Shown here piece by piece: positions 1-64,000 of a DNA stretch of 64,000 nucleotides; within the stretch, counting starts at the first letter, position 1; every line of letters starts with the position of its first letter. The DNA comes from Candidatus Didemnitutus sp. (GTDB lineage: Bacteria > Verrucomicrobiota > Verrucomicrobiia > Opitutales > Opitutaceae). Both the position numbers and the translations under genes were made by a program. The notes below the pieces were generated by a model. The model worked only from the letters and a program-made list of their open reading frames with translations. It was not told the origin of the DNA and did no database searches. The DNA lies in contig JAGOQJ010000001.1 of the NCBI GenBank assembly GCA_017991595.1, positions 62,001 to 126,000 of the forward strand, read 5' to 3'.

Positions 1-752
1 GGTAGCCCGGCGCGGTGTCGCGCGTGTAGAACGGCAGCGCGCCGACGCTCGCGTGGACGCCGTCCTCGCGCGTGCGTTCCTGCCGGTAGAGCAGCGGCCA
101 GAGCGCGAACTGCTGCTGGTAATCGCCTTCGCGTCCGCGCGAGCCGGCGAGCGGCCACAGCTCGAAGCCGTGGTGCCCGTTGCCGTCGATGAGACGCACG
201 AACGGCCACGGCGCGTGTGTCGTCTCGCGGCCGCCGCGCGCAGTGACGTGCGCATAGAGCGGGAACAGGCGCCAGGTGAGCTCGTCCTTGCCGAAGCGGT
301 GTTTGATGGTGCCACTGAGCGGGAAGACGGCGCGATAGCTGGTGTCGGCCGCGCCGGTCGCGCGTGAAAAATAGAACGGCCACACGTCGAAGCCGCCCGT
401 GGCCGCGCCGTCCGCGGCGGTGGTGCGGCGCGAGTTGACAAGCCGGAAGAGCGAGAAGGAGGCGTCGTGTTCGCCCGTGCGTTGCCAGCTCAACAGCGGG
501 TAGAGCACGTGGCCCTGTTCGCCCGCTGCGGTCTTCTGCCAGAGGAAGAACGGCCGCCACACCTGCGTCTCGGCGCCGGCCTCCCCCGTGCGTTGCACCA
601 GCAGCGGTCCGAGCGCCTGCGCCGCCGTGACCTCACCCGTGCGCTCGTCCTCCTGCCCGACCCAGAACGGCCACGCGTTGCGCTCCGCGGCGCGGGCGGG
701 GAGCGCCAGCGTCGCTGCGAGGAGCAGCCAGACGGCGGATCGGGAGTTCATG
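1..752 (-). CDS. Secreted protein with repeated aromatic-Pro motifs, partial
   Basis: Not recognised. The gene is cut by the left window edge; 250 residues are readable from an ATG at 752. Residues 1-22 look like a Sec signal peptide (hydrophobic LLLAATLAL, likely cleaved after ALPARA). The mature part repeats a short motif, aromatic or Leu, then Pro, then Phe or Leu: WPF at 27, RPF at 66, YPL at 84, WPF at 124, FPL at 143 and 163, WPF at 182, WPL at 199 and 218, LPF at 239. The spacing of roughly 15-40 residues suggests a repeated beta-structure, perhaps a barrel or propeller at the cell envelope, but no family is claimed. It is divergent from rsmD, with about 200 bp between the starts. No frameshift is seen in the readable part. 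Confidence 0.8.
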
Positions 753-768
753 CTGGGTGGAAAAGGTA

Positions 769-820
769 AGGCATTGCCTTTGACTCGGAGCGGGCCAGTT
801 AAGTGAAGGCATTGCTTGAA
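769..820. promoter_or_regulatory. Direct repeat of AAGGCATTGC in the divergent promoter region
   Basis: The 13-bp palindrome AAGGCATTGCCTT lies at 769-781, and a near copy, AAGGCATTGCTTGAA, starts at 806. Both lie between the divergent starts of the secreted repeat protein (752) and rsmD (950). Two spaced copies of one half-palindromic word suggest an operator. The regulator is unknown and the role is inference. Confidence 0.25.
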
Positions 821-949
821 CGCCGACAGCTAATTCCGCGTCAAGTAAGGCGCAACCAGTATGTTAAAACCGCACCGCCGCCCAAGTGTTCCCCCGCGCG
901 ACATCCGCGCGGGTCGGGGCGGCTGCGCGCGGCCGGGCAGGGAGGGGTC

Positions 950-1513
950 ATGCGCATAAGCGGCGGTGGAGCACGGGGCATACCGCTTGTGTTGCCCAAA
1001 GGCGACGCCGTGCGGCCCGCCACGGACGCGATGCGGCAGGCCGTCTTCTCCAGCATCGCCAGCCGCGTGCCCGGGGCGGTGTTTTGGGACTTGTTCGCCG
1101 GCAGTGGCGCCTACGGGCTCGAGGCCCTGAGCCGCGGCGCCGCCGGTGGCGTGTTCGTGGAGAAAAACGCCAAGGCGGCGGCCTGCCTCCGGCGCAACCT
1201 TGAGGCAGTCTGCAAGAGCCTCGGACGCGAGCCGCACGGGCTCGATGTGTGGAGTGCCGACGCGCTCACGGCCACGTTCGCCACCGTGCCGGCGGCCGAT
1301 CTGGTGTTCATCGATCCGCCCTACGACCTCATCGAGGCCGCGGCGCCGAAACTCTTTGCGCACCTCGACGTTGCCCTCGCCGCCAAGGCGGACCCCGTGA
1401 TCGTATTCGAGATGCCAGGCGAGACCGAACTCACGCCGCCCGGCTGGACCTGCGCCAAGCGCCTCGGCAAGGGCAACCGCCAGCCGACGGTCTGCTTCTT
1501 CAAGCGCGCCTGA
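950..1513 (+). CDS. rsmD: 16S rRNA (guanine(966)-N(2))-methyltransferase RsmD
   Basis: An SAM-dependent methyltransferase of 187 residues that modifies G966 of 16S rRNA during 30S assembly. Visible family features are the N-terminal MRISGG-RG-PL segment that contacts RNA, the SAM-binding loop FWDLFAGSGAYGLEALSRGA (about residues 43-62) and the catalytic DPPY motif in VFIDPPYD (about residues 121-128). The length is typical of the family. The ATG at 950 is preceded by a GGGAGGGG stretch that can serve as ribosome-binding site. The reading frame stays open upstream to 803, but that extension lacks family similarity and is not included. The gene converges on rsmE, with palindromic elements between the two. 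Confidence 0.93.
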   Translation: MRISGGGARGIPLVLPKGDAVRPATDAMRQAVFSSIASRVPGAVFWDLFAGSGAYGLEALSRGAAGGVFVEKNAKAAACLRRNLEAVCKSLGREPHGLDVWSADALTATFATVPAADLVFIDPPYDLIEAAAPKLFAHLDVALAAKADPVIVFEMPGETELTPPGWTCAKRLGKGNRQPTVCFFKRA

Positions 1514-1522
1514 CCCGAGCCG

Positions 1523-1548
1523 GTTTGTTAGTCTAATAGACTACAAGT
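1523..1548 (+). repeat. Palindromic element, copy 1 (imperfect)
   Basis: The core TTAGTCTAATAGACTA sits 9 bp after the rsmD stop codon. The 5' flank CCGGTTTGT is shared with copy 3 (54511-54535) when both are read in the direction of the upstream gene. One extra T and a GT end make the outer arms imperfect. It could be an operator or a 3'-end hairpin. No U-tract follows, so an ordinary intrinsic terminator is unlikely. Confidence 0.75.
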
Positions 1549-1725
1549 ATCCCGCCGCGCTCCGCCTGTCCATGCGCGCACGCGACGCAGGTCAAAGGTG
1601 GGAGCGGGTGAGCGTCGCGTGTCGGCGAAGAGTTCCCACTCGGGAAAAAGGCATCGTGAGGGGCTCGCGCCTGCCGCCGTTGGCGCGTGAGGGGGCCCGT
1701 GGCATCGGACCGCGTCACCAAGCGA

Positions 1726-1750
1726 GTTTGTAGTCTATTAGACTACAAAC
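1726..1750 (-). repeat. Palindromic element, copy 2 (perfect 12+1+12)
   Basis: A perfect 25-bp palindrome with the core TGTAGTCTATTAGACTACA. It is identical to copy 3 at 54511-54535, and the flank TCGCYTGG (minus strand) is shared as well. It lies 137 bp beyond the rsmE stop codon, between convergent genes, which does not favour a simple promoter-operator role here. Confidence 0.85.
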
Positions 1751-1886
1751 ATCACGGCGGACTCGGATGAGGGAGGCGAATGCGAGCGGGCGAGCGATCG
1801 CGTGGCGAAGGCAGGAGTGGAGGCGGGCGGCGGACACGCGGAGCTGATACGGCGCGCGGCAGTCGGGTTGCGCTCCCGGCGGTGGC

Positions 1887-2609
1887 TCAGAGTGTGCCGC
1901 GGGTTGATTTCGCGAGCGTGAGAGCGGCGACGACCGCGGTCTCGAGCCGGAGCACGCGGGCACCGAGATGGACGAGCGTGAAACCGGCCGCGCGCAGGGC
2001 GGAGCGGTCGCGTGCGCCCCAGCCGCGCTCCGGACCGAGAGCGAGCACGAGCGGAGTTGTGGCGCCGACAGGGAGGGCGTCGCGGAGCGCCGCGGTGGCT
2101 TCGTAATTGTCGAGCGCGAGGCGCGTCGCCCCGACCGGCAAGGCGGCGAGCGCGGTGGCGAGCGGTTCGCCGGCTGTGACGGCGGGGATCTGCGTCGCGA
2201 AGGCCTGGGCTGCGCCCGCGAGCAGGTGGCGGCGCCACTCGCCGTCGCGCCAGAGCGTGCTTTGCGCGTAGCTCGGTTCGCTTTTCTCGGTGGCGACGAA
2301 GTGCAGGGCGGCGACGCCGAGCGTGGTGGCGTCGCGCAGGATGTCGCGTGCGGTCTGCGGGCGCGGCAGGCCGAGCAGCAGCGTGAGCGGGTCGGGCGGG
2401 GGCGGGGGCGGGCCCCACGCGAAGGTGAGCACGAGTGCGTCGTCGGCGAGGGCGGCGAGCGTAGCGGTGCCGCGCGGGCCGTCGACGAGGCCGGCGTCGA
2501 AGGTGTCGCCCACGCCGCGGCGCAGGACATCGCGCACGTGGCGGGCGCGCGGGTCGGTGAGCGGGAGCGGTCGCCGGGTTTCCTCCGGCGTGAACAGGAC
2601 GAGGTTCAA
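1887..2609 (-). CDS. rsmE: 16S rRNA (uracil(1498)-N(3))-methyltransferase RsmE
   Basis: A SPOUT-class (trefoil-knot) methyltransferase of 240 residues that methylates U1498 of 16S rRNA. The knot signature is clear near the C-terminus: LALGPERGW (about residues 188-196) followed by LGARVLRLETAVVAAL (about residues 214-229). The start is TTG at 2609; no ATG or GTG lies in frame just upstream, and the N-terminus MNLVLF matches the usual short start of the family. The tRNA-Gly gene lies 59 bp upstream on the same strand and may be co-transcribed. Part of the middle is Pro-rich (a run of six Pro near residue 68), which is unusual but does not interrupt the frame. Confidence 0.92.
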   Translation of the reverse strand: MNLVLFTPEETRRPLPLTDPRARHVRDVLRRGVGDTFDAGLVDGPRGTATLAALADDALVLTFAWGPPPPPPDPLTLLLGLPRPQTARDILRDATTLGVAALHFVATEKSEPSYAQSTLWRDGEWRRHLLAGAAQAFATQIPAVTAGEPLATALAALPVGATRLALDNYEATAALRDALPVGATTPLVLALGPERGWGARDRSALRAAGFTLVHLGARVLRLETAVVAALTLAKSTRGTL

Positions 2610-2668
2610 CGGCCGATGGTGTGCGCGAGCGCGCGGGCGGTGTCCATCCCGGGTTGACGGGGGCGCGG

Positions 2669-2742
2669 TGGTGCGGGCAGACGGAATCGAACCGACGATA
2701 CCTGTTTGGAAGACAGGAGTTTTACCACTAAACTATGCCCGC
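2669..2742 (-). tRNA. tRNA-Gly (anticodon TCC)
   Basis: The minus-strand cloverleaf is complete: acceptor GCGGGCA pairs with TGCCCGC, the D arm follows TAGTTTAGTGGTAAAAC, the anticodon stem CCTGT/ACAGG carries the loop CTTCCAA, and the T arm holds GGTTCGATTCC. The anticodon TCC reads GGA (Gly). The 3' CCA is encoded in the DNA (2669-2671). Confidence 0.96.
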
Positions 2743-2837
2743 GAAGGCAGCGCGGCGAGAGTGGCGCGCGGCGGCAGGCATTCAAGCTTTAGTTAAATTC
2801 CGGGCGCGTCAGGAATGGAATTGCGAGGGGGTGGGGC

Positions 2838-4031
2838 ATGGTCTTTAACGGCGCCATTATGGCAACCACGTCCGCGGCGAAGCCGAAATCCAGTGTCCAG
2901 GCGGCGCAGGCGCTCGCGAAACAGAAGGCCCTCGAGAAGAAAGCGAAGACCTACAAGCTCGACCTCGGCGAGCTGGCGCTCTTCACCAGCCAGCTGGCGT
3001 CGCTGCTGCAGGCCGGTCTCCCGCTCGTGTCGTGCTTGGAGGCGTTGCAGGACCAGACGGAGGACCAGATTTTCCGCATCGTCATCCGCGACGTGCGCAA
3101 CGACATCGCCACGGGCACGTCGTTCTCGGCGGCGGTGAAGAAATTCCCCAACTCCTTCAACTCGCTCTTCATTTCGATGGTCGAGGCGGGCGAGGCCTCG
3201 GGCGGCCTGGCGGAGATTCTCGGCAAGGTGGCGGCCTACTTCGAATCGACGGTCAAGCTGACCAAGAAAGTGAAGTCCGCCATGACCTACCCGATCGCGG
3301 TCATCGGCCTGGCCATCGCGCTGGTGAACGTGCTGCTCATCTTCGTCATCCCGGTGTTCGCCGAGATGTTCAAGGACTTCGGCGCCAAGCTCCCCGCGCC
3401 CACGCAGCTGCTGATCGACGTCAGCAATTTCTTGAAGCCTGATTTCTCCAGCTTCGTGGGCTTCTTTATCAAGCCGAGTATCCTTCATATCGGTGGCGGT
3501 GCATACGTGGCGTGGAGATTCTTGGAGAAATACACCGCGACGCCCGCCGGCCGGCGTCACAAGGACCAGTTCCTCGTGCGCGCGCCGATCTTCGGCAATC
3601 TCGTGCACAAGATCGCCCTCTCGCGCTTCTGCCGCACCTACGCCACGCTCATGCGCTCCGGCGTGCCCATCCTGCGCACGCTCGAGATCGTTTCCGCCGC
3701 GTCGGGCAAGGTCCAGGTCGAGGACGCCTGCGTCGAGATCGCCCGCCACGTCTCGCAGGGCGGACAGGTCTCGGAGGTCATGGCCGCCAATCCCTTTTTC
3801 CCGCCGATGATGAAGCACATGGTCAAGGCGGGCGAATCCACCGGCAACGTCGACGGCATGATGAACAAGATCGCCGACTTCTACGACACCGAGTGCGACG
3901 CCACCGTCGCCGCGCTCACGTCGCTGATCGAGCCGCTGCTCATCGTGTTCCTCGGCGTGGTGGTCGGCGGCATCGTCATGGCGATGTTCCTCCCGATCTT
4001 CCAGCTCGGCGCCGTGGCCGGCGGCAATTGA
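2838..4031 (+). CDS. Type II secretion / type IV pilus inner-membrane protein (GspF/PilC family)
   Basis: A polytopic inner-membrane platform protein of 397 residues for type IV pili or type II secretion. Two homologous T2SSF domains are visible: residues about 50-175, with the SLLQAGLPLVSCLEAL start and the VEAGEASGGL motif, and about 255-380, with TLMRSGVPILRTLEI and VKAGESTGNVDGMM. Membrane segments lie near residues 150-176, 205-225 and 362-390. A Lys/Ala-rich coil precedes the first domain. The ATG at 2838 follows a GAGGGGGTGGGG stretch; an alternative ATG at 2859 lacks such a site. No other pilus gene is adjacent, so the machine it serves is not shown by the window. Confidence 0.9.
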   Translation: MVFNGAIMATTSAAKPKSSVQAAQALAKQKALEKKAKTYKLDLGELALFTSQLASLLQAGLPLVSCLEALQDQTEDQIFRIVIRDVRNDIATGTSFSAAVKKFPNSFNSLFISMVEAGEASGGLAEILGKVAAYFESTVKLTKKVKSAMTYPIAVIGLAIALVNVLLIFVIPVFAEMFKDFGAKLPAPTQLLIDVSNFLKPDFSSFVGFFIKPSILHIGGGAYVAWRFLEKYTATPAGRRHKDQFLVRAPIFGNLVHKIALSRFCRTYATLMRSGVPILRTLEIVSAASGKVQVEDACVEIARHVSQGGQVSEVMAANPFFPPMMKHMVKAGESTGNVDGMMNKIADFYDTECDATVAALTSLIEPLLIVFLGVVVGGIVMAMFLPIFQLGAVAGGN

Positions 4032-4055
4032 TGGTCCGGCAGTTGCGTCCGCGAT

Positions 4056-4078
4056 CGCGGCCCCGCGGCGGGGCCGCT
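4056..4078 (+). terminator. GC hairpin downstream of gspF/pilC-like gene
   Basis: GCGGCCCCG and CGGGGCCGC pair over a CGG loop, about 25 bp after the stop codon. No U-run follows, so termination efficiency is uncertain. Confidence 0.4.
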
Positions 4079-4207
4079 GCATTCGCGCGCGACGCGCCGC
4101 CGCCTTATAGGGCTGAACAGGCCGGGTGTGAAAAAAGCGTTTAGCCTGCGCTGTCTAGGAACCCGCTTGCATGGCCCCGCGGCGATTCGCACAGTCGTCG
4201 CTCCGCC

Positions 4208-5464
4208 ATGCCTGCCATCCTCATCGTCGACGACCTCATCTCGATTCACGAGATGCTGGAGGCTGTCATCCAGCCGACGGGGTATGCCACGGCGTTCGCG
4301 ACGGATGGCGAGAAGGCGCTGACCCGCTACAAGGCCGAGAAATTCGACCTCGTGCTGGCCGACATCGACATGAAGCCGATGGACGGCATCACGTTGCTCA
4401 AGCACCTGAAGCAATACGACCCGAGCTGCGTCGTCATCATCATGACGGCCTACGCCAGCACGGAGAGCGCGATCCAGGCGCTGAAGTTTGGCGCCTTCGA
4501 CTACCTGCAGAAGCCTTTCCGGGTCGATGAACTCATCCAGACGCTGAAGCGCGGCGTGGAGTTCAAGCGGCTGGTGACCGAGCGCGAGACGCGCGCGGGC
4601 GCTCCGGCGGGCGTCGCTGCGGGGGATTTCGAGGCGCGGCTCGTCGGCTCGAGCCCGAAGATGACGCGGTTGGTTGCGCAGCTCCGCAAGCTCGCTACGG
4701 CGCACACCCCCGTCCTCATCACCGGCGAGCTGGGCAGCGGTCACGAGATCGCCGCCGAGTTGCTGCATCAGGCCGGCGCCCCGGCCGGCAGCCCGTTCGT
4801 CGGCATCGACTGCAAGCTCAACTCCGCCGACGTCCTGCACGAAGGCTTGGTCGGCCCGAGCGGCACCGGCGGTCCCTGGGTGGAGCAGGCTCGCGGCGGC
4901 ACGCTCCTGCTCCAGCACGTCCAATGCCTCGCGCCGGCCGCGCAGGAGCAGCTCGTCTCCGTGCTGCGCAACCACTCCCACCAGCACCGCGTGGTCTGCA
5001 CGACCGAGATCGACCTTGAGAAGCTCACCGAGGAAGGCGGCTTCAACGAGGAGCTCTTCTACCGCATCGCTGCCCTGCCGGTGCAGCTGCCGGCGTTGCG
5101 CGAGCGCTTGGAGGACCTGCCGCTCCTGATCAAGTCCGTGGCCGCCACGACCTCGAACCCCGCTTTCGACGCGCGCCAGATCGAGTTCACCGACGACGCG
5201 CTGGCCACGCTCCGCGCCTATCGCTGGCCGGGCAACCTCGCCGAGTTCACCCAGGTCATCTCGCAGGTGCTCTCCACCGCCGAGACGCGCGTGGTCACCT
5301 CCGCCCAGCTGCCGCTCCGCGTGCACGAGCTGAAGGACTGGCCCACGCTCGCCGACTACCTCGCCGGGCAGGAAAAACTCTACCTCACCCGCGTGCTCCA
5401 CGCCACCGGCGGCGACAAGGCCAAGGCCGCCCAGATCCTCGGCGTCGACGCCGCCCGGCTCTGA
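4208..5464 (+). CDS. NtrC-type response regulator with degenerate AAA+ domain
   Basis: A 418-residue protein with the layout of a sigma-54 activator. The receiver domain (1-115) has intact phosphorylation residues: D8/D9, D52 in VLADIDM, T80 and K102. The central domain (about 143-330) aligns with the sigma-54 ATPase but its key motifs are damaged. The Walker A-like stretch is GELGSGHE instead of GESGTGKE, losing the P-loop Lys. The GAFTGA loop is absent, replaced by a short VGPSGTGG stretch. Walker B reads GTLLLQHVQ instead of GTLFLDEIG. The C-terminal Fis-like helix-turn-helix ends abruptly at LGVDAARL-stop. It probably does not activate sigma-54 by ATP hydrolysis; a phosphorylation-switched adaptor or DNA-binding role is inference. 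No partner kinase is adjacent. Confidence 0.85.
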   Translation: MPAILIVDDLISIHEMLEAVIQPTGYATAFATDGEKALTRYKAEKFDLVLADIDMKPMDGITLLKHLKQYDPSCVVIIMTAYASTESAIQALKFGAFDYLQKPFRVDELIQTLKRGVEFKRLVTERETRAGAPAGVAAGDFEARLVGSSPKMTRLVAQLRKLATAHTPVLITGELGSGHEIAAELLHQAGAPAGSPFVGIDCKLNSADVLHEGLVGPSGTGGPWVEQARGGTLLLQHVQCLAPAAQEQLVSVLRNHSHQHRVVCTTEIDLEKLTEEGGFNEELFYRIAALPVQLPALRERLEDLPLLIKSVAATTSNPAFDARQIEFTDDALATLRAYRWPGNLAEFTQVISQVLSTAETRVVTSAQLPLRVHELKDWPTLADYLAGQEKLYLTRVLHATGGDKAKAAQILGVDAARL

Positions 5465-5647
5465 TTCCGCCCCGCGCGGCTCGCGGGCCGACCCGGCACC
5501 AGCGACGATTTTTCCCGGCGTCTGATCGTCGCGTCACCTTCGCGTGCGCCCTATGACGCAGCGCTGCGGACGCCGCCGGCACACGCGGGCCCTTTTCCCG
5601 CTTGCCGAGCCCCACCACCGCCCCAACCTTCGCCGAAATCTGCGCTC

Positions 5648-8887
<3,240 letters not shown>

Positions 8888-8903
8888 GGGTGGGGCGCGT
8901 GAA

Positions 8904-9143
8904 GTAGCGGCGGCCGTCCCGGCTTGAGGGTGGGGGCGCTTGTCCCAAGCGCCCTCGGGTTTTCTGCCCGCCGCGGTGTGAACGGAAAGGTAGCGGCGGT
9001 CGTCCCGACCGCCACGCACGGGAGATGGCCGTCAGGGACGACGGCCGCTCCCCGCTACGGATCAGCGCCCCTCGGGCCTGCGTCCGATGCGCGTGTCGTT
9101 CGTGCACGGGAACCCGGGGCAGCTGGGGACAGCTGCCTCCGCC
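8904..9143. repeat. Cluster of dispersed hairpin repeats (families A and B) between carB and purU
   Basis: The 359-bp gap after carB is largely repeats. A partial A copy lies at 8904-8923. A B copy at 8929-8961 has the core GGCGCTTGTCCCAAGCGCC. A head-to-head pair of A copies fills 8989-9060, starting GGTAGCGGC and ending with GCCGCT..CGCTACG. An inverted B copy lies at 9107-9143, whose stem reads GGCAGCTG-TCCC-CAGCTGCC on the minus strand. The word GTGTCGTTCGTG just before the last copy recurs before the matching copy at 11689. No gene is seen here. Confidence 0.85.
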
Positions 9144-9246
9144 TTTGGCGTCCCGCCCCTCGCCACCGGCCGATGACACGGCCGGTCCTCGGCAACGACA
9201 CGCGGTTGCTTCAGTTTCTCCCGCTGCTGTAATCCTTCCCGTTGCC

Positions 9247-10131
9247 ATGACTCGTCTGCCTGCCTCCGCTCCCGCCGCCCCGCTCACGCTCGTCGCGCTC
9301 CTGCACGGTCCCGACCAGCGCGGCCTCGTGGCGCGCGCCGCCGGTTGGATCTTCCAGCGGGGCGGCAACATCCTCCACGCCGACCAGCACCGCGACGAGG
9401 AAGCGGGAATCTTCTTCCAGCGCATCGAGTGGGTGCCTCCCGCCGGCGCGCGCGTGCCCGCCGAGGAGAAAGCCTTCCTTGCCTACGCGCGCGACGAGCT
9501 GCGGATGCAGGCCACCGTCACCGATTCGCTCCGCCGTCCGCGTGTGGCTCTTTTTGTCTCGAAGGCCGACCACTGTTTCCACGACCTCATCCTCCGTTGG
9601 CGCGCCGGCGAGTATCCCTGCGAGATCGTCGCCGTCGTCTCCAACCACCGCGACCTCGCCGCCGCCGTCCGCGGCTACGGGTTGAAGTTCCACCACATCC
9701 CCGTTGAGCCCGGCCGCAAGAACGCTGCCGAGAAACGCCAGCTCGCTCTCGTCAAGCGCCTCAAGGTCGAGCTCATCATCCTCGCCCGCTACATGCAGGT
9801 GCTCTCCGGCGATTTCCTTGCCGCCGCCGGCTGCCCGGTGATCAACATCCACCACTCCTTCCTCCCCGCCTTCGCCGGCGGCCGGCCGTATCACCAAGCC
9901 CACGCTCGCGGCGTGAAGCTCATCGGCGCCACGGCGCACTACGCCACCGCCGTGCTCGATGACGGTCCCATCATCCACCAGGACGTCACCCGCGTGACAC
10001 ACCGCCACGGCGTCGACGAGCTCATCCACAAGGGCCGCGACCTCGAGAAACTCGTCCTCGCCCAAGCCGTCCATTGGCATCTGGAAAACCGCGTCCTCGT
10101 TTACGGCAACAAGACCGTGGTCTTCGATTGA
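9247..10131 (+). CDS. purU: Formyltetrahydrofolate deformylase PurU
   Basis: Hydrolyses 10-formyl-THF to THF and formate, balancing one-carbon pools. The 294 residues comprise an N-terminal ACT-type regulatory domain (about 12-90; TLVALLHGPDQRGLVARAAG) and a C-terminal formyltransferase-fold domain. Catalytic-region motifs are INIHHSFLPAF (about residue 199 on) and GATAHYATAVLDDGPIIHQD (about residue 223 on), which supply the Asn/His/Asp triad of this family. The ATG at 9247 fits the family start; the frame stays open upstream through repeat DNA, which is not coding. It sits downstream of carB but is separated by a repeat cluster, so an operon is unlikely. Confidence 0.94.
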   Translation: MTRLPASAPAAPLTLVALLHGPDQRGLVARAAGWIFQRGGNILHADQHRDEEAGIFFQRIEWVPPAGARVPAEEKAFLAYARDELRMQATVTDSLRRPRVALFVSKADHCFHDLILRWRAGEYPCEIVAVVSNHRDLAAAVRGYGLKFHHIPVEPGRKNAAEKRQLALVKRLKVELIILARYMQVLSGDFLAAAGCPVINIHHSFLPAFAGGRPYHQAHARGVKLIGATAHYATAVLDDGPIIHQDVTRVTHRHGVDELIHKGRDLEKLVLAQAVHWHLENRVLVYGNKTVVFD

Positions 10132-10218
10132 GCGGCGCGGCGGTCGTTTAGAGTAGTTCCAGAAAGAGTGTGGCTGTCGTTGAAGGGTGCGTCGCCATTG
10201 CTGGCGGCCACCGCACCC

Positions 10219-10372
10219 GTGGCGAGCGGGACGCTCGCCGCTACCCTTTTGTTCCCGCGGCCACAGGTGATCTTATTCAGTGTGATGGTTGAGGCTGAAG
10301 CGGTCGGCCCAGCCGTCCCTGTCCGCGCTGCCCGCCCAGTTGGGGAGGTTGTCCCCAACCGCCCTGGGTTCC
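10219..10372. repeat. Hairpin repeats (A and B type) between purU and TPR gene
   Basis: An inverted A copy lies at 10219-10246; read on the minus strand its stem is GGCGAGCG-TCC-CGCTCGCC, a paired variant of the usual A stem. A diverged B copy lies at 10340-10372 (GGTTGTCCCCAACC core followed by GCCCTGGGTTCC). The remaining part of the 10132-10497 gap holds the 18-bp tandem repeat at 10396-10449 and nothing else recognised. Confidence 0.75.
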
Positions 10373-10395
10373 AAGCTGCGCCCGCATCCGCCGCC

Positions 10396-10449
10396 CTTGC
10401 CGCCCCGCCCGCTCCTGCCGCCCCGCCCGCTCCTGCCGCCCCGCCCTGA
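10396..10449 (+). repeat. 18-bp tandem repeat, about 3 copies
   Basis: The unit CCTGCCGCCCCGCCCGCT is repeated at 10396, 10414 and 10432 with one or two changes in the outer copies. It lies about 50 bp upstream of the TPR membrane-protein start. Confidence 0.85.
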
Positions 10450-10497
10450 TTCCGGGCTTGAGCGCTTTCGCGGCGTTCCCCATGGTGCGCGATTCCC

Positions 10498-11220
10498 ATG
10501 AGCATCGTCCCTCCTTCCGCTCCCCAACCGCACGACCCGGCCAACCCGCCGCCGCCCGCCGGCGCCGATGAGTTCCGCCTGACCGTCGAGTCCTTCTGGG
10601 AGAAGAACCGCTCCTTCCTCTTTGCCGTCGTCGCCATCGTGCTCGTCGCCATCCTCGCCCGCGAGGGCTGGCAGCTCTACCGCGCCGGCGTCGAGCGCGA
10701 GATCCAGCAGGCCTACGCCAAGATCGACCGCGTCGACCAGCTGCCCAAGTTCGTCGCCGAGCACCCCGACCACGCTCTCGCGGGTGTCGCGCTGCTGCGC
10801 CTCGCCGACGACGCCTACGGCAAGAACGACTTCAAGGCCGCCGCCACCCACTACCAGAAGGCCGCGGACTCCCTCGAGACCGTCGCGCTGAAGAGCCGCG
10901 CCCGTCTCGGCGCCGCCATCAGCCAGCTCTCCGCCGGCGACCGCGCCGCCGCCGAGACCGCCCTCAAGGCCCTCAAGGACGACGCCAATGCACTCGCCAC
11001 GCTCCGCGCCGAGGCCGCCTTCCACCTCGCCACGCTCGCCCGCGAGGCCGGCCGTCTCGAAGAGGTCAATGCGCTCCTCGACGAAGTTTCCAAGCACGAG
11101 CCCATGGGCCTCTGGGGCCAGCGCGCCTTCACGCTCCGCGCCGAGCTCGCCACTGCCGCGCCCGCCGCCAAGACCGACAGCGCCGCCCCGGCGATCGAGT
11201 TCAAGCCCGGCGGCGAATAA
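10498..11220 (+). CDS. Membrane-anchored TPR-like protein (YfgM-like)
   Basis: A 240-residue protein. Residues 1-25 are a Pro-rich cytoplasmic lead, residues 39-57 are a single transmembrane segment (FLFAVVAIVLVAILA), and the rest is an alpha-helical TPR-like domain (Ala/Leu-rich helix pairs from about 67 to 215). The architecture resembles bacterial YfgM-type proteins with a tetratricopeptide-like domain at the periplasmic face, which assist envelope protein assembly. This functional link is inference from architecture. The ATG at 10498 is the first start of the frame. A strong intrinsic terminator follows at 11283-11319. Confidence 0.75.
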   Translation: MSIVPPSAPQPHDPANPPPPAGADEFRLTVESFWEKNRSFLFAVVAIVLVAILAREGWQLYRAGVEREIQQAYAKIDRVDQLPKFVAEHPDHALAGVALLRLADDAYGKNDFKAAATHYQKAADSLETVALKSRARLGAAISQLSAGDRAAAETALKALKDDANALATLRAEAAFHLATLAREAGRLEEVNALLDEVSKHEPMGLWGQRAFTLRAELATAAPAAKTDSAAPAIEFKPGGE

Positions 11221-11282
11221 CCGCGTCAACGGCGCTGGCGCGCCGACGCGGTGGGATTGCCCGCCCGTTCTGATCTTTCATC

Positions 11283-11319
11283 CGCCCCGTCGCTTTTGCG
11301 CCGGGGCGTTTTTGTTTTT
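11283..11319 (+). terminator. Intrinsic terminator after TPR gene
   Basis: CGCCCCG pairs with CGGGGCG around a TCGCTTTTGCGC apex, followed by TTTTTGTTTTT. It lies about 60 bp after the stop codon. Confidence 0.85.
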
Positions 11320-11344
11320 GGGGTCTCGCGCGGGCGGACTTCCG

Positions 11345-11725
11345 GAGGTAGCGGCGAGCGCGGAGCGAGCCGAGGTGCGGCTACTAGCTGGCGCTCGCGG
11401 CTACTTGGCCAAGCGGGCCGCGCAGGCAAGTGGCCCGCGAATCACGCGAATGGGCGCGAATGAAAAGTAAAAGGTAGCGGCGGTCGTCCCGACCGCCACG
11501 AACGGGTGATGGCCGTCAGGGACGACGGCCGCTACCGACAGAGGGCGCCTGCCTACGACAGAGGGCGCGAGCAAGCTCGCTGCCTACGGTGGAAGGGTGC
11601 GGTGGTCGGGATGACCGCCATTGCTGCAAGGTGGGGGCGCTTGTCCCAAGCGCCCTCGTTGGACGTGGATACGTGTGTCGTTCGTGAGCGGGAACTCAGG
11701 GCAGCTGAGGACAGCTGCCCCCACC
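11345..11725. repeat. Large cluster of hairpin repeats (A, B and C) between convergent genes
   Basis: The 590-bp gap 11221-11810 holds a terminator and then this array. A-like copy at 11345-11372; head-to-head A pair at 11473-11536, very similar to the pair at 8989-9060; C copy at 11564-11589 (GCGAGCAAGCTCGC then TGCCTACGG); inverted A copy at 11599-11622; B copy at 11630-11662; inverted B copy at 11689-11725 with stem GGCAGCTG-TCCT-CAGCTGCC on the minus strand. No coding gene is supported here. Confidence 0.85.
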
Positions 11726-11810
11726 ACCGGACGCGGCGAAGACTTCACCTCCCTCATTCGCGGCGATTCGCGTGATTCGCGGGAGGTCTTTCTTCGGGTG
11801 GGCTTGCCAC

Positions 11811-14800
11811 TCAGCGCGGCACGACGCGCAACCGCGCGAACTGCGCGGCGCCGCCGGCGGGCAGCGTGAGGCGCATCGGGCCGGTCTGCGCGTCGCTCAA
11901 GGTCGCGAAGTCCGTCCAAGTCGTCAGATCGGAGCTGAGTTGCACGATCACGTCGGCCATGCCGACGGACTCGGGTGCGCGGGTGAAGGTCAGTTCGATC
12001 ACGCCGTCCTGCGCGGTGAGTTGCGGCTGCAGCTGCGTGGTGTCGGCGGCCAGTGGGTCGCCGCCGAGCGCGAATTCCACGAGGTTGGGCAAGCCGTCGC
12101 CGTCGGGGTCGGCGGAAGCGAGGGCGGCGTTGCCGGTGAGGCCTTGCGCCGCGGCCCAGGTGGTGAAGGCGGGCGTGATGGCGAGCGAGCCGCGCGCACT
12201 GCCGGCGTAGTTGGCGTCGGTGATGGTGGCGGCGACCGCGTAGGTGCCGAAGGCGCTCGGGGGCGTGGTGCTGCCGTCGTAGGTGAGCGTGAAGGCGATG
12301 CCGGGCGGATTGGTGGTGACCTGCACGGGCTTCGCCGTGCCGTCGTAAACCTGGCGGAGGCCGGCGAGCGTCACGGTGGCGGCGGCCGGGGCGACGACGA
12401 GCGTGCCGTTGGCGCTGCCGGTGTAACCGGAGGCGGTGACCTGCGCGGCGACGGCGTAGCTGCCGGCATTCACCGGCGGCGTGGCACTGCCGTTGTAGAG
12501 CACGCTGGTGGCGAGCGCGGCGGGCTCGGTCGTCACGGTGACGGAGCGCGGCGTGCCGTCGTAGGTTTGCGCGAGATTCGAGAGCGTGACGGTCGCGGGT
12601 TGCGGCTGGCTTTCGCTGCCGGTGAGCGCGATGGTGTCGACCCACCAGCCGGTGCTCGTGGTGGAGTCGTCGGTCGCGAGCGACCAGCGGAAGCGCACGG
12701 ATTGCCCGGCGAAACGCGCGGTGTCGGTCAGCTTGAGCACGGTGAGGCCGAAGCTGCTGGCCGTGCCCGACCAGGCCGGCTTGCCGGCGAAGTCGGAGAC
12801 GGCGTCGGGATCGATCGTGAGGGTGTAGCCGTTGGTGTCGAACGTGGTGCCGGAGCCGCTGTCGCCGGCGCCGGTCCAGGTGCCGCCGTTGATCTGGTAT
12901 TCGAGGCGGCCGCCGTCCCAGTCGGTTTCGAGCGTGTAGCGGTGCCAGAAGCGCAGGGCGAGGTTGGTGGCGCCGGCGGGGATCGCCACGGTGGGCGAGA
13001 GCAGGGCCTGCGTCGTGCGCGTGCCGGGGCCGGCGGCGGTGGCGGAGCGGTTGGGGGTGTGCGAGCTGGTCGAGGTGAAGGTCCAACCGGTCGCGGTGCC
13101 GCGGATGGGTTGGTTGGACCAGCCGCTGGTGGTGGTGTCGAAGTTCGCGCTCCAGAGCGCGGACACGACGGTGAAGGCGGCGGGGAGGCTCGCGGTGGTC
13201 TCGCCGGTGGCGACGATGGTCCACGCGCCGGAGGCGGCGCCGGTGAGGTTGACGGTGGCGCGGAGCGTGCCGCCGACGAGCTGGAGGTTGGTGGCCACGA
13301 GGTCGGGCTGGCCGCTGCGGGTGAGACGCAGGTCGGTGACGGTGGAGAGCGCCGCGCCGCTGAGCGTGAGGGTGGCGGTTTCGCCGGAGATGCCGGTGTC
13401 GGGCGACACGGCCTGGAGCGCGAGCGTGGGCGGCGGCGGGGCTTCGGCGGCGGAGCCGGAGATGATGAGGCCGTAGTCCTGCGCGTTGTTGGCGAGCGTG
13501 CCTTGGAAGGTCACCACGGCGCGGTAAACGCCGGGCGTGCCGGGGTTGGCGAGGTAAACCTGTTCGACGTTGTCGGTGTTGTTCACGCCGGTCGTGGCGG
13601 GGAGCGCCATCGAGGCCTGCGTCCAGGTGCCGACGAAGGGCATGACGTAGGGCAGGTGCGTGGTGCCGGTGGGGCCGGTGATCTTCAGGTCGAGGTTGTT
13701 GCGGAGGCGGGCGGTGCGGGAATCGGCGCTGGTGGTGGAGGTGCCGGCGGGATCGGTCCAGCAAAGCGTGGCGCGGATGGGCGAGACGCCGTCCCAGATG
13801 AACTCGTGCGTGAGCGTGGTGATGGCGGTGTCGAGGCGCGCCTCGTTGATGTGGAGCTTGAGTGGGTTGGCGGCGTGGTCGCGGAGGAGATCAGCGGCGG
13901 CCTTGACGTTGATGAGGCCCCAGCCGTTGCGGTAGTCGGGGCCGGCGGTGCCGAGGTCGTCGGCGGTGTGGAGGAGCAACGCCTTCAGCGTGCTGGCGCG
14001 GAGCGCGGCGCCGGGGAACAACTGCCCGTAGAGTTGCACGAGCAGGGCGGCGGAGCCGGCGGCGCTGGGCGTCGCCATGCTCGTGCCGCCGTAGGTGTCG
14101 TAACTGGTGTTGGAGGTGGCGATGGAGGAGTAGAGGTCGTCGCCGTTGGCCACGAGGTCGGGCTTGATGCGGCCGTCGTCGGTGGGGCCCCAGGAGGAGA
14201 AGTCCGAGACGAGGGCCTTGGCGAGGTCGCGCTGGGTGCCGGTGAGGGCGTCGCTGGTGGAGCCGACGGTGACCACGTTCTTGCCGATGGCGTCGTAGGA
14301 GATGTTGTCGTAGCCGCCGCGGTAGAGGCCGTCGCCTTTCGGGTGCGAGGCGGAGTTGTAGGTGGTGTTGGTGCTCGAGTCGGGGTTGAGGCGCACGATG
14401 TCGCCGTTCTCGGGGTTGTCGGTGCCGTCGTTGCCCGCGGCACGGAAGACGAGGAGGTAGGGCGAACCGTAGGCGACCGCGTCGGTATCGCGCGCGGCGT
14501 CGTCGTATTGGCCGAAGTAGGAATCGCTGCCGCTCGTGCCGGTGCCGGTGCCATACCATTCCCAATCGTAGTCCGTCTCGCCGATCCATTCCCAGCCGGT
14601 GAGGCCGCCGTAGCTGTGGTTGGAGAGGTAGATTTTCGTCGTCTGCCCGCCGGCGGTGGCGGCGGCGGCGGTCATCTCGGCGTAATCCTCGTCCCAATCA
14701 TACGAATGGATCGTGGCGGCGGGCGCCATGCCGCGGGCCGCGGCATTCACGCCCGAGGCTGCGATGGTGCCGGCGACGTGCGTGCCGTGGTCGTCTTCGT

Positions 14801-15464
14801 CCGTGGCAGCATTCTTCTTGATCGCGCGGCCGCCGAATTCCTGGTGCGAGGTGCGCACGGAGCCGCCGTCCCACACGCCGACGATGACGCCGGAGCCGGT
14901 GAGCGCGGGGACCTCGGCGTGGAGTTGGGAAGCGCCGGAGCTGCGGGCGGCGTTGAGGTTGAGCGTGGTGCGGTAGAGCGGGCGGCCCTCGGCATCGAGG
15001 GCATAGACCTGTTGCACGCGGCCGTTGGGGAGCACGCGGCGCAGCTGCAGGCCCAGCTCGCGGGCGCGGTTCTCGGCGGCGGCGCGGCGTTCCTGTTGCA
15101 ACGCCCGCATCGCGGCGACGGTGCGTTCGCGCACGGCGGGATCGCTCAGGTCGCCGGCGGCTTCGAGGAGATCGGCCACGCGCGGCGGCGGCACCGGAGC
15201 GGCGGCGGTCGCGCTCGCGGGAGCGGGCGGCAGGGGCGGCGGCGTGCCGGGCGCGCCCGGGGCGGGCGTCGCGGAGCGCGCGGAGGCGAGCGCGGCCGCG
15301 GATGCGGCGGCGACGGCGGCCGGAGTGGAGGGCGGCGCGAGTTCGGCCGAGGGGCGGGACGCCGCGCGGCGCGGGGTGGCGGGGGAGGCGGGCGTGAACA
15401 GGAGCGTCAACGCACCCGCGACAACGAGCGCGAGGGCGGACAGGACGGCGGAGCGGGAGTGCAT
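11811..15464 (-). CDS. Secreted subtilisin-family (S8) serine protease with MBG repeats
   Basis: A 1217-residue exported protease. A signal/anchor segment lies at residues 7-24 and is followed by an Ala/Pro-rich propeptide region. The catalytic domain (about 185-480) has the full S8 set: D199 in GVWDGG, H226 in DHGTHVAGT, oxyanion N345 in AAGNDG and S462 in GGTSMATP. A beta-sandwich follows, with CWTDPAGTS-type motifs as in bacterial S8 proteases. Then come a jelly-roll-like segment and two or three MBG-type repeats (LSNLAQTYDGTPRSVTVTT and LAGLRQVYDGTAKPVQVTT). The last 100 or so residues (from FTTWAAAQGLTG, with DPDGDGLPNLVEFAL) resemble the C-termini of the nuclease at 19533 and the M23 protein at 49056. 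The start is ATG at 15464; an upstream in-frame extension has no signal-peptide character. Confidence 0.9.
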   Translation of the reverse strand: MHSRSAVLSALALVVAGALTLLFTPASPATPRRAASRPSAELAPPSTPAAVAAASAAALASARSATPAPGAPGTPPPLPPAPASATAAAPVPPPRVADLLEAAGDLSDPAVRERTVAAMRALQQERRAAAENRARELGLQLRRVLPNGRVQQVYALDAEGRPLYRTTLNLNAARSSGASQLHAEVPALTGSGVIVGVWDGGSVRTSHQEFGGRAIKKNAATDEDDHGTHVAGTIAASGVNAAARGMAPAATIHSYDWDEDYAEMTAAAATAGGQTTKIYLSNHSYGGLTGWEWIGETDYDWEWYGTGTGTSGSDSYFGQYDDAARDTDAVAYGSPYLLVFRAAGNDGTDNPENGDIVRLNPDSSTNTTYNSASHPKGDGLYRGGYDNISYDAIGKNVVTVGSTSDALTGTQRDLAKALVSDFSSWGPTDDGRIKPDLVANGDDLYSSIATSNTSYDTYGGTSMATPSAAGSAALLVQLYGQLFPGAALRASTLKALLLHTADDLGTAGPDYRNGWGLINVKAAADLLRDHAANPLKLHINEARLDTAITTLTHEFIWDGVSPIRATLCWTDPAGTSTTSADSRTARLRNNLDLKITGPTGTTHLPYVMPFVGTWTQASMALPATTGVNNTDNVEQVYLANPGTPGVYRAVVTFQGTLANNAQDYGLIISGSAAEAPPPPTLALQAVSPDTGISGETATLTLSGAALSTVTDLRLTRSGQPDLVATNLQLVGGTLRATVNLTGAASGAWTIVATGETTASLPAAFTVVSALWSANFDTTTSGWSNQPIRGTATGWTFTSTSSHTPNRSATAAGPGTRTTQALLSPTVAIPAGATNLALRFWHRYTLETDWDGGRLEYQINGGTWTGAGDSGSGTTFDTNGYTLTIDPDAVSDFAGKPAWSGTASSFGLTVLKLTDTARFAGQSVRFRWSLATDDSTTSTGWWVDTIALTGSESQPQPATVTLSNLAQTYDGTPRSVTVTTEPAALATSVLYNGSATPPVNAGSYAVAAQVTASGYTGSANGTLVVAPAAATVTLAGLRQVYDGTAKPVQVTTNPPGIAFTLTYDGSTTPPSAFGTYAVAATITDANYAGSARGSLAITPAFTTWAAAQGLTGNAALASADPDGDGLPNLVEFALGGDPLAADTTQLQPQLTAQDGVIELTFTRAPESVGMADVIVQLSSDLTTWTDFATLSDAQTGPMRLTLPAGGAAQFARLRVVPR

Positions 15465-15572
15465 CAGCGCCGCGCGTCGCGGGGGCGTCGCGCGGCATCC
15501 CGGCAAACTGCCGCAACACGCCCGGGCGGGAAAGCGCAAACACGCGGGGACGGTGACGGCACGGAAAAATAA

Positions 15573-15602
15573 AAAGCCCGCCGGGAAACCGGCGGGCCAG
15601 GG
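15573..15602 (-). terminator. Intrinsic terminator of the beta-strand-repeat PEP-CTERM gene
   Basis: On the minus strand CCCGCCGGTTTCCCGGCGGG is followed by CTTTTTATTTTT, about 30 bp past the stop codon at 15630. It is nearly identical to the terminator at 17594-17622. Confidence 0.9.
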
Positions 15603-15629
15603 GTCGTTCTTTACGGAAGAGGGATCGGC

Positions 15630-17408
15630 TCAGCGGCGCGCCTGACGGCGGCGGTGGACGCACACGCCCGCGAGCGCCAACGCGCCGAAGATCGCCGCGT
15701 AGGTCGAGGTCTCGGGGATGGCGGCCGCGGTCCACGACAGGACCATGTCTTGTCCGATGAGCGACGTGCCGAACGAACCGAGGCTGGCCCAACCGGATTG
15801 GTCGGAGGCGATGCCCAGTGCGGTGCCCGTGGTGCTGCCGCCGGCGGTGCTATAGATGACCGTCCAGGAACGATCGCTCGCCCAAAACGGATCGGCCGAT
15901 GGAGCGAAGCTGCCGAGCGAAAGCGCGAGCATGCCGCCGTTGAGGTTGATCGTGCCGGTGTTGGCGATCTGATCGAAATGGGTGCCGGCGTCGGCCGTGC
16001 TGAGCGCGCCGAGTTCCCAAGTTAAGGTGGAGTCGGAACTGAAGGTGAGCGTGCCGATGTTGTGGAGGATGCCGGGGCTGTTGCCGGCGTTGACATTGGC
16101 GCCGGCCGCGAGGTTGAGCGTGCCCGCCAATGTGCCCGTGCCCGTGATCGAGCCCGTCACGGCCGCGGCGTCGGTGCCCATCAGCGTGCCGCTGGCGCCG
16201 ATGTTGATGGCGTTGCCGACGGTGACGTAGCTGGCGGCGAGACTGAGGGTCCCTCCCGTGATGGATACCGCGCCGCTGCCGAGGGCGTTATTCGAGTAAG
16301 CGAGCACGGTGCCATCGGCAATGCTCATGCCTCCCGAAAACTCGTTGTTACCGGTCAATGTAATTGTGCCGCTCGTCGTCTTCGAGACGGCGCCAGTGCC
16401 GGAGAGATTCGCGTGGGCGCTGCCGGATTGTAGCTCGAATCCGATGCTGCTGCTCATCGTGCCGCCGCTGAGAGTGCCGCTGGAAAGGGTGATCTGTCCT
16501 TTCGTGTGGGAGTATCCGCTGAGATTGAGCGTGCCTCCGGAAACCGTCACGGACCCAGCGGCGCTGCCGAGCGCGCCGGCGATGTTGGCTCGCACGGTGC
16601 CGCCGAAGATGGTGGTTGCTCCCTCGTAACTGTTGACGGCGGTCAGATCGAGTTGGCCCGTCGCTCCCGAGGCTAGGTTCACGGTCAATCCGCCGTTGGA
16701 GATGACTCCGCCAAGCGTGTAGGATGCGTTGCCGCCGATGGTCAGGGTTCTCGTTGCTCCGCCGAAGTTCATCGCATTGCTGAACTTGAGAGTCGCGTTA
16801 ACGGGGTAAGAAGGTGCCCCGAGCTGAAAATCTCCTCCGACCGTAATCCCGCCCGCAAATTTACCGGACAAATCACGCCTGTCGTCCGATCCGATCGTTC
16901 CGCCATTAATCGTGAGGGATCCGTTGCCCAAGGCGTTTACGCCTCCGACGATCACCGTTCCCGCATTGAGAGTGAAGCCTCCCGGGTAAGCCGAGCCCGC
17001 CAGGAATAGAGTTCCGGCTCCCGTCTTGATGAATCCCGTGCCCGCGGTGGTCGCAATGGCCTGCGAGCCCAACCTCACCAGTCCGCCGCTGCCGACGTCG
17101 ATGGTCCTCACGTTTCCACCAGTCGCTAACGTGCCGCTCGCGCTGGTGAAATTCACCGTCACCCCACTCGCGACGGTGATGTTTCCGACGTTTATCGTGC
17201 TGCCCATGCCCGCGAAGCGGTAGGTGCCAGAGGTAAAATTGACGTTCTGGTTCGCTGTATAGGCTGAAACATAGCTCGGACCATCGGCTGAATTATTCCA
17301 GCGGGCGGTGCCCCAATTGCCGATTGCACTGGTGCTGGTGTAGGAGATCGGTTGTGCGCTGAGCGAGAGCGCACCAAGCGATAGAAAGACTAACAGGACT
17401 CGTTTCAT
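15630..17408 (-). CDS. PEP-CTERM-type protein with autotransporter-associated beta-strand repeats
   Basis: A 592-residue exported protein. The signal peptide MKRVLLVFLSLGALSLSAQ begins at ATG 17408; ten upstream in-frame residues are not signal-like. The body is Gly/Thr/Ser-rich with repeated units of the type G-T-L-x-L-x-G-x-N and G-A-G-T-L-F-L-A-G (about residues 100-440), typical of right-handed beta-helix or autotransporter-associated repeats. The tail is a sorting signal: ETSTYAAIFGALALAGV helix, then HRRRQARR. The canonical Pro-Glu-Pro is Pro-Glu-Thr here. Its last 90 bp and terminator nearly match those of the next gene. Base composition is visibly more AT-rich between 16.7 and 17.4 kb than in neighbouring genes. 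An exosortase is not in the window. Confidence 0.85.
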   Translation of the reverse strand: MKRVLLVFLSLGALSLSAQPISYTSTSAIGNWGTARWNNSADGPSYVSAYTANQNVNFTSGTYRFAGMGSTINVGNITVASGVTVNFTSASGTLATGGNVRTIDVGSGGLVRLGSQAIATTAGTGFIKTGAGTLFLAGSAYPGGFTLNAGTVIVGGVNALGNGSLTINGGTIGSDDRRDLSGKFAGGITVGGDFQLGAPSYPVNATLKFSNAMNFGGATRTLTIGGNASYTLGGVISNGGLTVNLASGATGQLDLTAVNSYEGATTIFGGTVRANIAGALGSAAGSVTVSGGTLNLSGYSHTKGQITLSSGTLSGGTMSSSIGFELQSGSAHANLSGTGAVSKTTSGTITLTGNNEFSGGMSIADGTVLAYSNNALGSGAVSITGGTLSLAASYVTVGNAINIGASGTLMGTDAAAVTGSITGTGTLAGTLNLAAGANVNAGNSPGILHNIGTLTFSSDSTLTWELGALSTADAGTHFDQIANTGTINLNGGMLALSLGSFAPSADPFWASDRSWTVIYSTAGGSTTGTALGIASDQSGWASLGSFGTSLIGQDMVLSWTAAAIPETSTYAAIFGALALAGVCVHRRRQARR

Positions 17409-17593
17409 CGTGGGTATAGGGTCACTTGGCCGAATCACTTTAATTCGACCTTAGCGTGGAGGACGAAAGGCCCTAGCAGTAATCTGGCCACAATCACGCA
17501 GCAATGTGCCGCGACGCCAAAAAATTACACCAGCGCACCTTCCGGCGGGCTGGAAGAATGTCCTTTGCCGCAGGAGCGCGTGCTTGAAATATA

Positions 17594-17622
17594 AAAAACC
17601 CGCCGGGGAAACCGGCGGGCCA
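17594..17622 (-). terminator. Intrinsic terminator of the 256-residue PEP-CTERM gene
   Basis: On the minus strand CCCGCCGGTTTCCCCGGCGGG (written as CCCGCCGG-TTTCC-CCGGCGGG) is followed by TTTTTTATATTT, about 30 bp beyond the stop codon at 17652. Near-duplicate of 15573-15602. Confidence 0.9.
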
Positions 17623-17651
17623 GTGGTCGTTCTTACGGAAAGGGAGGTGGC

Positions 17652-18422
17652 TCAGCGGCGCGCCTGACGGCGGCGGTGCACCACGACGCCCGCAAGCGCC
17701 AACGCGCCGAAGATAGCCGCGTAGGTCGAGGGCTCGGGGATGGCGGTGAGGGAGAAATTATCGATGCCTATTGCTTGCGCATTAGTGTTGCCTCCAGAGC
17801 CGACATACGACCAGCGAAGATAATAGTTTTCGCCGTTTTCAATGCTGAGGCCTGTCAAAGTTAAGGACTTCGCTGTAGTAAGCTCGGGGTTTGAAATCAC
17901 CGTGTTGCTCGCGTCACTTGCGAAATTCTGGCTTCCGCTCGACTGATTCGTCCAAGCCGAGGCGTTTGTGCTGGTTGATAGCGTTAGATCGAAGGCGCGT
18001 GTTCCCGAGCGGTATTTTTCATAATCAAAGCTGATGTTAAGCGATGATACGGTTGCGCCCGTATTGTTGGTGAACACGAAGTAGAGATAACGAGGGGACG
18101 TGAAAGAACCGCTCGTAAGAAAACCGATCGCGCGATCCGTCGACGAGGCAGTTATGCCGTCAGCAAAATTGTAATATCCGCCGCTTGAGGTTCCTGTGAG
18201 CGACCCGGTTCCGGTGTTTCCCGCCGCCAAAGTTGTCGCGGTAGCGAGCGACGTGTAGTTCGCTTGGTTGCTGAACGCCCAGCCTGTTGGCAAGCTAGCG
18301 GCCGCCAGCGAACCTAGTGTGTTGAAGTTTTGCGTGTAAGCTGAATTCAGCGTTGTGATCGACACCTGAGCGTAACTCGAAACGGTTAGGCCTAGTAGCA
18401 AAGCGATAAGCTTTAATTTCAT
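17652..18422 (-). CDS. PEP-CTERM sorting-domain protein
   Basis: A 256-residue exported protein of unknown function. The signal peptide MKLKLIALLLGLTVSSYAQ starts at ATG 18422. The mature part is Ser/Thr/Asn-rich, with a jelly-roll-like start (TLNSAYTQNFNTLGSLAAAS) seen in several PEP-CTERM proteins. The C-terminus is a canonical tripartite sorting signal: PEPSTYAAIFG, a hydrophobic helix GALALAGVVV and the basic end HRRRQARR. Codon use is more AT-rich than in the surrounding genes, while the 3' end returns to high GC because it is shared with the 15630 gene. Likely substrate of an exosortase encoded elsewhere (family knowledge). Confidence 0.85.
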   Translation of the reverse strand: MKLKLIALLLGLTVSSYAQVSITTLNSAYTQNFNTLGSLAAASLPTGWAFSNQANYTSLATATTLAAGNTGTGSLTGTSSGGYYNFADGITASSTDRAIGFLTSGSFTSPRYLYFVFTNNTGATVSSLNISFDYEKYRSGTRAFDLTLSTSTNASAWTNQSSGSQNFASDASNTVISNPELTTAKSLTLTGLSIENGENYYLRWSYVGSGGNTNAQAIGIDNFSLTAIPEPSTYAAIFGALALAGVVVHRRRQARR

Positions 18423-18632
18423 AAGGGGTAAGTGGAGAGTGCGAAGTGACTAGCAGCTCGCCCGCCAGAATCACGTCGTTTTTTGGCGCGACACATTCTT
18501 TTCACAGAAGGACCGCGGGTGCGCAGATGTTGCCAGCGGTTGGCGGAATTAGCGGCACTTGAAACGCAAATGTCACGGCTTGCGGCTTGCGCGTATGACG
18601 AGGGGTTTCCAGTCTGCGCCTCAGCCCCCCCT

Positions 18633-19460
18633 ATGACCAACACGCCTCGTTCGTTCGTTTGCACCGTCCTCCTCGCGGGATGCGCGCTCGTCTCGGCGCA
18701 TGCGCAATCCGTCTATGAACCGTTCTCCTACGTGAACGGTGACCCGCTGCCCGGGAAGATCCTCGGTGGATCCTACACCTGGGGTTTCCAAAATTCCGGC
18801 ACCGACGTCACGATCGCCAGCGGCAACCTCTCCGTGACCGGCCTCGCGGCTTCGACCGGCAGCTCGGCCTCGCTGCCCGGCGGCAATTTCAAGGAAGCGG
18901 TCCTGCCCTTCACGACCACGCCGGTGAGCAGCGGGACGATCTTCTACTCGTTTGCGTTCAAGCTCTCGAGTTTGCCGACGGCGACGACCTACAGCTTCGG
19001 TCTAAACAGCAACACGAATTTTGCGTCGACCATCTGGCTGCAGGCCAGCGGCGGCGGCTATCAGATCGGCCTCTCCAATCGCAGCAACAGCACGCCGGCG
19101 TATGACTCGACGGTGTTCGCGACGGGCACGACGGTGTTCATCGTGGGCAGCTACGAATTCGTCAGCGGCACGGCCAACGACGTCTCTAAGCTCTGGATCA
19201 ACCCGGCCTCCGCGACGTTCGACGATCTCGCGGTCCCGTCTGCGGCGCTCACCTCCACGGGCGGCACGGACATGACGAGCATCAACTCCTTCCTGATCCG
19301 CGGCGCCAGCGGCTCGCCGGCTGGCACCTTCGATGAGCTGCGCATCGGCACGACCTGGGCGTCGGTGACTCCGGTCCCCGAGCCCTCGACCTACGCCGCC
19401 ATCCTCGGAGCCCTCGCCCTCGCCGGCGTGGTGCTGCGTCGTCGCTCCCGTCTCGCCTGA
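18633..19460 (+). CDS. PEP-CTERM sorting-domain protein
   Basis: A 275-residue exported protein. The signal peptide MTNTPRSFVCTVLLAGCALVS with AHAQ cleavage site begins at ATG 18633; the frame is open upstream to 18483, but that part is not signal-like. The body looks like a concanavalin-like beta-sandwich (YEPFSYVNGDPLPG start, then alternating strands), a common layout in PEP-CTERM proteins, with no catalytic motif recognised. The tail is PEPSTYAAILG-ALALAGVVL-RRRSRLA. It is divergent from the 17652 gene and lies 72 bp upstream of the nuclease gene, so the two may be transcribed together. Confidence 0.85.
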   Translation: MTNTPRSFVCTVLLAGCALVSAHAQSVYEPFSYVNGDPLPGKILGGSYTWGFQNSGTDVTIASGNLSVTGLAASTGSSASLPGGNFKEAVLPFTTTPVSSGTIFYSFAFKLSSLPTATTYSFGLNSNTNFASTIWLQASGGGYQIGLSNRSNSTPAYDSTVFATGTTVFIVGSYEFVSGTANDVSKLWINPASATFDDLAVPSAALTSTGGTDMTSINSFLIRGASGSPAGTFDELRIGTTWASVTPVPEPSTYAAILGALALAGVVLRRRSRLA

Positions 19461-19491
19461 TCGTTTCCCTGTGGCCCGTCCGGGCCTGAAA

Positions 19492-19518
19492 CGCGCCGGC
19501 TCTCCCCGCGGCCGGCGC
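19492..19518 (+). terminator. GC hairpin between PEP-CTERM and nuclease genes
   Basis: GCGCCGGC pairs with GCCGGCGC around a short loop. No clear U-run follows, so it may attenuate rather than end transcription. Confidence 0.35.
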
Positions 19519-19532
19519 GAACGTCTTTTCCC

Positions 19533-22500
19533 ATGCACACCTCCCCCTCGCGCGCGACGTGGTCGCGGGCGCTCGTCCTCCCGTCCCGTCCCCTGTCCGC
19601 GCGGTTCGCGCGGGCCCTGACCTGGGCCCTGTTGCCGGTCGTGGTCCTCTTCGCCGTGCTCGGCGCGGAGGCGAAGATCGGCGCGCAATACCAGTTGCTG
19701 CTCGGCAACCCGAGCAACGCCGTCACCGACGCGGCGGTGAAGAACAACTACCTGATCGTGCGCGACCAGTTCGCGATCAGCTACAACGATTCGCTCGGCC
19801 AGCCGAACTGGGTGAGCTGGAACCTGACGAGCGAGGACCGGGGAGCCTCCGGCCGCACGGATGCGTGGTCCGCGGACCCGTTGCTGCCGGCCGGTTTCTA
19901 CCGCGTGCAGCCGAACGACTACAACGACCCCGGCCTGAGCCGCGGCCACATGTGCCCCTCGGCCGACCGCACGGTCACGGCGGCGGACAACACGTTCACC
20001 TTCCTGATGTCGAACATGGTGCCGCAGACCTCGCATAACAACGGCGGCGTCTGGAACAATTTCGAGATCGAGACGCGCAACATCGCCGCGGCCGGCAATG
20101 AGGTGCTCGTCATCTCCGGACCGAGTATCTTCGACGGCCGGCGCATCGCCAGCGGCGTCGCCGCGATCCCTTCCTACGTGTGGAAGGTCGTCGTCGTCGT
20201 GCCCGTGGGCACGGCCCCGATCACGGAGCGCATCACCACCAACACGCGCGTCATCGCCATCAAGGTGCCGAACGTCACCTCCGGCCTGAGCAACGACTGG
20301 CGCACCTACCTCACGAGCGTGAACCAGATCCAGCAGGACACGGGCCTGACCTTCTTCACCGCGCTGTCGGCGCAGGTCGCCTCTGTGCTCCGCACGATGA
20401 TCGACGGCCAGCCGGTCGTCGGCGCGCCCGTGATCGAGACCAATCCCGTGGCGCAATCCGTCGCGGCGGGCGGCTCGGTGACGTTCTCCGTCACCGCTTC
20501 GGGCAACGCCCCGCTGACTTACCAGTGGACCTTCGAGGGTGAGCCGATTGCCGGCGCCACCTCCGCCACGCTCACGCTGAACAACGTCCAGCTCGAGCAC
20601 ATGGGCAACTACCGCGTGGTCGTGACCAACAATGTCTCCACCGCCACGAGCAACCCCGCGCTGCTCACCGTCACGGGCGTCGCGCCGGTGTTCCTGAGCG
20701 AGCCGATGTCGCAGACCGCCAATGCGGGCACCAACGTGGTGTTCAGCGCGCTGGCCGGCGGCTCGCCCACGCTCACCTACCAATGGCGCAAGGGTGGCCA
20801 ACCCATCGAGGGTGCCACCGGTGCCACGCTCACGCTCACCAACGTGCAGGCCGCCGCCGCGGGCGACTACGACGTCGTGGCCACCAATTCCGCCGGCTCC
20901 GCCACCGGCGGCCCCGCGAGCCTCGAGGTCACCCCGAGCGCGCCGGTGATCCTCACGCAGCCCGCCACGACCAGCGTCGGCCTCGGCGGCACGGTCACCT
21001 TCGCCGTCACCGCGATCGGCACCGAGCCGCTCGCCTATGTCTGGCGCAAGGCCGGCGTGCCGATCGAAGGTAACGCCTCCGCCACCACGGCCACCCTCGT
21101 GCTCGCCAACGTCGATGCCTCCGCCGTGGGTTCCTACGACGTCGTCATCACCAACGCCGTCGGCACCGTCACCAGCTCGGCCGCGTCGCTCACGATCAGC
21201 TCGTTCAGCAACGGCGCGCTCAACTACACCGGCGGCACCTACGCGCAGAACTTCGACACGCTCACCGGCACGCACGGTTATGACTCCGACACCGCCGTGT
21301 CCATCGCCGGCAACGGCCCCTTCCAGCTCACCGCCGCGCCCTTCAACGGCGCCGAGATGGGCGCGTGGTGGATGGCCAAATACGACGGCACCGGCGCCAA
21401 CGCCCGCTACAAGATCGACAACGGTTCCGCCGTGAACGGCGCCATCTACTCCTTCGGCACCATCGGCGCGGCGGACCGCGCCCTCGGCTCCGTCGGCAGC
21501 GGCTCCACGCGCTCGCGTTTCGGGATGATTCTGAACAACAACACCGGCCAGACGCTCACGGAGTTCACCGTCACCTACGTCGGCGAGCAGTGGCGCGAGG
21601 GCAACAGCAACGCCAATACCCTCGCGTTCTCCTACGCCGTCGACGGCACCGACCTCAACACCGGCACCTTCGTCTCCGTCGCCGCGCTCAACTTCACCGC
21701 TCCGGTGAACAACCCGGTCGACACCACCGGCGCCGTGCTCGACGGCAACGCCGCCGCCAACCGCAGCACCGTCAGCGCCACCGTCACCGGCCTCGTCTGG
21801 CCCGCCGGCACGCGCCTCGTGCTGCGCTGGACCGACGCCGACGACATCAACAACGACGACGGTCTCGCGATCGACGACTTCGTGTTCACCGCCGCCAACG
21901 CCGGCCCGGTCGCGCCCGCGGTCGTCAGCACGACGCCCGCCTCCGACGCCACCGGCATCTCGCCCGCGCAGCCGATCACGGTGACCTTCAACCAGCCGGT
22001 GACGCTCGCCGCGGATTGGTTCACCCTCACCAGCGCCACGCAGGGCGCGCTCGCCGCGACCGTCAGCGGCGGCCCCACGACCTACACGATCACGCCGTCC
22101 GCCACGCTGCCTGTCTCCGACACCATCACGGTGAACATCCTCGCCGACCGCGTCACCGAGCAGGGCTCGGGCACGCTGACGATGAACGAGGATTATTCGT
22201 TCGCCTTCACCACCGTCGTGCCCGTCGCGCCGACGATCGCGACGCACCCCGCGCCGCAGACCGTCACGCTCGGCGGCACCGCCACCTTCGCCGTCGGCGT
22301 GAACGGCACCGCGCCCTTCACCTATCAGTGGCGCAAGGGCGGCCAGCCCATCGCGGGCAACGCTTCCGCCACCACGGCCACGCTCACGCTGAACAACGTG
22401 CAGGCGGTCGACGCCGGCAGCTACGACGTGGTGGTGTCCAACCTTGCCGGCAACGTCACGAGCAACGCCGCGACGCTTACCGTCAGCACCGTCGTGCCGA

Positions 22501-23438
22501 GCAGCATCACGTGGAATTTCACTGCCGGCGGTGCGCCCAGCAGCGCGTTGCCGACTGGTGTGACCGGCGGCACGCTGACGCAGGGGAACAATTTCGGCAC
22601 GACCACCATGGTCACGACCACCTCGGCCTCGTCCGGCTACGCCGGCGCCAGCGGCAGCGGCAACGCCGGTCTGACTGCCCGCATCGGTGCGCTCAACAAA
22701 GCCACGGACGGTTCTGCGTATTATCAATTCACGTTCACACCCCCAGCCGGTTCGCAGCTTTATTTTTCCAGTCTCGGCTTCGGCTCGCGCAGCACGTCGA
22801 CCGGCCCGCAGGCATATGCGCTCTTCACGAGTGTCGACAACTACACCACGCCGATCGCTTCCGGCACGATGACCGCCAACTCCGCTTGGGTGTATCACAC
22901 GCCGGCCTTCACGGCGACCACGGGCGAAGTGGGCGCCGCGGTGACGTTCCGGCTTTACGGATACAACGGAGGCCCCAACAGCCCCGGCAGCGGAACCGCC
23001 AACTGGCGCATTGACGACCTCTCGCTCAGCGTGGCCGTGGAGGCCGTGCCGCCGCCCAGCGGCTTCGGCACCTGGCTCGCGGAGCATTTCACGGAGCAGG
23101 AGCGCAACGACCCGCAGATCAGCGGTCCGGACGTTAAGCTCACGCCCGACGGTCTCACCAACCTGATGAAATACGCCCTCGGCTTCGCCCCGCGCGGCCC
23201 GGTAGGTGCGTTGCCCGAGCCGGCCACGGCCGACAACGACTGGACCTATACCTACACGCGTCCGAGCGAGCGCCCGGACCTCACCTACACGGTGCAGGTC
23301 TCGACGGATCTCGTCAGTTGGAACTCGGACGGCGTGGAGCACGTGCAGGTCGCGACCGGCGACGGCGTGGAAACTTGGCGCGCCCGGCACGCGGGTGGAG
23401 CCAAGCTCTTCTTCCGCCTGAAGGTCGAGCGGCCCTGA
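19533..23438 (+). CDS. Secreted DNA/RNA non-specific endonuclease with Ig-like repeats
   Basis: A 1301-residue exported nuclease. A signal/anchor segment lies at residues 28-46. The NUC1 (Serratia-type) domain, about 50-300, has the active-site stretch LSRGHMCPSADR with H139 as general base, then SNMVPQTSHNNGGVWNNFE supplying the metal-binding Asn. The first residue of the usual DRGH motif is Ser, a known variant. Then follow three Ig-like domains (about 308-395, 396-475, 476-560, each with Y-x-W-R or similar and a VTN strand), a jelly-roll segment, a Big_5-like domain (TTPASDATGISPAQPITVTF), a fourth Ig-like domain and another beta segment. The last 120 residues match the C-termini of the subtilase and M23 protein in this window. 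It may help use extracellular nucleic acids (inference). Confidence 0.92.
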   Translation: MHTSPSRATWSRALVLPSRPLSARFARALTWALLPVVVLFAVLGAEAKIGAQYQLLLGNPSNAVTDAAVKNNYLIVRDQFAISYNDSLGQPNWVSWNLTSEDRGASGRTDAWSADPLLPAGFYRVQPNDYNDPGLSRGHMCPSADRTVTAADNTFTFLMSNMVPQTSHNNGGVWNNFEIETRNIAAAGNEVLVISGPSIFDGRRIASGVAAIPSYVWKVVVVVPVGTAPITERITTNTRVIAIKVPNVTSGLSNDWRTYLTSVNQIQQDTGLTFFTALSAQVASVLRTMIDGQPVVGAPVIETNPVAQSVAAGGSVTFSVTASGNAPLTYQWTFEGEPIAGATSATLTLNNVQLEHMGNYRVVVTNNVSTATSNPALLTVTGVAPVFLSEPMSQTANAGTNVVFSALAGGSPTLTYQWRKGGQPIEGATGATLTLTNVQAAAAGDYDVVATNSAGSATGGPASLEVTPSAPVILTQPATTSVGLGGTVTFAVTAIGTEPLAYVWRKAGVPIEGNASATTATLVLANVDASAVGSYDVVITNAVGTVTSSAASLTISSFSNGALNYTGGTYAQNFDTLTGTHGYDSDTAVSIAGNGPFQLTAAPFNGAEMGAWWMAKYDGTGANARYKIDNGSAVNGAIYSFGTIGAADRALGSVGSGSTRSRFGMILNNNTGQTLTEFTVTYVGEQWREGNSNANTLAFSYAVDGTDLNTGTFVSVAALNFTAPVNNPVDTTGAVLDGNAAANRSTVSATVTGLVWPAGTRLVLRWTDADDINNDDGLAIDDFVFTAANAGPVAPAVVSTTPASDATGISPAQPITVTFNQPVTLAADWFTLTSATQGALAATVSGGPTTYTITPSATLPVSDTITVNILADRVTEQGSGTLTMNEDYSFAFTTVVPVAPTIATHPAPQTVTLGGTATFAVGVNGTAPFTYQWRKGGQPIAGNASATTATLTLNNVQAVDAGSYDVVVSNLAGNVTSNAATLTVSTVVPSSITWNFTAGGAPSSALPTGVTGGTLTQGNNFGTTTMVTTTSASSGYAGASGSGNAGLTARIGALNKATDGSAYYQFTFTPPAGSQLYFSSLGFGSRSTSTGPQAYALFTSVDNYTTPIASGTMTANSAWVYHTPAFTATTGEVGAAVTFRLYGYNGGPNSPGSGTANWRIDDLSLSVAVEAVPPPSGFGTWLAEHFTEQERNDPQISGPDVKLTPDGLTNLMKYALGFAPRGPVGALPEPATADNDWTYTYTRPSERPDLTYTVQVSTDLVSWNSDGVEHVQVATGDGVETWRARHAGGAKLFFRLKVERP

Positions 23439-23611
23439 ACGCGGCGCGGCCGGTGCGCCGCGCCGGTTGAGGGCGAGCTCTGCAATTAAAGCCTGACGCG
23501 CGGGCGGGGTAACGTCCCTGCTCCGCGCGGTCATGCTGGCGCGTGTCCGCGGGCCGCGAGAGCGGTTCACGTGGTTTCCCGGTGATTTGAAGATGCGGGA
23601 GCGGTCCACGT

Positions 23612-23824
23612 GTGGCGGTCGGGACGACCGCCACTACCGTTCCCAACAGAACGACGGCAGAGAAACGCCCGATGGCCCTTGTCGCCACGATCGACTCTCC
23701 GCCGGTAGGGCGAGTCGTCCCCGACGAGCCGCGCATCGATTACGCCCGACGGATTGGCCGTGCTTCCTCCCCACCACGGTCGGTTGCCGGGAACTCAGGG
23801 CGTTGAGGGACAACCGCCCCCGCC
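23612..23824. repeat. Hairpin repeats between nuclease gene and tRNA-Pro
   Basis: The 456-bp gap 23439-23894 holds an inverted A copy at 23612-23638, a diverged A copy at 23705-23730 (GTAGGGCGAGTCGTCCCCGA core) and an inverted B copy at 23788-23824 (AACTCAGGGCGTTGAGGGAC). A GC hairpin without U-run lies just after the nuclease stop codon (about 23441-23467). No gene is supported. Confidence 0.75.
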
Positions 23825-23894
23825 GGGGCGATGTGGGTGGGGAGAGACCAGCGTTGACTCCCGCCCGCATCGGCCAACCCTGCGGGCTGGTTTT

Positions 23895-23971
23895 CGGGGT
23901 GTAGCTTAGCCTGGTAGAGCGCCTGGTTTGGGACCAGGAGGTCGCAGGTTCGAATCCTGTCGCCCCGACCA
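23895..23971 (+). tRNA. tRNA-Pro (anticodon TGG)
   Basis: A 77-nt cloverleaf with encoded CCA. Acceptor CGGGGTG pairs with CGCCCCG, the anticodon stem CCTGG/CCAGG carries the loop TTTGGGA (anticodon TGG, reading CCA and other Pro codons), and the T arm contains GGTTCGAATCC. Confidence 0.97.
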
Positions 23972-24061
23972 ATTATCGTCTCGCGGCCTCGATCGCCGGC
24001 TCGGGCGCCCGGCAGAGCAAGAAATGAGCTGTGGAGAGCGGGAAGTGTGAACAAATGCTTC

Positions 24062-24090
24062 TTGCGTCACCCTGTGGCGGCACCTAAAAA
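24062..24090 (+). promoter_or_regulatory. Candidate sigma-70 promoter for LysM gene
   Basis: TTGCGT and TAAAAA are separated by 17 bp, about 22 bp before the ATG at 24113. This fits a housekeeping promoter with a short leader. The call is by pattern only. Confidence 0.35.
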
Positions 24091-24112
24091 GCCCATCTCA
24101 CTCTTTTAATCC

Positions 24113-24646
24113 ATGGATACTCTTTCTCGGGACAGTAACTCCGGCAGCGGCGGCATCTTGCCGGTCGCGGGCCTTATCGCGGCCGCTGGCGCCCTCATTC
24201 TCGCCATCGTCGCCCTTGTTCAGCTGAACAAGGTCAAGGCCACCGTCGCCTCGCAGGCCGACGAAATCGCCAAGATCGCCACGATCGAGAACGAGGTTCG
24301 CTCCACCGCCGCGAAATCCGAGTCCGATCTCAAGAATCTCCGTGACGGCATCCAGACCGCCCTCAACCAAGTCGGCACCGAGATGGTCGCCCTCCGCGCC
24401 CAGGTTGCGAAGGTCGAGGAAGAGATGAAGAAGAAGCCGGCTCCGGCCGCCGCCAAGGGTGGCGCCGCCGCGGCGCCCACGGGCGTGCGCAACGCCGATG
24501 GCACCTACACGATCGCCGCGGGTGACACGCTCGCAAAGGTCGCGAAGAAGTTCGGCGTCTCGCTGGACTCCGTCCTCGCCGAGAATCCCGGCATCGAGCC
24601 GAGCCGCCTCCGCGTCGGCCAGAAGATCCGCCTCCCCGGCCGCTGA
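24113..24646 (+). CDS. Membrane-anchored LysM domain protein
   Basis: A 177-residue protein. One transmembrane segment (residues 14-37, GILPVAGLIAAAGALILAIV) is followed by a coiled coil with regular heptads (about 38-110) and an Ala/Pro/Lys-rich linker. A single C-terminal LysM domain follows (about 132-176; YTIAAGDTLAKVAKKFGVSL and NPGIEPSRLRVGQKIRLPGR), the usual peptidoglycan-binding module. It probably bridges membrane and cell wall. No enzyme domain is present. A strong terminator follows at 24674-24701, so this is likely a single-gene unit. Confidence 0.88.
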   Translation: MDTLSRDSNSGSGGILPVAGLIAAAGALILAIVALVQLNKVKATVASQADEIAKIATIENEVRSTAAKSESDLKNLRDGIQTALNQVGTEMVALRAQVAKVEEEMKKKPAPAAAKGGAAAAPTGVRNADGTYTIAAGDTLAKVAKKFGVSLDSVLAENPGIEPSRLRVGQKIRLPGR

Positions 24647-24673
24647 GCCGTTCGGAGAAAAATAATTTCGAAA

Positions 24674-24701
24674 GCCTCCGCGCGAGCGGGGGCTTTTTTA
24701 T
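24674..24701 (+). terminator. Intrinsic terminator after LysM gene
   Basis: AAGCCTCCGC-GCGA-GCGGGGGCTT followed by TTTTA, 27 bp after the stop codon. The stem has a perfect GCGA tetraloop. Confidence 0.9.
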
Positions 24702-24726
24702 GCGCGGAAGGCGCGAGGCCACGGGG

Positions 24727-24797
24727 GGCGCGAGCAAGCTCGCGGCCTACGGAGGAGGATGCTCGAGGGGTGGCGCGAGCGAGCTCGCTGCCTGCGG
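24727..24797 (+). repeat. Two C-family repeats between LysM and Nudix genes
   Basis: Copies at 24727-24752 (GCGCGAGCAAGCTCGCGGCC then TACGG) and 24772-24797 (GCGCGAGCGAGCTCGCTGCC then TGCGG). They have the same orientation and the second ends about 60 bp before the Nudix start. Confidence 0.8.
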
Positions 24798-24859
24798 CGA
24801 GGAGGCGGACGGGAAATTCTGGCGTGGAAATTTCCGCGGGGCTCCGCGAGCGTGACGGC

Positions 24860-25429
24860 ATGAGTTCGCCGCAGAAACCGCAGCGCTGGAAAAAACTCGG
24901 CGCGCGTCCGCTCACGCAGACGCGCATCTTCTCGGTGGAGAGCGTGGACTTCCAGCATCCGGCACACCCGGCGCCGCGCGATTTCTTCCTCATCCACGCG
25001 CCCGATTGGGTGAACGTGATCGCGCTCACGCCGCGCCACGAACTCGTGCTCGTGCGCCAGTTCCGCTTCGGCACGAACGATCTTTCGCTCGAGATTCCCG
25101 GCGGCGTGATGGAGGCCGGCGAGGATCCGGTGACGACCGCGCAGCGTGAGTTGCAGGAGGAGACGGGTTTCGTCGGCGCGTCCGCGCGGTTGCTCGGCTC
25201 CGTGCATCCGAACCCCGCGATGCAGACCAATCGCTGCCATCTCGTGCTGGTCGAGGGCGCGGAGCGACGCGCCGAACTGGCGTGGGACCCGAACGAGGAG
25301 TTCGAGATCCTGACGCTGCCGGTCGAGGAGGTTTATCAGTGCGCCTACCGCGGCGAGATCACGCACGCGCTCGTGCTCGATGCGTTGCTGCTTTTCCGTC
25401 CGGTGTGGGAGCGGTTGCGCGCGCCCTGA
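24860..25429 (+). CDS. Nudix hydrolase (ADP-ribose pyrophosphatase-like)
   Basis: A 189-residue hydrolase that cleaves nucleoside diphosphates linked to another moiety. The Nudix box lies at residues 82-104 (GVMEAGEDPVTTAQRELQEE then TGF): G, E, REL, EE and G are all in place. The sequence before it (HELVLVRQFRFGTNDLSLEIPG) and the family layout resemble ADP-ribose pyrophosphatases (NudF-like), which recycle ADP-ribose; the exact substrate is not shown. ATG 24860 is preferred because the open frame upstream (from 24770) runs through a C-family repeat and is therefore not coding. Confidence 0.88.
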   Translation: MSSPQKPQRWKKLGARPLTQTRIFSVESVDFQHPAHPAPRDFFLIHAPDWVNVIALTPRHELVLVRQFRFGTNDLSLEIPGGVMEAGEDPVTTAQRELQEETGFVGASARLLGSVHPNPAMQTNRCHLVLVEGAERRAELAWDPNEEFEILTLPVEEVYQCAYRGEITHALVLDALLLFRPVWERLRAP

Positions 25430-25451
25430 GCGCGGTGCGCTGGCCTGATTT

Positions 25452-25531
25452 GGTAGCGGCGGTCGTCCCGACCGCCATGGTGGGCGATGGTCCCCGCCGA
25501 TGGAAGGCGCGAGCAAGCTCGCTGCCTACGG
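25452..25531 (+). repeat. A- and C-family repeats between Nudix and ligase genes
   Basis: An A copy at 25452-25479 has the core GGCGGTCGTCCCGACCGCC. A C copy lies at 25506-25531. A GCCGCTACC word at about 25542 looks like the arm of a second, degraded A copy. No gene is seen between 25430 and 25655. Confidence 0.85.
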
Positions 25532-25655
25532 CGAAGGGAGCGCCGCTACCCTCGCGGCTGCATAATCAATCCGCCGTCGTGCGCGTGACGCGCGCGACGT
25601 ATGCCCGGCCGGTCATTTGACATTGGCGGCGGTGCTCATTTACTCGGCTGACCCG

Positions 25656-26951
25656 ATGGAAAGCGCCGTCTCCACGCCCGCGTTCGCCAACTCGGCCGAT
25701 ACGCTCGGCGCCGAGGTGGGCGACCGTCTGCCCGCTCCGCTCGAACAGGAGGTCCGTGCCATCTACGCGCGCAGCCCGCTCTATCCGCAGCGTTTCCCGC
25801 TGCATCACGAGCCGCTGCGCTGGGCGTGTTATCGCGAGATCCCGGTGCTGACGAAGCAGGAGATCGTGCAGCGCGGGCACACGGCGTTCTTCGCCGATTA
25901 CCGCGAGATCGAGCGTGGCTTCGCGCAGAAAAAATACGAATACGAGCACACCTCCGGCACCACGAGCGGGCCGATGACGGTCGTGATGGAGGACGGCTGG
26001 TGGAACGCGCAGACGCGCCGCGCCTATCTCGCGCATCCGGTGCTGGCGCAGTATGCCGACCGTCCGTATCGCAAGTGCGTCCTCGCGCCCGTGGGTTGCT
26101 CGAGCAACCTCTGTCCCTACGAGGATCACCCGTTCCCGCACCGCTATTTCGACGGCACGGTCTATCTCAACCTCTCGAGTGATCCCTTCGCGTTCCCTGA
26201 CGGCGAGTGGGAGCGCATCGTGCGCGAGTTGCAGGCCGTGCAGCCCGAGGTGATCGAGGGCGAGCCGGTTTATCTCTCGCTGCTGGCTCGCGCGCTGAAG
26301 AAGCGGCGCGTGCAGGTGCCGAGTGTGCGCACCGTCATCCTCACTTACGGCAAGGCCTCGCTCCAGCACAGCCGACGCATCGCGGCGGCCTTCCCCGGCG
26401 CGGCGCAGGTCGACCTCTACGGCTCGACCGAGGCGGGTTATCTTTTCGTGGGCGATGCGTTCCGCGACAACCTGCGCGTGGTCGAGGCGAACTGCTTCAT
26501 CGAACTCGTCCCGTGGTCCTCGACCGACGCGGACCGGGGCGCGACGAGGGAGGCGGATGCGTTCCAGATCCTCGTCACGACGCGCGACCGCGTGGCGATG
26601 CCGCTGCTGCGTTACCACACCGGTGACATTGTGCGCCGCACGCCGACGGGCTACCGGATCCTCGGTCGCGAAAAGGATCTCCACATGCGCGCGGACGGCA
26701 CGGTGGTGTCGGCCTTTGAGGTCGACCAAGTCATCCCGGAGGAGTTCGCGTGCTGGCATTGGAGCCTCGTGCAGGTCTCGGAGCAGCGCTGGGAATTCCA
26801 ATACGTGGCCGACGAGACCGCGCCGGAGCGCGTGGCCGCGGCGCTGGGCGGTGTGTTGGGCGATGGAGCGCGCGTGACGCTGTTCCGCCGCAAGTTCATC
26901 CAGCCCGCCGCGAGCGGGAAGTTCGCCTTGCTCAAGCCGCTGGCGAAGTGA
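25656..26951 (+). CDS. PaaK-like adenylate-forming enzyme
   Basis: A 431-residue member of the AMP-binding superfamily, closest in style to phenylacetate-CoA ligase / CapK / coenzyme F390 synthetase-like proteins. Visible motifs are the P-loop-like TSGTTSGP (99-106), VDLYGSTEAGY (about 250-260), the YHTGDIVRR-type hinge motif with its conserved Asp, and LGREKD shortly after. These enzymes activate a carboxylic acid as an acyl-adenylate; the substrate here is not known. The ATG at 25656 is the first ATG in frame; TTG 25617 or GTG 25632 upstream are possible but lie near repeat-derived DNA. It stands alone, so no pathway can be read from its neighbours. Confidence 0.78.
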   Translation: MESAVSTPAFANSADTLGAEVGDRLPAPLEQEVRAIYARSPLYPQRFPLHHEPLRWACYREIPVLTKQEIVQRGHTAFFADYREIERGFAQKKYEYEHTSGTTSGPMTVVMEDGWWNAQTRRAYLAHPVLAQYADRPYRKCVLAPVGCSSNLCPYEDHPFPHRYFDGTVYLNLSSDPFAFPDGEWERIVRELQAVQPEVIEGEPVYLSLLARALKKRRVQVPSVRTVILTYGKASLQHSRRIAAAFPGAAQVDLYGSTEAGYLFVGDAFRDNLRVVEANCFIELVPWSSTDADRGATREADAFQILVTTRDRVAMPLLRYHTGDIVRRTPTGYRILGREKDLHMRADGTVVSAFEVDQVIPEEFACWHWSLVQVSEQRWEFQYVADETAPERVAAALGGVLGDGARVTLFRRKFIQPAASGKFALLKPLAK

Positions 26952-26998
26952 CGCCGCGCGCGACGGAGCGCGGATCAGGCGATGGATCCGGCCATGGG

Positions 26999-27024
26999 GC
27001 GCGAGCAAGCTCGCTGCCTGCGCG
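26999..27024 (+). repeat. C-family repeat
   Basis: GGCGCGAGCAAGCTCGCTGC followed by CTGCGC, between convergent genes. It matches the copy at 25506-25531 over the hairpin and the TGCCT flank. Confidence 0.85.
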
Positions 27025-27087
27025 CAGGGTCGGGAAAATCGCGCTTGGGTGCGCGGCCAACGAGGGCGGCACGCGCGGCCGGGCCGC

Positions 27088-28200
27088 TCAGGCGGCGGAC
27101 GCGGAGCGGCGGGTGCGGAAGCGGCGCCAGCCGAGCAGGCCGGCGACAGCGCCGACGAGGAGCGCGCCGTAGGTGGACGGCTCGGGGATCGGACGGGAGA
27201 GCTGCGCGCCGAAGCCCATGAAATCCATGTTGCCCCAGGTGGAGGCGTCGGTGTTCGTCGGATAATACGTCGAGTTGTTCCAGTTGTTCATCTGGCTCGT
27301 GGAGGTGAACGCGACGTCGCCGGCGAAGAGGGAATAGCCGTAGATCGTCTGGCCGACGCTGAGGCCGAGGTCGGCGAGCGGGATGAGGATGCCGACGAGG
27401 TAGAGGTCGCTGGAGTTGGGCGTGCCGCTGTTGCTGTCGAGCGTGGCGATCGACTGATTGCTCGCGAGATTGTCGCCGCTGGTGGTGGTGGAGCGGATGT
27501 AGCGGGCGTTGGTGCCGTTGGGCGTGTCGACGGCGTCGCCGAAGGTGTCGGGCTCCACGAGCAGGCCGGTGTTGGCGTAGGCGGTGGGGGCGGCGGTGCC
27601 GTTGACGGTGCCCCAGGAGGTGAAGGCGGAGATGCGGAAGCCGTCGCCGTTGTTGCCGACGTTCTCGAGGTCGAAGAAGACCAGCGCGTCGCCCGCCTGC
27701 ACGGTGTAGCCGCCGGCGAAGTAGAAATCGATGCGCTCGATGTTCGAGTTGACGGAGCTGCTGCCGCCGTTGGCGAAGGGATTGCGCAGGCCCTGGGTGA
27801 GGTCGCTGCTGAGCATGACCTCGGAGAGGGTGGGGCTGGTGTCGCCGCGGCCGTAGACGGTGGCGTTGCCGCTGCTGGTCGAGGAGTATTGGTAGAAGAC
27901 CGTCGAGTTGTTCGGATTGCCCGCGCCGGTGTTGCGGCGGAAGAAGACGTTCGAGGCGGTGGGGCCGTTGAACTGGTAGTCCCCGAGCGCGCTGCCGATG
28001 CTGGCGACGGGCGTATACTCGTTGAGATAAGTGATGTTGTCCGCCGTGCGATTGGTGGTGTTGACCGCCGAGCCGTAGGTCACGCTCGTCACCGCCACCT
28101 GGGCCTGTGCGACGAGTCCGCCGCCCAGCAAAAACAGGCCGATCGTGCTCAAGGAGCGCGCGCCGAGCCGATTAAGGGCAGTGATAAAGGACATCGGCAT
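27088..28200 (-). CDS. PEP-CTERM sorting-domain protein
   Basis: A 370-residue exported protein of unknown function. ATG 28200 has an AGGA sequence 4 bp upstream; the first 32 residues include a signal segment (LSTIGLFLLGGGLVAQAQ). The mature part is Asn/Ser/Thr-rich, with a central stretch resembling beta-sandwich PEP-CTERM proteins (FYFAGGYTVQAGDALVFFDL). The tail is PEPSTYGALLVGAVAGLLGW followed by RRFRTRR. This differs in its helix from the other three PEP-CTERM tails in the window (GALLVGAVAGLLGW rather than AAIFGALALAGVV), so it is not a recent copy of them. It is divergent from the TPR gene at 28345 across a region with palindromes. Confidence 0.85.
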   Translation of the reverse strand: MPMSFITALNRLGARSLSTIGLFLLGGGLVAQAQVAVTSVTYGSAVNTTNRTADNITYLNEYTPVASIGSALGDYQFNGPTASNVFFRRNTGAGNPNNSTVFYQYSSTSSGNATVYGRGDTSPTLSEVMLSSDLTQGLRNPFANGGSSSVNSNIERIDFYFAGGYTVQAGDALVFFDLENVGNNGDGFRISAFTSWGTVNGTAAPTAYANTGLLVEPDTFGDAVDTPNGTNARYIRSTTTSGDNLASNQSIATLDSNSGTPNSSDLYLVGILIPLADLGLSVGQTIYGYSLFAGDVAFTSTSQMNNWNNSTYYPTNTDASTWGNMDFMGFGAQLSRPIPEPSTYGALLVGAVAGLLGWRRFRTRRSASAA

Positions 28201-28236
28201 GATTCCTAGTTTGACTCCCACTCCCGTCAATAGAAT

Positions 28237-28262
28237 AGGTGAAAACACCTAGTTAAACTAGG
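28237..28262. promoter_or_regulatory. Overlapping palindromes in the divergent promoter region
   Basis: AGGTG-AAAA-CACCT (28237-28250) overlaps CCTAGTTAAACTAGG (28248-28262), a perfect 7+1+7 palindrome. A further half-site CCTAGTTT lies at 28205-28212. This region separates the divergent starts 28200 and 28345. Regulator binding is inference. Confidence 0.4.
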
Positions 28263-28344
28263 GTAATAAGGTAATTTTTGCCCAACCCGAAAGTCACTCA
28301 TACCTCTCTCTCATCGTCGGCCCAGCGGCAGAGAACTTTAATCC

Positions 28345-30036
28345 ATGCGCGAAAAATTCCCAAAATACCTTGCGCAACTGAAAGATAGGATAGGGCGTCG
28401 GCTGCCGCGAACCGCGATGATCATGGGGGCGTTGGCCTTGGTTGCGGGTGGAGCGATTTGGTATTGGGCGGTCGGTGCGGAGCTGAGAAACCTGCGGGCG
28501 GCCGGGCGGCTGGTGGAGCAGGGGGAGTATCGGCGCGCGCAGCTGTTATTGGAGCAGGCGGTGCAGGTGCGGCCAGATAGCGTGGCGGCGCAGCGGGCCT
28601 TGGCGGAGTTTTTCGACCGGGTCGGGTCGCCGTCGGCGTTAGAGCGGTGGGAAGTCGTCAACCGGCTCGCGCCGGGTGACGAGGCGCGGTGGCGGCTGGC
28701 GGCCAGCGCGGTGCAGCACCTGCGTTTCCCGCTCGCCCGCGAGACACTGGCGGCCGTGACGGCGCCGGGACGAGGGCAGCTGGAGCATCACCGGTTGGCG
28801 GCGGCGCTGGCGCTGGCCGACGGGCAGCCGGCCGTGGCGGAGGAACACTTGGCGGCGATGCACCGGCTGGCGCCGGAAAATGTGCGCTACCGGTTCGCCT
28901 TGGCGGCGCACCGATTGGCGACGGGGCAACGGTTGGAGGAGAGCCGGCGTGAATTGGAGGAGTTGGCGCGCAGCGGTCCGCTCCGCGTGCGTGCGACGCT
29001 GGAGCTCATGGGCGATGCGCCGCGGCGCTGGCCGCTGGCCGCCGATCCAGAGGAGCGACTGGCGGAGCGGTTGTTCGATGGGGCGGGCGCGGTGCATCTC
29101 CGCGCCGGAGCGCGGCCGGGCCGCCCGCGCCTGTTGGCCCATGTGCGGGCGGAGCCGTATCCGGAACCGGAGGATGCGGCGGTGCTGTTGGCCTGGCTGG
29201 TGCGCGAAGACCGGGCTGCGGAGGCGCTCGCGTGGGCGCGCGCTTTGCCGGAGGCGACCCGCCGGCACGCGGCGGTCGTCGTCGTGACGGCCGAGGCGGC
29301 GGCGCGGGCGCAGGATTGGCCGCAATTGCAGGAGGCGCTGGCCTACGGCGCGTGGGGCGTGATCGCGCGGCCGGTGCTCGATGAGGCTTTCGCGGTGCGG
29401 GCGGCACGGGCCGGCCGCGGTCGCAGCGGACCGGATTGGCAGGCGTTGTTGGAAAACGCGGAGATGACGCGTCCGGCCCTGCGCGTGTTGTGGCGGCTGG
29501 CGGAGCTGTGGGGCTGGCCGACGGAGGCCGAGCGTGCGCTCACGGCGCTCACGCGCCGCTACCCGCGCGAGCGCTGGGCGTGGGAGGCATTGCAGGTGAC
29601 CTATCTGCGGCGGGGCGACAGCGCCGCGTTGTGGCGGCACTACGGCGCCTGGGTGCGCGAGATGCCGGATGACGTGCCGGCGCGCTTGGAGCAGTTGCTC
29701 GTGGCTTTCCTCACCCGACGCGACGATGCGACGGCGCAGCAGCAGGCCGCCGAGTGGCACCGCCGGATGCCGGACCATCCGCTCGCGACCGTCTTGCACG
29801 CGCTGGCTTTGCGCGCGGCCGGGCGCGCGTCGGAAGGGTTGGTCCTGCTCGACCGGCTCGGCGTCGGTGCCTGGCGGCAGTCGCGTTTCGCTCTCGTGCG
29901 GGCGGCGCTGCTGGTCGAGGCTGGCCGAGCTGCGGAAGCCGCGCCGCTGTTGGAGAACGTGCGCGAGCCGCTGTTGCCGGAGGAGAGGGAGTTGCTGGCC
30001 TCCGTCCGGCGGGCGGCCGGGGCGACGGCGCACTGA
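28345..30036 (+). CDS. Membrane-anchored TPR protein
   Basis: A 563-residue protein. A basic N-terminus (KDRIGRRLPR) is followed by one transmembrane segment (about residues 24-43, MIMGALALVAGGAIWYWAVG). The rest is alpha-helical and rich in Ala/Leu/Arg. TPR-like helix pairs are recognisable, for example AAGRLVEQGEYRRAQLLLEQ (about 51-70), and repeats continue to the C-terminus (RAAGRASEGLVLLDRLG). No enzymatic motif was found. Such proteins act as scaffolds, so the partner is unknown. It shares a divergent promoter region with a PEP-CTERM gene; whether the two work together is open. Confidence 0.75.
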   Translation: MREKFPKYLAQLKDRIGRRLPRTAMIMGALALVAGGAIWYWAVGAELRNLRAAGRLVEQGEYRRAQLLLEQAVQVRPDSVAAQRALAEFFDRVGSPSALERWEVVNRLAPGDEARWRLAASAVQHLRFPLARETLAAVTAPGRGQLEHHRLAAALALADGQPAVAEEHLAAMHRLAPENVRYRFALAAHRLATGQRLEESRRELEELARSGPLRVRATLELMGDAPRRWPLAADPEERLAERLFDGAGAVHLRAGARPGRPRLLAHVRAEPYPEPEDAAVLLAWLVREDRAAEALAWARALPEATRRHAAVVVVTAEAAARAQDWPQLQEALAYGAWGVIARPVLDEAFAVRAARAGRGRSGPDWQALLENAEMTRPALRVLWRLAELWGWPTEAERALTALTRRYPRERWAWEALQVTYLRRGDSAALWRHYGAWVREMPDDVPARLEQLLVAFLTRRDDATAQQQAAEWHRRMPDHPLATVLHALALRAAGRASEGLVLLDRLGVGAWRQSRFALVRAALLVEAGRAAEAAPLLENVREPLLPEERELLASVRRAAGATAH

Positions 30037-30087
30037 ATCCGGGGTCGCTTCTTGCCGGGGTTAGGGAGCCTAATAAGCGGACGTCAC

Positions 30088-30118
30088 TTGCGGACTGCCG
30101 GGCGGCAGCCTTTACAAT
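30088..30118 (+). promoter_or_regulatory. Candidate promoter of sdhCAB with palindromic 19-bp spacer
   Basis: TTGCGG (30088-30093) and TACAAT (30113-30118) are 19 bp apart. The spacer contains the inverted repeat CTGCCG-GG-CGGCAG (30095-30108). sdhC starts 80 bp downstream. The long spacer with a central dyad is the arrangement used by MerR-type activators, but no such regulator is seen here. Confidence 0.35.
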
Positions 30119-30197
30119 CCGGGGCCGACCGCCTTGGTTTTCGGCCTGCCGGTGGTCATCCACCCCTCCCGCACCGGCAATCTTCCCTACACTCGCG

Positions 30198-30908
30198 ATG
30201 AACCTCCTTGGCTCGCTCTTCACCTCGTCCATTGGCAGGAAGTTCCTGATGGCGCTGACCGGCTTGGTGCTGTTCGGCTTCGTCACCGGCCACTTGGTCG
30301 GCAACCTGCAGATCTTCCTCCCGCCGGAGAAGATCAACCACTACGGCCTCCTGTTGGAGTCGCTCGGCGGCGGCCTGTGGGCCATCCGGCTGTTCCTGCT
30401 GGCCTGCGTCGCCATCCACGTCTGGCTGGCGATCCAGCTGACGCTCGAGAACCGCGCCGCCCGCCCGGAAAGCTATCTCGGCGAGAAGACCAACCGCGCC
30501 ACGCTCGCCTCCCGCGTCATGGCTCGCACCGGTCTCATCGTGCTGGCCTTCCTTATTTACCACCTCGCTCACTTCACCGTGCGCGCCGGCCACCCGGAGT
30601 GGAGCGAGCACACCTACAAGCTCGCGGACGGCACCATGGTGCGCGACGTCTACCGGATGGTCGTCGAGGGCTTCAGCAACGGCTGGGTCTCCCTCTTTTA
30701 CATCGTCTCCGTCGGCCTGCTGAGCTTCCACCTCGTCCACGGCATCGTCTCGATGTTCCAGTCGCTCGGCCTCAAGAACGAGACTTGGACCCGCAACCTC
30801 GAGATCTTCGCTAAGATCTACTGCGTGGGCTACTTCGTGCTCAATGCTCTCATCCCGCTCTCGATCCTCGGCTACGTGCCGGTGCTCAGCGGCCTCATCC
30901 AGCGCTAA
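30198..30908 (+). CDS. sdhC: Succinate dehydrogenase cytochrome b558 subunit
   Basis: The 236-residue membrane anchor of complex II (succinate:quinone oxidoreductase), of the single-chain, five-helix type. Helices lie at about residues 15-40, 62-82, 110-130, 160-185 and 208-230. Candidate axial haem ligands are H32 in TGHLVGN, H74 in AIHVW, H122/H125 in YHLAHF and H178/H181 in FHLVHG, consistent with a dihaem b-type subunit. ATG 30198 fits the family start (GRKFLMALTGL follows closely). It is the first gene of sdhCAB, 12 bp before sdhA. Confidence 0.93.
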   Translation: MNLLGSLFTSSIGRKFLMALTGLVLFGFVTGHLVGNLQIFLPPEKINHYGLLLESLGGGLWAIRLFLLACVAIHVWLAIQLTLENRAARPESYLGEKTNRATLASRVMARTGLIVLAFLIYHLAHFTVRAGHPEWSEHTYKLADGTMVRDVYRMVVEGFSNGWVSLFYIVSVGLLSFHLVHGIVSMFQSLGLKNETWTRNLEIFAKIYCVGYFVLNALIPLSILGYVPVLSGLIQR

Positions 30909-30920
30909 CTCTTACCCGTC

Positions 30921-32843
<1,923 letters not shown>

Positions 32844-32865
32844 GCCGCCCCACGAGGACATCCCC

Positions 32866-33681
32866 ATGGTTGCCGAACACTCACCCTCCAAGAAACTCTT
32901 CAACGTCACCCTCCGCGTCTGGCGCCAGCCCGACGCGAAGAGCCCCGGCAAATTCGTCGATTACCCGGCCAAGGACGTGAATCCCGACATGTCGTTCCTC
33001 GAGCTGCTCGATGTCGTGAACGACAACCTCACCCGCCAGGGCGAGGAGCCGATCGCCTTCGCGCACGACTGCCGCGAGGGCATCTGCGGCACCTGCTCGT
33101 GCACGATCAACGGCAAGCCGCACGGTCCCGGCAAGGGCATCGCCACCTGCCAGACCTACATGCGCAGCTTCAAGGACGGCGATCTCATCCTCGTCGAGCC
33201 CTTCCGCGCGAAGGCCTTCGTGGTCCAGAAGGACCTGATGACCGATCGCTCCGCCTTCGACCAGATCCAGCAGGCCGGCGGCTTCATCTCCGTCCGCACC
33301 GGCGCGGCGCCCGATGCCAACAGCATCCCCGTGCCGAAGGAAGACGCCGATCTCGCGATGGACGCCGCGCAATGCATCGGCTGCGGCGCCTGCGTCGCGG
33401 CGTGCAAGAACGCCTCCGCGATGCTCTTCGTCGCCGCCAAGGTCTCGCAGTTCGCGCTCCTCCCGCAGGGCCAGCCCGAGCGCGAGCGCCGCGTGCTCGC
33501 GATGGTCGCGAAGATGGACGAGCTCGGCTTCGGCAACTGCACCAACCAATACGAGTGCAGCGCCGTGTGCCCGAAGCTCATCTCGCACGACTTCATCGCC
33601 CGCCTGAACCGCGAATACATCCGCGCGGTGGTGAAGACGAAGTTCACGCCCTTCTCCAGCGCCGCCGGCGGCGCGGGTTGA
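32866..33681 (+). CDS. sdhB: Succinate dehydrogenase iron-sulfur subunit
   Basis: The 271-residue electron-transfer subunit of complex II. The N-terminal [2Fe-2S] site is [11 protein letters not shown] (C69, C74, C77) with C95. The C-terminal ferredoxin-like domain carries [11 protein letters not shown] (C170, C173, C176, C180) and C225, C231, C235 in [14 protein letters not shown], giving the [4Fe-4S] and [3Fe-4S] clusters. It follows sdhA by 22 bp, and a clear terminator lies downstream, closing the operon. Confidence 0.96.
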
Positions 33682-33729
33682 GCGACCCTGCGCCCGTCCG
33701 CTGCGCGGACGGCCCGAACGATGTTTGCC

Positions 33730-33758
33730 AACGGCGCGGCCCACTCCGCGCCGTTTTT
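33730..33758 (+). terminator. Intrinsic terminator of sdhCAB
   Basis: AACGGCGCGG and CCGCGCCGTT pair over CCCACT, followed by TTT. It lies about 50 bp after sdhB. Confidence 0.9.
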
Positions 33759-33788
33759 CATGGCCGCATTCGGCGTCGCGCCATTCTT

Positions 33789-33825
33789 GGTGGGGGCGCT
33801 TGTCCCCAAGCGCCCTGGGTTCCCG
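33789..33825 (+). repeat. B-family hairpin repeat
   Basis: The stem GGCGCTTG-TCCC-CAAGCGCC is flanked by GGTGGG on the left and CTGGGTTCCCG on the right. It lies between two facing terminators of convergent sdhB and the M3 peptidase gene. Confidence 0.85.
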
Positions 33826-33873
33826 CACCCGCACCACTCGCGCGGAGACACACGACGATGCGCACCGCCCACG

Positions 33874-33902
33874 AAAAAGGCGCCGGCGGGAAGCGCGGCG
33901 CC
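33874..33902 (-). terminator. Intrinsic terminator of the M3 peptidase gene
   Basis: On the minus strand GGCGCCG and CGGCGCC pair over CGCTTCCCGC, followed by TTTTTCG. It lies 28 bp past the stop codon. Confidence 0.85.
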
Positions 33903-33929
33903 TGAGTGAAGGAGGAAGGTTGCGACGAC

Positions 33930-36059
33930 TTATTCCGCCTTGGGCTTCTCGACGGGGAAGCCGCGGCGCTCGAGCAGGGATTCGACCTTCGGGTCGCTGC
34001 CGCGGAAGATGCGGTAGGCCTCGGCGCGGTCGGAGCTGTTGAGCGGGGCGAGGAGCTGCTCGCGCATCTTCTGCGCGAGGTCCGCGTCGAAGATGTCGCC
34101 CTTTTCCTCGAAGGCCTTGAAGGCGTCCGAGGCCATCACGTCGGCCCAGAGATACGAGTAGTAACCGGCCGAGTAGGCGTCGCTCGAGAAGAGGTGGAGG
34201 AACTGCGGCAGGCGGTGGCGCATGGCGACTTCCTTCGGCGCACCGATGCCGGCCATGAGGTCGCGCTCGAAGGCCTTCGGATCGGTGATGCCCTCGGCGC
34301 GGTTGTGGAGGTGCATGTCGACGATCGCGGCCGAGAGATATTCGGCGGTCGAGTAGCCTTGGTTGAACTTCGCGGCGGCGCGCACCTTGTCGACGAGGGC
34401 CTGCGGCATCGCCTCACCCGTTTGGTAGTGGCGCGCGAAGCGATCGAGGATCGGGCGCGTGAGCACCCAGTTCTCCAGCACCTGGCTGGGCAGTTCGACG
34501 TAATCGCCGGGCGTTTCGCTCAGGCCGAGATATTTGGCGTTCGAGAGCAGGAAGTGCAGCGCGTGGCCGAACTCGTGGAAGAGCGTCGTGGCGTCGTCGA
34601 GCGAGATGAGCACGGGCTCGCCGGGCGCGCCCTTGATGAAGTTGTTGTTGTTCGAGACGAGGGGCGTGCGGACGGTGTCGACGGCCTCGTGGTAACGGTA
34701 GCCGGTCATCCACGCGCCGGAGCGCTTGCCGGTGCGGGCGAAGTTGTCGCCGTAGAACAGGCCGATGTGCCGGCCGTCCTTCTCGCGCACTTCCCAGACG
34801 CGGACGTCGGGGTGGAAAGCGGGGACCTTGCCGGTGATCTCCTCGAATTGGAGACCGTAGAGCTGGCCGGCGGTGTGGAACGCGGCGGCGATCATGTTGT
34901 TCAGCTCGAAGTAGGGCTTCAGCTCGTCCTGGTTCACGGCGTAGCGCGCGGTGCGGACCTTCTCGGCGTAGTAGAGGTAGTCCCAAGGCTCAATCTGCCC
35001 GGTGAAGCCTTCCTGCTCGGCGAGCTTCTGCATGTCGGCGACTTCCTCCTGCACGCGGGCGGTGGTGGCGGTCCAGACCTTGGCCATGAGCTGCTCGGCG
35101 GCCTCAGGCGTGCGCGCCATCGTGTCCTCGATGCGGAGGTGGGCATGCGTGGCGTAGCCGAGGAGGCGGGCGCGCTCGGCGCGGAGCTTGGTGATTTCGA
35201 CGATCAGGGCGTTGGTGTCGTTGGGGCCGCCGTTGTCGCCGCGGCTCTTGAAGGCGCGCCAGACCTTTTCGCGCAGGTCGCGGCGGGCGGAGAAGGTGAG
35301 GAACGGATCGACGCTCGAGCGTGTGTTGACCACGGCCCACTGATCCTTGAGGCCGCGCTCCTCGGCGGCGGCCTTGAGCGAAGCGATCTGGCCGGCGGAG
35401 AGGCCGGCGAGGTCGTCGGCGCCGAGCGCGGTCCAAGTTTCCTCGTCCTTCAGCACGCGGGCGCTGAAGTCGGCGAAGAGGGCGGCGAGGCGCTGGTTGA
35501 TCTCGCCGAGGCGCTGCTTGCCGGCGGCGTCGAGCTTGGCGCCGGTGCGCACGAAATCGGCATAGGTGCGCTCGAGGAGGCGCGTGTCGACCGGATCGAG
35601 GCCGGCGTCGCCGCGGGTGTTGTAAACGGCAGCGATGCGGGCGAAGAGCTTGGCGTTGAACTTCACCTCGTCGGCCACGGCCGCGATCTTGGGCGACCAC
35701 TCGAGATCGAGCGCCTGCACCTCGGGCGTGGAAAGGTTGGATTGATAGACGCCGAACATCGCCATGACGCGGCGCAGCGTGTCACCGGAGCGCTCCATCG
35801 CGACGAGCGTGTTGGCGAAGGTGGGCTTCTCGGGGTTGTCGGCGATGGCGGCGATCTCGCGGCGGTATTCGTCGAACGCGGCGGTGAACGCGGCGGGGAA
35901 ATCCGCCGCCTTCACCTGATCCCACGGTGGCACGCCACCGTAAGGGCCGGTCCACGGCGCAGTGAGCGGAGAAGCGGCCGGCGGGGCGGACTGATCCGCG
36001 GTGGCGGCGAAGGAAACGGTGGTGAGGGCAACCATAGACAGACTGAGCAGGGCTTTCAT
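33930..36059 (-). CDS. M3 family zinc metallopeptidase, exported
   Basis: A 709-residue oligopeptidase of the thimet/Dcp type. The zinc site is HEFGH (H495, E496, H499), and the third ligand is E522 in DYVELPSQVLENW. Residues 1-19 (MKALLSLSMVALTTVSFAA) form a signal peptide, so the enzyme should act in the periplasm, unlike cytoplasmic E. coli Dcp or OpdA. Other family marks are WDYLYYAEKVR, ISLDDATTLFHEFGHALHF (zinc helix) and the C-terminal YYSYLWADVMASDAF substrate-binding stretch. ATG 36059 is chosen because it starts the signal peptide; the upstream extension to 36125 is not signal-like. It probably trims short peptides in the periplasm. Confidence 0.93.
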   Translation of the reverse strand: MKALLSLSMVALTTVSFAATADQSAPPAASPLTAPWTGPYGGVPPWDQVKAADFPAAFTAAFDEYRREIAAIADNPEKPTFANTLVAMERSGDTLRRVMAMFGVYQSNLSTPEVQALDLEWSPKIAAVADEVKFNAKLFARIAAVYNTRGDAGLDPVDTRLLERTYADFVRTGAKLDAAGKQRLGEINQRLAALFADFSARVLKDEETWTALGADDLAGLSAGQIASLKAAAEERGLKDQWAVVNTRSSVDPFLTFSARRDLREKVWRAFKSRGDNGGPNDTNALIVEITKLRAERARLLGYATHAHLRIEDTMARTPEAAEQLMAKVWTATTARVQEEVADMQKLAEQEGFTGQIEPWDYLYYAEKVRTARYAVNQDELKPYFELNNMIAAAFHTAGQLYGLQFEEITGKVPAFHPDVRVWEVREKDGRHIGLFYGDNFARTGKRSGAWMTGYRYHEAVDTVRTPLVSNNNNFIKGAPGEPVLISLDDATTLFHEFGHALHFLLSNAKYLGLSETPGDYVELPSQVLENWVLTRPILDRFARHYQTGEAMPQALVDKVRAAAKFNQGYSTAEYLSAAIVDMHLHNRAEGITDPKAFERDLMAGIGAPKEVAMRHRLPQFLHLFSSDAYSAGYYSYLWADVMASDAFKAFEEKGDIFDADLAQKMREQLLAPLNSSDRAEAYRIFRGSDPKVESLLERRGFPVEKPKAE

Positions 36060-36236
36060 GCTGGAGGAAATAGGGAGCGGAACACGCCGAAGCGGGAAAC
36101 GCTTAAACTGGGCAAATGTCCGCACGGTGCAACTCGCAAGGCGGGCGGGCTGATGCCATGGACGGTCGCGCGGCGCCGATTTTTTGCGACCGGGTGCAAC
36201 TTTCGCCGGGTTGCCGGGTGTTCATGGCATCCACCC

Positions 36237-36485
36237 ATGAACCTCATGAAAACCGCTCTGATCTCCCTCCTCGCCGCGACCTTCGTCGGTCTCGTTTCCT
36301 TCGCGAGCGGTGCCTTCGACGCCGCTTACTTCGTCTCCGCCCTGCTCGCCACCGCGCTCGTCGCGTGGACGCTGGAACAATACAGCCGAGAGCCGCGGCC
36401 GCTCACCCTTGCCCGTCCCATCCGCCTTCCGGCGCCGATCGGCGTCCGTCACGCCGTGAAGCAAGTCGGCCGGCTTGCCGCCTGA
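36237..36485 (+). CDS. Small membrane protein
   Basis: An 82-residue protein, not recognised. Two hydrophobic segments (about 7-24, ISLLAATFVGLVSFASG, and 28-46, AAYFVSALLATALVAWTL) are followed by a basic, Pro-rich tail (REPRPLTLARPIRLPAP). It starts at ATG 36237, with a second ATG three codons on. A terminator follows directly, which supports it as a real transcription unit. It is divergent from the M3 peptidase gene. The frame is part of a long shadow frame opposite that gene, so only the part after 36237 is claimed. Confidence 0.6.
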   Translation: MNLMKTALISLLAATFVGLVSFASGAFDAAYFVSALLATALVAWTLEQYSREPRPLTLARPIRLPAPIGVRHAVKQVGRLAA

Positions 36486-36503
36486 AAAGCGGATGAACAA
36501 CAG

Positions 36504-36541
36504 GCAGCGGCTCCGGGGCGACCCGGCGCCGCTTTTTTATT
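36504..36541 (+). terminator. Intrinsic terminator after small membrane protein
   Basis: AGCGGC-tCCGGG-GCGA-CCCGG-cGCCGCT followed by TTTTTATT. The stem is nearly perfect. Confidence 0.85.
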
Positions 36542-36974
36542 TGCTCGTGACCTCGATCGTGCCGGCGCCCTGCAGCTTGTGCGCCTGCGTGTTGTCGCCG
36601 TAGAGGCGGAGCTTGAGATTCGACTCGATCCGGTAGCGCACCGCGCCCTGCGGCCAGGTGGCTCCCTTTTCCAACACGAGCGGTCCGCTCTGCGTGGCGC
36701 TCTGCTGCGGGGCCACGGCCGTGGGGCTGGCGATGGTCAGCGTGCCGAGCAGCCGATCCTGCACGTAGATGCGGTGCGTGGCGCTGGCGAAATTGTAGGG
36801 GCCGACGTTCGGGTTGACGAGGGTCACCGTCGCTGTGGCCGTGCCGTCCGCCGCGCGTTCCAGCGCGGTCAGCTCCAGCCCGAGGCCCATCATCGGACGC
36901 GAGGAATTGCCGCAACCGCCGACGAGCCACACGAGTCCCAGCGCCACGGACACCACGAGCAGAAATTTTTTCAT
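36537..36974 (-). CDS. LEA14-like lipoprotein
   Basis: A 145-residue lipoprotein. The signal peptide ends in the lipobox LVGGC, with the lipidated Cys at about residue 21. The mature domain resembles the LEA type 2 / water-stress and hypersensitive-response fold (immunoglobulin-like): LELTALERAADGTATATVTL, then LVNPNVGPYNFASATHRIYV, a typical NPN-x-x-x-Y/F pattern. Role unknown; such bacterial LEA14-like lipoproteins sit at the membrane surface. The stop lies inside the T-run of the facing terminator. The gene may share transcription with the DUF4203 gene 74 bp upstream. Confidence 0.75.
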   Translation of the reverse strand: MKKFLLVVSVALGLVWLVGGCGNSSRPMMGLGLELTALERAADGTATATVTLVNPNVGPYNFASATHRIYVQDRLLGTLTIASPTAVAPQQSATQSGPLVLEKGATWPQGAVRYRIESNLKLRLYGDNTQAHKLQGAGTIEVTSK

Positions 36975-37048
36975 CCCGCGCAGTGTGCGCGCGCGTCCCG
37001 GCGCGGCAAGGCCGGAAGCTCACCCCTTCGCCCGGCCGGCGGGCGCGG

Positions 37049-37708
37049 CTATTTTTTCTTCTTCGCGTCGCCCTTGCCGCCGTCGGCGCGGCCGAGCTCG
37101 AACTGCGCCATGGCGCCGACCGCGGCCAGCACGAGGATCGCGGGGAACATCCAGCCGTTGCCGTCGATCAGCGCCGGGAGCTGCTGCGGCTGCCGGTAGT
37201 AATACACCCAGTCGAGCCCCGCCGTGAAGTAAGTCACCGCCACGAGCGCGCGGAACGACCCCAGCAACGCCGTGGCCAGCACGATCAGCACCTTCTGCAG
37301 CTTCACGGCCGCGAAGCCGCCGATCACGCCAGTGACGATGGCCACCAGCAGCGCGACCATGTGGTTGAAGTGCGCCAGCAGCAGCACCGCCAGCGTCGCT
37401 CCAAAGCCGAAGCCCGCCACGAACACCGCCGCGAGGTAGAGCAGGAACGCGAGCGCCGCGCCGCCCAGCGCGCCGACGAACAGCGCCGCCAGCTCCACCG
37501 TGGAGTCGAAGCCCAGCGCCACCACCGCCGCCTGCGCCAGCAATCCGCCCGCGAGCGCGCCGACCAGCGCCACCGTGACCTTGAACACGCGATACCCGAA
37601 GAAACAGTCGAGCACCCCCCACGCGATGGCGGCGAGGGAGATCCACGGGTAAAGCTCGGGTTCGAACGGCACGACGCCGAGGCAAAGCGTCCGCCGCGCG
37701 GCGCGCAA
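37049..37708 (-). CDS. DUF4203-like (TMEM198-type) membrane protein
   Basis: A 219-residue polytopic protein with about seven hydrophobic segments between residues 18 and 205 and a charged C-terminal tail (GRADGGKGDAKKKK). The Gly/Ala-rich helices GALAGGLLAQAAVVALGF, GALGGAALAFLLYLAAVF and IVTGVIGGFAAVKLQKVLI match the pattern of the DUF4203 / TM7S3-TM198 family. Function unknown. The start is uncertain: TTG at 37708 lies 12 bp after the AbgT stop and gives the longest form, while GTG at 37672 (VPFEPELYPW) would be the natural start of the conserved part. It probably belongs to the transporter operon. Confidence 0.7.
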   Translation of the reverse strand: MRAARRTLCLGVVPFEPELYPWISLAAIAWGVLDCFFGYRVFKVTVALVGALAGGLLAQAAVVALGFDSTVELAALFVGALGGAALAFLLYLAAVFVAGFGFGATLAVLLLAHFNHMVALLVAIVTGVIGGFAAVKLQKVLIVLATALLGSFRALVAVTYFTAGLDWVYYYRQPQQLPALIDGNGWMFPAILVLAAVGAMAQFELGRADGGKGDAKKKK

Positions 37709-37720
37709 CTGCGCTTTGTC

Positions 37721-39265
37721 TCAGCGCGCGAGGAACAACGGCGCGCCCGGCCCCATCGGCACTCCCAGCCAGATCCAGAGCATCAGCAGGATCGTCCACG
37801 CGATGCCGAACGCGACCGAGTAGGGCAGCATCGTGGCGATGAGCGTGCCGATGCCGGCCTTCGGGTCGTATTTGTGGATGAAGGTGAGGATGAGCGGGAA
37901 GTAACTCAGCAGCGGCGTGACGATGTTGGTCACGCTGTCGCCCACGCGGAACGCGCCCTGCACGAGCTCGGGCGAGTAGCCGAGCAGCATGAACATCGGC
38001 ACAAACACCGGCGCGAGCAGCGCCCACTTGGCCGAGGCGCTCGACATGATGAGGTTCACGAGGCTGGCGAAGCCCACCACGGCGATCATGAGCAGCAGCG
38101 GCAGGTCCTGCAGCCCGAGGCGCTGGATGAGCGCGGCGCCCTCGATGGCCGTGATCGTGCCGAGATTCGTCCAGATGAAATACGAGATGAACTGCGCCGC
38201 GAAGAACGCCAGGACGATGAACGACGCCATCGACTTCATCGTGTGCGTCATGCCGGCCACGACCTGATGATCGTTGCGGATCGTGCCCGCCGCCACGCCG
38301 TAGGCCACGCCCGGCACGAAACCGAAGAGGAAGATGAACGCCACGAGTCCGCGCATGAACAGCGTGTCCTTGAAATCCGGCTTCAACGGGTCGCGCAGGA
38401 AGCCGTCCGCCGGCAACACGCCCGCCAGCACCACGGCCACGAGCAGCGCGACCGCCGCGCCCGCGGCCAGCAGACCGCGCTTCTCCTCGTGCGAGAGCGG
38501 CTTCAACTCCTCGCGCGGCGCGTCGCCGCGGTAGTCGCCGAGGCGCGGCGCCACGATCTTCTCCGTCACCCAGGTGCCGGCAACGGTGACGACCACGGTC
38601 GACACCGCCATGAAGTAGTAATTTGCCGTCGCCGCCACGCTGTAGGTCGGATCGACGATGTGCGCCGCCGCCTCGGTCAGGCCGGCCAGCAGCACGTCCA
38701 CGGAGCCGATGAGGAGGTTGGCGCTGTAGCCGCCCGACACGCCGGCGAAGGCTGCTGCGAGTCCGAGCAACGGGTGACGGCCCAGCGCGTGGTAGAGCGC
38801 CGCGGCCAGCGGCGTGAGCAGCACGTAGCCGACCTCGCTGCCGGCGTTGGACATCACGGCGGCGAAGATGACCATCGGCGTGATGAGCTGGCGCGGCGCC
38901 GCGAGCACGAAGAGCCGCAGCACTGCGCCCATCAGGCCGGAGTATTCCGCGAGGCCGATGCCGAGCAGGCAGGTCAGCGAGATGCCCAGCGGCGGGTAGG
39001 TGAGGAAATTGCGCACCGCCTCGAGCAGCATGCGGTGCAGGCCCTCGATGGAGAACAGGTTCACCACCGCGATGGTCTGGCCGTTGGCCGGATTGGTCAC
39101 GGCCACGCCGGCGGCGTGCAGCACGCCCGAGAGCACCACGACAAGCGCCGCGAGCAGCGCGAAGAGCGTGGCGGGGTTGGGCAGGGCGTTGCCGGTGCGT
39201 TCGACGCCGTTGAGGAAACGCTGGAAGAACGGGACCGGTGCGGCCGACGGCGGGGTGGAACTCAT
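37721..39265 (-). CDS. AbgT family transporter (copy 1)
   Basis: A 514-residue secondary transporter of the p-aminobenzoyl-glutamate (AbgT) family, which in studied members imports p-aminobenzoyl-glutamate or exports sulfonamides and p-aminobenzoate. About 12 hydrophobic segments are visible. Family stretches are FLNGVERTGNALPNPATLF at the N-terminus, FAGVSGGYSANLLIGSVDVL, SASAKWALLAPVFVPMFMLL and FRVGDSVTNIVTPLLSYFPL. It is a close paralogue of the next gene upstream, in tandem with a 10-bp gap. The substrate is not shown by the sequence. The fourth residue block ETW(V)TEKIVAPRLGDYRGD is shared by both copies. Confidence 0.9.
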   Translation of the reverse strand: MSSTPPSAAPVPFFQRFLNGVERTGNALPNPATLFALLAALVVVLSGVLHAAGVAVTNPANGQTIAVVNLFSIEGLHRMLLEAVRNFLTYPPLGISLTCLLGIGLAEYSGLMGAVLRLFVLAAPRQLITPMVIFAAVMSNAGSEVGYVLLTPLAAALYHALGRHPLLGLAAAFAGVSGGYSANLLIGSVDVLLAGLTEAAAHIVDPTYSVAATANYYFMAVSTVVVTVAGTWVTEKIVAPRLGDYRGDAPREELKPLSHEEKRGLLAAGAAVALLVAVVLAGVLPADGFLRDPLKPDFKDTLFMRGLVAFIFLFGFVPGVAYGVAAGTIRNDHQVVAGMTHTMKSMASFIVLAFFAAQFISYFIWTNLGTITAIEGAALIQRLGLQDLPLLLMIAVVGFASLVNLIMSSASAKWALLAPVFVPMFMLLGYSPELVQGAFRVGDSVTNIVTPLLSYFPLILTFIHKYDPKAGIGTLIATMLPYSVAFGIAWTILLMLWIWLGVPMGPGAPLFLAR

Positions 39266-39275
39266 GGCGGGGAAG

Positions 39276-40823
39276 TTACGGCGTGAGGAACAGCCCGGCG
39301 CCCGGCCCCATCGGGAGGCGCAGCCAGATCCAGGTCATCAACATGATCGTCCACGCGATCAGGAACGCGATCGAGTAGGGCAGCATCGTCGAGATCATCG
39401 TGCCGATGCCGGTCTGGGGCAGGTAACGGCTGGCGAAGGTGACGATGAGCGGGAAGTAGGCCATCAGCGGCGTGATGATGTTCGTGCAGCTGTCGCCGAC
39501 GCGGAACGCACCCTGCACCAGCTCCGGCGTGAAGCCGAGCAGCATGAACATCGGCACGAACACCGGCGCGAGCAGCGCCCACTTGGCCGAGGCGGAGCCG
39601 ATGAGCAGGTTCACCGTGGCGGTGAAGAACACCAGCGAGACCATGAGGAGGATCGGGCTGTCCTGCAGTCCCAGGGCCTTGATGCCCGTGGCGCCCTCGA
39701 TCGCGATGATCGTGCCGAGGTTGGTCCAGTTGAACAACGCGAGGAATTGCGCGCAGAAGAACGACATCACGATGTAGGACGCCATCGTCGCCATGGAGGC
39801 GTCCATGCCGCGGATGACGTCATGGTCGTTGCGGATCGTCCGCGCTCCGAGCCCGTAGGCCAGACCCGAGGCCAAGCCGTAGAGGAAGATGAAGAAGATC
39901 AACCCCCGCATGAAATACGAGGTGAGCAGGCCGGGTTGCTTCGGATCGAGCAGGAAGCCGCCCGCCGGCAGCAGGCCCCAGACGATGACGCCGGTGATCG
40001 CGACGTTCACCGCGAGCGTCCAAGCCAGGCCGCGCTTCTCGGCGGCGGTCAGCGGCGTGATGGGCTCGCGCGCGGCGTCGCCCCGGTATTCGCCGAGACG
40101 CGGCTCAACGATTTTCTCGGTCACGAACCAGCCCACGGTCGTGAGCAGGAAGGTCGCCGCCACGAGGAAATAGTAGTTGGCCGTCGCATAGACGACGTAG
40201 CCGGGCTTGATGCCGGCGGTGGTGGCGGCGGCTTGGGTGATGCCGGCGAGCAGCGGATCGATGGTGCCGAGCAGCAGGTTGGCGCTGAAGCCGCCCGACA
40301 CGCCCGCGAACGCCGCCGCCAGCCCCGCCAGCGGGTGCCGGCCCACGGCGTGGAACAGCGCCGCACCGAGCGGGATGAAGAGCACGTAGCCCACGTCGCC
40401 GCCCGAGTGCGACATGATGCCGCCGAAGATCACCATCGGCGTGAGCAGGCGCGGCGGCGAGTTGAGCACGATCAGCCGCAGCAGCGCCGCGATCAGGCCG
40501 GTGCGTTCCGCCACCGCGATGCCCACGAGACAGGCCAGCACGGTGCCGAGGGGCGGGAAGCCCGCGAAGTTCGGCACGACGTTCGTGATGAACCGGTGCA
40601 GGCCGTCCACCGAGAGCAGGTTGACCACCGCGATCGTCTGGCCGGTGGCTGGATGCACGACTTCCACGCCCAGCCGGCTGAACAGCCAGGAGAGCAGCAC
40701 CACGAGCACCGAGAGTGCGGCGAATAGCGTGGACGGGTTGGGCAGGGCGTTGCCGAGGCGTTCGACGACGTTGAGGAAACGTTGGAACAACGAGCGGCTT
40801 CCAGGGGCGTGGGCGGAAGGCAT
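39276..40823 (-). CDS. AbgT family transporter (copy 2)
   Basis: A 515-residue paralogue of the preceding transporter, with the same topology and the same landmark motifs (FLNVVERLGNALPNPSTLF, SGGFSANLLLGTIDPLLAG, SASAKWALLAPVFVPMFMLL, FRVGDSCTNIITPLMAYFPL). Differences concentrate in the periplasmic and loop regions, for example HSGGDVGYVLFIP here against NAGSEVGYVLLTP in copy 1. That suggests an old duplication with different substrates or a heteromeric transporter (inference). ATG 40823 is the first gene of the likely unit abgT-abgT-DUF4203. Confidence 0.9.
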   Translation of the reverse strand: MPSAHAPGSRSLFQRFLNVVERLGNALPNPSTLFAALSVLVVLLSWLFSRLGVEVVHPATGQTIAVVNLLSVDGLHRFITNVVPNFAGFPPLGTVLACLVGIAVAERTGLIAALLRLIVLNSPPRLLTPMVIFGGIMSHSGGDVGYVLFIPLGAALFHAVGRHPLAGLAAAFAGVSGGFSANLLLGTIDPLLAGITQAAATTAGIKPGYVVYATANYYFLVAATFLLTTVGWFVTEKIVEPRLGEYRGDAAREPITPLTAAEKRGLAWTLAVNVAITGVIVWGLLPAGGFLLDPKQPGLLTSYFMRGLIFFIFLYGLASGLAYGLGARTIRNDHDVIRGMDASMATMASYIVMSFFCAQFLALFNWTNLGTIIAIEGATGIKALGLQDSPILLMVSLVFFTATVNLLIGSASAKWALLAPVFVPMFMLLGFTPELVQGAFRVGDSCTNIITPLMAYFPLIVTFASRYLPQTGIGTMISTMLPYSIAFLIAWTIMLMTWIWLRLPMGPGAGLFLTP

Positions 40824-40918
40824 CGCGGCATGGAAGGCGTCTCGGGCGAGGCGTCAACTCAGACCGGCCGGCGGCATCGCGGCGGGGAGTCGATGGGCGG
40901 CGGCTGGGCCGCGCGGGC

Positions 40919-41224
40919 TCAGAAGATCGAGACGGCCTGCGCGCTCTCGAGCACGATCCAGGCGGCGGCGAAGGCGGTGGCCCACATCAGCACGGCCTTG
41001 GCGGCGCGGCGGCGGCGCAGGCTGCGTTCGTAGGTGTCGACCGAGTGCGTGCGGTAGCCGCTGGCCTCGAGAAAACTCACGAACTGCGCCCGGCGCGTGG
41101 AGGCCGCCCGCAGCCGCCGGTCGAGCTTCCGCCCGCGGAGGGAGGGTAGCGAGGACAGGAATTGGCGGAGCGCGCGCTTCACGCTGCGATTCGTTCCGCA
41201 TTCGCCGCGCACACTCAAGGGCAT
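40919..41224 (-). CDS. Small membrane protein with basic N-terminus
   Basis: A 101-residue protein, not recognised. Residues 1-75 are strongly basic ([30 protein letters not shown]), and the C-terminal 25 residues form one membrane segment (VLMWATAFAAAWIVLESAQA). This is a tail-anchored layout. ATG 41224 follows a GGAGA sequence, though the spacing is short; an upstream start at 41320 would add Arg-rich residues of doubtful coding quality. It sits 95 bp upstream of the AbgT pair on the same strand. Its reality as a gene rests on codon frame and the clean membrane segment only. Confidence 0.5.
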   Translation of the reverse strand: MPLSVRGECGTNRSVKRALRQFLSSLPSLRGRKLDRRLRAASTRRAQFVSFLEASGYRTHSVDTYERSLRRRRAAKAVLMWATAFAAAWIVLESAQAVSIF

Positions 41225-41421
41225 TCTCCGTTTCGCGTGCGAATTGACGCAGGCTTTACCCGCGCACGTCGCGCCGCGTCGCGCGCGCCGCCGAAAAAAC
41301 GCCGCCACCGACCCGCGCAATCGGCCTCGCTGCCGCGCGGGCGCTGTTCTGTCACACGCGCAAAAAGGAGTGGTTTTCCGCTCTCAAACCCAACAACGTC
41401 GCCCCTCACCACATCCGCGCC

Positions 41422-42729
41422 ATGCACCATTTTCACTACGTCGGTAACCAACTGCACGCCGAGGGAGTCGACCTCGCCGCCGTCGCCCGCCTGCACGGCA
41501 CCCCGACCTACGTCTACAGCGCGCAGACCATTGCGGACAATTACCGCCGTCTCGCCGCCAGCCTCGCCGGGCTCGATGTCCGCATTTGTTTCGCCTGCAA
41601 AGCCAACTCGAACCTCGCCGTCCTGCGCCACTTCGCGAACCTCGGCGCGGCCTTCGACCTCGTGAGCGGAGGCGAACTGCGCCGCGTGCTCGCCGCAGGC
41701 GGCCGCGCAGAGGACAGCGTCTTCGCCGGCGTGGGCAAGACCGACGCCGAGATCCGCCTCGCCCTCGAGGCAGGCGTTTACGGCTTCCACGTCGAGAGCG
41801 AGCCCGAGCTCGAGCGCATCAACCACCTTGCCGGCCAGCTGGGCAAAAAGGCCCCCATCGCCATCCGCATCAACCCGGACGTCGACGCCAAGACCCACGC
41901 CAAGATCACCACCGGCAAGAGCGAGAACAAGTTCGGCATCCCGCTGAAATACGCCGCGGCCGCCTACGCCGCGGCCGCAAAGCTCCCGCACATCGAGATC
42001 CGTGGCGTGCAGATGCATATCGGCTCGCAGCTCACCAAGGTCGGCCCCTTCGTCGAGGCGGTCGAAAAGGTGTTGCCCTTCGTCGCGGAGCTCCAGCGCA
42101 CCTACGGCATCCAGTATTTCAGCGTCGGTGGTGGCATCGGCATCGTTTATCCGGACGCCCTCGCCAGCGGCCCGGCCGCCTGGTGGGACGCCCAGCTCGA
42201 GGGCGAGCGCCCGCTCACGCCCGAGGCCTACGGCGCCGCGCTCACGCCGCTCCTCGCTCCGCTCGGCCTCAAGATCCTCCTCGAGCCCGGTCGCTTCCTC
42301 GTCGGCAACGCCGGCGTGCTCCTCACGCGCGTCGAATACGTCAAGCGCGGCCACGGCAAGACCTTCGTCATTCTCGACGCCGCGATGAACGACCTCGCGC
42401 GCCCCGCGATGTATGACGCCTACCACGAATTCGTGCCCGTCGTCCGCGAGACCGAGCGCCCTGCGCTCAAGACCGACCTCGTCGGCCCGGTCTGCGAGAG
42501 CGGCGACTGTTTTGCGAAGGACCGCACGATCCAGGAAATCGGCGAGGGCGAACTCGGCGTGTTCATGAGCGCCGGCGCCTACGGCCACACCATGGCCAGC
42601 CGCTACAACACCCGCGCCCTCCCGGCCGAGGTGTTCGTTTCCGGCACCCGCTTCGAGTTGGTGAATGCGCGCGAGACCTTCGAAACGATGATTGCCGGCG
42701 AGAAAATTCCCGGCTTTCTGAAGGCCTGA
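41422..42729 (+). CDS. lysA: Diaminopimelate decarboxylase
   Basis: A PLP enzyme of 435 residues that converts meso-diaminopimelate to L-lysine, the last step of lysine synthesis. The alanine-racemase-fold barrel carries the PLP Lys K60 in FACKANSN. Phosphate-binding stretches are HIGSQL (about 200) and SVGGGIGI (about 234). The active-site Cys loop GPVCESGDCF (about 355) from the C-terminal beta domain and the GAYGHTMASRYNTR stretch (about 391) complete the site. The ATG at 41422 matches the family N-terminus (FHYVGNQLHAEGVDL). It is the first gene of a forward run with gpsA, glycerate kinase and a monophosphatase-like gene. Confidence 0.96.
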   Translation: MHHFHYVGNQLHAEGVDLAAVARLHGTPTYVYSAQTIADNYRRLAASLAGLDVRICFACKANSNLAVLRHFANLGAAFDLVSGGELRRVLAAGGRAEDSVFAGVGKTDAEIRLALEAGVYGFHVESEPELERINHLAGQLGKKAPIAIRINPDVDAKTHAKITTGKSENKFGIPLKYAAAAYAAAAKLPHIEIRGVQMHIGSQLTKVGPFVEAVEKVLPFVAELQRTYGIQYFSVGGGIGIVYPDALASGPAAWWDAQLEGERPLTPEAYGAALTPLLAPLGLKILLEPGRFLVGNAGVLLTRVEYVKRGHGKTFVILDAAMNDLARPAMYDAYHEFVPVVRETERPALKTDLVGPVCESGDCFAKDRTIQEIGEGELGVFMSAGAYGHTMASRYNTRALPAEVFVSGTRFELVNARETFETMIAGEKIPGFLKA

Positions 42730-42757
42730 ACGCGGTCGGGTTTTCCGCCGCGTTCGG
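42730..42757 (+). terminator. Hairpin between lysA and gpsA
   Basis: GAACGCGG pairs with CCGCGTTC around TCGGGTTTTCCG, right after the lysA stop codon. There is no U-run, so partial read-through into gpsA is likely. Confidence 0.4.
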
Positions 42758-42807
42758 ACCGGACCGCCCGCTGCGGCCCGGTCGCACCCCTCAACCCGTT
42801 TCCTTCC

Positions 42808-43845
42808 GTGGCTGAAACGCCTACCCTGCAGTTTGCCGTCATCGGCGCCGGTGCCTGGGGCACCGCCGTCGCCGCCCATCTCGCGCGCCGCGGCCACCCG
42901 ACCACGCTCGTCGCGCGCCGCCCGGAACACGCCGCCGCCATCGCCGCCGCGCGCGAAAACCGCGACTACCTCCCCGGCATCCCGTTGCCGGAGTCGCTCG
43001 CCGTCACGGCCGATCTCGGCGCGGCATTGCGCGGGGCCGACGTGGCCCTGATCGCCAGCCCTTCGCACGCCCTGCGTGCGTGGTGCGGGCAGATGCGCGC
43101 CGTCTTGGGCGACGCTGGTCGGCTCCAACTCTTCATCAGCCTCGTCAAGGGTCTCGAGGTCGACACCCACTTCCGCGCCAGCGAGGTCATGGCACAAGTG
43201 CTCCCGCAGGTGAACGTCGCCACGTTGACCGGCCCGACCAACGCCGCCGAGGTCGCCCGCGGCCTGCCCGCGGCCATGTTACTTGCGGCGGCCCGGCCCG
43301 ATGCCTGCGTCGCGCGCGTGCAGGCGGCGATGAGCGATTCCGCGCTGCGCATCTACACCGGCGACGACCTGCCCGGCGCCGAATACGGCGCCTGCCTCAA
43401 GAACATCTACGCCATCGCCGCCGGCCTGTGCGATGGCCTCCGGCTCGGCGACAACGCCCGCGCGGCGCTGCTCACGCGGGCCCTCACCGAGATGGTGCGC
43501 GTCGGCGAGGCGCTCGGGGCCAAGCGCGAAACGTTCTACGGCCTGAGCGGCTTCGGCGACCTCGTGGCCACCTGCCACGGCGCGTGGAGCCGCAATCGCG
43601 AGTTCGGTCAGCGCATCGGCGAAGGTGCCACCGTCGAGCAGCTCATGGCCGGCCGCAAGACCGTGGTCGAGGGCCACCGCACCGCGGACGCCTTCCACGG
43701 CCTCTGTTTGGAAAAGGGCATCGCGGCCCCGATCCTCGCCGAGATCCATGCCATTCTCTATACGGGTAAAAAACCCGCCGACGCCCTGCGCGCGCTCATG
43801 ACGCGCGAGCTCAAACCCGAGAGCGCCCGTCCGATGGCGTCCTGA
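42808..43845 (+). CDS. gpsA: NAD(P)-dependent glycerol-3-phosphate dehydrogenase
   Basis: Makes sn-glycerol 3-phosphate from dihydroxyacetone phosphate for phospholipid synthesis. The 345 residues show the Rossmann motif VIGAGAWGTA (11-20), SLVKGLE (about 112-118), TGPTNAAEVARG (about 139-150) and the catalytic Lys in EYGACLKNIYAIAAG (about 191-205), followed by FYGLSGFGDLVATC and GYRTADAFH-like GHRTADAFH. GTG at 42808 is the start; no ATG lies in frame before the Rossmann motif. Confidence 0.95.
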   Translation: MAETPTLQFAVIGAGAWGTAVAAHLARRGHPTTLVARRPEHAAAIAAARENRDYLPGIPLPESLAVTADLGAALRGADVALIASPSHALRAWCGQMRAVLGDAGRLQLFISLVKGLEVDTHFRASEVMAQVLPQVNVATLTGPTNAAEVARGLPAAMLLAAARPDACVARVQAAMSDSALRIYTGDDLPGAEYGACLKNIYAIAAGLCDGLRLGDNARAALLTRALTEMVRVGEALGAKRETFYGLSGFGDLVATCHGAWSRNREFGQRIGEGATVEQLMAGRKTVVEGHRTADAFHGLCLEKGIAAPILAEIHAILYTGKKPADALRALMTRELKPESARPMAS

Positions 43846-43848
43846 ACG

Positions 43849-43868
43849 CGGCCGAGGTCCGGCCGCCG
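43849..43868 (+). terminator. GC hairpin after gpsA
   Basis: GCGGCC and GGCCGC pair over GAGGTCC, followed by a GC-rich stretch with TCGTTTTCGG. A weak terminator or processing site. Confidence 0.35.
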
Positions 43869-43916
43869 GGTCGTTTTCGGGCTCGCGCCGGCCGCGCGTC
43901 CCGCTGTCTTGCCCCC

Positions 43917-45062
43917 ATGCGATTCCTGCTGGCGTTCGATAAATTCAAGGATGCCCTTTCCGCGCCGGAAGCGTGTGCCGTAGCCGCACAGGCGCTCGGG
44001 CCGGGGCATGCGACTGAACTCTGCCCGCTGACCGACGGCGGCGAAGGTTTCTGCTCCATCCTCACCCGCGCCGTGGGCGGCGAACTCGTGTCCTGCCCGG
44101 TCACTGGGCCGCTCGGCACGCCGGTCTCCGCTCATTACGGGTTGGTCGACGTAGCGCAATTGCCCCCGGCGGTCCGCACGCTTCTCGGACTCGCGGCGGG
44201 CGCGCGCCGCCTCGCGATCGTCGAGATGGCGCAGGCCAGCGGCCTCGCGCTCGTGCCGGCCGACCGGCGCGATCCCTGGCAGACCACGTCGCGTGGCACC
44301 GGCGAGTTGATCGCCGCGGCGGCCGACGCGGGCGCAGATGCGATCCTCGTTGGCGTCGGCGGCAGCGCCACGCACGACGCCGGGCTCGGCGCGCTCACCG
44401 CGCTTGGGTTCGAGTGTCGGACGGCCGACGGTGCGCGCCTCGATCCGCCTGTGCCGCAGACCTGGGCCGCGCTCGCGGTGGTCGCGGGCCAGCTTCGTCC
44501 GTTGCCGCCGCTCTTCGTCGCCTGCGACGTGACCAATCCGCTCATGGGCACCTTCGGCGCCGCGGCGGTTTACGCTCCGCAAAAGGGCCTGCAGCCGGAG
44601 GATTTCACGCGGCTCGAATACATGACCGGCCGCATGGCGGCGCTGCTCTGCACGCACGCGAAGAAGCATCCGCTCCTCTGCGAAACGCCGGGCGCGGGTG
44701 CGGCCGGCGGCTTGGCCTTCGGTTTGCTGGCCGCGGCGGACGCCACGCTGGTGCCCGGCTTCGCACTCGTGGCGGAATGGCTCGATCTGGACGCGAAGCT
44801 CGCGGCTTGCGACGTGGTGCTCACCGGCGAAGGGCGTTTCGACGCCAGTTCCCTGCAAGGCAAGGGACCGGGCGCGGTCGTGCGTCGCGCTCTCGATCGC
44901 GGCAAGCCGGTGCATGTTTTCGCCGGGTCCGTGGACTTGCCGGAGCCGGTCGCTGCCGTGCGGACGCACGCGCTCTCGCCCGCCGGGCTTCCCCTCGAGG
45001 CTGCCCTCGCCGCCACGCGCGAACATCTGGCCGCCGCGGTGCGGGCCGAGTTCGGCTCTTGA
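43917..45062 (+). CDS. Glycerate kinase (GK-II / GlxK type)
   Basis: A 381-residue kinase that phosphorylates D-glycerate to 2-phosphoglycerate (family knowledge), feeding it into lower glycolysis. Family motifs are FDKFKDALSAPEA (7-19), PLTDGGEGF (about 37-45), TSRGTGELI (about 124-132), GVGGSATHDAGLGAL (about 143-157, the nucleotide-binding glycine stretch) and GAGAAGGLAFG (about 261-271), TGEGRFD (about 303-309) and LQGKGP. All key residues are in place. It is 13 bp upstream of the monophosphatase-like gene, suggesting joint translation of the two. Confidence 0.93.
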   Translation: MRFLLAFDKFKDALSAPEACAVAAQALGPGHATELCPLTDGGEGFCSILTRAVGGELVSCPVTGPLGTPVSAHYGLVDVAQLPPAVRTLLGLAAGARRLAIVEMAQASGLALVPADRRDPWQTTSRGTGELIAAAADAGADAILVGVGGSATHDAGLGALTALGFECRTADGARLDPPVPQTWAALAVVAGQLRPLPPLFVACDVTNPLMGTFGAAAVYAPQKGLQPEDFTRLEYMTGRMAALLCTHAKKHPLLCETPGAGAAGGLAFGLLAAADATLVPGFALVAEWLDLDAKLAACDVVLTGEGRFDASSLQGKGPGAVVRRALDRGKPVHVFAGSVDLPEPVAAVRTHALSPAGLPLEAALAATREHLAAAVRAEFGS

Positions 45063-45075
45063 ACCCCTTCGCCTG

Positions 45076-46068
45076 ATGTCGCCCGAGCGTTTTCGCCTTT
45101 TGTTGTGCGCGTTGCAGGAGGAAATCCGCCGCGCGGTGCTCCGCTCGCGCCGGCAAAGCACCGCGCACCTCCGCCGCATCGCGAAGGTCACGGCGGCGGA
45201 CACAATCTACGGCATCGATGCGGTGGTGGAGCCGGTGATCCTCGCGTGGCTCGCCCGACATTGGCCGGCGCGCGAGCCCGTCGAACTGGTGATGGAGGGC
45301 TTGGAGGAGCAGGGTGCGGTGACCTTCCCGCGCGGCACGCCGGTGCGCGCGACGAAGTGGAAACTGATCCTCGATCCGATCGACGGCACGCGCGGCCTGA
45401 TGCACGACAAGCGCAGCGCGTGGACCCTCGCCGGCCTCGCACCGCAGCGCGGCGTCCGCACCGACGTCAGCCATATCACGGTCGCCGCGATGACCGAGTT
45501 GACGACGAGCAAGGCCGGTTTCTCGGACCAGCTCAGCGCCGTGCGCGGTGGCGGGCTCCGCGCCACGCGGCTCGATCTGCGCACGGGGCGCCGACGCGCG
45601 CTCCGTCCGCAGCCCTCGCGCGCGACCACGCTGGCGCATGGTTTCGGCGCCTTCGCCAAGTTTCTCCCCGAGGGCAAAGCGTGGCTGGCGGAGCGCGAGG
45701 AGCAGCTGTGGCGCGCCCTCGGTCTCACCGGCGCGAGCGGCGGCGAGCCGGTTTTCGACGACCAGTATATCAGCACCGGCGGGCAGCTCTACGAACTCAT
45801 CCTCGGTCACGATCGCTTCATCGCCGATGTGCGCCCGGTGGCGTTTGCGCGGCTGGGCTTGGGTGCCGGCGCGTCGCTGGCGTGTCATCCCTACGACATC
45901 TGCACGCTGCTGGTCGCGGAGGAGGCGGGTTGCGTCGTGCGCGATGCTACGGGCCGGCGATTGCGCGCTCCGCTCGACACGACCACCGCGGTGGCGTGGG
46001 TCGGCTACGCCAATCGCACGCTCGCCCGCCGGATCGCCCCGGTGTTGCGCCGCGTGCTGGCCGGGTGA
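45076..46068 (+). CDS. Inositol monophosphatase family protein
   Basis: A 330-residue protein of the lithium-sensitive Mg-dependent phosphatase family. The metal-binding motif is LDPIDGTRG (99-107) with E74 upstream in VMEGLEEQG; the second motif is reduced to HPYDICTLLVAEEAG (about 276-290) where the family usually has W-D-x-A-A. The Asp is kept but the Trp is replaced. The domain is longer than typical IMPases (about 260-280 residues), with an insert between the two motifs. The substrate is not clear: inositol phosphate, histidinol phosphate and bisphosphates all occur in the family. ATG 45076 is 13 bp after the glycerate kinase stop codon, so a link to sugar-acid metabolism is plausible. 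Confidence 0.85.
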   Translation: MSPERFRLLLCALQEEIRRAVLRSRRQSTAHLRRIAKVTAADTIYGIDAVVEPVILAWLARHWPAREPVELVMEGLEEQGAVTFPRGTPVRATKWKLILDPIDGTRGLMHDKRSAWTLAGLAPQRGVRTDVSHITVAAMTELTTSKAGFSDQLSAVRGGGLRATRLDLRTGRRRALRPQPSRATTLAHGFGAFAKFLPEGKAWLAEREEQLWRALGLTGASGGEPVFDDQYISTGGQLYELILGHDRFIADVRPVAFARLGLGAGASLACHPYDICTLLVAEEAGCVVRDATGRRLRAPLDTTTAVAWVGYANRTLARRIAPVLRRVLAG

Positions 46069-46073
46069 GGGCA

Positions 46074-46102
46074 CAAAAAAGCGGCGTCGAAGTGACGCCG
46101 CT
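46074..46102 (-). terminator. Intrinsic terminator of lipoprotein gene
   Basis: AGCGGCGTC-ACTTCG-ACGCCGCT on the minus strand followed by TTTTTTG. It also lies right after the monophosphatase-like gene on the plus strand, where it may act weakly. Confidence 0.85.
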
Positions 46103-46131
46103 GCGGGAGGAGGGTGAGGCGGAGCGGAGGC

Positions 46132-46587
46132 TCAGCCCTTCGATTGCTCGATCACGGTCACCTTGCCGTTCTCGAAGGTGATGCGGATGCGCTCCTCGAC
46201 TTCAGGACGGTAGGTCTCGGCGTAAACCGGGTGGTAGTGGAAGCGATAGGTCTTCAGCACGGGGTCCCAATAGACCCGGCGCGCGTAACCGGCGAAGCGG
46301 GTGCCGTCGTAGCGTTCGTAGTAGGTGTTGTAGATCCACACGGTCTGCGCGCCGGCGGCGCTGCGCGACTCGCGTTTCTGGTCAGGGGCGCCGAGGGCGA
46401 GGTAGACGGCATCCTCGCTGTAGCCGAGGTCGATGATGCCCTGTTTCACCTTCGCCTGGGTCTCGGCGTCGAGGCTGGCGAAGGCCTCGGGCTTTTCCTT
46501 GATGCGGGTTTCCACGGTCTGGCAACCGGTGGCGAGCAGCAGCGTCGTGGCCGCGGCGGCTAGCAGAAGGAGTCGGGTGGGTTTCAT
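46132..46587 (-). CDS. Lipoprotein, BamE/SmpA-like fold possible
   Basis: A 151-residue lipoprotein. The signal peptide ends in LLATGC with the lipidated Cys at residue 22. The mature domain starts with ETRIKEKPEAFASLDAETQA, then KVKQGIIDLGYSEDAVYLAL-GAPD, which resembles the helix-turn and glycine pattern of small outer-membrane lipoproteins of the SmpA/OmlA type (K-V-x-x-G-x-S-x-x-x-V-x-x-x-L-G-x-P). Aromatic residues are concentrated at the C-terminal half (YYERYDGTRFAGYARRVYW). Role inferred only from fold resemblance. It has its own terminator and lies 77 bp after the copper ATPase gene on the same strand. Confidence 0.75.
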   Translation of the reverse strand: MKPTRLLLLAAAATTLLLATGCQTVETRIKEKPEAFASLDAETQAKVKQGIIDLGYSEDAVYLALGAPDQKRESRSAAGAQTVWIYNTYYERYDGTRFAGYARRVYWDPVLKTYRFHYHPVYAETYRPEVEERIRITFENGKVTVIEQSKG

Positions 46588-46663
46588 GATGGGAGGGAAG
46601 ACGCCTGGAATCCTAATCAGGTTCCACGGAATCTCCAGCCCGGCGAGGGGCGGGTGGGCTGGG

Positions 46664-48724
46664 TCAGAGTCGGAGCCGGCGCAGCCGCAGGGCGTTGGCG
46701 ACGACGGTGAGAGAGCTGAGACTCATGGCGACGCCGGCGAACATCGGGTTGAGCAGCCAGCCAAAAACAGGGAACAGCGCGCCGGCGGCGAGCGGCAGGC
46801 CGAGGCCGTTGTAGAAGAACGCCCAGAAGAGGTTCTGCTTGATGTTGCGGAACACGCCGCGGCTGAGGTGCACGGCGCGCACTAGGGCCTGCAGGTCGCC
46901 CTTCACGAGCACGAGGCCGGCGCTGTGCATGGCCACGTCCGTGCCCGTGCCCATCGCGATGCCGGTGTCGGCGGCGGCGAGGGCGGGCGCGTCGTTGAGG
47001 CCGTCGCCGGCGAAGGCGACCTTGGCGCCGCGGGCCTGATGTTCGCGGACGAGTTCCTGTTTGCGTGAGGGCGTCACCTCGGCGTGAAAACCGTCCAGTC
47101 CGAGCTGCTGCGCCACGGCCTGCGCGGCGGCCTGGCGGTCGCCCGTGACCATGAACACCCGCAGGCCGAGCCGCTGCAACTCGCGGATGGCGGCGGGCGT
47201 GGTGGGCTTCACCGGATCGGCGAGCGCGATCAGTCCGGCGGCTTGGCCGTCGACGGTGACGGCGGCGAGCGTGGCGGTGGGATGCTCCGGGAAAACGGTG
47301 CCGGCCGGGGCGCGTCCGACTTGCACGGCGCGTCCTTCGACGTGCGCCGTGACGCCGGCTCCGGCCTGCGCAGCGAAGCCTTCGGCGGCGGCGAGGCTGA
47401 GCCCGCGGGCCTGCGCCGCGGCGACGATGGCGCGGGCGAGCGGGTGTTCGCTGGGCGACTCGGCGGAGGCGGCGAGACGGAGCAACTCATCCTCGGCCAG
47501 CGCCGTGCCGGGCAGGGGGCGGACCGCCGCCACGACGGGGCGGCCCGCGGTGAGCGTGCCGGTCTTGTCGATCAGCAGCGTGTTCGCGTGCGTGAGCGCC
47601 TCGAGGGCGCCGGCGTCCTTCACGAGCACGCCGGCCTGCGCGCCGCGGCCAATGCCGGTGACGAGCGACACGGGTGTGGCGAGGCCGAGCGCGCAGGGGC
47701 AGGCGATGATGAGGACGGAGACGGCGTTGATCAGCCCGTAGAGCCAGCCGCGCTCGGCGGCGAGAAGCGTCCAAGCGACGAATGAGGTCGCCGCGATCGC
47801 GAGCACGACCGGGAAGAACCACGCGGACACGCGGTCGGCGAGGCGGGCGATGGGCGGCTCGCTCTCGACGGCCTGCTCGACGAGGCGGACGATCTGCGCG
47901 AGCAGCGTGTCGGCGCCGACGCGCTCGGCGCGATAGACGAACGAGCCCGTGGTGTTGAGCGTGCCGGCGCTGACGGGTTCGCCGGCCTGCTTGGTGACGG
48001 GCAACGGCTCGCCGGTGAGCATCGATTCGTCGATCTCGGCGGGCCCGGTCGTGAGCACGCCGTCGACCGGGAGGTGTTCGCCGGGCCGCACGCGCAGCCG
48101 GTCGCCCGGTTGCACGGCGTCGACCGGTATGTCACTCTCGCGGCCGTCGGCGTCGAGGCGGTGGGCGATCTTCGGGGCGAGGTCCATCAGCGCCCGGATG
48201 GCGGCGTCGGTGCGCGCGTGCGCGCGTTGTTCGATGATTTGGCCGAGGAGCACGACGGTGGTGATGAACGCCGTGCCTTCGAAGTAGAGTGCGGCGCCGT
48301 GATGCGAGAAGAGGTGCGGTGGCACGCGGTCCCACAGCAGCACGACGGACGCGCTGTAGAAATACGCGGCACCCGTGCCGGTGACCGTGAGCGTGAACAT
48401 GTTGGGGTCGCGCTCGCGGATCGATTTCCACCACCGGCGCAGGAAGGGCGCTCCGCTCCAGAAGAACACCGGCGTGGTCAACACGAGCTGGAGCCACGCG
48501 GATTCGCGCATCGTCAGGTAGTCGTAGAGGCCGTGCGAGACCATCGGCCACATCGCGAGCACGAGCACGGGGAGCGTCAGCACGACGGCGACATGGAAGC
48601 GCGGACGCAGGAACCGCTCGTGCGGCAGGCCCATGTAAACGGGCTCGTCGGGACGCGGTGCGGCGGTGGCGCCAGCGGGCGATTCCGCGTTCGCGGCGTG
48701 GCAGGAAGGGGGCGAGGAATGCAT
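46664..48724 (-). CDS. Cu(I)-exporting P-type ATPase (CopA-like, P1B-1)
   Basis: A 686-residue heavy-metal P-type ATPase that pumps monovalent copper out of the cytoplasm. Motifs in order are the actuator TGEP (238-241), the transmembrane metal site CPC (342-344), DKTGT (386-390) with the phosphorylated Asp, SEHPLA (425-430), GDGLND (573-578), YN in TM7 (638-639) and MSLSS in TM8 (667-671). CPC with YN and MxxSS is the P1B-1 signature for Cu(I)/Ag(I). There is no N-terminal HMA domain; the first 35 residues hold only one Cys and two or three His. ATG 48724 is preferred; a GTG sits directly upstream (48727). It is likely part of the same metal response as the cusBA-sigma operon at 50.6-56.2 kb. 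Confidence 0.92.
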   Translation of the reverse strand: MHSSPPSCHAANAESPAGATAAPRPDEPVYMGLPHERFLRPRFHVAVVLTLPVLVLAMWPMVSHGLYDYLTMRESAWLQLVLTTPVFFWSGAPFLRRWWKSIRERDPNMFTLTVTGTGAAYFYSASVVLLWDRVPPHLFSHHGAALYFEGTAFITTVVLLGQIIEQRAHARTDAAIRALMDLAPKIAHRLDADGRESDIPVDAVQPGDRLRVRPGEHLPVDGVLTTGPAEIDESMLTGEPLPVTKQAGEPVSAGTLNTTGSFVYRAERVGADTLLAQIVRLVEQAVESEPPIARLADRVSAWFFPVVLAIAATSFVAWTLLAAERGWLYGLINAVSVLIIACPCALGLATPVSLVTGIGRGAQAGVLVKDAGALEALTHANTLLIDKTGTLTAGRPVVAAVRPLPGTALAEDELLRLAASAESPSEHPLARAIVAAAQARGLSLAAAEGFAAQAGAGVTAHVEGRAVQVGRAPAGTVFPEHPTATLAAVTVDGQAAGLIALADPVKPTTPAAIRELQRLGLRVFMVTGDRQAAAQAVAQQLGLDGFHAEVTPSRKQELVREHQARGAKVAFAGDGLNDAPALAAADTGIAMGTGTDVAMHSAGLVLVKGDLQALVRAVHLSRGVFRNIKQNLFWAFFYNGLGLPLAAGALFPVFGWLLNPMFAGVAMSLSSLTVVANALRLRRLRL

Positions 48725-49055
48725 CACGAGAGGAGTTCGGGTTGAATCGACCGGCGCGGAACGGAGGCGTCCGAACGCCGAGCAGCGTGGTGCAGAAAAG
48801 CCGGGAAGGCCAGCGCGCGCAGGGCGGCGCTGGGTGAAGGGAAGCGGGTGGGGTCGGGCGGCATGGGAGCGGTGGTTTGCCGGGGAGACGGAGCTCGCGG
48901 CGAAATCTTACGCGGTGGCCCGAAAAATCCTGCGCCGGACGAGCGACCATCGTCGCGACGCGCGGCGTAGGCTGCCGCCGGGGCTAGGGTATGATTACGC
49001 CCGGCGGACGCTTGGGATGGACGCCGCGGGCCGCTTGCCCTGATAACGCAGAGGC
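48725..49055. other. Divergent intergenic region copA / M23 gene
   Basis: The 331-bp stretch holds no convincing gene. A TATGAT word at 48990-48995 is a possible -10 box for the forward M23 gene, with no clear -35 box. A 46-codon minus-strand frame (48724-48864) overlaps the copA start as TGATG but has no recognisable protein character. Confidence 0.5.
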
Positions 49056-50582
49056 ATGAACGACCACCGGCCAACCTCTTTGTCCCGGACGCGCCGGGCG
49101 CGGTGGCTCGGAGTGTGCGCGCTGGGGTTGGCCGCGGTGCTCATCGCGTTCGCTGCGCCGCCGCCGGCACCGCAGACGCTGATCGCGATTTCCGGCGACG
49201 GCAGCCTTACGTTGCGCTGGGAAGCCGTGCCGGGTGCGACGAGTTACACGCTGGGCCGGCGCACCAGTGCCACGACCGGCAATTACACGATGGTCGCCAC
49301 GGGGATCACGGCCCTCACGCACACGGACACCGGACGCACGAACGGCACGCCGTATTACTACATCGTCACGGCGACTGGGCCCGACGGCACGAGCGGTCCG
49401 TCCAACCAGGCGCGCGGCACGCCCGTGGCGGCGTTGCCGGAAGGCACCGTCGTGCGCTGGCCGCTGGCGAACAGCTCCGCGGCCGACGCCGACGTGATCC
49501 GCTACGCCTTCGGTCCGCGCAACATCGGGCGCTACGATTTCCACGCCGGGCTCGATCTCAACGCCGCGCAGGGCACGCCGGTGCACGCGGTCATGGCTGG
49601 CACGGTGACGAATCGCATCGAGTGGGACGGCGTGACCACCGGCAGCGGCAACAACCTGCTCGTGAGCCACGGCGCCGGGCGCTGGACCGCTTACCTGCAC
49701 CTGCACGGGTTCGCCGCCGGCATCGGAATCGGCAGCGCGGTCTCTGCGGGACAAATCATCGGCTACGTGGGCAAGACCGGCGCGACGTCGAATCACCTGC
49801 ACTTCACCTATTTTGTCGGCCTCGCCTCCGAGGCGAGCAACGAGATGCGCAGCCGCTCGCCGTTGGAATTGTTGCCGCGCACGACGGGTGTGGGCGCGCA
49901 GGCCGTGTTCAGCACGAGCGGGAACCGCACCGTGGACATCCTCATCCCCGCGCAACATAACACGATTCGTTGGATCATTCTGCGCGGGGCAGGCGTCACG
50001 CGGCTCGTGGATTACTACGACATCGTCGGCCAAGGCTCCACGCTGCGCGACAACCCGAACCAATCCGGTCTCCTTCTCCAAGTCGCGGCGCCGACGATTC
50101 CCTATCCCGGTGGCGGCGGCACCGTGCAACTCGTCGTGTCGCCCGATCCCGAAGCGCCGTGGGGCGACTTCGAGCCCACGCGCATCACGGTGCTGGATTT
50201 TCACGGTAACACCTTGGTCGATCGCACGGCCTATGAAGCGTGGAAACTCACCCACGGGCTCGCGCTCGATGCGGCCGACGACTCCGACGCGGACACCGAC
50301 GGGCTGCCGCTGCTCGTGGAATACGCGCTCGACCTCGATCCACACGTGGCGACTTGGGTGGGCGCACCGCAGTTCGTGCGCGCCGATGCCGATCGCGTGG
50401 AGTTCACCTACCGGCGCCGCCGGCCGGAGCTGTCCTACACCGTCGAGGCCTCGACGGATTTGGTGAACTGGAGCGCGGCAGAAGTGACGCAGGATTTTGC
50501 CGTCACGGGCGATCAAGTCACTGCGACGGCCACGCTCGGTGCCGCCGGGAGGAAATTTCTGCGGCTCTCGGTCACGCGCTGA
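49056..50582 (+). CDS. Secreted M23 peptidase with fibronectin III domain
   Basis: A 508-residue exported protein. A basic start and one hydrophobic segment (18-34, WLGVCALGLAAVLIAFA) form a signal or anchor. A fibronectin type III domain (about 38-122; SLTLRWEAVPGATSYTLGRR, YYYIVTATGPDGTSGPSN) is followed by a LytM/M23 domain (about 150-260) with the zinc and catalytic residues H163 and D167 in HAGLD, H215/H217 in YLHLH and H247/H249 in NHLHF. A beta-rich middle part follows, and the last 107 residues (from YEAWKLTHGL) match the C-terminal region of the subtilase and nuclease in this window. It probably cuts peptidoglycan cross-bridges or other peptides outside the cell. Confidence 0.9.
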   Translation: MNDHRPTSLSRTRRARWLGVCALGLAAVLIAFAAPPPAPQTLIAISGDGSLTLRWEAVPGATSYTLGRRTSATTGNYTMVATGITALTHTDTGRTNGTPYYYIVTATGPDGTSGPSNQARGTPVAALPEGTVVRWPLANSSAADADVIRYAFGPRNIGRYDFHAGLDLNAAQGTPVHAVMAGTVTNRIEWDGVTTGSGNNLLVSHGAGRWTAYLHLHGFAAGIGIGSAVSAGQIIGYVGKTGATSNHLHFTYFVGLASEASNEMRSRSPLELLPRTTGVGAQAVFSTSGNRTVDILIPAQHNTIRWIILRGAGVTRLVDYYDIVGQGSTLRDNPNQSGLLLQVAAPTIPYPGGGGTVQLVVSPDPEAPWGDFEPTRITVLDFHGNTLVDRTAYEAWKLTHGLALDAADDSDADTDGLPLLVEYALDLDPHVATWVGAPQFVRADADRVEFTYRRRRPELSYTVEASTDLVNWSAAEVTQDFAVTGDQVTATATLGAAGRKFLRLSVTR

Positions 50583-50596
50583 GATTGCCGCGGGGG

Positions 50597-50632
50597 CGTG
50601 AACCCAGGGCGCTTGGGACAAGCGCCCCCACC
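50597..50632 (-). repeat. B-family hairpin repeat, inverted
   Basis: On the minus strand GGTGGG precedes the stem GGCGCTTG-TCC-CAAGCGCC and CTGGGTTCACG follows. It lies between the stop codons of the convergent M23 and sigma-factor genes, whose gap is only 53 bp. Confidence 0.85.
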
Positions 50633-50635
50633 TGA

Positions 50636-51232
50636 TCAATGCGCGCGTGCGGACGAGGAGGACGCCTCAGGCGGCGCGCAGTCGCAGTCGAGGCATGCTC
50701 CGTCGGCGCAGGCGCCGCAGAATTGTTCGAGCCGTTTGCGCAATTCCTGGCGCGCCCGGTGCAGCGTGACGCTGGCGTGGTTGGCGGAAACGCCAAGGGC
50801 GCGCGCGGCATCCTTAACGGTTTCGCCCGCGAGTTCCACGCGGTGGAGCAGCTGCGCGTAGTGCGGCGGGAGTGTGGCGATGACGCCGGTCAGGCAGGAG
50901 CACAGTTGCGCCTCCAGCCCGGGCACGGCCGCGGCCGCGGTGTCTTCCCCGAGCGCGACGAGCTGTGCGCCCAGCACCGTGGTGCGCCGCCGCTCGGCCC
51001 CGCGCGTGCGGTAGTGATCGATGACCGCACGACGCAGCACCTGATAGAACCACGCCGTGAGCTTGTCGTCGTCGCGCAGGCCGTCGCCGTGCTGCAGGGC
51101 CTTCACGAGGCTGGTTTGCAGGGTGTCCTCTGCCTCCGCCGCGCTGCCGACGCGCGCGGCGAGGAAGGCTTTGAACGTGTCGCGCTGGGCGTGCAGGCGG
51201 GCGGCGAGCGCGTGGGTGCCGGCGGAGGTCAT
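50636..51232 (-). CDS. ECF sigma factor with Cys-rich tail (CorE-like)
   Basis: A 198-residue sigma-70 family ECF factor. Region 2 lies at about 12-82 (AEAEDTLQTSLVKAL, LTAWFYQVLRRAVIDHYR) and region 4 at about 117-172 (LPPHYAQLLHRVEL, ALGVSANHASVTLHRARQEL). Two additions stand out: a CSC motif at 111-113 in the linker between the regions, and a C-terminal Cys cluster, C172-x2-C175-x4-C180-x2-C183-x-C185, before an acidic/Ser tail. That is the architecture of the CorE group of metal-regulated ECF factors described in Myxococcus, which need no anti-sigma factor. Its ATG overlaps the cusA stop as ATGA, implying translational coupling. Control of the cus and copA genes by metal ions is inference. 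Confidence 0.88.
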   Translation of the reverse strand: MTSAGTHALAARLHAQRDTFKAFLAARVGSAAEAEDTLQTSLVKALQHGDGLRDDDKLTAWFYQVLRRAVIDHYRTRGAERRRTTVLGAQLVALGEDTAAAAVPGLEAQLCSCLTGVIATLPPHYAQLLHRVELAGETVKDAARALGVSANHASVTLHRARQELRKRLEQFCGACADGACLDCDCAPPEASSSSARAH

Positions 51233-54200
51233 TCTTGGGCGGCGACGGCCGCGGCGGCGACGGCCGCGGCGGCGGCGCGGGTCTCACGCTCGCGCAGCCA
51301 GACGAAGATGACGGGCGTGACGATCAGGATGTGCAGCAGGCTGGAGATGCTGCCGCCGACGACGGGCGCGGCGAGCGGCTGCATCACCTCGGAGCCGGTC
51401 TGCGTGCTCCACAGAATCGGCAGGAGCGAGGCGATGGTGGTGGCAATGGTCATCACCTTCGGCCGGAGGCGGAGGCGGGCGCCCTCCTTCACGGCGGCGA
51501 TGAGCTCGTCGTGCGTCAGCGCGCGACCGAGGCGCTCCTTGGCGCGGGCGACGGCTTCCTCGAGATAGACGACCATGACGACGCCGGTCTGGATGGCGGT
51601 GCCGAAGAGAGCGATGTAGCCGACCCAGACCGCGGTGCTGAAATTAAAGCCCATGGCCCACTGGAGCAGCACGCCACCGGTGAGCGCGAACGGCACGGCG
51701 AGCAGCACGTGCGCGGCCTCGGCGAGCGAGCGGAACGTCACCACGAGCACGGCGAAGCAGATCACCAGCACGAGCGGGAAGACGAACATCATCGTGCGCG
51801 TCGTGCGCAGCTGCTGCTCGTATTCGCCCGCGTATTCGATCGCCATGCCGGGATCGAGCTTCACCTCGGCGCTCACCGCGCGCTTCACGTCGGCGACGAA
51901 GCCGCCGAGGTCGCGGTCGGCGACGTTGGCCTGCACGAAGACACGGAGGCGGCCGTTCTCGGACGCGATCTCGTTCGGCCCGACGACGCGCTTGATGTCG
52001 GCGACTTGCCGCAACTGCACCACGGCGCCCGATGGCGTGGGGATGACGAGTTCGCCGAGTTTCTCGATGTCGCCGCGGTCCTCTTGTGCGAGTCGCACCT
52101 GCAGCGGCCAGCGTTCACGGCCCTTCAGCGTGGTGCCGACGGTCGCGCCGCCGAGGCCGGCTTCGACGTAGTCGTAGACGTGTTTCACGCTCAGTCCGTA
52201 GCGGCCGAGGTCGGCGCGGCGCACGGCGATCTCGAGATACGGTTTGCCCTGCACGCGCGAGGGCGCGACGCCAGTGGCGCCCTGCACGCGGTTGATGACG
52301 CGCTCAACTTCGAAGGCCTTGGCCTGGAGCGCGTCGAGATTGTCGCCGAAGATCTTCACGCCGAGCTGGGCGCGGATGCCGGTGCTGGTCATGAGCACGC
52401 GGTTCTCGATCGGCTGGAGGAAGCCCGGCACGTAGCCTGGCACGTTCATCAGCTTCTCGGAGAGGTCGGCGATGATGCTCTCCTTCGTCGTGCCGGCCGG
52501 CCACTCGGAGGGCGGCTTGAGCATGATGGTGGTCTCGATCATCTCGACCGGCGCGGGGTCGGTCGCGGTCTCGGCGCGGCCGAGCTTGCCGGCGACGGAC
52601 GCGACCGCAGGGTGCTCGCTCATGACCTTGTCCTGCCAGGCCATGATGCGCTTCACCTCCGTGAGCGAGGTCGCGGGCAGCAGGACGGGCATGAAGAGCA
52701 GCGAGCCTTCCTCGAGCGTGGGCATGAACTCCGTGCCGAAGCCGTCGGTGTGCTTCGCGATCGCGGCGGGCAGGCGGTCGTTCACGACGCGCGGCAGGCC
52801 CCAGGCGAGCACGACGCAGAAAGCGAGCAGCGCGGCCGCGAGCGCCAGCACGGTGCGCCGGTGCCGCAGGGCGAAGTTCAGGAACGGGTCGTAGCAACGC
52901 AGGAGGAACTTCATCAGCCAGTTCTCGTCCTCGGGCTTGAACGGTCCGCGCACGAAGAGCGTGCAGAGCACGGGCACGACCGTGATCGCGAGGACCAGCG
53001 CGCCGAGGATCGCGAAGACCTTCGTCCAAGCGAGCGGGTGGAAGAGTTTCCCTGCCTGGCCGCCGAGCATGAACACCGGCACGAACGCGAGCACGACCAC
53101 GATGATGGAGAAGAACATCGGCCGCCCGATCTGTTGCGAGCCCCGGAGCGTGATGTCGAAGACCTCGGTCTTGGTCAGGCGGCGGCCAAGCCGTTGCTCG
53201 GCGAGCTCGCATTGGCGGATGACATTTTCCGTCATCACGATACCGGCGTCGACCAGCACGCCGATGGCGATCGCGATACCCGTGAGCGACATGATGTGCG
53301 ACGGGATGCCGAAGCGATCCATGAGGATGAACGAGATCAGGATCGAGGCCGGCAGCGGGATCGTGACGATCAGGATGCTGCGGAAATGCCAGAGGAAGAA
53401 CACGTGCATCAGCGTCACGAGCACGATTTCCTCAAGCAGCGCGTCCTTGAGCGTGGCGATGGCGCGCGAGATGAGGTCGCTGCGGTCGTAGAACGATTCG
53501 ACCGTCACGCCCGCGGGCAGGCCGGGCGAGATGGCGGCGATGCGCTCCTTCACGTCTTGGATCACGCGGTAGGCGTTCTCGCCGTAGCGCATGACGACGA
53601 TGCCGCCGACGACCTCACGGCCGTTCACGTCGAGCGTGCCGCGGCGGAAATCGCCGCCGATGCGCACGGTGGCGACGTCGCGCAGGTAGAGCGGCGTGCC
53701 TTGGCGCGGCCGGAGCACGATGGATTCAAGATCGGTCGTGTCCTGCACGAGGCCGACGCCGCGCACGACGAACTCGGCGCCGTTTTCCTCGATGGTCTTG
53801 CCGCCGACGTTGAGGTTGCCCGCGCTCACGGCGTCCATCACGTCGCCGAGCATGACGTCGAATTGCTTCAGTTTCTGCGCCGAGACCTCGATCTGATACT
53901 GGCGCACGAAGCCGCCGAGGCTCGCGACTTCCGCGACGCCCGGCACGGCGGCGAGTTGGTAGCGCACGAAGGTGTCCTGCAACGAGCGCAGCGAGCCGAG
54001 GTCATGCGCGCCGGATTCGTCCTTGAGGTAATACTGGTAGATCCAGCCGAGGCCGGTGGCATCCGGGCCGAGGCGCGCCACGACGCCGCCGGGCAGGAGA
54101 TCGCCGAGGGAGTTGAGCCGCTCCAACACGCGCGTGCGGGCGAAGTAGGTGTCAATCTTGTCCTCGAACACGACGGTGAGGAACGAAAACCCGAACATCG

Positions 54201-54456
54201 AGGTGGCCCGCACGCTCTTCACGCCGGCGAGGCCCTGGAGCGACACGCTGAGCGGATACGTGATCTGGTCCTCGACTTCCTGCGGCGAGCGGCCGGGCCA
54301 ATCGGCGTAGACGATGACTTGGTTCTCGGATAGGTCAGGGATGGCGTCGATCGGCACGCGCTGCAGCGCGATGAAACCCCACGCGCACAGCGCGAGGAAG
54401 CCCGAGAGGACGAGGAAGCGATTGTGCAACGACCAGCGGATGACGGCGTCGATCAT
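51229..54456 (-). CDS. Heavy-metal efflux RND permease (CusA/CzcA family)
   Basis: A 1075-residue inner-membrane proton-driven pump of the HME-RND family. N-terminal signature VPIDAIPDLSENQVIVYADW, transmembrane motifs GIAIAIGVLVDAGIVMTENV and GRPMFFSIIVVVLAF, and the second-half motifs SGQFE-like AGEYEQQLR and TAIQTGVVMVVYLEEA mark the CusA/CzcA group. From the E. coli CusA sequence as remembered, two of its three copper-binding Met positions are kept (FMPVLLP and LMTSTGI), while the third (in RPGM) is Thr here (PAGTTKE). So Cu/Ag is likely but not certain. The C-terminal tail is an Ala repeat encoded by two exact 15-bp units (51241-51270). It is in an operon with the adaptor upstream and the sigma gene downstream. 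Confidence 0.93.
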   Translation of the reverse strand: MIDAVIRWSLHNRFLVLSGFLALCAWGFIALQRVPIDAIPDLSENQVIVYADWPGRSPQEVEDQITYPLSVSLQGLAGVKSVRATSMFGFSFLTVVFEDKIDTYFARTRVLERLNSLGDLLPGGVVARLGPDATGLGWIYQYYLKDESGAHDLGSLRSLQDTFVRYQLAAVPGVAEVASLGGFVRQYQIEVSAQKLKQFDVMLGDVMDAVSAGNLNVGGKTIEENGAEFVVRGVGLVQDTTDLESIVLRPRQGTPLYLRDVATVRIGGDFRRGTLDVNGREVVGGIVVMRYGENAYRVIQDVKERIAAISPGLPAGVTVESFYDRSDLISRAIATLKDALLEEIVLVTLMHVFFLWHFRSILIVTIPLPASILISFILMDRFGIPSHIMSLTGIAIAIGVLVDAGIVMTENVIRQCELAEQRLGRRLTKTEVFDITLRGSQQIGRPMFFSIIVVVLAFVPVFMLGGQAGKLFHPLAWTKVFAILGALVLAITVVPVLCTLFVRGPFKPEDENWLMKFLLRCYDPFLNFALRHRRTVLALAAALLAFCVVLAWGLPRVVNDRLPAAIAKHTDGFGTEFMPTLEEGSLLFMPVLLPATSLTEVKRIMAWQDKVMSEHPAVASVAGKLGRAETATDPAPVEMIETTIMLKPPSEWPAGTTKESIIADLSEKLMNVPGYVPGFLQPIENRVLMTSTGIRAQLGVKIFGDNLDALQAKAFEVERVINRVQGATGVAPSRVQGKPYLEIAVRRADLGRYGLSVKHVYDYVEAGLGGATVGTTLKGRERWPLQVRLAQEDRGDIEKLGELVIPTPSGAVVQLRQVADIKRVVGPNEIASENGRLRVFVQANVADRDLGGFVADVKRAVSAEVKLDPGMAIEYAGEYEQQLRTTRTMMFVFPLVLVICFAVLVVTFRSLAEAAHVLLAVPFALTGGVLLQWAMGFNFSTAVWVGYIALFGTAIQTGVVMVVYLEEAVARAKERLGRALTHDELIAAVKEGARLRLRPKVMTIATTIASLLPILWSTQTGSEVMQPLAAPVVGGSISSLLHILIVTPVIFVWLRERETRAAAAAVAAAAVAAQE

Positions 54457-54510
54457 TGGAGCGAAAAGGTGGCGTGCGGCGGTGAGAAGGGGGCGAAAGC
54501 GGCCAGGCGA

Positions 54511-54535
54511 GTTTGTAGTCTATTAGACTACAAAC
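54511..54535 (-). repeat. Palindromic element, copy 3 (perfect), between cusB and cusA
   Basis: Identical to copy 2 (1726-1750): core TGTAGTCTATTAGACTACA in a 25-bp perfect palindrome. It starts 13 bp after the adaptor stop codon and lies 55 bp before the permease start. It could be an operator for an internal promoter or a hairpin that adjusts expression of the two genes. Confidence 0.85.
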
Positions 54536-54547
54536 CGGTTTGGGCCC

Positions 54548-56239
54548 TCAGTGGACTTCCTCGCCGCACTCGAGCATGGCGGAGCCGAAGAAGGGATTGC
54601 GGAGTTCGTGGGAGCGGGAGAGCCAGCGACCGGTGCCGAGGACGGGAGTCATCGGGCATTGGTAGATCCAGAGCTGCTCGCGGTGGTGCAGGTGCTCGGC
54701 GCGGACGAGGTCGGCGAGGTCGGTGCTGAACGGCTCGAAGGCGCGGCGCACGGCCTCGATGTCGTCGCTGTCGACCAGCTTCGCGCCGGTTGTTGTGAGC
54801 GGGAATTTCGCGGCGGGGGCGAAGCCGGCGACGTAGGCGTCGAGCGCCGCGCGGAGCGCGGGAAAGCCCTGCCGGTAAGCGGGAAGATCGTCGGCCGCGA
54901 GGGCGGTGGCGGAGTCGGCGGCGGCGAACGCGAGCGTGCGCAACAGCGCGGCGGCGGCCGCGTCGTGCTTCGGCGCCTCAGCGGAAATCTTCTCGGCCGG
55001 CGCCGCGCCGTGGTCATGCGCCGATGCGCCGACGGCGGCGTGGGCGAGCTGGGCCTGGCCGTCGAGAAGCAGCGCGCCCTGCGTGACGACGGCATCGCCC
55101 TCGCGCAGGCCGGACAACACCTCGGCGTCGCGATCGCCGAAGCGGCCGAGCTGGATCTCGCGCGCGGCGTAGGCGTGCTGGCCGCGGTCGACGAAGACGA
55201 CGGGCTTGCCGCCGTGCTGGAGGACGGCGCTGCGCGGGATGAGCAGCGTCTCCGGCGCCTCGGCGACGACAACCGCCTGCGCGGTCTGGCGGTGACGGAG
55301 GATACGGTCGGGGTTGTCGAGCACGACGCGGACGCGGGCGGTGCGTGTGGCTTCGTTGAGATTCGGGTCGATGAAGGCGATGGGGGCGGTGAGCACCTTG
55401 CCCGGCAACGACGGCACGTGAACCTCCACCGGCTGGCCGGTGCGCAGCCACGCGAGGTCGGGCTCGTAGGCGTCGAAAACAAACCACATGCGCGAGAAAT
55501 CGCCGATCTGGAACAACTCGTCGTTGGCGGCGACGTAGTTGCCCTCGTAGACGGCGCGCGAGACGACGGTGCCCGACATCGGGGCGCGCACGGTGACCAT
55601 CGCGGTGGGCTTCAGGGTGTTTTCGAGGATGTCGATTTCCTCGTCGGTCAGACCGAGCTCGAGCAGGCGTTCGCGGGCGGCGGAGCGTTCGGCCAAGGTG
55701 AAGACGGCGGTGCCGGCCTTGATACGTTCGACGAACTCGCGCTGGGCGGTGAGCATCTCCGGGCTGAAGATCGTGACGAGCGGCGCGCCCGCCTCGACGT
55801 CGGCACCGACGAAGTTGACGTGGAGTTTCTCGATCCGGCCTGGGACGCGAGCGGCGAGGATACGGTGGCGGGTGTCGTCGTCGTCGATGATCCCGCTCAC
55901 GCGCACGGTGCGGGCCAACGCGCCGCGGCGGACGGGCGAGGTTTGCACGCCGGTGACGGCGGCTTGGGCCGACGTGAGCGTGACGAGATTGGGGTCGAGC
56001 GGTGCGTCCGACGCCCCGGTGGCGCCGGAGGCGGCGACGAGCGCCATACCGCAGATGGTGCATTTGGCGTCCGGGCGGTCGGCCTTGATCCACGGGTGCA
56101 TGGGGCACTGGTAAGTCGCGGCGGGCGCGGCGCCGTGATCGTGGGAGTCGGCGGCGGGAGCGTGGCGGCCCACGAGGAAGCCGCCGAGCGCGGCGGCCGC
56201 GGCGAGAGCGACGAGGAGGAAAACGAGACGAACGTTCAC
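54548..56239 (-). CDS. RND efflux periplasmic adaptor with two metal-binding ends (CusB-like)
   Basis: A 563-residue membrane-fusion protein that links the RND pump to an outer-membrane channel. A signal/anchor segment lies at 4-24. A His-rich linker (DSHDHG) leads to a heavy-metal-binding domain with YQCPMHPWI (C45, M47, H48) and CTICGM (C60, C63, M65). Barrel-sandwich and hairpin domains follow (about 75-400; VSGIIDDDDTRHRILAARVP, VRAPMSGTVVSRAVYEGNYV). The C-terminal 140 residues resemble the DUF3347 domain and end with a second YQCPM (526-530) and a Cys at 558. No outer-membrane CusC-type gene is present in the window, so the third part of the pump must be encoded elsewhere or lost. Confidence 0.9.
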   Translation of the reverse strand: MNVRLVFLLVALAAAAALGGFLVGRHAPAADSHDHGAAPAATYQCPMHPWIKADRPDAKCTICGMALVAASGATGASDAPLDPNLVTLTSAQAAVTGVQTSPVRRGALARTVRVSGIIDDDDTRHRILAARVPGRIEKLHVNFVGADVEAGAPLVTIFSPEMLTAQREFVERIKAGTAVFTLAERSAARERLLELGLTDEEIDILENTLKPTAMVTVRAPMSGTVVSRAVYEGNYVAANDELFQIGDFSRMWFVFDAYEPDLAWLRTGQPVEVHVPSLPGKVLTAPIAFIDPNLNEATRTARVRVVLDNPDRILRHRQTAQAVVVAEAPETLLIPRSAVLQHGGKPVVFVDRGQHAYAAREIQLGRFGDRDAEVLSGLREGDAVVTQGALLLDGQAQLAHAAVGASAHDHGAAPAEKISAEAPKHDAAAAALLRTLAFAAADSATALAADDLPAYRQGFPALRAALDAYVAGFAPAAKFPLTTTGAKLVDSDDIEAVRRAFEPFSTDLADLVRAEHLHHREQLWIYQCPMTPVLGTGRWLSRSHELRNPFFGSAMLECGEEVH

Positions 56240-56344
56240 ATCCGTGATACGCGGCTGCCGCGGGATTCCCTCGGCGAATGTGGCGCTGCTCGCACCGCGT
56301 GGTGAGTCGCCGTCCGCGGTGGGCGGACGTGAGGCCCGTCCGGC

Positions 56345-57337
56345 TTACTTGGCCGGGGCGCGATCCGGGTCACCCACGGCGGCGACGGCCTGTCGCGGGG
56401 GCGTGGCGAGGGTCTTTTTGTTCTTCGCCACGGTGATGATGGCGACGCCGGCAATGATGATGGCTGAGGCGAGCAGCGTGCGCGGCCCGATCGGCTCCTT
56501 GAGGATGAGCCAGCCGAGGAAGACGGCGACGACGGGGTTGACGTAGGCGTAGGTGGCCACGTGCGAGGGCGTGCTGTGCTTCATCAGCCACACGAAGGTG
56601 GTGAAACCGATGAGCGAGCCGAAGACGATGAGGTAGGCCCAAGCCCAAACGGAGTTCGCGCTGACCTGCGCGAGAGAGAAGTCGGTGAGCTCGCCGCGGG
56701 CGACGCTCACGAGCAGCAGCCACACGCTGCCCATCAGCATCTGGATGGCGGCGCCGGTGAACGGCTCGGCGGGCGCGGAGGCGTAGCGGGTGTAGAGCGA
56801 ACCAGCGCTCCAGAACAGGCAGGCGAAGATGAGTCCGACGATGCGGGCCGGGTCGAGGCCATCGGTGCCGCCGCGCAGCACGTCTGGCCCGACCAGCAGG
56901 ACGAGTCCGGCGAAGCCGAGGGCGATGCCGGCGAAGGTGGCGAGGTTGGGACGCGAGCCACGTTTGCCGTCATTGAAAAATTTCAACGCGCCCCAATCGA
57001 GCAACACGATGAAGAGCGGGCCGACGGAGACCATCAGCGTGGCGATGCCGGAAGGGATTTTCTGTTCGGCCCACGAGACGAGGCCGTTGCCGCCGAGCAG
57101 GAGGAGCGCGCCGATGATGGAGTTGTCGATCCACTGCTTGCGGGTGGCGCGGAAGCCGCGCGTGACGGAGATGAAGGCGGCGATGATCGCGCCCGCGACG
57201 AGGAAGCGCGCGGCGGCCATGAGGAACGGCGGCAGCGTCTCGACGGCGATGCGGATGCCGAGGTAGGTGGAGCCCCAGACGACGTAGATCGTGGTGAAGC
57301 CGAGGATCAGCGCGAGACGCGAGGGAGTGGAGGACAC
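56345..57337 (-). CDS. EamA / DMT superfamily transporter
   Basis: A 330-residue membrane protein with about ten helices in two EamA repeats (about 10-150 and 168-310). The first repeat begins FTTIYVVWGSTYLGIRIAVE, a typical YedA/RhaT-type start, and the second contains GSLIGFTTFVWLMKHSTPS and YVNPVVAVFLGWLILKEPIG, the family's most conserved segment. Members export amino acids or other small metabolites; the substrate here is unknown. The 3' end has a Lys-rich tail. It lies 84 bp downstream of the MocR gene on the same strand, so the regulator and transporter are probably co-transcribed and functionally linked, as often seen for MocR genes. Confidence 0.9.
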   Translation of the reverse strand: MSSTPSRLALILGFTTIYVVWGSTYLGIRIAVETLPPFLMAAARFLVAGAIIAAFISVTRGFRATRKQWIDNSIIGALLLLGGNGLVSWAEQKIPSGIATLMVSVGPLFIVLLDWGALKFFNDGKRGSRPNLATFAGIALGFAGLVLLVGPDVLRGGTDGLDPARIVGLIFACLFWSAGSLYTRYASAPAEPFTGAAIQMLMGSVWLLLVSVARGELTDFSLAQVSANSVWAWAYLIVFGSLIGFTTFVWLMKHSTPSHVATYAYVNPVVAVFLGWLILKEPIGPRTLLASAIIIAGVAIITVAKNKKTLATPPRQAVAAVGDPDRAPAK

Positions 57338-57421
57338 GGAAAGGAAGGAGGGGAAAAAGAAGGGAGGCGGCCGCCCGGCGTCGGGGGAACGGCGAAAAAC
57401 AGGCGGGGAATCCGCCGCGCC

Positions 57422-58888
57422 TCAGATTTGCTGCCGCACGAGTTCGCCGACGGTGCGGAGGGCGGCGTCCATCTCGTCAGACCAGGGCTGGCTGCAGCTC
57501 ATGCGGATGCAGTGGCGGTAGCGGTCCTTCACGGTGAAGAGCGAGCCGGGGGCGAGGTTGATCTTGTGCTTGAGCGCCTCCTTGCGAAGGCGGAGCGAGT
57601 CGACCTTGGCGGGGAACTCGACCCAGATGTAGTTGCCGCCCTGCGGCCGGCTGAAGCGCGTGCCCTCGGGAAAATAGCGCTGCATGCCCTGCAGGAAGAG
57701 GTGCAGGTGCTGGCTGTAGGCGCGGCGCAGCGAACGCAGGTGGTGGTCGTAGCCGCCGTCGCGGAGAAACTCGGCCAGCGTCTTCTGCAGGATGCGCGGC
57801 GTGCCCATGGTGTTGATGAACTTCAGGCGGCGGATGCGCTCGAGGTAACGGCCGGGCGCGCTCCAGCCGACGTGGAAGCCGGGCGCGAGCGTCTTGCCGA
57901 AGGAGGAGCAGAGCATGACGCGGCCGTCGCGGTCCCAGGCCTTGAGCGGCTTGGGGCGCACGTCGCCGAAGTGGGTATCGCCGTAGATGTCGTCCTCGAT
58001 GATGGGCAGGTCGTGCCGGGCGATGAGTTCGTAGATGCGCTGCTTCTTCTCGTCCGGCATGAGCGAGCCGAGCGGGTTGTGGAAGTTGGGCATGAGCATG
58101 ACGACCTTCACGTCGTTCTGCTTGAGCGCCTCCTGGAGCGCGTCGGTGCACATGCCCTGGCGGGAACAGGTGGGAATCTCGAGCGCGCGGAGGTTGAGCG
58201 CCTGGATGATCTCGAGGAAACCAAAGTAGGCGGGAGTCTCGATGGCGACCGTGTCGCCGGGCTTGGTGACGGCGCGGAGGCAGAGATTGAGCGCCTCGGT
58301 GGCGCCGGAGGTGACGACGAGTTCGTCGTGCGCGATGGGCACGCCGGCCTGGAGGTAACGGCGGGCGATCTCGCGCGTGAGCGGTTCGTAGCCCCAGTTC
58401 ATGCCGGCGCGGCCGATGAGCGTGGGGTCGCGGCGGGCGACGGAGCCGAGCATGCGCGCGAGTTTCTTGGTGGGGAAAAGGCTGTGGTGCGGGCAGGCAG
58501 AGCCGAAGGGCACGTAGTCGGCGTTGAGTGCGACTTCCATGACCTCGGCGGTGAGATCGTTCACGCCCACGTAGGAGGGCTTGCACATGGGCTTGGCCAT
58601 GCGCGGCTCGGGGGCGAGGCTCGGCGGGCGCGGGCGCACGTAGTAACCCGATTGCGGGCGCGCCTCGAGGTAGCCGCGGTTCTCCAGCACGGTGTAGGCC
58701 TGCAGCACAGTGGCGATGGAGACGTCGCGCTGCCGCGACATCACACGCACGGACGGCACGCGATGGCCCGGACGCAGCGTGCCCTGCTCGATGAGGTTCT
58801 GGAGCGAATCGGCGAGCTCCGCGTAGAGCGGGCGCGCGGCGGCCTTCGCGGACGAAAGCGGCTTCGGGGCAACGACGGTTTGGATCAT
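57422..58888 (-). CDS. MocR-type transcriptional regulator (GntR wHTH + aminotransferase domain)
   Basis: A 488-residue regulator. The winged helix (about 18-85) has LYAELADSLQNLIEQGTLRP and GHRVPSVRVMSRQRDVSIAT, typical of GntR proteins. The rest is an aspartate-aminotransferase-fold PLP domain with the Schiff-base Lys K332 in SSFGKTLAPGFHVGW, D299/D300 in IIEDDIYGD and the C-terminal Arg-bearing RMSCSQPW. Such proteins sense amino acids or PLP derivatives (for example PdxR, GabR). It is divergent from nothing in the immediate 130 bp; its likely promoter and a dyad lie at 58966-59001. Confidence 0.9.
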   Translation of the reverse strand: MIQTVVAPKPLSSAKAAARPLYAELADSLQNLIEQGTLRPGHRVPSVRVMSRQRDVSIATVLQAYTVLENRGYLEARPQSGYYVRPRPPSLAPEPRMAKPMCKPSYVGVNDLTAEVMEVALNADYVPFGSACPHHSLFPTKKLARMLGSVARRDPTLIGRAGMNWGYEPLTREIARRYLQAGVPIAHDELVVTSGATEALNLCLRAVTKPGDTVAIETPAYFGFLEIIQALNLRALEIPTCSRQGMCTDALQEALKQNDVKVVMLMPNFHNPLGSLMPDEKKQRIYELIARHDLPIIEDDIYGDTHFGDVRPKPLKAWDRDGRVMLCSSFGKTLAPGFHVGWSAPGRYLERIRRLKFINTMGTPRILQKTLAEFLRDGGYDHHLRSLRRAYSQHLHLFLQGMQRYFPEGTRFSRPQGGNYIWVEFPAKVDSLRLRKEALKHKINLAPGSLFTVKDRYRHCIRMSCSQPWSDEMDAALRTVGELVRQQI

Positions 58889-58965
58889 GGCGTGGACGGG
58901 GCAGGCGGGAATGTAAGGGAAAGCGCGGACGGGCAGTAGCGGCAGCGAAGAAGGATTGATACCAG

Positions 58966-59001
58966 CACAGTCATACTAAACGAGCACTGTGACCATGACA
59001 A
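58966..59001 (-). promoter_or_regulatory. Candidate promoter and operator of the MocR gene
   Basis: On the minus strand TTGTCA (59001-58996) and TAGTAT (58978-58973) are 17 bp apart. The inverted repeat CACAGT-N14-ACTGTG (58966-58991) overlaps the spacer and -10 box; the word AGCAC-A/T-GT also recurs as a direct repeat (58964 and 58983). This is consistent with autoregulation. The leader would be about 78 nt long. Confidence 0.45.
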
Positions 59002-59022
59002 TTGGCCGAAGGGACAGGGCAC

Positions 59023-59050
59023 GAAAAAAGCGGCCCGTTGCCGAGCCGCT
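59023..59050 (-). terminator. Intrinsic terminator of outer-membrane protein gene
   Basis: On the minus strand AGCGGC-TCGGCAACGG-GCCGCT followed by TTTTTTCG, about 35 bp after the stop codon. Confidence 0.8.
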
Positions 59051-59087
59051 GGTGAGAGCTATGACGCGCAGGGGCCGCGCGCGGCGG

Positions 59088-59975
59088 TCAGAACGAGGTC
59101 TTCAGGGCGAGCGCACCGTAGAAACCGGTGTCGCTGTCGAGGCGGTAGCTGCGGTCGAAGTAGTCGAATTTGCGATCGGTGACGGCGCCGGCGTCCAGCG
59201 CGAGCGAGAGGCGGTCGCCGAGCGCGTAATCCAACCCGAGGCCGGCGCGGACCTCGCGGTAATCGACGTAGGTGTTGGCGAGCCGCGCGATGCCGGGTGC
59301 GGGGATGCCGAGATTTTCCGTGATGCGGAAGCTGCCGCCCTGAAGGCCGACGCCGGCGCGGAGCGCGAGCTGCTCGGTGACCTGCCAGGTGAAGCCGCTG
59401 CGCGGGAAACCGACGTTGAAGGTCCAGCCCGGCGCGAATTGCCAGCGCACGCCGACGACGGGGAGCACGGGGTTGTCGGAAAAGGCGTTCACGTTCAGGC
59501 CGAAGCTCCAGACGAGGTCGGGGCTGACGGCGTAGTTGGCGAGGGCGAGCAGCGGGACGTTGAGCGAGTCGGCGTCGAGCTCCTCGAAATCGCCGTAGAA
59601 GCCGGGCCGGGCGAACACGGCCACGCTCCACTGCGGGGAGAGGCGGTGCTGCCAGCCGAGGTTGAGGGAAAGTTCGGCCAGCGTCTCGGGCAACGGCAGC
59701 GGGCCGGTGGCGTCGAGCTCATGCGCGGTGTAGGCGAGGCCGTAGGTGAGCGAGCCGGATTCGCTGAGCACATGGCGGCGCGAGAAACTCACGCCGTAGT
59801 GGGTGATGGAAAGTTCACCGAGATCGGTGGCGCCCCGGGCGACAGTTTCCTCCGAGGAGTAGGAGGTCTCGACGGAAACCGACGAGAGCAGCGAGGGACG
59901 CATGGTGGCCGAAGGCTGGGCCGAGGCCAGCGCCGCGGCGGCGAGGAAGCCGAGGAAAGCGAGGGAACGATTCAT
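59088..59975 (-). CDS. Outer-membrane beta-barrel protein (DUF6268-like)
   Basis: A 295-residue exported protein. The signal peptide MNRSLAFLGFLAAAALASAQ begins at ATG 59975; another ATG lies three codons upstream (59984). The mature part alternates polar and hydrophobic residues in strands ending with aromatic residues (LSITHYGVSFSRRHVLSESG, LNLGWQHRLSPQWSVAVFAR, LSLALDAGAVTDRKFDYF) and ends with Phe (ALALKTSF), the usual outer-membrane insertion signal. No enzymatic motif. The name DUF6268 is tentative. It ends with its own terminator. Confidence 0.75.
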   Translation of the reverse strand: MNRSLAFLGFLAAAALASAQPSATMRPSLLSSVSVETSYSSEETVARGATDLGELSITHYGVSFSRRHVLSESGSLTYGLAYTAHELDATGPLPLPETLAELSLNLGWQHRLSPQWSVAVFARPGFYGDFEELDADSLNVPLLALANYAVSPDLVWSFGLNVNAFSDNPVLPVVGVRWQFAPGWTFNVGFPRSGFTWQVTEQLALRAGVGLQGGSFRITENLGIPAPGIARLANTYVDYREVRAGLGLDYALGDRLSLALDAGAVTDRKFDYFDRSYRLDSDTGFYGALALKTSF

Positions 59976-60062
59976 GCAGGACATACGGATGCGAAGGGAG
60001 GATGGATGCGATGACAGAGGGATGCAGCAACCGGCGGATGCCGGATGGGTGAACCCGGCAAC

Positions 60063-60875
60063 TCAGACGAAAAGCTCGCCCCGGAGGTAGAGCGTCGCGT
60101 GGCCGGCCATCTTCACGCGATCTCCGGTCGAACCTGCGCCTGTCGCGGGGGCGAATTCGCAGAAGAGCTCGCCGCCGCGGGCGGAGACTTGGCGGGCGTG
60201 CAGGCGCGTCTTGCCCAGCCGGGCGGCCCAATACGGCACGAGGGTGCAGTGCGCGGAGCCGGTGACTGGATCCTCGGGCACGCCGGCGCCGGGGGCGAAG
60301 AAGCGCGAGGCGCAGTCGCAGTCTTCGCCGGGGGCGGTGGCAATGAGCCGCGTGTCGCCGAGGGTGGCGAGACGCGGCAGGTCGGGGCGGAGGGCGAGCA
60401 CTTCGGCTGAGGTGGCGAAGACCGCGAGGTAATACGGATGCGTGGCGACCTTCAGGAATTCGCACGGGGCGAGGTTGAGACAATCGCGCAGCGCGGCGGG
60501 CACTTCCTCGGTGGCGAAGGCGGGGCGAGCAGGGAAATCCAATTCGAACCGGTCGCCGCGCCGGGCGACGGTGAGCGGGCCGCTGCGCGAGTCAAAGGTG
60601 ATGAGGTCGCCTGTTTGGCCGAGTTGGCCAAAGATCACGGCGGCCGTGGCGAGCGTGGCGTGGCCGCAGAGGTCGACCTCGACCGCCGGGGTGAACCAGC
60701 GCAGGTGGAATCGCGCGTCGCCGGTGCGGACGAAGAACGCCGTCTCGGCGAGGCCGTTCTCGAACGCGATGCGTTGCATGAGGGCGTCGTCCGGCCAAGC
60801 GGTGAGCGGAACGACTCCGGCGGGATTGCCGGCGAACAGGCGATCGGTGAAGGCGTCGACCCAGTAGAGGTGCAT
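60063..60875 (-). CDS. PhzF family isomerase
   Basis: A 270-residue protein of the PhzF fold (two diaminopimelate-epimerase-like halves). The N-terminal signature VDAFTDRLFAGNPAGVV, the catalytic Glu (E44 in GLAETAFFV), LCGHATLATA (about 69-78) and EDPVTGSAHC (about 205) are all present. The family isomerises dihydroanthranilate-type substrates in phenazine synthesis, but most members, in genomes without phenazine genes, have unknown substrates. No phenazine genes are seen here. It is followed by an intergenic hairpin (60918-60941) and the GNAT gene upstream. Confidence 0.88.
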   Translation of the reverse strand: MHLYWVDAFTDRLFAGNPAGVVPLTAWPDDALMQRIAFENGLAETAFFVRTGDARFHLRWFTPAVEVDLCGHATLATAAVIFGQLGQTGDLITFDSRSGPLTVARRGDRFELDFPARPAFATEEVPAALRDCLNLAPCEFLKVATHPYYLAVFATSAEVLALRPDLPRLATLGDTRLIATAPGEDCDCASRFFAPGAGVPEDPVTGSAHCTLVPYWAARLGKTRLHARQVSARGGELFCEFAPATGAGSTGDRVKMAGHATLYLRGELFV

Positions 60876-60917
60876 TGATTTGGGGGTTTTCGATTCGCGA
60901 TTTTAGGTCCGGAGGGC

Positions 60918-60941
60918 GAGCGGAAGTGAGCTGTTCCGCTC
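60918..60941. terminator. Hairpin between GNAT and PhzF genes
   Basis: GAGCGGAA pairs with TTCCGCTC over an 8-nt loop. No long U-run on either strand; may act as a weak terminator or processing hairpin. Confidence 0.3.
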
Positions 60942-61017
60942 ATCGTTCTGCAAAACTGATGGGCGGTTTGCCGGCGCGTCCGAAATCAAAATCGAGCCTC
61001 CGAAAGCGAAAATCTTC

Positions 61018-61500
61018 TCACGCGTAGCGGGAGAGCGCCTCGCCGGTGAGGCGGCAGATCTGCCATTCCTTCAGGCGGCGGGCGCCGAGCGATTCGTAGA
61101 AGGCGATGGCGGGTTGGTTCCAGTCGAGCACGGCCCATTCCATGCGGCCGCAGCCGCGGGAGTTGGCGAGTTGGGCGAGGTGGAGGAGGAGCGCTTTGCC
61201 CAAGCCCCGGCCGCGGAAGGACGGGCGGACGAAAAGGTCTTCGAGGTAGAGCCCGGGGCGCGCGAGGAAGGTGGAGTAGTTGAAAAAATACAGCGCGAAG
61301 CCCGCGGGCTCGTCGTCGGCCGTGGCGATGACACAGTGCGCGAGCGGGGCGGCGGGCGCGGCCGGGAAGAGCGCGCGGTGGAGCGAGGCTTCGTCGGCGA
61401 CGACCTCATGGGCGAGCTTCTCGTAGTCGGCGAGTTCGCGGATAAAATTGAGGATGAGCGGCAGGTCAGCCTCGGTGGCGGGGCGGATCGCGTTGGGCAT
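61018..61500 (-). CDS. GNAT family N-acetyltransferase
   Basis: A 160-residue acetyl-CoA-dependent acetyltransferase. Motif A is LEDLFVRPSFRGRGLGKALL (about 100-119), with the RGRGLG pyrophosphate-binding loop, and motif B is WNQPAIAFYESLGARRLKEW (about 134-153). The start IRPATEADLPLILNFIREL and the FLARPGLYLEDLFV pattern resemble the spermidine/diamine N-acetyltransferase (SSAT-like) subgroup, so a polyamine or thialysine substrate is possible but unproven. ATG 61500 is the family start; an upstream extension to 61545 is not needed. Confidence 0.87.
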   Translation of the reverse strand: MPNAIRPATEADLPLILNFIRELADYEKLAHEVVADEASLHRALFPAAPAAPLAHCVIATADDEPAGFALYFFNYSTFLARPGLYLEDLFVRPSFRGRGLGKALLLHLAQLANSRGCGRMEWAVLDWNQPAIAFYESLGARRLKEWQICRLTGEALSRYA

Positions 61501-61616
61501 GCGCGCACTCAAGGAGCTGACGGGGAAATGGCGACAGTTTAACAAGTTATTTCAAGGGATTGCGGCTCGACTTCCCCTCTGGGCCGACTTGTTTGGAAAG
61601 TCCTGACTCATCGCGG

Positions 61617-64000
61617 ATGTTCCTGCGTCTTTTCCTTCATTCCTTCCGGACTGGCGTGATCGCTGGCGGCCTGTGGCTGGCGCTCGCGGGCGGTGCGATG
61701 TGGGCAGCGGAAGACGGCACGGAGCGGGTGGTGGTGCAGTTGCCATTTACGCATCAGTTCCAGTTTGCCGGGCTCTACGCGGCGCAGACGCAGGGCTATT
61801 TTCGCGACGAAGGCCTGACGGTGGAGTTGCGTGAAGGCGTGCCCGGCAAGCGGCCGGTGGCGGAAGTCGTCGCCGGGCGCGCGCACTACGGCATCGCGAG
61901 CGGGGCGAGCCTGCTCGTGGATCGGTTGAAGGGTGCGCCGTTGGTGGCGCTGGCGGCTGTTTTCCAGCACTCGCCGCTCGCGATCATGGTGCGGGCTGAT
62001 TCGCCCATCGCCACGCCGCTCGATCTCGTGGGCCAGCGGATCGCGCTCGATCCCCGCTCGCTGAACGCTGAGTTGCGGGCGGTCTTCCTGCTCGAGGGCA
62101 TCAAACCCGGGCAATACGTGGAGGTGCCGAATCTGCCGGACCGCAACGAGCTCATCACGGGCGAGGCGGATGCCATCCCGGCGTGGGTGACGGATCTGCC
62201 CTTCGACACGGAGCGTGCAGGGGTGCGTTATCGCCTGATCCGGCCGGCGGATTACGGCGCGGATTTTTACGGTGACACGCTGTTCACCACCGAGGAGGAA
62301 TTGCGCCGCGCGCCGGCTCGGGTGGAGGCGATGCACCGGGCCATCGTGCGCGGGTGGGAATACGCGCTCGCGCACCCGCAGGAATTCGTCGAGTGGATCT
62401 TGCGCGAGCACAGCCACACGCATCCGAACTTGTCGCGCGAGCGTCTGCGTTTCGAGGCGGCGGCGATCGAGCGGCTGGCGCAACCGGACGTGGTGGCGAT
62501 CGGCCACATGAATCCCGGCCGCTGGCGCAAGCTCGCCGAGTTGGTGGTCGGGCTTTCGCTCGCAGGCGAGGCGCAACGCGTGGAGGGTTTCGTCTGGAGC
62601 CGTCCGCAGGAGGAGCGTGTGCCCGCCTGGACGCGCTGGGTCGTGATCGCGGCCGGCACAGCGCTGGCGGTGGCGTTGCTCGTGATGCTGGCGAACTGGC
62701 GCCTGAAGCGCCTCGTGGACCGGCGCACGCGCGAGTTGCAGGTGTCGGAGAAGAAGCAGCGCGAGTATTTCGACCTCGCGCCGACTCCGATCGTGGTCGC
62801 CGATGTGCAGGCGATCGCCGACCGGCTGGAGGCGTGGCGGCGTGAAGGCGTGACCGATCTGCGCGCGCGGCTCGCGCAGGAGCCGGGGCAGGTGGAGGAA
62901 TTGTTCCGGTTGAAGCGGCTGGTGGCGGCCAACCGCTGTGCGCTCGAGCATTCGAATTTCGGCAGCACCGAGGAGATGGACGCGCGCCTGCGCGAGGTGA
63001 TGACGGAGCAGGCGCTGGACGGTTTCGTCGGCGAGCTGGAGGCGATCTGGGAAGGGCGCGACACGCTCACGCAGGAGAAGGTCTATCGCATGCTCGATGG
63101 CCGCATTGTGCACATGCTCCTGCGCTGGTCGCTGGAGCGGGTGGACGGGCGGCCCGATTACCGGCATGTGCGGCTCGTGTTCACCGACATCACGGCGATC
63201 CGGGCGGCGCAGCAGGCGTTGCAGGAGAGCGAGGCGCGTTACCGCAACCTGTTCGAGATGACGCCGAATCCGATGTATATCTTCGACACGGAGACGCTGC
63301 GCATCGTGATGGTGAACGAGGCGGCGGTGCAGCGCTACGGCTACACGCGCGAGGAATTCCTGGCGATGACCGTGCTCGACCTTCGACCGGGCGAGGAGGC
63401 TAACCGCCTGCGTCAATCCATGGAGACCTATCGCGGGCAGACGGCACAGGCGACGGGGGCGCACTCCGCGGGCTTGTGGCGGCATCGCTGCAAGGACGGC
63501 ACGATCCTGATCGTCGAGGTCTACACGCACGGCCTCAGCCTGAACGGGCGTCCGTGCGTGCTTTCGCTGCCCTTCGACATGACCGCCAAGCTCGCCACGG
63601 AGCAGGCGCTGCGGGAGAGCGAGGCACGTTATCGCGAGTTGTTCGAGAACGCCGTCGGCGGCGTTTACCGGGCGACGCCCGAAGGACGTTTCATCGCCGT
63701 GAACCCCGCGATGGCGCGCCTCCATGGCTTCGATTCGCCTGAGGAGATGTTGGCGTGGAACCAGCGCGAGCGCGGCGGCATCGCCTACGCGCACGCGGAG
63801 GAGCACCAGCGCTTCATTGAGCTGCTGCAGCGCCAGGGCAAGGTGGAGAACTTCGAGTCGCGCATCATCGACCGCCACGGGCACACGCTGTGGATCTCCG
63901 AGACCTCGCGCGCCGTGCACGACGAGCAGCAGCGCCTGCTTTACTACGAAGGCTTTGTGACCGACATCACGGCGCGCCGCCGCCTTGAGGCGGAGCTGAT
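61617..64000 (+). CDS. THI5/NMT1-like periplasmic sensor with PAS domains, partial
   Basis: A signalling protein cut by the right window edge; 794 codons are readable without a stop. A signal segment (about 8-30) is followed by an NMT1/THI5-type solute-binding domain (about 36-320: VQLPFTHQFQFAGLYAAQ, AQGYFRDEGLTVELREG-like stretch, GVPGKRPVAEVVAGRAHYGI). One membrane helix lies at about 340-360 (WVVIAAGTALAVALLVMLAN). Three PAS domains follow: about 383-535 (with the long insert REGVTDLRARLAQEP typical of one PAS subgroup), about 545-660 and about 672-790, each ending with a DITA-type segment. An output domain, likely a histidine kinase or diguanylate cyclase, should follow beyond the edge. 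It probably reads a small periplasmic ligand. Confidence 0.88.
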   Translation, partial: MFLRLFLHSFRTGVIAGGLWLALAGGAMWAAEDGTERVVVQLPFTHQFQFAGLYAAQTQGYFRDEGLTVELREGVPGKRPVAEVVAGRAHYGIASGASLLVDRLKGAPLVALAAVFQHSPLAIMVRADSPIATPLDLVGQRIALDPRSLNAELRAVFLLEGIKPGQYVEVPNLPDRNELITGEADAIPAWVTDLPFDTERAGVRYRLIRPADYGADFYGDTLFTTEEELRRAPARVEAMHRAIVRGWEYALAHPQEFVEWILREHSHTHPNLSRERLRFEAAAIERLAQPDVVAIGHMNPGRWRKLAELVVGLSLAGEAQRVEGFVWSRPQEERVPAWTRWVVIAAGTALAVALLVMLANWRLKRLVDRRTRELQVSEKKQREYFDLAPTPIVVADVQAIADRLEAWRREGVTDLRARLAQEPGQVEELFRLKRLVAANRCALEHSNFGSTEEMDARLREVMTEQALDGFVGELEAIWEGRDTLTQEKVYRMLDGRIVHMLLRWSLERVDGRPDYRHVRLVFTDITAIRAAQQALQESEARYRNLFEMTPNPMYIFDTETLRIVMVNEAAVQRYGYTREEFLAMTVLDLRPGEEANRLRQSMETYRGQTAQATGAHSAGLWRHRCKDGTILIVEVYTHGLSLNGRPCVLSLPFDMTAKLATEQALRESEARYRELFENAVGGVYRATPEGRFIAVNPAMARLHGFDSPEEMLAWNQRERGGIAYAHAEEHQRFIELLQRQGKVENFESRIIDRHGHTLWISETSRAVHDEQQRLLYYEGFVTDITARRRLEAEL

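Follow-up and report, generated by a model that had tools for sequence, protein, structure and literature searches.

The cusB-cusA-sigma operon and its neighbours

The window, a stretch of 64,000 nucleotides from Candidatus Didemnitutus sp., carries a gene for an ECF sigma factor, which is the last gene of a cusB-cusA-sigma operon and lies near a copper ATPase gene. The features of the locus are as follows:

46664..48727, minus strand: copA, P1B-1 copper ATPase with CPC at 343, YN and MSLSS; predicted target gene
48886..48911, minus strand: predicted CorE-type promoter GTAAGATT-N11-TCCGTCT upstream of copA, with its -35 block at 48911-48904 and its -10 block at 48892-48886
49056..50582, plus strand: M23 peptidase gene, between sigma and copA on the opposite strand
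50636..51232, minus strand: CorE-like ECF sigma factor of 198 amino acids, with CSC at 111-113 and C-terminal Cys 172/175/180/183/185
51229..54456, minus strand: cusA, Cu/Ag-type RND pump with Met triad M589/M639/M689
54548..56239, minus strand: cusB, membrane-fusion protein with HlyD_D23 and HMBD domains (Pfam)
50600..56433, no strand: segment with sigma, cusA and cusB, different in the sister genome G050 although the flanks on both sides are about 85-97% identical; putative exchanged cassette
1528-1544, 1730-1746 and 54515-54531: perfect palindrome GTAGTCTAWTAGACTAC, in intergenic gaps

The ATG of the sigma gene overlaps the TGA of cusA as ATGA, and the junction reads ...gcccaagaATGAcctcc... 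This overlap and the last position of sigma in the operon, both described in the first-pass annotation, agree with the ORF coordinates and the sequence, and the CSC and the five C-terminal cysteines that it listed are seen in the translated ORF. The sigma protein matches Sigma70_r2 and Sigma70_r4_2 above cut-off (Pfam) and contains only ECF regions 2 and 4. Its cysteines 111, 113, 172, 175, 180, 183 and 185 are invariant across 20 aligned family members and nearly invariant over about 52 Opitutaceae matches, so they do not occur by chance. The cysteine-rich domain (CRD) has the spacing C-x2-C-x4-C-x2-C-x-C, and in an AlphaFold model built with 10 sequences this tail is disordered, next to ECF-like helices. 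Anti-sigma domains were found neither when seven genes of the window around sigma were scanned nor in 30 genes sampled around the sigma genes of relatives, and the earlier statement that no anti-sigma gene lies nearby holds for the window genes scanned.

The cusA product matches ACR_tran (Pfam) and the CusA/CzcA family with 1069.6 bits against a cut-off of 701 (NCBIfam), and its M589/M639/M689 correspond to the three substrate-site methionines M573/M623/M672 of Escherichia coli CusA. CusB has an N-terminal heavy-metal-binding domain (CPMH...CTICGM). Since CusA has the Met triad and CopA the CPC, YN and MSLSS motifs, both are predicted by established signatures to be Cu(I)-type, and the copper-type pump named in the first pass is thereby upheld. 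The CusA Met triad and the CusB adaptor are shared with the CusCFBA system of E. coli, which also has cusC and cusF, neither of them seen in the window operon, and which is regulated by the CusRS two-component system. The M23 peptidase gene in the gap between sigma and copA is common to the sister genome and absent at the other loci checked.

Relation of the sigma factor to CorE, CorE2 and SigZ

A linker CxC together with a CRD is the stated signature of the former ECF44 group (PMC8999054), and CorE-like sigma factors were already reported in Verrucomicrobia in 2011 (PMC3107203). The window protein has an invariant CxC (C111/C113) between regions 2 and 4. The CRD cysteines of Myxococcus xanthus CorE are C181/184/189/192/194 (PMC3107203; PMC9023288), and by spacing the four invariant ones (181, 184, 192 and 194) correspond to C172, C175, C183 and C185. 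The equivalent of CorE Cys189, which is the main residue of Cu activation and has an equivalent in 11 of 21 published members (PMC3107203), is C180. The linker CxC, the Cys-rich tail and the lack of a nearby anti-sigma gene uphold the CorE-like assignment made in the first pass, and the protein, as judged from its sequence, adds one more member to the known CorE-like (former ECF44) sigma factors. In the 2021 classification (ECF238) the founding CorE itself is reported as unclassified (PMC8999054).

M. xanthus CorE (MXAN_3426; former ECF44) shares with the window protein the two-domain ECF architecture, the linker CxC, the CRD spacing (compared through published residue positions), the lack of a linked anti-sigma factor, a copper gene neighbourhood and copA among its targets, which are predicted in the window. 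M. xanthus copA has a CorE-dependent promoter (PMC3707914). In contrast, the window CRD is without the minor sixth cysteine (206), its gene ends a cusBA operon, and window-type promoters have AAG in the -35 block instead of the AAC for which the M. xanthus promoters were selected. The regulon of M. xanthus CorE is also wider than here and includes cuoB, copB and MXAN_3427; the Cus2 and Cus3 systems of that species are induced later (PMC3107203). All experiments on CorE-like sigma factors found in the literature come from M. xanthus.

CorE2 of M. xanthus has the same architecture as the window sigma, and the Cys tail might sense Cd/Zn or another metal, as CorE2 does, and not copper. M. xanthus CorE is also weakly induced by Cd and Zn (PMC3107203), and Cys coordination alone does not fix the identity of the metal. 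This reading is nevertheless unlikely: the extra adjacent cysteine of CorE2 (Cys174), which sets Cd/Zn specificity, is missing in the window sigma (C172-G-A-C175), which keeps the CorE spacing, and the neighbouring pump and ATPase both have Cu(I) signatures. It is far less probable still that the protein is a SigZ-type sigma factor whose cysteines are incidental. SigZ is its top NCBIfam match, but the 100.6 bits obtained lie under the curated cut-off of 168.65 (TIGR02959), for which this identity was rejected, and the SigZ-like relatives have no linker CxC and a different Cys pattern.

A sigma search over 252 Opitutaceae genomes gave 49 genomes with matches above about 110 bits, with a clear gap to the rest. 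The linker CxC and a similar Cys tail are also seen in matches from Myxococcota and other Verrucomicrobiota and in plasmid-borne members of Roseobacter litoralis and Roseovarius, organisms that the 2011 list (PMC3107203) names. Opitutus terrae Oter_1731, a published CRD sigma factor (probably our G173:C1:2130156), belongs to the same subfamily and is about 53% identical; its locus has copA downstream and the same promoter motif but, unlike the window, no cusA-type pump was found adjoining it. Close relatives have the gene order (outer-membrane factor)-(small gene)-cusB-cusA-sigma-(small genes)-copA. Among the sampled Opitutaceae loci, sigma has copA as a neighbour more often than a cusA-type pump: within 3.5 kb, copA is present at 41 of 54 loci and the pump at 20 of 54. 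Multicopper oxidase or CopB genes neighbour sigma at other Opitutaceae loci.

The promoter motif and the predicted target

When the regions ahead of copA were searched without bias for spaced word pairs, the dyad GTAAG-N16-CGTC(T) emerged, which is exact in 19 of 35 copA upstream regions and in at most 6 in shuffles. The aligned sites form a bipartite consensus, TGTAAGATT-N11-TCCGTCT, in which two blocks are conserved and the spacer is random; this is the form of an ECF promoter. With a matrix, 37 of the 41 Opitutaceae loci that have copA near sigma show the motif ahead of copA, and three of the four copA loci missing it are at contig ends. The motif is present in 36 of 49 genomes with the sigma gene and in 9 of 203 without it (odds ratio 60, p 2e-24, Fisher test on 252 genomes, which are related, so that independence is overstated), and a reversed control pattern had no association with the sigma gene in the 252 genomes. 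Besides copA, the genes preceded by such sites include cusB in several relatives and further copper genes. Weaker TGTAA...CGTCT sites are found near CorE-like sigma genes of other phyla. The locus L085 (G072) has seven promoter-like sites of the consensus within 19 kb, which suggests a larger copper regulon in that relative.

In the window genome (2.88 Mb and 87% complete, so that further promoter sites could be missing) there is one exact copy of the consensus, before copA. This site has a matrix score of 34.6, and the next best in the window has 7.7. The first-pass annotation proposed a search for a promoter motif shared by cusB and copA: the consensus is present upstream of copA and was not found upstream of cusB (best matrix score -3.1), nor upstream of cusA (-2.1) or sigma (-4.2). 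When mismatches were allowed in the genome scan, one more site appeared at 2 mismatches, within a long ORF of the opposite strand, and 14 sites at 3 mismatches; all are regarded as chance or unproven. A sigma-70 promoter scan of 48600-57500 found none.

Because the only exact site precedes copA and nothing comparable is present at cusB, cusA or sigma, copA and not its own operon is the likely target of the sigma factor in the window genome. The early suggestion of copA as a target thus gains support from the exact motif copy, and the suggestion that the sigma factor controls its own pump does not, there being no consensus upstream of cusB, cusA or sigma. Autoregulation of the cusB-cusA-sigma operon, plus copA, as one metal-responsive unit would suit the place of sigma in this operon, and in relatives the motif does occur before pump genes: in L068, L074, L075, L076 and L083 at two places, after sigma and upstream of cusB, and before a divergent pump operon in G050 and G044. 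With one exact site genome-wide and these scores against that of copA, such a unit is improbable here, though somewhat less so than a Cd/Zn sensor.

The preferred reading, to which we give a probability of roughly 80%, is that a CorE-like, Cu-activated sigma factor without anti-sigma directs RNA polymerase to TGTAAGATT-N11-TCCGTCT and mainly induces copA. Copper would bind the cysteines clustered at the C-terminus, together with the linker CxC, and switch the sigma factor on with no anti-sigma factor involved; the activated protein would then direct RNA polymerase to the motif, which precedes copA alone in the window genome, so that mainly the CopA ATPase would be induced, and the Cus pump operon, sigma gene included, would be transcribed from another promoter. 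The features of the protein, the order of the genes, their conservation and the motif with its association to the sigma gene are observed; to these, the reading adds copper as the metal, its direct binding and recognition of the motif by the window sigma, which we infer. The motif also lies about 40 bp before cusB in L244 (G133; 1501) and L246 (G141; 1501), genomes in which no CorE-like sigma was detected among the candidates scored, at most 12 per genome, and this counts against the copA-sigma model.

Metal sensing by CorE-like sigma factors needs no anti-sigma factor. The predicted promoter offers a defined target sequence that can be tested across an entire bacterial family, with an enlarged set of members, and the minimal predicted regulon of the window genome, with one exact site, would simplify tests of direct sensing and of specificity.

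Comparison with the sister genome

The window and G050 are about 85-98% identical in DNA between 41.7 kb and roughly 50.6 kb, and 94% identical again from 56433. Over sigma the identity is 63-78%, and the cusBA content has no match at the DNA level. The sigma gene of G050 is oriented divergently to another pump operon, which has the motif in its promoter region, and the two genomes do not differ at the copA promoter site. The simplest reading would be one exchange of sigma and pump since the split from G050, in either direction. For the sigma part, the alternative is fast divergence of the window sigma, whose branch in the tree is the longest within its genus group (0.62 vs 0.13-0.29); because of this branch its specificity could have shifted. 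We consider it a tentative proposal, with odds somewhat below even, that the exchange took in both the sigma gene and a Cus operon no longer under its control, while the promoter that the sigma factor reads remained in place before the separate chromosomal copA. If true, sensor and target are wired across the boundary of a cassette exchange.

The GTAGTCTAWTAGACTAC copy at 54515-54531 sits in the cusB-cusA gap, just after cusB, and was considered as a BlaI/CopY-type operator for cusA-sigma. This was rejected, since the palindrome has about 23 sites genome-wide (none for a control pattern), often in pairs with a distance of 202 or 65 bp, and a Penicillinase_R protein was not found; on the same grounds it is a dispersed, REP/MITE-like repeat.
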